32,604 nt of DNA from an uncultured Prochlorococcus sp. Its GTDB lineage: Bacteria > Cyanobacteriota > Cyanobacteriia > PCC-6307 > Cyanobiaceae. The stretch's first letter is position 1; each line of letters begins with the position of its first letter. Shown here piece after piece: positions 1 to 32,604 of the stretch. The stretch is taken from NCBI GenBank assembly GCA_902589115.1, contig CACIRS010000015.1:1-32604 (forward strand). Reading direction: 5' to 3'. The position numbers and the translations under genes were made by a program. The notes under the pieces are model-generated. The model was given only the letters and a program-made list of their open reading frames with translations. It was not told the DNA's origin and did no database searches.

Positions 1-1
1 G

Positions 2-739
2 GATGGATTTGATTTTTTTGAATACAACAACTTGCAATCATTTGCTTCTTTAATTGAAAAATATAATTCTAAATATCAAAGAATATCAGCTGTAATAGTA
101 GAGCCTCTACAAGGCGAAGGAGGGGTGCATCCAGGCAAAAAAGAATTCTTTAAAGGTCTTAGTGAATTGTGCAAGAAAAGCCAAATTTTATTAGTTCTCG
201 ATGAGGTTCAGACAGGCTTAGCTAGAACAGGAACCTTGTGGGGTTACGAGCAATTAGGAATAGAACCAGATCTTTTCACTTCAGCAAAAGGCCTCGGCGG
301 CGGTCATGCTATTGGCGCTTTATTAATAAAAAACCAAGTAGATATTTTCGAACCTGGAGACCATGCAAGTACCTTTGGGGGCAATCCTTTTGCATGTAAT
401 GCTGGTTTAACAGTAGCAACGGAAATTGAAAGAAGGAATTTAATTACTAATGTTAATTCAAGAGGGCAGCAATTACGAAGCAAATTAAATAGCCTTATTT
501 TGAAATACCCAAATCATTTAAAAGAGGTTAGGGGTTGGGGACTAATACAAGGGCTAGTAATTAAAGAAGACTCTTATATAACTGCAGAAGGTTTCTGTCA
601 TAATGCTATAAAAAATAAATTATTAGTCGTTCCTGCTGGTCCTAAGGTTGTTAGATTTGTTCCAGCTCTAATTATAAACAAGCGAGAAATTGATAAGCTT
701 TTCTCAATGGTAGAAAAAACATTTGCATCACTTATCTGA
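2..739 (+). CDS. argD: Acetylornithine aminotransferase, 3' part (gene starts before the window)
   Basis: This is a PLP-dependent class-III aminotransferase of arginine biosynthesis, converting N-acetylornithine to N-acetylglutamate semialdehyde in the cytoplasm. The reading frame is open from base 2, so the gene is cut by the window edge; about 245 residues are present and the N-terminal third is missing. Visible family motifs are EPLQGEGGV, LDEVQTGLARTG and SAKGLGGG, whose lysine should form the Schiff base with PLP, followed by STFGGNPFACNAG and a C-terminal VRFVPALI segment. These fit ArgD better than other class-III enzymes, though a related ornithine-type aminotransferase cannot be fully excluded. 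Its TGA stop is followed with no gap by folC in the same frame. Confidence 0.93.
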   Translation, partial: DGFDFFEYNNLQSFASLIEKYNSKYQRISAVIVEPLQGEGGVHPGKKEFFKGLSELCKKSQILLVLDEVQTGLARTGTLWGYEQLGIEPDLFTSAKGLGGGHAIGALLIKNQVDIFEPGDHASTFGGNPFACNAGLTVATEIERRNLITNVNSRGQQLRSKLNSLILKYPNHLKEVRGWGLIQGLVIKEDSYITAEGFCHNAIKNKLLVVPAGPKVVRFVPALIINKREIDKLFSMVEKTFASLI

Positions 740-2021
<1,282 letters not shown>

Positions 2022-2057
2022 TCAGCTTTATAAATTAAACGGATAAAATACATTTGT

Positions 2058-3413
2058 TTAAATCCAACCCTTTAATTTACCAGGATTAAGTAATCCTGCA
2101 GGGTCATAATTTCTTTTTGCTTGAACTTGATCCCCATCAATTACTCCTAATCCTCCATCTTCCACCGTAATTGCATGAGGGTTGAAAATAACAGCTCCTA
2201 AATGCTTGCAATCAGAAATTAATTCAAATAATGAATTCCTATCACGCCATTTAAACAAAGGCAAAGCGGCAAGTCTTTGTTGCCCTTGCTGTCTAACACC
2301 TTCTAAATGCCATAGCAAATCTTCACCCCATTTGTTTTTCAACCCAGAAAAAAATGGTATTGCTGGTTGAGGCAACAACATTTGTAAATATGTCCAATTC
2401 GAATCTATAGAACGCATATGCAATGTAGTGTGATTCCATGACAACTCTCTCAATCCAGAACCACTGCAATCATTCTCTGGTCCCAAATTTTTAAACACAG
2501 CGGAAAAAGACTTAGCAAGACGCTCTAAAGTTGTAACTCCATCAGGAGAAACTAAAAGCAATAATCGATGCTTTCCATTAGCTGGTCCACTCCAAGTAGG
2601 CAAACAATCTAAGATCTTACTTTCAAGTAAAGTACAAAGATGTAGTTCAATTGCTGAACAGGAGCATTTATATAAAAGATCAACTGATTGCTCCCAATCC
2701 TCACAGTCAATAGTTACTGCTTGCCAATCCTCTAAAGAAGTAGTTGAAATAGTTAAAGAAGTAATGATTCCATTAGTTCCATAAGCATGGTTTAAAGCTT
2801 CAGAATCTTTCGCATTTAATTGAAGTAATTGAGGTTTTTTATTCAAAGTAACAATCTCAAGTCCCAAAAGATGACCAGGGTCTCGTAAAAACCCCCATCT
2901 AACGGAACCAATCCCTCCAGAACCACCTGCAAAAAAGCCTCCTATAGATGCACTTCGCCATGTACTTGGGAGTAAACGCAATTGCCTACCTTTAGCAAAA
3001 AGCTCTTTATTCAAATCTCTCAGCAAGCATCCTGGTTCAACAGTAATGCAACCATTAGAAGGGTCATATTTTCTGATTTTTCGCAACTCACCCATAAGCA
3101 TCACAACTCCTCCCTGAAGGGGGACACATTGGCCGTAATTTCCAGTACCTGAACCTCTAATAGTTAAAGGAATTGAATTCCTATAACAAGCATCTGCAAC
3201 TTCAATCACTGCTTCTACAGAACTTGGTTGCACAACTAAATCAGCTAAACAACTACTTAATTTTTCACGAAGTAAGGGAGAATAATCATAAAAATCGCGG
3301 GAAAATCTTTCTCTATCACTTTTTTCATATATCAACTTCAAATCTTCTATCAAAGATAAGTCAGCTTGTAATTTTTTTAATGCAGTAGGATTATGCATAG
3401 GGAAAGTATTCAT
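2058..3413 (-). CDS. FAD-linked oxidase, glycolate-oxidase (GlcD/GlcE) type
   Basis: This 451-residue protein has a PCMH-type FAD-binding domain (FAD_binding_4 family) and a C-terminal FAD oxidase domain. Near residues 60-190 it shows VVQPSSVEAVIEVADAC, PLTIRGSGTGNYGQ, VEPGC and SIGGFFAGGSGGIGSVRWG, all flavin-contacting elements of the family. It ends in the typical YDPAGLLNPGKLKGW. The family oxidises 2-hydroxy acids or related substrates; the substrate here cannot be told from sequence. Cyanobacterial homologues are often labelled glycolate oxidase subunit. The ATG at 3413 overlaps the upstream amidohydrolase stop by 4 bases (ATGA), which indicates coupling. A second Met five residues in is an alternative start. 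Confidence 0.85.
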   Translation of the reverse strand: MNTFPMHNPTALKKLQADLSLIEDLKLIYEKSDRERFSRDFYDYSPLLREKLSSCLADLVVQPSSVEAVIEVADACYRNSIPLTIRGSGTGNYGQCVPLQGGVVMLMGELRKIRKYDPSNGCITVEPGCLLRDLNKELFAKGRQLRLLPSTWRSASIGGFFAGGSGGIGSVRWGFLRDPGHLLGLEIVTLNKKPQLLQLNAKDSEALNHAYGTNGIITSLTISTTSLEDWQAVTIDCEDWEQSVDLLYKCSCSAIELHLCTLLESKILDCLPTWSGPANGKHRLLLLVSPDGVTTLERLAKSFSAVFKNLGPENDCSGSGLRELSWNHTTLHMRSIDSNWTYLQMLLPQPAIPFFSGLKNKWGEDLLWHLEGVRQQGQQRLAALPLFKWRDRNSLFELISDCKHLGAVIFNPHAITVEDGGLGVIDGDQVQAKRNYDPAGLLNPGKLKGWI

Positions 3414-4672
3414 TTAGTAATTTTCTGATCGCCCAACCATTCTCCTGCAATTAATACCTCCCTCTGAGGAGGCTTGGCCAAAGCTTCCGACCAACTTATT
3501 GCATCCAAAAGAATAAAGTCAGCTGGACTTCCAGGGCGAATAATTCCATCCCACGATAGATTTAAAACCTTTGCAGCACTAGTCGTAAATGGTGACAGTC
3601 CCAATCGATGCCATGGGGCTAATTGGGTCAGCGGCAAACAAAATCCCATTAAAGATAATGGATCTAAATCCCCCAAAGGGAACCAGGAATCTTTAACATT
3701 ATCACCACCAATAGCAACTTTTACTCCTGCATATTGTAATTGAGAAATTGGTGCAATAGGACGAATAATGGGGGTAGAAAAAGGTTTACGACCAAGCAAC
3801 CATGCATTTGTTAAAGGTAATGCAATGACATTTACTTGATGTCTTGCCAATTGATCTGCAATGTATTTTATTTGATTAATTCTTAATAATCCTAAACTAC
3901 TTATGTGGCTACATGTAATAGGTATATTTAATTTCATTTGATCAAGTATTTTCAAAAGGATTCTCAATCCCGCTGCAGGATATATTTCTGATTCATCAAT
4001 ATGCAGGTCTACTCCGCAACCTTTATCTTCTGCAAGAGTAAGCATTTGTCTTAATTCATCCTCAACCTCTTTATTCTTAAAAGGAGGGACAATAACTCCA
4101 CCTAAAAGTCCATTAAATGATGCGCATTTAGAGGCTAAGTGATGGCCCCTTTCATTATTCCAAAAAGATAAAGGAGCAAGAGCAACCATTTGTAAATCAA
4201 TCAAAGCTGACCATTTTGATCTCACTTCTAACAAAGACTCCCAAGTATTTTCAGCTGATGATCCAAAAATATCAATATGACTCCTTATTGATCGAATCCC
4301 ATTTCGTAAAGCAAGGTTTAATGAATTATCAACACTTTGAAGGATGTTATTCAAAGTCCTAGTGTTATGTTCTCGAAGATTCACAGCTAAAGCTTCCGAA
4401 TAAGTTCCTGCAAGATTAGGAGCTTTTAACCAAGTAAATGCCTTATCTATATGTGTATGAGGTTCCACAAGCCTTGGCAGAAGAAGTTTTAAATGTTGAT
4501 TATGCAACAATTCTAGAGATTCAATAGAAGAAATCTTTCCCTTTTCCCACCTAATGTGCAGTGAACATAAGCCTTCTTTATTAACCTCAGAATGCTCAAT
4601 ATCCTTAACGTTACTACTTATAAGTCCTCTAGGGACTAAAGCATCTATAGAACCAGTTCGATCCTGAATCAC
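3410..4672 (-). CDS. Amidohydrolase, cytosine-deaminase (CodA) like
   Basis: This 420-residue TIM-barrel metallohydrolase carries the expected metal-site motifs in order: HTHIDKAF around residue 93, DLHIDE near 227, CSHISS near 258 and GGDNVKD near 318. It ends with a small beta domain (PGSPADFILLDA). CodA-type enzymes deaminate cytosine or related N-heterocycles, and homologues act on other cyclic amides, so the substrate is uncertain. The start is GTG at 4672. It is the first gene of a two-gene operon with the FAD-linked oxidase, linked by an ATGA overlap, which suggests a joint catabolic or salvage role that I cannot identify. Confidence 0.82.
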   Translation of the reverse strand: MIQDRTGSIDALVPRGLISSNVKDIEHSEVNKEGLCSLHIRWEKGKISSIESLELLHNQHLKLLLPRLVEPHTHIDKAFTWLKAPNLAGTYSEALAVNLREHNTRTLNNILQSVDNSLNLALRNGIRSIRSHIDIFGSSAENTWESLLEVRSKWSALIDLQMVALAPLSFWNNERGHHLASKCASFNGLLGGVIVPPFKNKEVEDELRQMLTLAEDKGCGVDLHIDESEIYPAAGLRILLKILDQMKLNIPITCSHISSLGLLRINQIKYIADQLARHQVNVIALPLTNAWLLGRKPFSTPIIRPIAPISQLQYAGVKVAIGGDNVKDSWFPLGDLDPLSLMGFCLPLTQLAPWHRLGLSPFTTSAAKVLNLSWDGIIRPGSPADFILLDAISWSEALAKPPQREVLIAGEWLGDQKITK

Positions 4673-5029
4673 TTAAAATTGTTAAATACTTATGGGCAAT
4701 CAAGAATTGCCCTAGTTAATCAAGATTAGTAGATCATTATGAGTAAAGCCTGAATTTCTCTCAAAATAAGCAGATGCAACTGGCTCAGTTATCCCGAAAT
4801 TTTGAATAATCTTATATCAATTCAAAAAACCATATCAAACAATACTCTAAGGTTGATCATAGATAATTCCGCAAAAAAGCAGTGCCAGCCTAGATAGGCA
4901 AAGACAGGTATGGTGTTGACCCTAAGAAGAAAGGTTGCCCTCCCAATACATTTTCTTGAAAGAGGAAGTATTTGAACAATAATCTTTTTAGAATGCCATC
5001 TAGGCTAATTGGTAAATTCTTACCGACGC
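4673..5029. other. Intergenic spacer upstream of tRNA-His, no gene seen
   Basis: This spacer of 357 bases shows no convincing reading frame. The only structure I see is a small hairpin at 4888-4899 (GCCTA/TAGGC, loop GA). It should hold the promoters of the minus-strand amidohydrolase operon and of tRNA-His, but I could not define a well-spaced -35/-10 pair. Confidence 0.5.
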
Positions 5030-5103
5030 GGCGGGCGTCGCCAAGTGGTTAAGGCAGCGGCTTGTGGCGCCGCTATTCGGGGGTTCGAATCCCCTCGCTC
5101 GCC
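5030..5103 (+). tRNA. tRNA-His (GTG)
   Basis: A full cloverleaf can be folded. The acceptor stem is 5031-5037 with 5096-5102, and the anticodon stem is 5057-5061 with 5069-5073. The anticodon GTG is at 5064-5066. The T stem is 5079-5083 with 5091-5095, around loop TTCGAAT. An extra G at 5030 (G-1) opposite C73 (5103) is the histidine identity element and confirms the assignment. The CCA end is not encoded. Confidence 0.97.
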
Positions 5104-5227
5104 CTCAACACTCAATAGAATAAAGATGTTCAGATTGAGCAACTCTTTTTACTAGGCAGGAAATTCTTAATCCACAATCCAGAAGTCTTAATGAGAACTG
5201 CAGCAAACCTTTAAATCAATTCTGATC

Positions 5228-6640
5228 GTGATAGCAACTCCTTCAAAACAAATTCATCAACAAAGCTCCCAAAAAACACTCAAAAAAGGGAGCTACTGGA
5301 TAACAACTTTCGGATGTCAAATGAATAAGGCCGACTCTGAAAGGATGGCTGGCATTCTTGAAGGGATGGGATATAAGCAAGCAGAGAAAGAATTACAAGC
5401 CGATTTAGTTCTATATAACACTTGTACTATTAGAGATAATGCAGAGCAAAAAGTTTATAGCTATTTAGGGAGGCAAGCTCAGCGAAAAAAAGAACGTCCT
5501 GATTTAAAACTTATAGTTGCAGGTTGTGTTGCACAACAAGAAGGAGAGTCTCTTCTAAGAAGAGTACCTGAACTTGATCTTGTAATGGGTCCTCAGCATG
5601 CAAACCGTCTGGAAATTCTTCTGAATAAAGTTGATAATGGGCATCAAGTGGTAGCAACTGAGGAAATCAATATTATTGAAGACTTAACTACTGCCAGAAG
5701 GGATAGCAAAATTTGCGCCTGGGTAAATGTAATTTATGGTTGTAATGAAAGATGTACTTACTGCGTAGTTCCTTCAGTAAGAGGGCAAGAACAATCTAGA
5801 ACCCCTGAAGCAATAAAAAAAGAAATCAATTATCTTGCGACTTGCGGATTCAAAGAAATAACACTATTAGGTCAAAACATTGATGCATATGGACGTGATT
5901 TACCAGGAATTACTAAAGAAGGTAGACGGGAAAATACATTCACAGACTTACTCAAATACGTTCATGATGTTGATGGTGTCGAAAGAATAAGGTTCGCAAC
6001 CAGTCATCCTAGATATTTCACAAATCGACTAATTGAAACTTGTGCAGAATTACCAAAATTATGCGAGCATTTTCATATACCCTTTCAAAGCGGTAGCAAT
6101 CAAATTCTAAAGGCAATGGCTAGAGGTTATACAATTGAAAAATATAAGAAAATTATTGATTATATAAGAAAATTAATGCCTCAAGCTTCAATAACTGCAG
6201 ATGTAATTGTTGCATTCCCTGGGGAAACAGAATCACAGTTCAGGGAAACATTATCCATTATTAAAGAAATTGGATTTGACCAAGTTAATACAGCAGCTTA
6301 CTCTCCGCGACCAAATACACCAGCAGCTAACTGGCCTAACCAGATCAAAGAATCTATCAAAGTAGAAAGATTAAGAGAGCTAAATTTATTAGTTGAGAGA
6401 ATTGCAAAAGATCGTAATGGTCGTTATCAAGGAAAGATAGAAGAAATTCTTGTTGAAGATATAAACCCAAAAAATAATTCCCAATTAATGGGCCGAACTA
6501 GAACAAATCGCCTTACATTTTTCCCTAAAGAAGGTAAAAATGGATTAGGATACAAGCCTGGTGATTTAGTCTCAGTTAAAATAGAAAATATCCGCTCATT
6601 TTCTTTGACAGGAAAACCTTTGGATGAATTTGATCGCTAA
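5228..6640 (+). CDS. miaB: tRNA-2-methylthio-N6-dimethylallyladenosine synthase MiaB
   Basis: This radical-SAM methylthiotransferase modifies A37 of tRNAs that read UNN codons. The 470 residues contain an N-terminal UPF0004 domain with three cluster cysteines ([13 protein letters not shown] at about 30, NTCTIRDNA at about 66, AGCVAQQEG at about 100). The radical-SAM CxxxCxxC motif ([10 protein letters not shown]) is near 172-179, and a C-terminal TRAM domain ([11 protein letters not shown] region) follows. The start is GTG at 5228; no ATG in frame precedes the conserved region. It lies downstream of tRNA-His and 43 bases before ddl, so miaB and ddl may form one transcript. Confidence 0.96.
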
Positions 6641-6683
6641 CGCTGATAGCTTATAGCTAATTAAAAACGATCTAATATTTTCG

Positions 6684-7739
6684 ATGACATCTTCCCGAAC
6701 TTGTATAGGTGTTCTGTTCGGTGGAGCTTCCAGAGAGCATAATGTCTCAATCAAGTCTGCACAAACAATTGTATTAGCCTTAAGAAGCGGTATTAATGTG
6801 AATAAGTTTTTAGTAAAACCTTTTTATATAGATCCAAATGGTCAATGGATGTCAAGTGATATTTCAGAAAAAATACTCCAAAAAGGTAATGCAATAAATT
6901 CAAGCTCTAAGCTTTTAAATGTCTCAGCTTTTAAATGTTTGCCTGATGGAAGTGAAGAAATAGAAGTTTGGTTCCCAGTCCTTCATGGTCCAAATGGAGA
7001 AGATGGAACAGTTCAAGGGCTTTTAAAACTTACTGGTAAGCGATTTGTAGGTTCTGATGTAATGGCTTCAGCCATAGGAATGGACAAAATAGCAATGAAA
7101 GCAATATTCAAAGAGGCCGGCTTACCTCAATTACCATATATCGCAATAAATTCAAATGAATTTCAAAATGAGCTTCAACTGATTAAAACGATAAAAGATA
7201 TTGAAGCCAGTTTGAAATATCCGATTTTCATTAAGCCTGCCAATCTTGGCTCTTCGATTGGCATCACAAAAGCCAAAAACCAAAAAGAATTAAATTTTGG
7301 TCTTATAGAAGCAGCCAAATTTGATAAAAGAATAGTTATTGAGAAAGGAATAGCAGCAAGGGAACTAGAATGTGCAGTTCTAGGAATAGAACCAATGCAA
7401 ATATCTAAAGTAGGTGAAATAGATTTTGATTCAGAATGGTATGACTACGATAGTAAATATTTAAGCTCTAAAAGCCAAGCAATAATACCTGCGCCTATAG
7501 AAAAGGAAATAAGTGAGCAAGTTCAGGAAATGACTCTAAAAGCATGCAAAGCCATTGATGCAAAAGGCTTAGCAAGAGTAGATTTCTTTTATGAGAATCA
7601 AAGTCGCAAGCTATGGCTAAATGAAATAAATACTTTGCCTGGGTTTACAAGACAGAGTATGTACCCAATGCTTTGGGAAGCTACAAACATTTCTCTTCAA
7701 GAACTAGTCAGACAGTTAGTAGAAACCGCAGCAGAATGA
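6684..7739 (+). CDS. ddl: D-alanine--D-alanine ligase
   Basis: This ATP-grasp ligase makes the D-Ala-D-Ala dipeptide for peptidoglycan. Its 351 residues show the signature motifs FGGASREHNVSIKSA at the N-terminus, HGPNGEDGTVQGLL near residue 95, FIKPANLGSSIGI near 180 and WLNEINTLPGFT near 313. The ATG start gives a complete N-terminus. It is first in a wall/division block: ddl, a small membrane protein, ftsQ, a J-domain protein and ftsZ all run in the same direction. Confidence 0.96.
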   Translation: MTSSRTCIGVLFGGASREHNVSIKSAQTIVLALRSGINVNKFLVKPFYIDPNGQWMSSDISEKILQKGNAINSSSKLLNVSAFKCLPDGSEEIEVWFPVLHGPNGEDGTVQGLLKLTGKRFVGSDVMASAIGMDKIAMKAIFKEAGLPQLPYIAINSNEFQNELQLIKTIKDIEASLKYPIFIKPANLGSSIGITKAKNQKELNFGLIEAAKFDKRIVIEKGIAARELECAVLGIEPMQISKVGEIDFDSEWYDYDSKYLSSKSQAIIPAPIEKEISEQVQEMTLKACKAIDAKGLARVDFFYENQSRKLWLNEINTLPGFTRQSMYPMLWEATNISLQELVRQLVETAAE

Positions 7740-7784
7740 TCAAAGTGCTGCTGCATATCGCTTAAATCATTCCACTATCTTCAA

Positions 7785-8195
7785 ATGATTCACGGATTGC
7801 TCTGGTTCCCTCTCCTTTTGGTATTTGTTCTTCTTACCGCCCTCGGTTGGCTTGAACGTCGCAGACAAAACCTTTTTTTGATATGGGCAGAAGGTTCAGA
7901 GCTTTCTAAGTTGGATATATCAGGAGCTGCTCGCCTAAAGGAAGGGATTTTGAGCTTAAGCACATTTGAAGCAGGTAAATTTCAAGAAAAAGATGCTTTT
8001 GAAATTAAACAATTAGAACTAGTAGAATTAATGGCACTTTCATCTGGGGAAGCACCTTTAACCAATGAATCACAAGGTCGATGTAGACTTCGACTTATTG
8101 GGAAGGGTAAAGAAATGGATGTACCTTTTGAAGATGCTGATAGAGCCAGAGATTGGATTGATCAACTAATGGCTAGGGCTAGATGTGATCTGTGA
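7785..8195 (+). CDS. Conserved cyanobacterial membrane-anchored protein between ddl and ftsQ
   Basis: This 136-residue protein has one N-terminal membrane segment (about residues 4-20, GLLWFPLLLVFVLLTALGW) and a cytoplasmic or lumenal domain of about 110 residues rich in Glu and Leu. I do not recognise a named domain. It ends in an overlap with ftsQ (GTGA: GTG start inside its TGA stop), so it is probably translated together with ftsQ. That position suggests an envelope or division role, but this is inference only. Confidence 0.8.
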   Translation: MIHGLLWFPLLLVFVLLTALGWLERRRQNLFLIWAEGSELSKLDISGAARLKEGILSLSTFEAGKFQEKDAFEIKQLELVELMALSSGEAPLTNESQGRCRLRLIGKGKEMDVPFEDADRARDWIDQLMARARCDL

Positions 8196-8992
8196 ATTCA
8201 TATAAAAGTCAAGTTAGTTCCTTACATTCAGGCTCAAAACAATCAAGCAAAAGTAAAACTAAAGACTATAAAAAAATTGGTATTGAATATTGGAGATTTT
8301 TCTTATATAGTTTTATTTCTGTAACTCTAAGTTTTTTTTATATAAACAATGGGTGGAGCCACTTATACCCTAACCAAATTAATATTATTGGTAAAACAAA
8401 AATTAAAAATAATTTAGTACTTGATGCATCTAAACTAAATTTCCCAATTTCTTTGTTTTCAATAAAGCCTAAAACGCTTGAGGAAAACCTTTTAAAAAAT
8501 CTTCCAATAAAAAATGCAGGAATTCGCAGATACCTAATTCCGCCAGGTTTAGAAATTGAGATTCAAGAAAGAAAAGCCATTTCTTATGCAATAAGAAATG
8601 GCTTAAATGGTAAGGAAAAAGGGATGCTTGATGTAGATGGATATTGGATTCCTATAAAAATCGCAGAAAAAGCTCAGCCCTTAAAGCCAAATTTACAAGT
8701 TGAAGGCTGGATTTCTAATCATAGAGAATGGATCTCAAAAGTTTTATCAAAAAGAAATCAATTAGGAAGTCCACTTCTTAAAATTATTTTGACCCCTAAT
8801 GGAGAATTAAAACTCTCAACCGAAGAATTTAAAATTATATATTTCGGCAAAAATCCTAATCTAGTTGATGAACAACTCAAAGTATTAGCCTATCTAAGCG
8901 AGAATTTACCTTCTGAATTTAGAGACAAGGTCGGTACAATTGTTGATATAAGTGATCCAAATAGGCCTGAGCTTCAAATTCCAACAAAATAA
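8192..8992 (+). CDS. ftsQ: Cell division protein FtsQ
   Basis: This 266-residue bitopic protein has a basic N-terminus, one membrane segment near residues 36-54, and a POTRA-like domain (INIIGKTKIKNNLV, then LEIEIQERKAISYAI) followed by the beta domain. This order, and its place in the ddl-ftsQ-ftsZ block, identify FtsQ/DivIB, a divisome protein bridging early and late division proteins. The GTG start overlaps the preceding stop by 4 bases. Sequence conservation is weak, as usual for FtsQ, so context carries part of the call. Confidence 0.88.
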   Translation: MNSYKSQVSSLHSGSKQSSKSKTKDYKKIGIEYWRFFLYSFISVTLSFFYINNGWSHLYPNQINIIGKTKIKNNLVLDASKLNFPISLFSIKPKTLEENLLKNLPIKNAGIRRYLIPPGLEIEIQERKAISYAIRNGLNGKEKGMLDVDGYWIPIKIAEKAQPLKPNLQVEGWISNHREWISKVLSKRNQLGSPLLKIILTPNGELKLSTEEFKIIYFGKNPNLVDEQLKVLAYLSENLPSEFRDKVGTIVDISDPNRPELQIPTK

Positions 8993-9067
8993 ATATAGAG
9001 GCTGCCCTTCTAAATTCTTCTTAAATATATCTTCCTGACTTTAGTCTTAACTCCTATTAATTTGCTG

Positions 9068-9092
9068 GCCAGGATAAAAAATTTATCTTGGC
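9068..9092 (+). terminator. Strong hairpin after ftsQ, possible terminator without a T-run
   Basis: An 11-base-pair stem (GCCAGGATAAA with TTTATCTTGGC, one G-T pair) with a 3-base loop lies 75 bases after the ftsQ stop. No clear run of T follows, so it may instead be an mRNA-stabilising or processing structure. The remaining spacer to 9294 holds nothing else I can identify. Confidence 0.5.
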
Positions 9093-9294
9093 TATTTGAA
9101 GACTTTATTGAAGATTTAAACCGCAACTTGATAGTTCAGTAATATCTTTTTATTTCCAGCAATTCTTTAGATGCTTAAACAAATAATTAAAAAGCCAAGA
9201 AATGCACTACAAAATATAAATGATTCAGTTCCCCATACTGGTCAAAAGGGTGTTTTTTAGATATTCAAGGTTTAATTATTTTTAACCTCTGCAG

Positions 9295-9690
9295 ATGTCA
9301 TCATCTACTAGCACGTTTAACTATTGGTCATTATTAGGACTTTCTCCTGGAAGTAACGACGAACAAATCAAGAAAGCGTTTAGAAGAGAAGCTATGCGTT
9401 GGCACCCTGACACCAATAGGAACAATAGAAACGCCGAAGAGCGCTTTAAATGGATTAACGAAGCCTATAAGGTTCTAAGCGATCCTAAGAGGCGCTTTGA
9501 ATGGGAAATAGCTGGCAGACCAAGTTTTCAGATTGAAAGTCCCAGTAATCGGGAAGATCAAATAGAAACTCCAACAATAAATAGAGTTCCCGAAGAAAGT
9601 AAAAAAATCAGTTTCAACCCTGCTGAGAGACTGATGATTTTTATCGTTGCGGTTTTGTCTTTGTTACTTTTGAATACTTTTATCCTCTAA
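9295..9690 (+). CDS. J-domain membrane protein (DnaJ-like, no zinc fingers)
   Basis: This 131-residue protein has a J domain at residues 10-66, including the invariant HPD at 37-39 that stimulates DnaK ATPase. A polar linker and a C-terminal membrane helix (about 112-130, MIFIVAVLSLLLLNTFIL) follow. The Gly/Phe region and the zinc-finger and client-binding domains of DnaJ are missing, so it is a tail-anchored J-protein that would bring Hsp70 to a membrane. It sits between ftsQ and ftsZ in the same direction, which suggests, without proof, a role near division proteins. The start is ATG at 9295. Confidence 0.88.
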   Translation: MSSSTSTFNYWSLLGLSPGSNDEQIKKAFRREAMRWHPDTNRNNRNAEERFKWINEAYKVLSDPKRRFEWEIAGRPSFQIESPSNREDQIETPTINRVPEESKKISFNPAERLMIFIVAVLSLLLLNTFIL

Positions 9691-9856
9691 TCCCGAGAGG
9701 CAAGAAAGTCAATGATATCCAGGAGTTTCTAGCCAATTATGCCATGTTTCATTTGCAAGGAATCGAACAAAAGTTAGGTTATAGGTTATTGACAATATCA
9801 ACATATTCCAGAAGTACAGACATAATGCACCAAAACCTCAACGATTAAGTCTGAAT

Positions 9857-10981
9857 ATGGAGATTGGCATCGGGAACAAATCTGGTCTTATGAAAATGGA
9901 GGGCATCTCTCCAAGTCAAATGGCCAGAATCGAGGTTATTGGAGTAGGAGGTGGCGGCAGTAATGCTGTAAACCGAATGATTTTAAGCGATCTAGAAGGT
10001 GTTTCTTATCGCGTACTGAATACTGATGCCCAAGCCTTACTCCAATCCAATTCAAGTAATAGAGTTCAACTTGGTCAAAATCTAACTAGGGGATTAGGGG
10101 CTGGAGGGAATCCAAATATTGGTCAAAAAGCAGCTGAAGAATCTAGATCTGAGCTTCAACAATCCTTAGAAGGCTCAGATCTAGTTTTTATTGCCGCTGG
10201 AATGGGCGGGGGAACAGGCACAGGAGCAGCTCCAGTAGTTGCTGAAGTAGCAAAAGAAAGCGGGGCTTTAACTGTTGGAATAGTGACTAAGCCCTTTGGG
10301 TTTGAGGGACGTAGGAGAATGAGACAAGCCGATGAAGGGATAACTCGATTAGCAGAGAATGTGGATACTTTGATAGTTATCCCAAATGATCGAATAAAGG
10401 AAGTAATTGCAGGAGCTCCTCTTCAAGAAGCCTTTCGAAGTGCAGATGATGTTCTCAGAATGGGAGTAAAAGGAATAAGTGACATAATCACCTGTCCTGG
10501 TCTAGTTAATGTTGACTTTGCAGATGTCAGATCAGTAATGACAGAAGCAGGGACCGCACTTCTAGGAATTGGTTTAGGGTCTGGCAGATCAAGGGCTATT
10601 GAGGCTGCTCAAGCAGCAATCAATAGCCCATTACTAGAAGCGGCCAGGATAGATGGAGCTAAAGGTTGTGTAATTAACATTACTGGTGGGGTAGATATGA
10701 CTCTAGAAGATATGACCTCTGCCTCTGAAGTGATTTATGACGTAGTCGATCCAGAAGCAAATATCATTGTAGGAGCAGTTGTTGATGAAAAACTAGAAGG
10801 AGAACTTCAAGTTACCGTTATTGCAACTGGGTTTGAAAGCAATCAACCTTATAAAAATCAAAGGGGCGCTAACAAATTAACTGGACAATCTTCCTATCAA
10901 CCATCAGTGACCAAAGAAGCTGGCGCAAGTATTCCTGAATTTCTTCGTTTAAGACAAATTAGAAAAGATCCAAACAAATAA
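9857..10981 (+). CDS. ftsZ: Cell division GTPase FtsZ
   Basis: This tubulin-like GTPase polymerises into the Z-ring at mid-cell. The 374 residues include IGVGGGGSNAVNRM (about 28-41), the tubulin signature GGGTGTGAAPVVAEVAK (about 117-133), the T7-loop region VNVDFADVRSVM, and a C-terminal IPEFLR peptide that docks partners. A perfect -35-like TTGACA lies at 9789-9794 and a good -10-like CATAAT at 9821-9826. Their 26-base separation is too wide for one promoter, so the start site is unresolved. Confidence 0.98.
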   Translation: MEIGIGNKSGLMKMEGISPSQMARIEVIGVGGGGSNAVNRMILSDLEGVSYRVLNTDAQALLQSNSSNRVQLGQNLTRGLGAGGNPNIGQKAAEESRSELQQSLEGSDLVFIAAGMGGGTGTGAAPVVAEVAKESGALTVGIVTKPFGFEGRRRMRQADEGITRLAENVDTLIVIPNDRIKEVIAGAPLQEAFRSADDVLRMGVKGISDIITCPGLVNVDFADVRSVMTEAGTALLGIGLGSGRSRAIEAAQAAINSPLLEAARIDGAKGCVINITGGVDMTLEDMTSASEVIYDVVDPEANIIVGAVVDEKLEGELQVTVIATGFESNQPYKNQRGANKLTGQSSYQPSVTKEAGASIPEFLRLRQIRKDPNK

Positions 10982-10997
10982 CTAAATTGAGATATAG

Positions 10998-11092
10998 GTG
11001 ACCCGGAATCCACGCCTGCTTTAAGCATCCCTTTTGGCTGCTACCTTCCGGTCCTGACCAGGTTTAGGCGTCAAGGCCGCATGGGTCCGAGT
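10998..11092 (-). ncRNA. ffs: Signal recognition particle RNA (4.5S type)
   Basis: On the minus strand the conserved apical SRP domain is clear: GGTCAGGACCGGAAGGTAGC followed by AGCC, the Ffh-binding tetraloop and asymmetric bulge. Outer segments close the hairpin: GGACCC near the 5' end (complement of 11083-11088) pairs with GGGTC near the 3' end (complement of 11000-11004). The ends are approximate. It lies between ftsZ and panB, antisense to both. Confidence 0.95.
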
Positions 11093-11099
11093 CGATTAA

Positions 11100-11129
11100 A
11101 TTCTAGCAATACACACCTTATGGCCTCAA
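11100..11129 (-). promoter_or_regulatory. Predicted promoter of the SRP RNA
   Basis: On the minus strand, TTGAGG (complement of 11124-11129) is 18 bases from TAGAAT (complement of 11100-11105). This predicts initiation near 11093, at the 5' end of the SRP RNA. The -35 lies just ahead of the panB start codon. Confidence 0.55.
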
Positions 11130-11136
11130 AAGGCAA

Positions 11137-11940
11137 ATGCTTCCAACAGAATTGATAAGTTATAAGCAAACAGGGCGGTCAATAGCAATATTGACTGCTT
11201 GGGACAGCATGTCAGCGAGGATAGTTGAAGCCGCAGGTGCAGAGGTTGTTCTTGTAGGTGATTCACTATCAATGGTTGTTTTAGGTCACAGCACGACCCT
11301 TCCCGTAACCTTGGAACAAATGCTGCATCACACTCAAGCAGTAGGTAGAGGCTTTAAAAACCCAATCAATAAGCAACCATTAGTAATATGTGATCTTCCT
11401 TTTCTTAGCTATCAGTGTGGAGAAGAAAAAGCAGTTGAAGCAGCAGGAACGTTGATTAAAAATTCATGTGCATCAGCAGTAAAACTAGAAGGAGCTGAGC
11501 CTGAAATCATTGAGGTTATTGAAAGATTGATAAGAATGGGGATTCCTGTAATGGGTCATCTAGGTCTCACTCCCCAATCAGTACATCAACTGGGTTATCG
11601 AAGACAAGCAGAAGATCTCGAAAGTCAACAAAAAATAATAGATCAAGGTTTAAAGCTTCAAGAAGCAGGATGTTTTGCGCTCGTAATTGAACATGTGCCT
11701 TCTAATATAGCTGCAAAACTGAGAAAGAAATTAAGGATTCCTCTAATAGGTATAGGCGCTGGAGAAGAGTGTGATGGACAAGTTAGAGTAACCGCAGATT
11801 TGCTTGGATTGTCTGAGAAACAACCTCCTTTTGCTGAGAAACTAATTCCTGGAAGCAACCTTTTTACAAATATCCTTAAGGAGTGGGTTGACAAACAGAA
11901 TCAGTCTCCAAAGATTCCCACCACAGAAGAACATCTATAA
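11137..11940 (+). CDS. panB: 3-methyl-2-oxobutanoate hydroxymethyltransferase
   Basis: This is the first committed enzyme of pantothenate synthesis, transferring a hydroxymethyl group from methylene-THF to ketoisovalerate. The 267-residue TIM barrel carries [20 protein letters not shown] (metal/ketoacid site), [29 protein letters not shown] and [15 protein letters not shown]. The start is ATG at 11137. The last 65 bases overlap the 3' end of hemW on the other strand. Its substrate comes from the valine pathway, which includes ilvC in this window. Confidence 0.96.
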
Positions 11941-13141
11941 GAATTTTATTACTAACCTCCATACCTTTAGGATCATTTAAAAAGAGTCGATCTCCGTAAA
12001 AATTTATATAATCATTTTCAATCCATTTCTCTAATTTTATCTTCAACAAATTCATATTATCTTGTTTATTTATTTTATCCCAACTAACAATTTCAGACAA
12101 TTTATTGAAACTAATGCCTTCCCTCCGTCGAAGCCCAACTATTAATTTGTCATCTAAGCTCATAGGAATAGCTTTTTCTTTAATCATCGAAGGATGAAGT
12201 CCATCTCTCTCTTGAGATTTAAGCCAAGTTTCATAAGAGGCTCTAGTCCTTGGCCTGGCTAATCTCTCTCCCCAAGGAGAGCTTGTGGCACCTTGCCCAA
12301 ACGCCCACCAACCTGCACCACTCCAATAGACTCTGTTATGTCTAGAAGTGTGCCCAGGTAATGCATAATTAGAAATCTCGTATCTTGCAAAACCAGATTT
12401 TTTTAAAATTGAATTAGTTAAATTGTTAATTTCTATTGAAATCTCTTCGCTAGGTAAGGATATTTCTCCACGATTTAAACGCCATTGAAAAACAGTTCCT
12501 GGCTCAATAGAAAGATCATAAATAGACAAATGAGGAGCTGAACTTTCAATAGCTTTATTAAGTTGGTTTTCCCATTCATTAATTTCCTGACCAGGTAAGT
12601 TTTGTAATAAATCAAGGCTCCAAGTTCTAATATTTCCTGCAGAAAACTGACTCTCAATCAATTCACAAGCACGTAATAAATCATGAGATTTATGCCTTCT
12701 ACCTAATTTTTCTAATGTTTCATCATCAAAGCTTTGACCGCCAAGACTCAATCTATTAATACCTACTTTCAAAAAACCAATTAAAGCCTTCTCATTAAAG
12801 CTTGCTGGGTCAACCTCAAGAGTCAATTCTGGGTCAGGCTGAAAGCCAAAATGACTGCGAAGATGTTGCAACAATGATCCAATCTGCTCAGGACTCAATA
12901 AAGATGGTGTTCCACCACCAATGTAAACCGTTGAAAGTGGAGACCCTTTAGGTGCTAGATCTATTTCCCGATGTAACAGTTTGAGGTAAGAATTAATGGT
13001 ATTGCTTCCTGGGCCTTCTCTCCTCCCGGCTTTATCGCCTAATGGAACTACAGCGAAATCACAGTAAAAGCAACGTCTATGACAAAACGGTATATGCAAA
13101 TAAGCACTTCTTGGGCGAATAACAAAACCAACTTTTATCAT
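11876..13141 (-). CDS. hemW: HemW (HemN-like radical-SAM heme chaperone)
   Basis: This radical-SAM protein begins [16 protein letters not shown]. The CxxxCxxC motif at about residues 20-27 is followed by Asp-Phe and lacks the extra Cys of true oxygen-independent coproporphyrinogen oxidase HemN, which favours the heme-transfer protein Hem[19 protein letters not shown] and RLSLGGQSF are further family motifs, with a HemN C-terminal domain after residue about 300. I prefer ATG at 13141 over a TTG three bases upstream. It converges with panB with a 65-base overlap and is divergent from the PIN-TRAM gene. Confidence 0.9.
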
Positions 13142-13241
13142 CAATTAAAAAAAGAAGGTGAGGTGATCTTTTCGAGCGAATTATCCGGTTATGAATCATG
13201 CTGCATAAAAAAGCAACAAGGAATCTGAAGGCAATCCTATT

Positions 13242-14333
13242 GTGACCTCTCTCATTCTGGTTCTATTTCTTCTATCAGGTGCGGCTACAGGGTGGCTAGG
13301 CGTTGATCTATTACCAGAAAGAATTTTAAAGCAAGTATCAAATATTCAAGGTTTAAGAATGGTCATTGCTGGATTTGGAGCTTTTTTTGGTCTTTTAGCA
13401 GGTTTCCTCTTCCAGCAACTCCGTTCAAAGTTTCTAACTCAAATAAGAGCAACTCCAACTGATCTATTAATAAGTAGATCAGTTGGGCTCATACTTGGAC
13501 TTCTAGTTGCAAATTTATTATTAGCTCCAATTTTATTACTTCCACTTCCATTAGAAATGGTTCTAATTAAACCTTTTACAGCGATAGTAAGTAATGTTTT
13601 TTTTGGAGTAATTGGTTACAACTTGGCCGAAGTTCATGGCAGAACACTTCTAAGACTTTTTAATCCAAACAGCACAGAAGCACTTCTAATAGCAGAAGGA
13701 ATTCTTACCCCTGCAAGTGCAAAAATTTTGGACACAAGTGCTATAATTGATGGCAGGATACAAGGTTTACTTTCTTGTGGAATACTCGAAGGGCAAGCAA
13801 TTGTAGCGCAATCAGTTATAGATGAACTTCAGCAATTAGCAGATTCAAGCAACAATGAAAAAAGGTCTAAAGGCCGAAGAGGTTTAAAACTACTAAATGA
13901 TCTACGTGAAAAGTATGGTAAAAGGATTGTTGTTAATTCAACTAGATATGAAGGCCAAGGCACCGACGATAAGTTACTAAAATTGACAGAAGATACTGGG
14001 GGAACACTTATTACGGCCGACTACAATTTATCTCAAGTAGCTCTTTTAAAAGAATTAAAAGTATTGAATTTGAGTGAATTAGTTCTTGCTTTAAGGTCTG
14101 ATGTTCAACCAGGAGGAAAATTAAACCTCAAAATTGTGCGAGAAGGTAAAGAAGCTGAACAAGGCGTGGGATATTTAGAGGACGGAACCATGGTGGTAAT
14201 TGAAGGCGCGAAAGAATATCTGGGTAAAAAAATGTCAGTTGTAGTAACTGGTTCATTGCAAACTTCAACAGGTCGAATGATATTTGGCAAGCTTGAAAAA
14301 AATCAGGCAATTAACAAATCGGAGCAAACTTGA
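13242..14333 (+). CDS. PIN-TRAM integral membrane protein (YacL type)
   Basis: This 363-residue protein has four predicted membrane helices in the first 130 residues, then a PIN-type nuclease domain (ILDTSAIIDGRI near 162, VIDELQQLAD, GTDDKLLKL, LITADYN). Acidic residues in these motifs would bind the catalytic metal. A C-terminal TRAM domain (GVGYLEDGTMVVIEGAKE) follows. This architecture is conserved in cyanobacteria and Firmicutes; RNA is the likely target but the role is unclear. The start is GTG at 13242. Its stop overlaps a possible TTG start for clpR, but that start is less likely than the one chosen here. Confidence 0.88.
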   Translation: MTSLILVLFLLSGAATGWLGVDLLPERILKQVSNIQGLRMVIAGFGAFFGLLAGFLFQQLRSKFLTQIRATPTDLLISRSVGLILGLLVANLLLAPILLLPLPLEMVLIKPFTAIVSNVFFGVIGYNLAEVHGRTLLRLFNPNSTEALLIAEGILTPASAKILDTSAIIDGRIQGLLSCGILEGQAIVAQSVIDELQQLADSSNNEKRSKGRRGLKLLNDLREKYGKRIVVNSTRYEGQGTDDKLLKLTEDTGGTLITADYNLSQVALLKELKVLNLSELVLALRSDVQPGGKLNLKIVREGKEAEQGVGYLEDGTMVVIEGAKEYLGKKMSVVVTGSLQTSTGRMIFGKLEKNQAINKSEQT

Positions 14334-14389
14334 TAGCACCTAATGGCTGCCTCCAGCTAGGCTCCAATCCTGCGCAAGTTTTATCCAAT

Positions 14390-15061
14390 ATGACGGTGTC
14401 AGCTCCCTATTACGGCGATTCAGCCGTTATGCGCACTCCCCCGCCAGATCTTCCATCTCTCCTCTTAAAGGAAAGGATCGTCTACTTGGGGCTGCCTTTG
14501 TTCTCTGATGATGATGCTAAAAGACAACTTGGCATGGATGTCACTGAACTAATAATTGCTCAGCTGCTTTATTTGGAATTTGACAATGCAGAAAAACCTA
14601 TTTATTTCTATATCAATTCAACTGGAACAAGCTGGTATACAGGTGACGCCATAGGTTTCGAAACAGAAGCCTTCGCCATTTGTGACACGCTTAGTTATGT
14701 CAAACCACCAGTTCACACCATATGCATTGGTCAAGCAATGGGAAGTGCTGCCGTAATTCTTTCTGCAGGGACAAAGGGTCATCGAGCATCTCTCCCTCAT
14801 GCCTCAATCGTCTTACATCAACCAAGAAGTGGTGCTAGAGGCCAAGCAACAGACATTCAAATTCGTGCAAAAGAAGTAATTCATAATAAAAAGGCCATGC
14901 TTGAAATCCTCTCTAAAAATACTGGCAGAAGCGTTGAGCAACTCACTAAGGATTCTGATCGCATGAGTTATTTAAGTCCAAAGGAAGCAGTTGAATATGG
15001 GCTTATTGATCGAGTGCTTTCTAGTCGAAAAGATTTATCTGCTTCAATTAAGAAAGATTGA
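14390..15061 (+). CDS. clpR: ClpR, non-catalytic ClpP-like subunit
   Basis: This subunit of the mixed ClpP3/ClpR protease core is essential in studied cyanobacteria. The sequence follows ClpP, but the nucleophile position reads GQAMGSAA where active ClpP has GLAASMGA, so Ser is replaced by Gly (about residue 118). The His of LPHASIVLHQP is kept. The ClpR-specific insertion STGTSWYTGDAIGFETEAF is present near 78-96. The frame is open from a TTG at 14330, but homologues start close to the APYYGD motif, so I choose ATG at 14390 (223 residues). It is followed by clpP3 in the same direction, the usual cyanobacterial pair. Confidence 0.92.
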   Translation: MTVSAPYYGDSAVMRTPPPDLPSLLLKERIVYLGLPLFSDDDAKRQLGMDVTELIIAQLLYLEFDNAEKPIYFYINSTGTSWYTGDAIGFETEAFAICDTLSYVKPPVHTICIGQAMGSAAVILSAGTKGHRASLPHASIVLHQPRSGARGQATDIQIRAKEVIHNKKAMLEILSKNTGRSVEQLTKDSDRMSYLSPKEAVEYGLIDRVLSSRKDLSASIKKD

Positions 15062-15144
15062 TCAGATCTAAAAACATCTAACCTTTTTACTTAAATCTTC
15101 TTAAGAAGAATCCACAACCTTATTTCTCCAAATTCACTTTAATC

Positions 15145-15747
15145 ATGCCAATAGGTACTCCAAGCGTCCCTTATCGTCTTCCAGGCAGTCAATTAGAGCG
15201 CTGGGTAGATATTTATACAAGGCTTGGCGCAGAACGGATATTATTTCTCGGGCAAGAAGTAAATGATGGGGTAGCCAATAGTCTTGTTGCTCAAATGCTT
15301 TATTTAGATTCAGAAGATAGCAGCAAACCAATTTATTTATATATCAACAGTCCAGGAGGATCGGTGACCGCTGGATTAGCTATTTATGACACCATGAAAT
15401 ATGTCAAAAGTGATGTGGTCACAATTTGCGTAGGACTTGCAGCCTCTATGGGTGCATTTCTATTGGGAGCTGGGACCAAAAGCAAGAGACTTGCTTTACC
15501 TCATAGCAGAATAATGATTCACCAGCCTCTTGGCGGTACGGCCCAAAGACAAGCAAGCGATATTGAGATAGAAGCCAAAGAGATTCTTAGAATCAAAGAC
15601 ATGCTGAATCATTCAATGGCAGAAATGACTGGACAAACATTTGAAAAGATTGAAAAAGATACCGATCGGGACTACTTCCTAAGCGCAGAGGAAGCCAAAG
15701 AATATGGATTAATAGATAGGGTTGTTAGCCATCCCAATGAAGCCTAA
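15145..15747 (+). CDS. clpP3: ATP-dependent Clp protease proteolytic subunit (ClpP3 by context)
   Basis: This active serine protease subunit has 200 residues and a complete triad: Ser101 (GLAASMGA), His126 (IMIHQPLGG) and Asp176 (DTDRDYF). [12 protein letters not shown] is the strand/handle region. Pairing with clpR on its 5' side matches the cyanobacterial clpR-clpP3 operon, whose products form a mixed ring that works with ClpC. The paralogue number is inferred from context and not from sequence alone. Confidence 0.93.
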
Positions 15748-15912
15748 ACGAACCTAGGGTCGGCCAAAATCCAACCAAGGGAATAGTTTCAACCCTCGAA
15801 TCGATAACTATAAGCAATATATGTAAAACTAATTTTCTTAGAGAATTAGAACTTCTTGATTTATTTTGCTCAGATCTAGACCTCTCTTCATTAAGCTTCC
15901 CCTATCAAATGA

Positions 15913-17933
<2,021 letters not shown>

Positions 17934-17942
17934 TTCGAATAT

Positions 17943-18698
17943 TTAGAAAGCACCTCGATCCATAGGCAATAATAATACTCCAAACGTCAGTAAAATTATT
18001 TCAAGGTCGAGAATAAAAGAACGTCTCCTTGAATATAGAAGATCTAATTGAACTCTTTTCCGATAACTAAGGTTATTCCTGCCACTGACTTGCCATAAAC
18101 CTGTTAATCCAGGTCTAACGGAGGCGACTTCATCCATAAAAGTTCCATACCGAGACAATTCCTTCTCAACTATTGGTCTTGGTCCAACAACACTCATTTC
18201 TCCTCTGAAAACATTTAAAAATTGGGGTAATTCATCAAGACTAGATCTTCTCAAAAATTTGCCTACAAAAGTTATTCGAGGATCTTGCCTCAATTTGAAG
18301 TCACGTTCAAACTCTTTCTTCATAGAAGGAGAATTTTCCAAAACACTGGATAAAACATCATCTGCATCGACTCTCATAGTGCGGAATTTAATGCAACCAA
18401 AACGAGAATAATTTCTACCTATTCTTTCTTGAATATAAAATATAGGGCCAGGAGAACTTAGCTTAACTAAAAATGCAATCAAAAGGAAAACAGGAAAGCC
18501 AAAAAAGAGAACCAGCACAGAGAAAATAACATCGCCAAAACGTTTGATAGTTCTACCAAATCGGCTTTGCTGACTAATTAATTGATCAGCATTCATTCCA
18601 GATTTCTCGAATGAAAAGTCATTCCCAAATTTTTGGTCAAGAGTCTCTTTTTGACCGAAACTAGGTTCTTTTGGCAAAGCAATTTTCTGAGAGCTCAA
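17943..18698 (-). CDS. Bacterial sugar transferase (undecaprenyl-phosphate sugar-1-P transferase type)
   Basis: This membrane enzyme starts a surface polysaccharide repeat unit by moving a sugar-1-phosphate onto a lipid carrier. The 251 residues have one membrane segment (VIFSVLVLFFGFPVFLLIAFLV, about 57-78), then the catalytic domain with SSPGPIFYIQERIGRNYSRF, KFRTM, RRSSLDELPQFLNVF and SVVGPRPI, ending GLTGLWQVSGRN. The start is uncertain: TTG at 18698 is the only common start codon, although the frame stays open about 36 bases upstream. It lies 37 bases after the glycosyltransferase gene and is probably cotranscribed with it. Confidence 0.92.
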   Translation of the reverse strand: MSSQKIALPKEPSFGQKETLDQKFGNDFSFEKSGMNADQLISQQSRFGRTIKRFGDVIFSVLVLFFGFPVFLLIAFLVKLSSPGPIFYIQERIGRNYSRFGCIKFRTMRVDADDVLSSVLENSPSMKKEFERDFKLRQDPRITFVGKFLRRSSLDELPQFLNVFRGEMSVVGPRPIVEKELSRYGTFMDEVASVRPGLTGLWQVSGRNNLSYRKRVQLDLLYSRRRSFILDLEIILLTFGVLLLPMDRGAF

Positions 18699-18735
18699 AT
18701 AATCTCCCAGCGTCTTATCCCAATCAACAACATTT

Positions 18736-19962
18736 TTAGAATTCTATGAACTGATCAGGGTCACTCGATGCAACGTCACAGGCTAAAGAATGCTTGGTCC
18801 AGGCATTAGATAAAGCCTTGTGAAAACGAGATGAGAACATTTCCGGGCTAAATCTTTCTGCCCATAAACGAATTTCTTCTTGAGAAAATTCTTGCCAAAG
18901 TTTTCTTTGCTCAAACCAACTCACTGCTTCAACCAAGGAAGCTACTGTTTGATCGTCAAAGAATAATCCCGTTGGGCTATTAGGGACCTCACCAAACGAT
19001 CTAACAGTATCTAACAATCCACCTTTTCTAAAAGCAATTACAGGAGCACCAGCTGCCATCGCTTCTACAGGTGCAATTCCAAAATCCTCAACTCCTGCAT
19101 AAACGAAAGCCCTACATTTACTCATTAGGTCTTCAACTTGCGTTTGATTCAATCGTCCTAACAATTTGACATTGGATTCAGCAATCTTATGAAGGTATTT
19201 CTTTTCAGGGCCTTCGCCAACTACTAATAAAGGCAATTGCAATTGATTAAAAGCCTTAACAACTAAATCGACACGTTTATTTGGAACCAATCTAGACAAA
19301 CAAAGATATACATCCTCTCGCGGCATATTCCAAGAGAACCTCTGCACATTTACTGGAGGAGGAATCACTTCTGCTTTCCTTCCCCAAAATTTCGAAATTC
19401 TTTTTGCAGTAAACCTTGAGTTTGCTATCAAATGATCAACTCGTTGAGCACTAAGCTGATCCCATTGCCTAAGAAGATGCAATTGCAATCTAATTAATAT
19501 ATCCAAACCATATTTTTTAAATGACGATTTTTCTAGATATACATTCATTTGATCCCAAGCATATCTAACAGGAGTGTGTATATAACTTACATGCAATTGA
19601 CCTGGACTAGTGAGGATCCCTTTTGCAACAAGATGGCTACTACTAATAACTAATGGATAATCATCAAGATCAAATTGTTCTATCGCAAATGGTAAAAGTG
19701 GCAAGTATTTTTGAATAGCGCTCCTTCCAAAAGGTAGGTTCTGTATAAAACTGGTTTTAATTTCTCGAGCAGTCAACCAATTACCTGGAATTTGACTTTG
19801 TGCATCAACCAGGGAAAACAAAGTGGTATCAGAACCTAATTTTAAAAGTAATTCATCAATAACTTGAACGACTTGCTCAGCACCGCCAACAGATCTAGGG
19901 GTAAACCACTCATGAACTATTGCAACCTTAGATGGGAGCAAAGAGCCATTATTCAAAGTCAT
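18736..19962 (-). CDS. Glycosyltransferase family 4
   Basis: This 408-residue GT-B-fold retaining glycosyltransferase has an N-terminal acceptor domain with VAIVHEWFTPRSVGGAEQVV. Its C-terminal donor domain has LSRLVPNKRVDLVVKAF, VVGEGPEKKYL, and the EX7E region at EDFGIAPVEAMAAGAPVIAF. Substrates are unknown. The pairing with a sugar-phosphate transferase indicates exopolysaccharide, O-antigen or glycolipid assembly. The ATG start is at 19962. This is the last dense core-type operon before the loosely packed variable region. Confidence 0.92.
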   Translation of the reverse strand: MTLNNGSLLPSKVAIVHEWFTPRSVGGAEQVVQVIDELLLKLGSDTTLFSLVDAQSQIPGNWLTAREIKTSFIQNLPFGRSAIQKYLPLLPFAIEQFDLDDYPLVISSSHLVAKGILTSPGQLHVSYIHTPVRYAWDQMNVYLEKSSFKKYGLDILIRLQLHLLRQWDQLSAQRVDHLIANSRFTAKRISKFWGRKAEVIPPPVNVQRFSWNMPREDVYLCLSRLVPNKRVDLVVKAFNQLQLPLLVVGEGPEKKYLHKIAESNVKLLGRLNQTQVEDLMSKCRAFVYAGVEDFGIAPVEAMAAGAPVIAFRKGGLLDTVRSFGEVPNSPTGLFFDDQTVASLVEAVSWFEQRKLWQEFSQEEIRLWAERFSPEMFSSRFHKALSNAWTKHSLACDVASSDPDQFIEF

Positions 19963-20367
19963 GAGTAATTTGTCAAAATAATCATAAGCATCAACTCAGC
20001 GAGTCAAATCTTAAAGATAATTATAAGCATATTAAGTTCTAGCATAGAAAATTCTCTAGCTATTTCCACAAATACTTTTAAATATCCAAATCATGCAAGA
20101 GTAATTAATTACACTAAATTCAAATACATCATAAGTATTTATTTATAGAGATATAAAGCTTTTATTAATTTTAAAAGATAAGTATATTTGAAATCAATTA
20201 AAAAGAATAACAGGTCTCATTAATAAAATTGATGATTAGAGAAACTTCTTTTCGTAAGTCTTTAAGAAGCGAAATATATTAATATCATTTAAATTTCAAT
20301 TCCATATCAAGACTTGAGGAAACTTTTTCAGTTGCTATGCTTTAAATAGAAAATTAACTAGGCTTAA
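19963..20367. other. AT-rich spacer at the edge of the variable region
   Basis: These 405 bases between divergent genes show no reading frame, RNA gene or repeat that I can support. It must contain the promoters of the glycosyltransferase operon (minus) and of the 143-residue protein (plus). Confidence 0.5.
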
Positions 20368-20799
20368 ATGTCCAATCCAATTCAATTTGATGATTTTTTT
20401 AGGCTTCTAAACTCTGTCAAGCTTGGAAATAGCAAAGAAAAAGAAAAGCTAGATTGGCTGCTCGCGGAATATGAACATGCAAAAGATTGCGAAGGACCCT
20501 ACGACGAGTTAGGCCAGATATTTTGCCATATTGGGATAATGGAACTATATGAATATGTAGGAACAGACAACATTAAATATATTCATGGCTTAGATAATTC
20601 GGTATGGAATTATTTAGAAGTAAGATATGGGGAAACATTAGATCAAAGACTAGTAAAGGCTATGCAAGTGCATAGCAAAAAACATGGTTTGATCAGCAAA
20701 GTATCATCAAACTGGAAAACGAATGAAGAAGATATTATTAGAAACCTAGAAGGTTTAGCTAAATATGTTAGCGAAGGAATAATAGATATAGTCAAGTGA
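20368..20799 (+). CDS. Hypothetical protein, 143 residues
   Basis: I do not recognise this protein. It is acidic in its first half, mostly helical in character, without a signal peptide or membrane segment. There is a cluster of aromatic and acidic residues near 60-85 (MELYEYVGTDNIKYIHGLD). A long clean ORF with an ATG start and codon use like its neighbours support a real gene. It stands alone in the variable region and could be lineage-specific. Confidence 0.7.
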   Translation: MSNPIQFDDFFRLLNSVKLGNSKEKEKLDWLLAEYEHAKDCEGPYDELGQIFCHIGIMELYEYVGTDNIKYIHGLDNSVWNYLEVRYGETLDQRLVKAMQVHSKKHGLISKVSSNWKTNEEDIIRNLEGLAKYVSEGIIDIVK

Positions 20800-20916
20800 G
20801 ATCATTTCATTAATAATTATCTTTCCAAGAAGAGAATGATCTCTTAATGATAAAGGTGGCTTTGTTGTTATTATTTTGAAGAGTGGGAAAAGATATTCTT
20901 GGGTAATTTCTTTTAG

Positions 20917-21042
20917 CTATAAACGCTTTCCTGGCTCAATATAATCAGCAACTGTCCTTAAAAACATTGCAGCTGAAGAACGCAATTCCATTGAAGGCCA
21001 AGCAAGAAAAACAACCAGGGCTAAAAGGATAATTTTGATCAT
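20917..21042 (-). CDS. Small membrane protein, 41 residues
   Basis: This short ORF begins MIKIILLALVVFLAWPSMEL. It has one N-terminal hydrophobic helix (residues 2-16) followed by a short amphipathic tail ending EPGKRL. It starts 13 bases after the stop of the 66-residue gene on the same strand, which suggests a two-gene operon. Tiny single-helix proteins are common in Prochlorococcus. No function can be assigned. Confidence 0.6.
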   Translation of the reverse strand: MIKIILLALVVFLAWPSMELRSSAAMFLRTVADYIEPGKRL

Positions 21043-21055
21043 TTAAATCTCAATT

Positions 21056-21256
21056 TCAAACGATGGGTAGCATTGGTGGTTGAAGCTTCTTAAGCCTTTT
21101 GTATTCTGCATGCAATGTTCCTAATTGCCATGTTTCCTGCAAACTATTAGGACCGTCATCTAACAAACTAATTTCTTCAGGATTCAAAAGCACATTTAAA
21201 TCTTTAAACTCTTTTCTCCAAGCAAATCCATTCACCTCATTCCAGTCAACTGTCAT
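21056..21256 (-). CDS. Hypothetical protein, 66 residues
   Basis: This small soluble acidic protein (MTVDWNEVNGFAWRKEF...) has no motif that I recognise. It has an NPEEISLLDD segment and a basic LHAEYKRLKKLQ tail. It has an ATG start and sits 13 bases upstream of the 41-residue membrane protein. Upstream on the same strand, at 21344-21374, is a GC-rich hairpin that could act in its leader. The coding call rests on codon character and operon layout. Confidence 0.6.
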   Translation of the reverse strand: MTVDWNEVNGFAWRKEFKDLNVLLNPEEISLLDDGPNSLQETWQLGTLHAEYKRLKKLQPPMLPIV

Positions 21257-21343
21257 AGGGATAGTAAGTTTTCCAAATACAATTTTCCGTATGCTGACTA
21301 TGAATGCAAGGGCTCCTTTTAAAAGTCTTGCAAAAATTTAATA

Positions 21344-21374
21344 GGGCGCCTTTGGGGACAATAGGCGCCCAAAG
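21344..21374 (-). promoter_or_regulatory. GC-rich hairpin with an alternative fold upstream of the 66-residue gene
   Basis: A perfect 7-base-pair stem (GGGCGCC 21344-21350 with GGCGCCC 21364-21370) encloses a 13-base loop. A second perfect 7-base-pair stem, CTTTGGG 21350-21356 with CCCAAAG 21368-21374, shares bases with it, so the two folds exclude each other. No long T-run follows on either strand. It may end the transcript of the 48-residue gene or regulate the 66-residue gene. On the minus strand its loop reads TTGTCCCCAAA. Confidence 0.55.
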
Positions 21375-21475
21375 CCAAGGACCAAAAAATCGGTTGGAAT
21401 CCTGACTCTATTAGTGTTCTAAGCAGGTCAAAAGAACTTGAGTATCAGTATTTAGACCTAATTACGAAAGAGTGA

Positions 21476-21622
21476 TTAAATTACAGCCCTTTTTCTCTTA
21501 TAAGGCTTGTCAGAGAAAGGTTGGTAGCCGATTTGTGGTGGCTGGTTATCCTTATATGGATGGAAAAGAGCATCTCCCATTCCTGCAAGAAGGCTTCTTG
21601 CCCAGTCAAGAAACTGTTTCAT
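21476..21622 (-). CDS. Small conserved-looking protein, 48 residues
   Basis: This short ORF reads MKQFLDWARSLLAGMGDALF and continues with HPYKDNQPPQIGYQPFSDKPYKR. An amphipathic helix is followed by a Pro/Tyr-rich tail ending in basic residues. The non-random composition and ATG start support a real gene. I recall similar short proteins in Prochlorococcus, but with no known function. It may form a minus-strand set with the 66- and 41-residue genes. Confidence 0.65.
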   Translation of the reverse strand: MKQFLDWARSLLAGMGDALFHPYKDNQPPQIGYQPFSDKPYKRKRAVI

Positions 21623-21809
21623 AATAATTTCTTGTATCTATTTCTTTTATAGTTGAATTTTGAAGTGCAAACATTAAGCAATTCAGTTAGTCTTAACCTC
21701 TGGGCGGTATTATTACCTATGCAAGAATAAAGTAGTTGCTTTAATTTTACTTTTATTATTTATTCTTATTTACACGAATCATCTGAACTCATCCAATGAT
21801 AGTTTTAAT

Positions 21810-22292
21810 ATGACAATGAATAGTCTAGATATTAAAAAATCATCACCTTTGTACGAATACTGGGAATCCGATCAAAACCTACAAGCAGAACAAGAACGCC
21901 TATCAAAAAGAAATCCAGGTAATCCTCTTTCCATTTTATTTGAAGAAGAGCCTTACAAATGGGAAATTCTTTACCAAAGTGCAGTTCAAGAAATTTCCAA
22001 GTCTGGTTTCGATTCTATCTTTAGTTTACAAATATTGCTAGATATGCTGAATAAGAATGAAAGGGATAAAGTATTAGAATATCTAGAGAGAAGCCAGATT
22101 TTTGATATTAATATAATTAAAAAGATAGATTTAGTTAATAATACAGAACGAAAAGCAAATCCTATTAGATTCATTAAAATCCTATGCGCTATATTTAGCA
22201 ACCCATACAATATAAGAATCAAAGGAAAATCAAAATACATTTATGAGTTTACTGCTAGGTTATGTGTCAATATAAGAACATTTTTTAGCTAA
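21810..22292 (+). CDS. Hypothetical protein, 160 residues
   Basis: I do not recognise this protein. It is soluble and polar in the first half (SPLYEYWESDQNLQAEQERLSKRNPG). Helical segments are near 60-95, and the C-terminal third is more hydrophobic and basic (NPIRFIKILCAIFSNPYNIRI). It has an ATG start, with a second Met two codons in. A hairpin at 22329-22346 follows the stop and could terminate it. It is likely a lineage-specific island gene. Confidence 0.65.
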   Translation: MTMNSLDIKKSSPLYEYWESDQNLQAEQERLSKRNPGNPLSILFEEEPYKWEILYQSAVQEISKSGFDSIFSLQILLDMLNKNERDKVLEYLERSQIFDINIIKKIDLVNNTERKANPIRFIKILCAIFSNPYNIRIKGKSKYIYEFTARLCVNIRTFFS

Positions 22293-22328
22293 TTTTCTTA
22301 GACTGTTTAATCTAGAATCTAATTAACT

Positions 22329-22346
22329 AAGCTTCGCAAGCTTTTT
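22329..22346 (+). terminator. Hairpin after the 160-residue gene
   Basis: AAGCTT at 22329-22334 and 22338-22343 form a 6-base-pair stem with loop CGC, followed by TTT. It is a weak intrinsic terminator candidate 37 bases after the stop codon. Confidence 0.45.
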
Positions 22347-22775
22347 GGGTGAATACTAGAATTACTAGAATGCTTATGATGATAAGAACAAATATAAGTA
22401 GCTATCCTTTCAAAAAATATATATATTGATAATCTATGGCACTATAGAAAATTTCTCTAATCAAAGAAGTGGTTCATCTTGATTTCTATAACCTATTGGT
22501 TCTTTTATTTATTGCATTACTCTTGTTGGTCAATTGCAAACATAAAAGCAAATAGGATCAAGACTAAATTTTCATACCAAATGGACTTTTAGATTGGGCA
22601 ATCTGTAAAATCATAGAAATTCATGGATAGTTAGATAATAAATATTCCCTCCTACAAGGTTAGAACTTTTTGTTAACCAATAAAAGTCAGTTTTATAGTA
22701 TTGATAGGAGCCTTTTGATAGGATAGATTGAAATTATATTAGACCTACCAAGAAATTGATTTGGAGTAAAAATAA
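22347..22775. other. AT-rich spacer before the TPR gene
   Basis: These 429 bases have no supported gene. One 37-codon frame with a TTG start at 22479 encodes a hydrophobic peptide but lacks other support. Upstream of the TPR gene there is a GGAG 11 bases before its ATG. Confidence 0.45.
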
Positions 22776-23447
22776 ATGACGACATATAAGAATAATTCAA
22801 GGGCTCTTAATTATTTCAGAGATGGAAATGAAAAAATAATTAACAAAGATTATACTGGTGCGATTAATTCTTATTCCATTGCCATAGCAATTATACCTAA
22901 GTATACTTTTGCTTTTTTTAATCGAGGCTTAGCGAAGGAGAAGCTCCGCCTTTATCATCAAGCAATTATTGATTTTGAAGAAGTTCTCCAAATCAACCCA
23001 TTACACATAAAGGCTTATACTAAATGTGCAGATTTATACAAACAAATCAATAATTTAGAAAAGGCTATTAATATTTACTCTAGGCTAATCGAAATAAAAG
23101 CTTTAGATGCACTTTCCTATAATAGTAGAGGAGAGTTAAAAATGCTTTCAAATGATTTCAAAGGTGCTATTTATGATTTCTCCATAGCTATAGAAATTGA
23201 CCCTAATCTTGACTATTTATATAAGAATAGAGGCTTGGCAAAGCAAGAAAGTAATGATTTTAGTGGGGCATTTTCAGACTTTAATAAATCTATTGAAATG
23301 AATCCAAATGATGGATTTACATTTTTATATCGTGGAACTCTTAAGTATCAACTTTATAAACTTAACCATGGATGCTCGGATTGGGAAAAAGCAGCTAGTT
23401 TAGGAGTTGCCGAAGCAAAAAAATTAATTAAGATGCATTTTTGCTAA
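22776..23447 (+). CDS. Tetratricopeptide-repeat protein
   Basis: This 223-residue protein is made of about five TPR units: helix pairs with the W/L/G/Y...A...F...A...P pattern, such as DYTGAINSYSIAIAIIP, YHQAIIDFEEVLQINP, DFKGAIYDFSIAIEIDP and DFSGAFSDFNKSIEMNP. It ends with a Sel1-like NHGCSDWEKAASLGVAEA. TPR superhelices bind partner proteins or peptides; no catalytic domain or signal peptide is visible. The partner is unknown. Confidence 0.88.
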   Translation: MTTYKNNSRALNYFRDGNEKIINKDYTGAINSYSIAIAIIPKYTFAFFNRGLAKEKLRLYHQAIIDFEEVLQINPLHIKAYTKCADLYKQINNLEKAINIYSRLIEIKALDALSYNSRGELKMLSNDFKGAIYDFSIAIEIDPNLDYLYKNRGLAKQESNDFSGAFSDFNKSIEMNPNDGFTFLYRGTLKYQLYKLNHGCSDWEKAASLGVAEAKKLIKMHFC

Positions 23448-23663
23448 TATACAATAACAATACATAACGCCCTAACCTTTGATTAAAATCTTAGAATTAA
23501 TAGATAGCTAATAGTTCTAATGATATGTTTTTTTTTTAATTTCTTGCTCTTTAACTTATTGCATTACGAATTTAATTTTTCTATCCAATGTTTGATTGTG
23601 TTGCTTAAACTACCTTCCAAAATTGTTTTAATTAAATACAAGCATCAGTAAAAAAATATGCGT

Positions 23664-23725
23664 AAAAAAAAAGGCGCCCTCATCGAGCAGCGCCCATAAC
23701 GACAAACTTGTGTGAGGAGTGTCGT
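23664..23725 (-). ncRNA. Yfr1-motif small RNA, copy A
   Basis: On the minus strand this predicted RNA of about 62 bases has a 5' hairpin and a terminator. The hairpin is ACGACA paired with TGTCGT around loop CTCCTCACACAAGTT. The terminator stem, GGCGC with GCGCC plus an inner CTC/GAG, is followed by nine T. The 11-mer ACTCCTCACAC (complement of 23710-23720) equals the ultraconserved Yfr1 core. Unlike classic Yfr1, the core lies in a hairpin loop and not in a single-stranded linker. It is identical over 61 bases to copy B, in opposite orientation. Confidence 0.8.
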
Positions 23726-23731
23726 AATTGG

Positions 23732-23760
23732 TTTCTAATCAAAAGTGGCAACAAAGTCAA
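23732..23760 (-). promoter_or_regulatory. Predicted promoter of copy A
   Basis: On the minus strand, TTGACT (complement of 23755-23760) and TAGAAA (complement of 23732-23737) are spaced by 17 bases. The expected start, about 7 bases further, is 23725, exactly the first base of the 5' hairpin. Confidence 0.65.
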
Positions 23761-24116
23761 GTGATTTAATTAGAGATATCCTTATAGCCAGGAACCAATA
23801 CTTGGAATACCTGCAGCCAGTGCATTTCAATGAAATAAAAAGATTCTTTCAAAAGTTTCAGGAGTCTTGGAATCAGATGGGATCTCATTAGGAGTTCATG
23901 CTTCTTGCAGAACCAAGTTTTGGCGCATTATTGGGCTTTTCCCATAGAGCCACAAAGGAACCTTTTAGGACACCCTTTTTTAGAACGAATAGCAACTTAT
24001 TTCATTTAAGATTCGTTGAGGTCCTGCTTGCTTATCGTCAATGAACTTACCTGGCCTGCTGGATTGTATTATTATGGTTAACTTCAAAGACTTCCTTACT
24101 CGGGACTAAAGGTCAT

Positions 24117-24314
24117 ATGGCAAAGAAAGGTACCAGGATAGTTGTCACCTTAGAGTGCACTGAATGTCGTTCTGCGCCCAGTTCAGAGAAACGCTCTCCT
24201 GGCGTTTCCAGATACACGACTGAAAAGAACAGAAGAAACACAACAGAAAGGTTGGAACTTAAAAAGTTCTGTCCCCAACTCAATAAAATGACTATCCACA
24301 AGGAAATTAAATAA
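24117..24314 (+). CDS. rpmG: 50S ribosomal protein L33
   Basis: This 65-residue protein matches bacterial L33 end to end ([18 protein letters not shown] at the N-terminus, [28 protein letters not shown] at the C-terminus). The first zinc pair CTEC is intact, but the second reads CPQL with only one Cys, so zinc binding may be lost. In Prochlorococcus and other cyanobacteria rpmG is usually followed by rpsR; here over 600 bases of spacer follow and no rpsR is in the window. It lies inside the segment bounded by the inverted RNA copies A and B. It could be a second copy or a moved single copy. Confidence 0.95.
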
Positions 24315-24972
24315 TTATTTGAGAATGCATTGCAAAACAAACCTTTTTGAGAATCCAATTATTTTTTAACCCAAAGGGCTTCATAGAAACACTCTTCTAG
24401 TGTAATTGCGATTTTGTCTTGAAGCCCATGATTTACTAGCGAGCCAGGTTCCTTTTGATGAATGATAACTTGCCTTTATGGCATACTGATGCCTTGCAAT
24501 GAATGAATGAATAAACAGGCAAAAATGTACTTGTGATTAACCCTTTAAAAACAACTATAAGTAGTTGTTTTCTTAAAAAGATACATTGTCCAGTAAGAAA
24601 TTCCGCAAGAACAGAATTTCTACCTTGAAAGAAGTAATTCAGGGAGGATTCTCTTAACGCCTCTTCTTAATATGAGTCATATAAAGGTTCGTATAATTAG
24701 CAACTACCAACAAGAGCAAGAGGAAAGTGTTTAAATTCAATTTTTTGGAGCATATTGATCAGTTAATTATAAATATATGAAATCAACCTACTTAATTAAA
24801 ACCTAATTGATAGTGCTATGCACCCTGATCTTGAAAGGATTTATTTGGTTTCGTCTTTAAGAAGAGAGTGAGATTTCAGCAATTCCCTTTATAGCGAGAA
24901 CTCTGATCTTTCCTGCCTTAACTCCTGGACTGGTTCTAATCGATTTAGAGCAAGTAAGTGGGAATTCCCGTT
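24315..24972. other. Long spacer after rpmG with one hairpin
   Basis: There are 658 bases without a supported gene. The visible elements are a run of ATGA/ATGAATGAATG units near 24497-24511, the hairpin at 24550-24569, and a GGGAATTCCC palindrome near 24959-24968. In most Prochlorococcus genomes this position after rpmG would hold rpsR. Confidence 0.5.
24550..24574 (+). terminator. Intrinsic terminator-like hairpin
   Basis: AACAACTA (24550-24557) pairs perfectly with TAGTTGTT (24562-24569) around loop TAAG and is followed by T, TCTT. It lies 236 bases after rpmG and could end its transcript or that of an unseen RNA. Confidence 0.5.
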
Positions 24973-25212
24973 CTAGTTGCCACCATTGCAGTAGTGAACT
25001 GCATTAGATGCACTTTTACCGCTTTCCCTAACTTCTTCAACGCAGGAAGCAAAAACCTTTGCTTCCTGCTTCACTAAGCAAAAATTTAAAGCAATCGCAG
25101 CAAGAGATAACGCAGAGATAACGCTAGTTCCTAATTGGATGACTCCATAGGCAAGCATTGCTCCTTTCTTACTTCCACAATGCTTCTTGACATTGTTGTT
25201 TTCTTCAGTCAT
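24973..25212 (-). CDS. Small membrane protein, 79 residues
   Basis: This protein has a polar N-terminus (MTEENNNVKKHCGSKKGAM), then one or two hydrophobic segments (GVIQLGTSVISALSLAAIALNF, about 25-46), and a C-terminal part with two cysteines (CVEEVRESGK, HYCNGGN). I recall short proteins of this style recurring in Prochlorococcus; function unknown. I prefer ATG at 25212 to the TTG just before it. It is downstream of minus-strand RNA D, whose terminator separates them. Confidence 0.75.
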   Translation of the reverse strand: MTEENNNVKKHCGSKKGAMLAYGVIQLGTSVISALSLAAIALNFCLVKQEAKVFASCVEEVRESGKSASNAVHYCNGGN

Positions 25213-25296
25213 CAAACTTTGAAGTGAATAACAAGAATCCTATGAAATCCTTCCGTCTTCCGTGAGATGGAAGGAGAGGGGAAAACCGACAGGCAC

Positions 25297-25361
25297 AAAA
25301 AAAGAGTGACCCAACCGGCATCACTCTCTCTTCTAACGACTGTTTGGGGACAAATCGCTTT
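25297..25361 (-). ncRNA. Predicted small RNA D with intrinsic terminator
   Basis: On the minus strand a promoter-like pair predicts a start near 25361. The RNA would contain TTGTCCCCAAAC and end in a 7-base-pair hairpin (AGAGTGA/TCACTCT, loop TGCCGGTTGGG) with seven T. No open frame of useful size fits within it. It resembles no RNA family I can name. The 11-mer TTGTCCCCAAA also occurs in the hairpin loop at 21344-21374, on the same strand. Confidence 0.6.
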
Positions 25362-25367
25362 TATCTT

Positions 25368-25396
25368 TTTACACATGCAGGGACTGAATGAATCAA
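25368..25396 (-). promoter_or_regulatory. Predicted promoter of RNA D
   Basis: On the minus strand, TTGATT (complement of 25391-25396) and TGTAAA (complement of 25368-25373) are spaced by 17 bases, ahead of the hairpin-terminated RNA. Confidence 0.5.
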
Positions 25397-25433
25397 AAAG
25401 TCCTTATGCCCTAACAATGAAATTAAAATTGTT

Positions 25434-25462
25434 TTGACTCAGGGGCACTCAAGCAGTAAAAC
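25434..25462 (+). promoter_or_regulatory. Predicted promoter of copy B
   Basis: TTGACT (25434-25439), a 17-base spacer and TAAAAC (25457-25462) predict initiation near 25469, the first base of the RNA hairpin. The layout equals that of copy A although the spacer sequence differs. Confidence 0.65.
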
Positions 25463-25468
25463 AAAAAC

Positions 25469-25529
25469 ACGACACTCCTCACACAAGTTTGTCGTTATGG
25501 GCGCTGCTCGATGAGGGCGCCTTTTTTTT
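25469..25529 (+). ncRNA. Yfr1-motif small RNA, copy B
   Basis: This predicted RNA of about 61 bases is identical to copy A. The 5' stem is 25469-25474 with 25490-25495, and its 15-base loop completes ACTCCTCACAC at 25474-25484. The terminator hairpin at 25499-25521 is followed by T8. No ORF is present. Yfr1 is an abundant cyanobacterial sRNA whose core pairs with porin (som) mRNAs, so the same targets are possible here. Confidence 0.8.
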
Positions 25530-25590
25530 CTTTGCGCACAATTCGAAAAATTCAGTTATGTTCATCTGATAATTAACCATTATTTGAACA

Positions 25591-25908
25591 ATGCTTCGCA
25601 AGCAAGAAAAAAATGCAATTACCCGAGGCTTGCTACTCGGCCTTGGATGGGGATGGGGCTTAGATAGGTTTTATGAGGGAGATAAGAAAGGAGGAATTCT
25701 CTCAATTATTGGATGGGCGATCATTTTTACAAGTTTCTTTTATTTAAAGTGCTCAGGGATTGAATACGTAGATGGAGTGAAGGATTATTCCAGCTACAGT
25801 CCTAATCCATTAATTATTCTTCCTTTTATCGCTGGCTTATATGGTGTGTATTTAATTATTAGAAAATCATTCAAATTGGCAAAACAATTTGAAACAGCAG
25901 AAGATTGA
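25591..25908 (+). CDS. TM2-domain membrane protein
   Basis: This 105-residue protein has two membrane helix regions. The first carries the TM2-like GLGWGWGLDRFYEGDKKGGI turn (Gly-rich helix, then D-R-F-Y), followed by LSIIGWAIIFTSFFYL. A further helix, PLIILPFIAGLYGVYLI, precedes a basic tail. TM2 proteins are small bacterial membrane proteins of unclear role. The start is ATG at 25591, 62 bases after the terminator of copy B. The gene ends just before copy C. Confidence 0.8.
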   Translation: MLRKQEKNAITRGLLLGLGWGWGLDRFYEGDKKGGILSIIGWAIIFTSFFYLKCSGIEYVDGVKDYSSYSPNPLIILPFIAGLYGVYLIIRKSFKLAKQFETAED

Positions 25909-25953
25909 TAATCATCACTTAAATCAAAAACTCAAAAGAAGCAGCATAAAACT

Positions 25954-26013
25954 ACGAGACTCCTCACAGAAGTTTCTCGATATTGGTTCTGCTCGATAAG
26001 GGCACCTTTTTTT
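25954..26013 (+). ncRNA. Yfr1-motif small RNA, diverged copy C
   Basis: It has the same layout as copies A and B. The stem is CGAGA (25955-25959) with TCTCG (25975-25979) around loop CTCCTCACAGAAGTT. A terminator-like GGTTCTGCTCGATAAGGGCACC with seven T follows. Relative to A/B the stem changed C-G to G-C on both sides, so pairing is kept, and only one loop base differs. The terminator stem has one mismatch. The promoter is weaker (CATAAA at 25945-25950, no clear -35). Confidence 0.68.
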
Positions 26014-26052
26014 ATGTGCTTGCCAAATAATGAGTTATGCGTAAAAATACCC

Positions 26053-26144
26053 ACCGTGAGGAGTTGAGATCCTCCGAGCAGTGGAAACAAGGAAACACGC
26101 GCTCTTTGATCTCCAAGAGAACCTGCCTTTGAGCAGGTTTTTTT
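26053..26144 (+). ncRNA. Yfr2-family (cyano-1) small RNA
   Basis: The tandem GGAAACA motifs at 26083-26089 and 26091-26097 (GTGGAAACAAGGAAACAC) are the hallmark of the Yfr2 family. An upstream hairpin, GAGGA/TCCTC (26058-26062 with 26070-26074), and a final terminator, ACCTGC/GCAGGT at 26121-26138 followed by a T-run, complete the structure. TTGCCA (26020-26025) and TAAAAA (26042-26047) give a plausible promoter. GTGAGGAGT at 26056-26064 is the exact complement of the shared loop core of copies A, B and C. Confidence 0.85.
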
Positions 26145-26399
26145 GTGCCTTGCAATCCTTTCAAGTTTTCCAGTATTCGTCCCACTCATCCTGCAGTTCA
26201 GCACTGATTTTTTATTTTCCAAAAGGTTTTTCTTTAAGAACCCATCATGGGTGATCGTCCTCTTTTTCCCATGGCGGAGCAACGCTTTCCAATAAAAAGA
26301 CAAATGAACCGATTACGAAAAAAAAGCAATCATTAACTTCTTGCTCCCAAGGATCTCTTTAGTTATGTAATTAATGAATCTGTAGAAACCTATGTTTCA

Positions 26400-27150
26400 T
26401 CAAAGTAGAAAAAGGATTGCTCCTGCAGCGAATCCAGAGAGATGACCAATTAAACTGATCCCAGGTCCAAATGAATAAAGCACTCCCATAACTGTAAGAA
26501 CTGTCATTATCTGTCGGCACTGGTAATTACTCCGCAAACCTATCTGAACGCCAAGAAAAGTTTGCTTTCCATAAATAGATGCTAAAAGAATAAATGCATC
26601 TATGCCATAAAGAATGGCACTAAAACCTAAAGAGAGTGACATTGCATTCCTTGCTATAAAAATATCGTAGAACCAATTTAAAGAGACTTGGACTGGGATC
26701 AGAAACGCAATTAGTGTCAGAAAAAATGCCCTATTAGTTAGACCAAGTGTCATAAAGAAGTATCGGGCAATTATAATCCCACCTGTATTAAATAGTAAAT
26801 GCCTAAAATCACCATGAAAGAAATGTGCTGTAATTATTCTGTGTGGTTGAGAGAGCATTCCCCCTGACCAATAAGCGAAGTTTGATTTAGCAAGTAAACC
26901 GAGGATATCACTTGCTATAAAAGCAACTAAACATATCAAAAAAAGGTATTAAATACTGCCAATCATCTCTGGAGATAGTGATCCCTGAAGACAGTGATCT
27001 ATATCCTTGATAAACTTTATTTCCACTGTTTCTTCGTTGTTTAAAACATATTGCAAAAGAACCGCACTTTATACATACCAACCTTCCTCCTAAAGAACGA
27101 TCATTCTTGATATCTGTTGAACCACATGCTTTGCATTGATGGATTGCCAT
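26400..27150 (-). pseudogene. Zinc-ribbon rhomboid protease, split by a frameshift at A7
   Basis: The 5' frame (27150-26908, 80 codons) encodes a zinc ribbon (CKACGSTDI near residue 6, CIKCGS near 26). The overlapping 3' frame (to 26400) encodes a rhomboid-family intramembrane serine protease: HFFHGDFRHLLFNTGG, catalytic-type GFSAILYG, and GHLSGFAAG with the catalytic His. Removing one base from the seven-A run at 26938-26944 (T7 in the mRNA sense) joins them into WQYLIPF-LICLVAFIASDIL, a continuous membrane helix, giving about 249 residues. The second frame has a stop just upstream and only a TTG start. It may be a real mutation, a slippery site that restores the frame, or a sequencing error. 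Confidence 0.75.
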
Positions 27151-27270
27151 TATCTAATCAATGCTTTTAGTCTTGAGGCATCTTAGAAGAAGTGCCATTG
27201 AAACTCGACCGAAAGGTTCCTTTCAAGAGCAACCAATTTGAGACCGTGTGGTCCCGTGTGAATGAGTTTG

Positions 27271-27291
27271 AACGGAGAGGGTGTAATTCGA
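27271..27291 (-). repeat. Partial tRNA-Ser 3' end, att-like copy 1
   Basis: AACGGAGAGGGTG matches the 3' end of tRNA-Ser(CGA) plus two flanking bases (28837-28849) over 13 of 13 bases, then ATTCGA of the T-loop matches after two changed bases. This is 19 of 21 overall. It is the expected remnant of an attachment site. Confidence 0.65.
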
Positions 27292-27353
27292 CTTGGTTTT
27301 ATCTGAGAACTCATGAGAAAACATGAGAACAATTTTGTGGAAATTGGGCAAAA

Positions 27354-27426
27354 ATCCCACAACAAATCCCACAACAAATAAAAATCCCACAACATTCTCA
27401 AAAATCCCACAACAAATCCCACAACA
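27354..27426 (+). repeat. Five direct repeats of ATCCCACAACA
   Basis: Perfect 11-base copies start at 27354, 27366, 27384, 27404 and 27416 (steps 12, 18, 20, 12). The spacers are too short and unequal for CRISPR. The position 70 bases inside att-like copy 1 suggests arm-type recombinase sites. A minus-strand frame through this array encodes only a repeat artefact. Confidence 0.85.
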
Positions 27427-27613
27427 CTTCCGGTGTCTCAGTAAACCGATTTCGTTGTCGTTGATTTCACTTAACTCTGCTTAATAGAGAGAATTACGCC
27501 AAAATATGAGAGACAAGACCGAAGTCATCAACGAGTTTGGCGACCTTTGACCAGTTCTATGAGGCACTAGAGCATCAAAGATAAATCTAAATGCGAAAAG
27601 TGCTTCTGTTGAA

Positions 27614-27641
27614 TTGGTCTCATGAGCACTCATGAGACCAA
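27614..27641. repeat. Perfect 12-base-pair inverted repeat
   Basis: TTGGTCTCATGA (27614-27625) and TCATGAGACCAA (27630-27641) flank GCAC. It lies directly beside att-like copy 2 at 27643. No T-run follows on either strand in the right place for a clear terminator, so a protein-binding or recombination site is as likely. Confidence 0.8.
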
Positions 27642-27642
27642 A

Positions 27643-27655
27643 AACGGAGAAGGTG
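27643..27655 (-). repeat. Partial tRNA-Ser 3' end, att-like copy 2
   Basis: AACGGAGAAGGTG matches 28837-28849 at 12 of 13 positions. After it the sequence diverges from the tRNA. Together with copy 1 it suggests successive insertions at the same tRNA gene. Confidence 0.5.
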
Positions 27656-27716
27656 TCCGTTAAGTAGAGACTACATGGTCCTTCCTGGAACCAACTTCGG
27701 GTTATTTTTTGGTCTT

Positions 27717-27738
27717 TTCCCTAACATTTTCCCTAACA
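27717..27738 (+). repeat. Two direct repeats of TTCCCTAACA
   Basis: Perfect copies at 27717-27726 and 27729-27738 are 12 bases apart. The same motif forms a four-copy array at 28653-28714, so the two arrays bracket the membrane-protein gene at 27772-28503. Confidence 0.8.
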
Positions 27739-27771
27739 CAGTAAAAGGGTCTTATCGGAATAATTTTAGAC

Positions 27772-28503
27772 CTAGTAATCGCTTGGGAGAAGATTAAGAC
27801 ATGTGTAATGATTAGGGTCCTGTCCTTGTGATATTTTATTCCGCCTGCAGTTTTCATACTTATCAATCTCTCGCTGGCGATTTGTTAGTCTCTCATTTTG
27901 TTCTTGTCGGTAATTTGCCTGTTGTTGATTATACAAATTCAATCCAATAATCAAGGCGACAATAATTAATCCTAATACGATTAGATTAAAATTATTTTTT
28001 CCACTTAGACTTATTCTTTTAGATCTTTTAATTCCAAGAAAACCTTTAGATCTTTTAATTTTAAGAAAACCTATAATTAGTGGAATAAGTGAAGGGACTA
28101 AAATCAACCAAAACTCTGTCCCAAAGATACAAACACCTAATCCAAAGGTTTTACAAAGATCTTCTCCACCTGGAAATAAAGTCCAAAACAATGTAATAGG
28201 GAACAAAGCAAAGGCAGCGATATTCAAAAAAGCAATTAAAAATGATTGGTATTCTTTTTTAGTATGCCGACTCCCTGAAGTTAATTTCAAAATGAATGAG
28301 CGATATATCATCCATTGACTCTTAATAAAATTAAGATATTTTCTAAATTTAGTTAAGTAATTATTCAGTATTTCAATTTGCTTATTTACTTTTATCCAAT
28401 TCTGTAGATTCTTCAAAAGTACAGGTTTATCAACCAAATTTACATTTTTTAAAACCAAAATAAAGATCAATAGGTAGATTATAACTCTAATAAATGCAAT
28501 CAT
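27772..28503 (-). CDS. Hypothetical membrane protein, 243 residues
   Basis: I do not recognise this protein. It has an N-terminal hydrophobic helix (about 4-18), two more near 88-110 and 128-146 (FLNIAAFALFPITLFWTLFPGG; WLILVPSLIPLIIGFL), and a fourth near 173-187 (FNLIVLGLIIVALIIGLNL). A polar tail rich in Gln, Asn and Arg with two cysteines (CRRNKIS, YTCLNLL) follows. Between helices three and four a nine-residue unit is duplicated (IKRSKGF, IKRSKRI). It lies alone between repeat arrays, as cargo of the putative element. The ATG start is at 28503. Confidence 0.7.
   Translation of the reverse strand: MIAFIRVIIYLLIFILVLKNVNLVDKPVLLKNLQNWIKVNKQIEILNNYLTKFRKYLNFIKSQWMIYRSFILKLTSGSRHTKKEYQSFLIAFLNIAAFALFPITLFWTLFPGGEDLCKTFGLGVCIFGTEFWLILVPSLIPLIIGFLKIKRSKGFLGIKRSKRISLSGKNNFNLIVLGLIIVALIIGLNLYNQQQANYRQEQNERLTNRQREIDKYENCRRNKISQGQDPNHYTCLNLLPSDY
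28021..28074. repeat. In-frame 27-base tandem duplication
   Basis: AGATCTTTTAATT begins at 28021 and again at 28048, with nearly identical 27-base units. It adds nine residues to the cytoplasmic loop of the membrane protein without breaking the frame. Confidence 0.85.
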
Positions 28504-28652
28504 TCTACTTAGGAAAAATATTATGCAAATTTAATTTACACTCTTAGTGTAATCCCTAGTCAGAACAGTAACCAATCGCTATCTGCTGATAATTCCTTAG
28601 AGAAGAAAACATGCAAAAAATAAACCCAGCAGTAAAAGTCAAATAAAAGCAA

Positions 28653-28714
28653 TTCCCTAACACCCTTTTCTTTCCCTAACACCTTAGAAAAATTCCCTAA
28701 CATTTTCCCTAACA
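28653..28714 (+). repeat. Four direct repeats of TTCCCTAACA
   Basis: Perfect 10-base copies start at 28653, 28672, 28693 and 28705 (steps 19, 21, 12). These steps nearly equal the last three of the ATCCCACAACA array (18, 20, 12). Located 123 bases before the tRNA-Ser 3' end, inside the putative element. Confidence 0.85.
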
Positions 28715-28795
28715 CCAAAATGGGACCTACTGATCCTTTCTGGAACGAACTAAGAGTAAAAATCTCCTGAATTCGCCAAATTGAAGCAATAGTCG

Positions 28796-28821
28796 GACGT
28801 TCTGGGACTTTCTGGAACGTC
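28796..28821. repeat. Inverted repeat GACGTTC/GAACGTC beside tRNA-Ser
   Basis: A perfect 7-base inverted repeat (28796-28802, 28815-28821) has a 12-base spacer, 16 bases from the tRNA att-like site. TTTCTGGAACG occurs at 28737-28747 and again at 28809-28819, and a related TTCCTGGAACC lies at 27682-27692. These look like further recombinase or accessory-protein sites. Confidence 0.55.
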
Positions 28822-28838
28822 ATGGAACTTGCAAAAAA

Positions 28839-28923
28839 CGGAGAGGGTGGGATTCGAACCCACGGACAGTTACCCATCAAACGATTTCGAGTCGTTCGCT
28901 TTCGACCACTCAGCCACCTCTCC
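28839..28923 (-). tRNA. tRNA-Ser (CGA)
   Basis: On the minus strand GGAGAGG (28923-28917) pairs with CCTCTCC (28846-28840). The anticodon stem is AACGA/TCGTT around loop CTCGAAA with anticodon CGA (complement of 28887-28889). A long variable arm follows, as in class-II tRNAs, and the T-arm contains GGTTCGAATCC. The discriminator is G (28839). No CCA is encoded; six T follow the discriminator directly. Its 3' end appears to be an integration target. Confidence 0.97.
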
Positions 28924-29108
28924 AGGGGATATAAAACAATTAGCTCTATATTAAATCCTTCCAGAAGATATCAAGTTAATCTTTTATGAATAGATTTATA
29001 ATCCTCATATGTCTTTTCCAGATAAGCATAGAGTTTAACTATTTATAGATTCTTCAATAATTTGCAACTATTTTATCAAATAGACATACATTTTTAGTGA
29101 TAAGATTT

Positions 29109-30137
29109 CTATTCCCAGCCTGCTCTAGACATAAGCTTAATTGCTTTGGTATTAAATTTTCCTAATTGGTTGATAGTAACTTTATCAGGTCGAAATGATC
29201 CGAATTTCTTAACTTCTCTTGAGTTATTAACTCCAACTAAGGGATGTTCATATGTCGGCCCAGCAAGCCCCCTACTCCCATCTGGGGATGCAAGATATTC
29301 AAGCAATTGAATTGCTTCATCTTTGTTTCTTGCATACTTTGCCAAACCACCTGCGCTTACATTTACATGAGCAGGATCAGGTGTTATGACCTTCACTCTC
29401 TTAGCTAGAGACTTATCCTTAGAACCATTAACTCCTGCAAGCATTCTTGCCACATAGTAGTGATTTACTATCCCTACACCACATTGACCTTGAGCTACAG
29501 CACGAGTAAGTCCTATATCTCCTGGGAAATAAGGCTGAGAAACATTAGCAATCATTCCTTTCAGCCATTTCTTAGTAGATCCTTCTCCCTTTAAAACCAA
29601 CTGATCTGCTACAAGAGATTGATTGTAAGGACTATTCCTTTTGCGTAAACAAACTTTGCCTTTTAGAAAAGGTTTGGCCAAGTCTGAGTATGTTTGAATC
29701 TTGTCTATATCTATTTCATTAGGATTCGCCACCATTACTCGAACTCTTCTAGTAAGGGCATACCAGCGGCCTTGAGGATCACGATATTTTTCCGGGACTT
29801 CCTTATCTAATGTCGTAGACCTATAAGATTGGAGTAATCCAGCTTTAGCTGCATTACTGATTCTTGCTGCATCTACAAGTAAAATAACATCTGCATTGGA
29901 ATTTTTGCCTTCTCTTTTAAGTCTTTCAATTAAAGAAATTCCTGTTGCCTCAATAAGTCTGACCCTTATACCAGTTTCTTTAGAAAATTTCTTGAATATT
30001 TGTCTATCAGTATTGTAATGCCTGCCTGAATACACACGAACTTCCCTATCAGAAGCTTTGCTTTCGAGAGAAAGTAGAGAAAGAAAAGCTAAACTTGCTC
30101 CTAAAGCTGAGAGGGTGCATCTTCTGAATAAAGTCAT
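29109..30137 (-). CDS. futA: Iron(III)-binding periplasmic protein, FutA/IdiA type
   Basis: This substrate-binding protein of a Fe3+ ABC transporter is exported to the periplasm. The N-terminal signal starts MTLFRRCTLSALGASL and probably ends near ESKAS; its twin Arg makes Tat export possible, as known for FutA2. The mature domain shows VRVYSGRHYNTDRQIFKKF, NADVILLVDAARI, VGIVNHYYVARM (adjacent Tyr ligands) and ASPDGSRGLAGPTYEHPL, all typical. ATG at 30137 is preferred over TTG at 30143. It is divergent from the PKHD-type dioxygenase gene, a pairing that fits iron-responsive control. Permease and ATPase genes are not in the window. Confidence 0.93.
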   Translation of the reverse strand: MTLFRRCTLSALGASLAFLSLLSLESKASDREVRVYSGRHYNTDRQIFKKFSKETGIRVRLIEATGISLIERLKREGKNSNADVILLVDAARISNAAKAGLLQSYRSTTLDKEVPEKYRDPQGRWYALTRRVRVMVANPNEIDIDKIQTYSDLAKPFLKGKVCLRKRNSPYNQSLVADQLVLKGEGSTKKWLKGMIANVSQPYFPGDIGLTRAVAQGQCGVGIVNHYYVARMLAGVNGSKDKSLAKRVKVITPDPAHVNVSAGGLAKYARNKDEAIQLLEYLASPDGSRGLAGPTYEHPLVGVNNSREVKKFGSFRPDKVTINQLGKFNTKAIKLMSRAGWE

Positions 30138-30200
30138 TTCCAATAGACAAACAATTTTCTACTTATTACATTATCCAGATCTCAAAGGTCCATAAGGCAG

Positions 30201-30237
30201 TTGACTATTTGCTACATGATTTCGAATCAAATGATTC
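30201..30237. promoter_or_regulatory. Divergent promoter region with a palindrome, possible Fur site
   Basis: Between the iron-binding protein gene and the dioxygenase gene lie TTGACT (30201-30206) and the inverted repeat GAATC-AAAT-GATTC (30224-30237), placed where a -10 would be expected. On the minus strand GGATAATG, near 30174, is a -10-like element for futA. AT-rich palindromes in such promoters are often Fur sites; this is inference. Confidence 0.4.
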
Positions 30238-30287
30238 ATGCCTCCTCTATTTTCTCCGGCCAAAGCTCGTAATGAAAAATTAATTTA

Positions 30288-30953
30288 ATGGACTACTTAA
30301 CTCTTGCATTATTTGACAACGCATCTATTGATGCGTTAATTCAAAAACTCTTAGCAGAAAAAGCCTCCTGGGAAGACGGGAAAAAAACCGCTGGATTGCA
30401 AGCCGCAAAAGTGAAGAACAATCTTCAACTTGATCGCTCTTCAAAATCTTCAATAGAAAGTGCTGATTTCGTAGCAACCAATATAAGTTCTAATCAATTG
30501 ATCAAAAGTTTTGCTCTGCCAAGAAAAGTTCATGGAATAATGTTTACCAAAACCTCTACAGGACAAGGCTATGGACTGCATGTAGACAATGCCTATATGA
30601 GTACAGGAAGAAGCGACTTATCATTTACCGTGTTTCTTAGCGATCCACACCAATACAAGGGTGGAGAGCTTTGCCTTCAAACATTGCAAGGAAGCAAATT
30701 AATCAAACTTGAAAAAGGGCATATTGTTGTTTATCCAAGTACAAGTCTGCATTCAGTCCAGTCAGTTACAGAAGGAGAAAGATTGGCCTGTGTTGGATGG
30801 ATACAAAGCTATGTCCCAAGCTCTGAAGACAGAGAGAATCTTTTCAGATTGGATGCTGGCGCACGAGGATTACTTTCACAGAATGGTCGTTCTTCTGAGC
30901 TTGATTTGGTTTTTCAGGCTTATAGCAATCTCCTTCGCAGACTAGGGGACTAA
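30288..30953 (+). CDS. PKHD-type Fe(II)/2-oxoglutarate dioxygenase (PiuC/YbiX type)
   Basis: This 221-residue oxygenase carries the iron triad His98, Asp100 (YGLHVDNAYMS) and His155 (STSLHSVQSV), with Arg165 (EGERLACVGW) placed to bind 2-oxoglutarate. The jelly-roll core spans about 75-175. PiuC homologues are commonly iron-regulated and occur beside iron-uptake genes, as here. The substrate is unknown. The start is ATG at 30288; the gene is complete and at the usual length of about 220-225 residues. Confidence 0.92.
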   Translation: MDYLTLALFDNASIDALIQKLLAEKASWEDGKKTAGLQAAKVKNNLQLDRSSKSSIESADFVATNISSNQLIKSFALPRKVHGIMFTKTSTGQGYGLHVDNAYMSTGRSDLSFTVFLSDPHQYKGGELCLQTLQGSKLIKLEKGHIVVYPSTSLHSVQSVTEGERLACVGWIQSYVPSSEDRENLFRLDAGARGLLSQNGRSSELDLVFQAYSNLLRRLGD

Positions 30954-31048
30954 GAAAAGAAACCTTTGATACACCTTGATGTAGCTTTTTTGCAAACGGC
31001 TTGTTGCGGTCGAAGGCAAACTAAGGTTCTTAAGTTCTGATTCTTGAA

Positions 31049-31300
31049 ATGGGTAAGAAATCTCCTGTTGCCATTTTCATGGCTGCAACCGCTCTTCTAG
31101 CCACTAATGCATTGCAAACAAATTTGGTTAATGCTGGAGAGAAACATAAGCATAAAGATATGGGTGGATTAAAAGAATGGACAACTGATCAAGCAATTAA
31201 TGAAGAAAGTACTCCTGACAAAGCAGCAGCAGCAGCAGCCAAAAAGGCTAAAGAACAAGATATTTGCATTCCTATAGGAGAGGGAGAAAACTGCTGGTAA
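31049..31300 (+). CDS. Small exported protein, 83 residues
   Basis: This protein starts with a typical Sec signal peptide (MGKKSPVAIFMAATALLATN, cleavage probably after LVNAG or ATNA). The mature part is short and polar with KHKHKD and an alanine run coded by GCA repeats (31219-31239). It ends in CIPIGEGENCW, where two Cys could form a disulfide. I do not recognise the family. A strong terminator follows 26 bases after the stop. It faces the porin gene tail to tail. Confidence 0.78.
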   Translation: MGKKSPVAIFMAATALLATNALQTNLVNAGEKHKHKDMGGLKEWTTDQAINEESTPDKAAAAAAKKAKEQDICIPIGEGENCW

Positions 31301-31326
31301 AAAATAAACTTAAGAAGTTTTCGACT

Positions 31327-31358
31327 AAAAAAGTGCCTTAGTATTAAGGCACTTTTTT
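31327..31358. terminator. Bidirectional intrinsic terminator
   Basis: GTGCCTTA (31333-31340) and TAAGGCAC (31345-31352) pair around loop GTAT, flanked by A6 and T6. It works as a terminator for the small exported protein gene and also reads correctly from the minus strand. Confidence 0.9.
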
Positions 31359-31413
31359 ATTAAGTAAAAGTTGAAGTATTTAAATTTGCAATCACTTACC
31401 AATAAAAATTCTC

Positions 31414-31446
31414 AAAAAAATAAGCGCCTTCTTTGAAGGCGCTTAT
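31414..31446 (-). terminator. Terminator of the porin gene
   Basis: On the minus strand a 12-base-pair stem (complement of 31420-31431 with 31435-31446, core AAGCGCCTTC) with a 3-base loop is followed by about seven T. It lies 30 bases after the porin stop codon. Confidence 0.9.
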
Positions 31447-31475
31447 AGATTTTAAGAACTAATAAATAATCTAAA

Positions 31476-32604
31476 TTAGAACTTAAATGTGGTCTTAACA
31501 AGTCCACCAAAAATGTCGTCACTATTGTCAGAAGCACCGTTATATGTATCGGTACCACCAAAAATAGCTGGAGTAACTGTGATGTTGTCAGAAACCTTGA
31601 AGTCATAGTAAGCCTCCCAGACGAAGTTATCGTCAGCAGGATCACTAGAGTTTCCACGAATGTCGGTAGCATACTGACGCTGACCGAAAGCAACACCAGC
31701 GGTATTGCCATCAACGAAGGCATCTTTCCACATCAAACCAACCATCCACTGGGCTGTTGCTTCAGTGGAACCAGTTGCCTTGTCATCATCAACATTGGAG
31801 ATGTCATAGCCAAGCTGAATTGCAGGAACTGCACCTGTTTCAAGAGGCTTCCAATAAGCTCTTAATCCATAGCTAGTGGAGTTACCTGTGCGCTGGTCTC
31901 CAGCATCTGTTGAGTAGTAGTCATACCAGTTTTTGCAAGACTCTGCTCCATCGGTCTTGTTGCACATTTCTTTAGATACTGCCAAAGAAACTTGCCAACG
32001 GGGTGAACCATACTCAAGTTTGGTCAACCACTTGGACTGAGCATCAGTAAGGATACCGCCGCCATCTAGATCAGCTTTAGTAGCTCCCTTAGAAGCATAG
32101 TTAGTACTTACCGCCCATCTTGCCTGGCTGCGATCTTCAACTTGCTGAATCCAAGCGACACCAAAACCACCATCGGTACTGGAGCCATAAGCAGCACCAT
32201 TACCACCCAAAGCAAATTGCTTCAAGACTGGCTTATAGATGGAAGGAGCACTAGCCAACATGTAGTAGTTCTCGATCCTTGGACCAACCCAAACTTTGAA
32301 GGATTCTCCAACAGGGAATTGGTACCAAATCTTGTCTATATTCAAGGAGTTACCACTAGTGTTAGTAGCAGCTAGATAAGTACCTGTTTTCTTGTTGCCA
32401 AATGTCTGGCCAGAAACAAAGTTACCTGTCTTGATCCTTGTGTACAGCAAATCCTCTCCAGTGAAACTGGTATTTAGATTTATCTGTGTTGTGTAGTTGA
32501 AAGTAAGTGCCTCATTGTCATTATCGGCGTCGTTTTCAACAGCACCCATAACAAAAGTGGTTTTACCACTAAGTTTTGTGGTGGTTGAAAATTGACCAGC
32601 CTCA
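31476..32604 (-). CDS. SOM-type outer-membrane porin, 3' part (gene continues past the window)
   Basis: About 375 codons are open to the window edge, starting with EAGQFSTTTKLSGKTTFVMG. The family is the cyanobacterial SOM/OprB-like porin: an N-terminal SLH domain (outside the window) and a C-terminal beta barrel. Visible features are alternating amphipathic strands, Asp/Gly-rich loops, SFKVWVGPRIENYYML, and a C-terminal GGLVKTTFKF ending in Phe, the usual barrel-assembly signal. It allows small solutes through the outer membrane. The internal Met near 32549 is not the true start. In other Prochlorococcus, som mRNAs are repressed by the small RNA Yfr1, whose core motif occurs about 6 kb away. 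Confidence 0.9.
   Translation of the reverse strand, partial: EAGQFSTTTKLSGKTTFVMGAVENDADNDNEALTFNYTTQINLNTSFTGEDLLYTRIKTGNFVSGQTFGNKKTGTYLAATNTSGNSLNIDKIWYQFPVGESFKVWVGPRIENYYMLASAPSIYKPVLKQFALGGNGAAYGSSTDGGFGVAWIQQVEDRSQARWAVSTNYASKGATKADLDGGGILTDAQSKWLTKLEYGSPRWQVSLAVSKEMCNKTDGAESCKNWYDYYSTDAGDQRTGNSTSYGLRAYWKPLETGAVPAIQLGYDISNVDDDKATGSTEATAQWMVGLMWKDAFVDGNTAGVAFGQRQYATDIRGNSSDPADDNFVWEAYYDFKVSDNITVTPAIFGGTDTYNGASDNSDDIFGGLVKTTFKF

Follow-up and report, generated by a model that had tools for sequence, protein, structure and literature searches.

A small RNA gene of an uncultured Prochlorococcus sp., found in a DNA stretch of 32,604 nucleotides (hereafter the window), belongs by model match to the Yfr10-type family and lies directly upstream of a Yfr2-family RNA gene. 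The window holds two further genes of the family; the three are referred to as copies A, B and C (Table 1). The best overall explanation of copy C, to which we give a probability of about 0.7, is that of a Yfr2-linked Yfr10-type RNA decaying beside two intact copies. Yfr10 pairs through its motif with Yfr2, which it binds, and with mRNAs; Yfr2 competes with these targets, and darkness raises Yfr10 (PMC6778093). As a Yfr2-linked member of this family, the RNA of copy C displays the Yfr1 motif ACUCCUCACA in a short hairpin loop and has an intrinsic terminator at its end. Published studies of the family lead one to expect that the loop pairs both with mRNAs and with the GUGAGGAG in the 5' part of Yfr2. 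Selection keeps the hairpin, on which presentation of the loop depends, and this accounts for the covarying stem pairs. Copies A and B are intact, and the promoter, terminator and core end of copy C seem to be deteriorating; copy C is probably little expressed alone, or only by read-through toward Yfr2.

Table 1. Positions in the window of the three Yfr10-type genes, the parts of copy C and neighbouring features.
Feature	Position	Strand	Evidence
Copy A, intact Yfr10-type RNA gene	23665..23726	-	R1 90.9 bits; inverted repeat with copy B, 100%
Copy B, intact Yfr10-type RNA gene	25468..25529	+	R1 89.8 bits; Rfam Yfr10 25.6 bits (cut-off 43)
Small ORF of 105 aa, same strand as copy C, its end lying 45 nt before that gene	25591..25908	+	ORF list
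Copy C promoter position, degraded (TTAAAT-17-CAGCAT)	25919..25947	+	Best hexamer sum 6/12
Copy C, Yfr10-type small RNA gene (62 model positions)	25953..26014	+	R1 64.2 bits, E 7.8e-14
Copy C hairpin 1, 5' arm CGAGA	25955..25959	+	Sequence; 5/5 pairs intact; G25958 pairs with C25976
Copy C core 11-mer ACTCCTCACAG (consensus ACTCCTCACAC), base 11 = G	25959..25969	+	Sequence
Copy C hairpin 1, 3' arm TCTCG	25975..25979	+	Sequence; pair count in alignment
Copy C terminator hairpin and T run	25985..26013	+	Pairs 25988/26003 (T-C) and 25994/25998 (C-A) broken
Yfr2-family RNA: Cyano-1 at 26050-26117, then a strong terminator	26050..26149	+	RF01701 40.2 bits (cut-off 41)

Family Assignment of the Three Copies

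A covariance model, R1, was built from 29 homologues, with all copies of the window excluded. Its matches to A, B and C (90.9, 89.8 and 64.2 bits) are far above chance, the next best reaching 18.4 bits in the window and 18.3 bits in the whole genome. The R1 loci of four other sampled genomes are Rfam Yfr10 (RF02362; 59.7–78 bits, cut-off 43), each with Cyano-1 downstream; a fifth sampled locus, L272, is neither Rfam Yfr10 nor followed by Cyano-1. In the window, RF02362 gives 25.6 bits for B and 20.9 bits for A and leaves C unlisted, the gathering score of 43 not being reached, a shortfall due to the model having been made from strains outside this group. Because R1 meets RF02362-positive loci, and because of the loop architecture, the three copies are filed as Yfr10-type, not as Rfam-passing members.

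In Yfr1 the motif is single-stranded between two hairpins (PMC6778093), and in Yfr10 it lies in the loop of a hairpin that precedes a terminator (PMC6778093; PMC2518516). All three copies carry it in a loop atop a stem with five of five pairs formed. The hairpin is CGACA-CTCCTCACACAAGTT-TGTCG in A and B and CGAGA-CTCCTCACAGAAGTT-TCTCG (25955-25979) in C, with a C-G pair turned into G-C (G25958-C25976). With respect to ACUCCUCACAC, the motif is identical at 11 of 11 bases in A and B and at 10 of 11 in C, the last base being G. Both the stem change and the substitution at core base 11 had been reported in an earlier note on this DNA, and reading the sequence confirms them. Its label “Yfr1-like” is to be withdrawn, and membership of the copies in Yfr1 was rejected: the motif sits in a loop, a search of the window with RF01116 (threshold 38 bits) gave no match, and the real Yfr1 of the genome, its only match to that model (59.6 bits), is on contig C22 (G000:C22:920-974). 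Yfr10 is characterised by expression as an RNA of approximately 78 nt that binds Yfr2, and for copy C such a duplex is predicted.

The family is multicopy in some lineages, with up to seven model matches in genome G019 and six in G078, the weaker of them doubtful or decayed. Locus L248 bears at 851 (+) a further element resembling an RNA, in which the core occupies a hairpin loop (GGACACTCCTCACATAATTAGTCC) and the terminator is unrelated. A core match on contig C23 was discarded as chance, as it falls within a coding sequence that looks radA-like by eye and has no hairpin. Of the pattern matches in non-cyanobacterial genomes and viral contigs, many can be put down to chance, given a pattern of 16 bases and 257 billion bases searched.

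Copies A and B and Their Surroundings

The identity of A (23665-23725, minus strand) and B (25469-25529, plus strand), which lie in inverted orientation, covers the 61 transcribed nt and no more; their flanks are unrelated except for a promoter pattern in common. Judged from the sequence, this identity would be the result of recent copying or gene conversion of the small RNA unit. The promoters are TTGACT-17-TAGAAA for A and TTGACT (25434-25439)-17-TAAAAC (25457-25462) for B, both scoring 9/12. Neither A nor B has an adjacent Yfr2 homologue, and copy C does. As the assembly is approximately 71% complete, further Yfr10-type copies may exist.

The three Yfr10-type genes and the Yfr2 gene lie in an ORF-poor stretch (23450-27700) with a tRNA gene nearby (28839-28923); this stretch may be a genomic island. 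A tandem array of AAATCCCACAACA units is found between ORFs at 27349-27426, and a bacterial small SRP RNA gene at 10997-11093 (minus strand, 59.2 bits). Directly after an iron uptake porin gene (31476-32549, minus strand), a terminator-like hairpin (31415-31474, minus strand) is the weak R1 match of 18.4 bits, the core motif being absent from the part shown. A link between the core and the porin gene was rejected: no core-complementary site was seen at the start of this gene, where the contig ends.

The Yfr2 Partner Downstream of Copy C

Immediately 3' of copy C lies the Yfr2-type RNA, which the earlier note had overlooked together with the two broken pairs of the terminator. Its sequence GTGAGGAG is complementary to the core of copy C, and its fold has a z-score of -3.5. 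Both the GGAAACAAGGAAACA loop and the 5' core-complementary motif are present, the score of 40.2 bits being just under the RF01701 cut-off of 41; near-identical sister Yfr2 loci in L193 and L210 reach 44.1 and 41.5 bits. Copy C and 13 other loci alike have 122-124 nt between the core and the GGAAACA repeat. Yfr10, Yfr12 and Yfr18 have been described as adjoining Yfr2, Yfr4 and Yfr5 (PMC2518516), and Yfr2 homologues downstream of Yfr10 homologues in high-light strains (Lambrecht et al.). The second Yfr2 of the genome, on contig C18 (47.8 bits), has no evident Yfr10 beside it in the stretch read.

Covariation of the Hairpin

The family search yielded 90 copies (84 distinct), aligned by sequence alone; they were gathered by similarity to B with the filter CTCC[TC]CAC, a procedure to which core bases 2-9 owe part of their conservation. 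RNAalifold missed hairpin 1 on the 84 rows, and pairs were thus counted for the named structure instead. Among the 84 homologues, stem pair 1 is CG in 55 and GC in 24 (three rows unpaired), and stem pair 4 is CG in 70 and GC in 9 (five rows unpaired). Two terminator pairs vary in the same way, pair 3 (CG 66, TA 13) and pair 4 (GC 70, AT 10). Changes compensating each other on the same branch numbered 27 on a tree made without the tested columns (null mean 4.2, maximum 12) and 18 on a tree of all columns (null mean 2.1, maximum 9), the count of independent events being uncertain, as trees of 60-nt RNAs are weak. In a 29-row alignment, whose rows were hand-picked among intact copies, both sides change in seven pairs; none of 500 shuffles gave as many, and slid structures gave at most one.

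Since stem pairs 1 and 4 both switch between C-G and G-C in homologues, the hairpin, and not the core alone, is under selection, as had been claimed; the support for this comes from the whole family rather than from copy C. On the other hand, the earlier note had placed the double substitution within copy C, and eight relatives (L178, L192, L193, L197, L209, L210, L211 and L221) bear the same CGAGA/TCTCG stem with an ordinary core. On the all-column tree, copy C groups with L209, L193 and L197, then with L178, L210 and L211, and the nearest carriers of the G-C allele occupy the same Yfr2-linked locus. The two matching substitutions therefore predate copy C and go back to an ancestor of the group, since relatives share them at that site; the allele is inherited and gives no evidence of a derived paralogue.

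Private Changes of Copy C

Copy C differs from L193 at 5 of 62 positions, all private to it: core base 11 (C to G), a G to T immediately preceding the stem of the terminator, a G to T within that stem by which pair 25988/26003 is lost, an A to G on the loop side of the terminator, and a G to A by which pair 25994/25998 is lost. The predicted energy of its terminator is -5.9 kcal/mol against a median of -11.6; only three of the 84 are weaker, and one of those owes its rank to the way in which the T run was cut. Its promoter, announced earlier as weaker, indeed scores 6/12 against 9/12 in A and B; this value is within the seven lowest of the 90 copies and equals the commonest value of shuffled sequences, that is, the chance level. 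The conserved TAGAAC-like box, in register in the three copies, is TAGAAA in A, TAAAAC in B and CAGCAT in C. At the core, position 11 is C in 75 of the 84 homologues, A in 4, T in 3 and G in 2.

The surrounding DNA is 97-100% identical to two sister strains over the spacer and Yfr2. Against L210, the RNA of copy C differs at 7 of 62 positions, compared with 1 of 151 in the spacer and Yfr2 (Fisher 0.0008); against L193 the counts are 5 of 62 and 3 of 151 (Fisher 0.048), both tests being post hoc, chosen after the alignment had been seen, and based on two sister loci only. The divergence of the RNA beside a near-identical spacer and Yfr2 is best explained by constraint that has been relaxed locally, on the Yfr10 unit, and copy C is most likely a Yfr10 linked to Yfr2 and in decay, alongside two intact copies with which it may be redundant. 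Other decayed copies are seen in relatives, namely in L211 at 524 (without terminator), L191 at 5042, L201 at 3731 and L176 at 1431.

Alternative Explanations

Against decay, core bases 1-10, all five stem pairs and the T run of copy C are intact, its duplex with Yfr2 is predicted at -18.9 kcal/mol, equal to that of L193, and the promoters of the published family are diverse; by these predictions copy C may still work. A fully working Yfr10 with a promoter of a type missed by the hexamer scan would agree with the intact stem and core 1-10, and also with the 18 of 90 family copies whose promoters score 6-7/12; we regard it as rather unlikely, as the otherwise conserved TAGAAC-like box has become CAGCAT and the terminator ranks among the weakest. 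Quite unlikely, in our view, is a joint transcript of Yfr10 and Yfr2, produced by read-through from upstream, with copy C forming its 5' portion and the loop of copy C masking Yfr2 in cis until processing. For MED4, a Yfr10-Yfr2 precursor of 270 nt has been published (PMC2518516), folding of the RNA 25952-26149 predicts cis pairing of ACUCCUCAC with GUGAGGAGU (z -3.8), and the weakness of copy C's own promoter and terminator would fit, as would the end of the 105-aa ORF 45 nt upstream. This ORF, which had no match in a Pfam search, is a possible source of read-through; the cis pairing, for its part, is a prediction and is expected of any complementary pair placed in cis.

The earlier note had taken the G at core position 11 as the sign of a paralogue with a different target range. 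Nine of the 84 homologues do deviate from C at that position, the targets of Yfr1 and Yfr10 in MED4 are partly different (PMC6778093), and a canonical UGUGUGAGGAG partner would be bound less tightly, the predicted duplex energy going from -22.0 to -18.4 kcal/mol. Nevertheless, ACTCCTCACAGAAGTT is confined to this genome among the 201 family genomes searched by pattern, base 11, when it is C, pairs with neither Yfr2 found in this genome, and the duplex with the neighbouring Yfr2 has the same energy as that of L193 (C at position 11), position 11 adding little with this Yfr2. As that energy is unchanged, the core change neither abolishes pairing with Yfr2 nor proves new targets. A retuned RNA would predict neither a broken terminator nor a lost promoter, and both are present; the changes in promoter, terminator and core end fit relaxed constraint better, and a functional paralogue with shifted targets is thus unsupported and, we judge, very improbable. 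Coevolution of base 11 with the neighbouring Yfr2, in which the G would face a C, was also rejected: that C is likewise present in the Yfr2 of L169, L171 and L193, whose cores carry an ordinary C, and the energy does not change. We retain decay of the Yfr2-linked copy, which would pair with Yfr2 in vivo. A wider scenario is highly doubtful: that low-light-type Prochlorococcus keep a conserved, multicopy Yfr10 family turning over by copying and decay, with one copy fixed 122-124 nt from Yfr2, and that copy C and its anti-sRNA form one cis-folding transcript.

Significance and Comparison With Known Systems

Besides correcting the label of the copies from Yfr1 to Yfr10, the analysis extends the Yfr10-Yfr2 tandem, known from high-light strains, to many more Prochlorococcus genomes, and the covariation shows selection on the loop-presenting hairpin within this group. 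The published view is that structure is poorly conserved across Yfr10 homologues (PMC6778093); within this group, which the Rfam model misses, it is well conserved. Strains in which intact and decaying copies coexist are a natural experiment on the copy number that the Yfr1/Yfr10/Yfr2 network requires.

Among known RNAs, Yfr10/Yfr18 (RF02362) is built like copy C, with ACUCCUCACAC in a loop atop a stem, then a terminator and a Yfr2-family gene directly downstream. The stem, the loop tail (AAGTT) and the terminator sequences of A, B and C are different, hence their low RF02362 scores, and the family is here multicopy per genome, with some copies away from Yfr2. Yfr12 of MED4 is likewise a mutated variant (PMC2518516), in which other bases have changed (CAUAUAC); its expression has been shown, whereas copy C is a predicted gene. 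Yfr1 (RF01116) shares the 11-nt motif with copies A-C and differs in presenting it unpaired between two hairpins. Yfr2/Cyano-1 (RF01701), the partner of copy C, bears the complementary GUGAGGAG and no Yfr1 motif.
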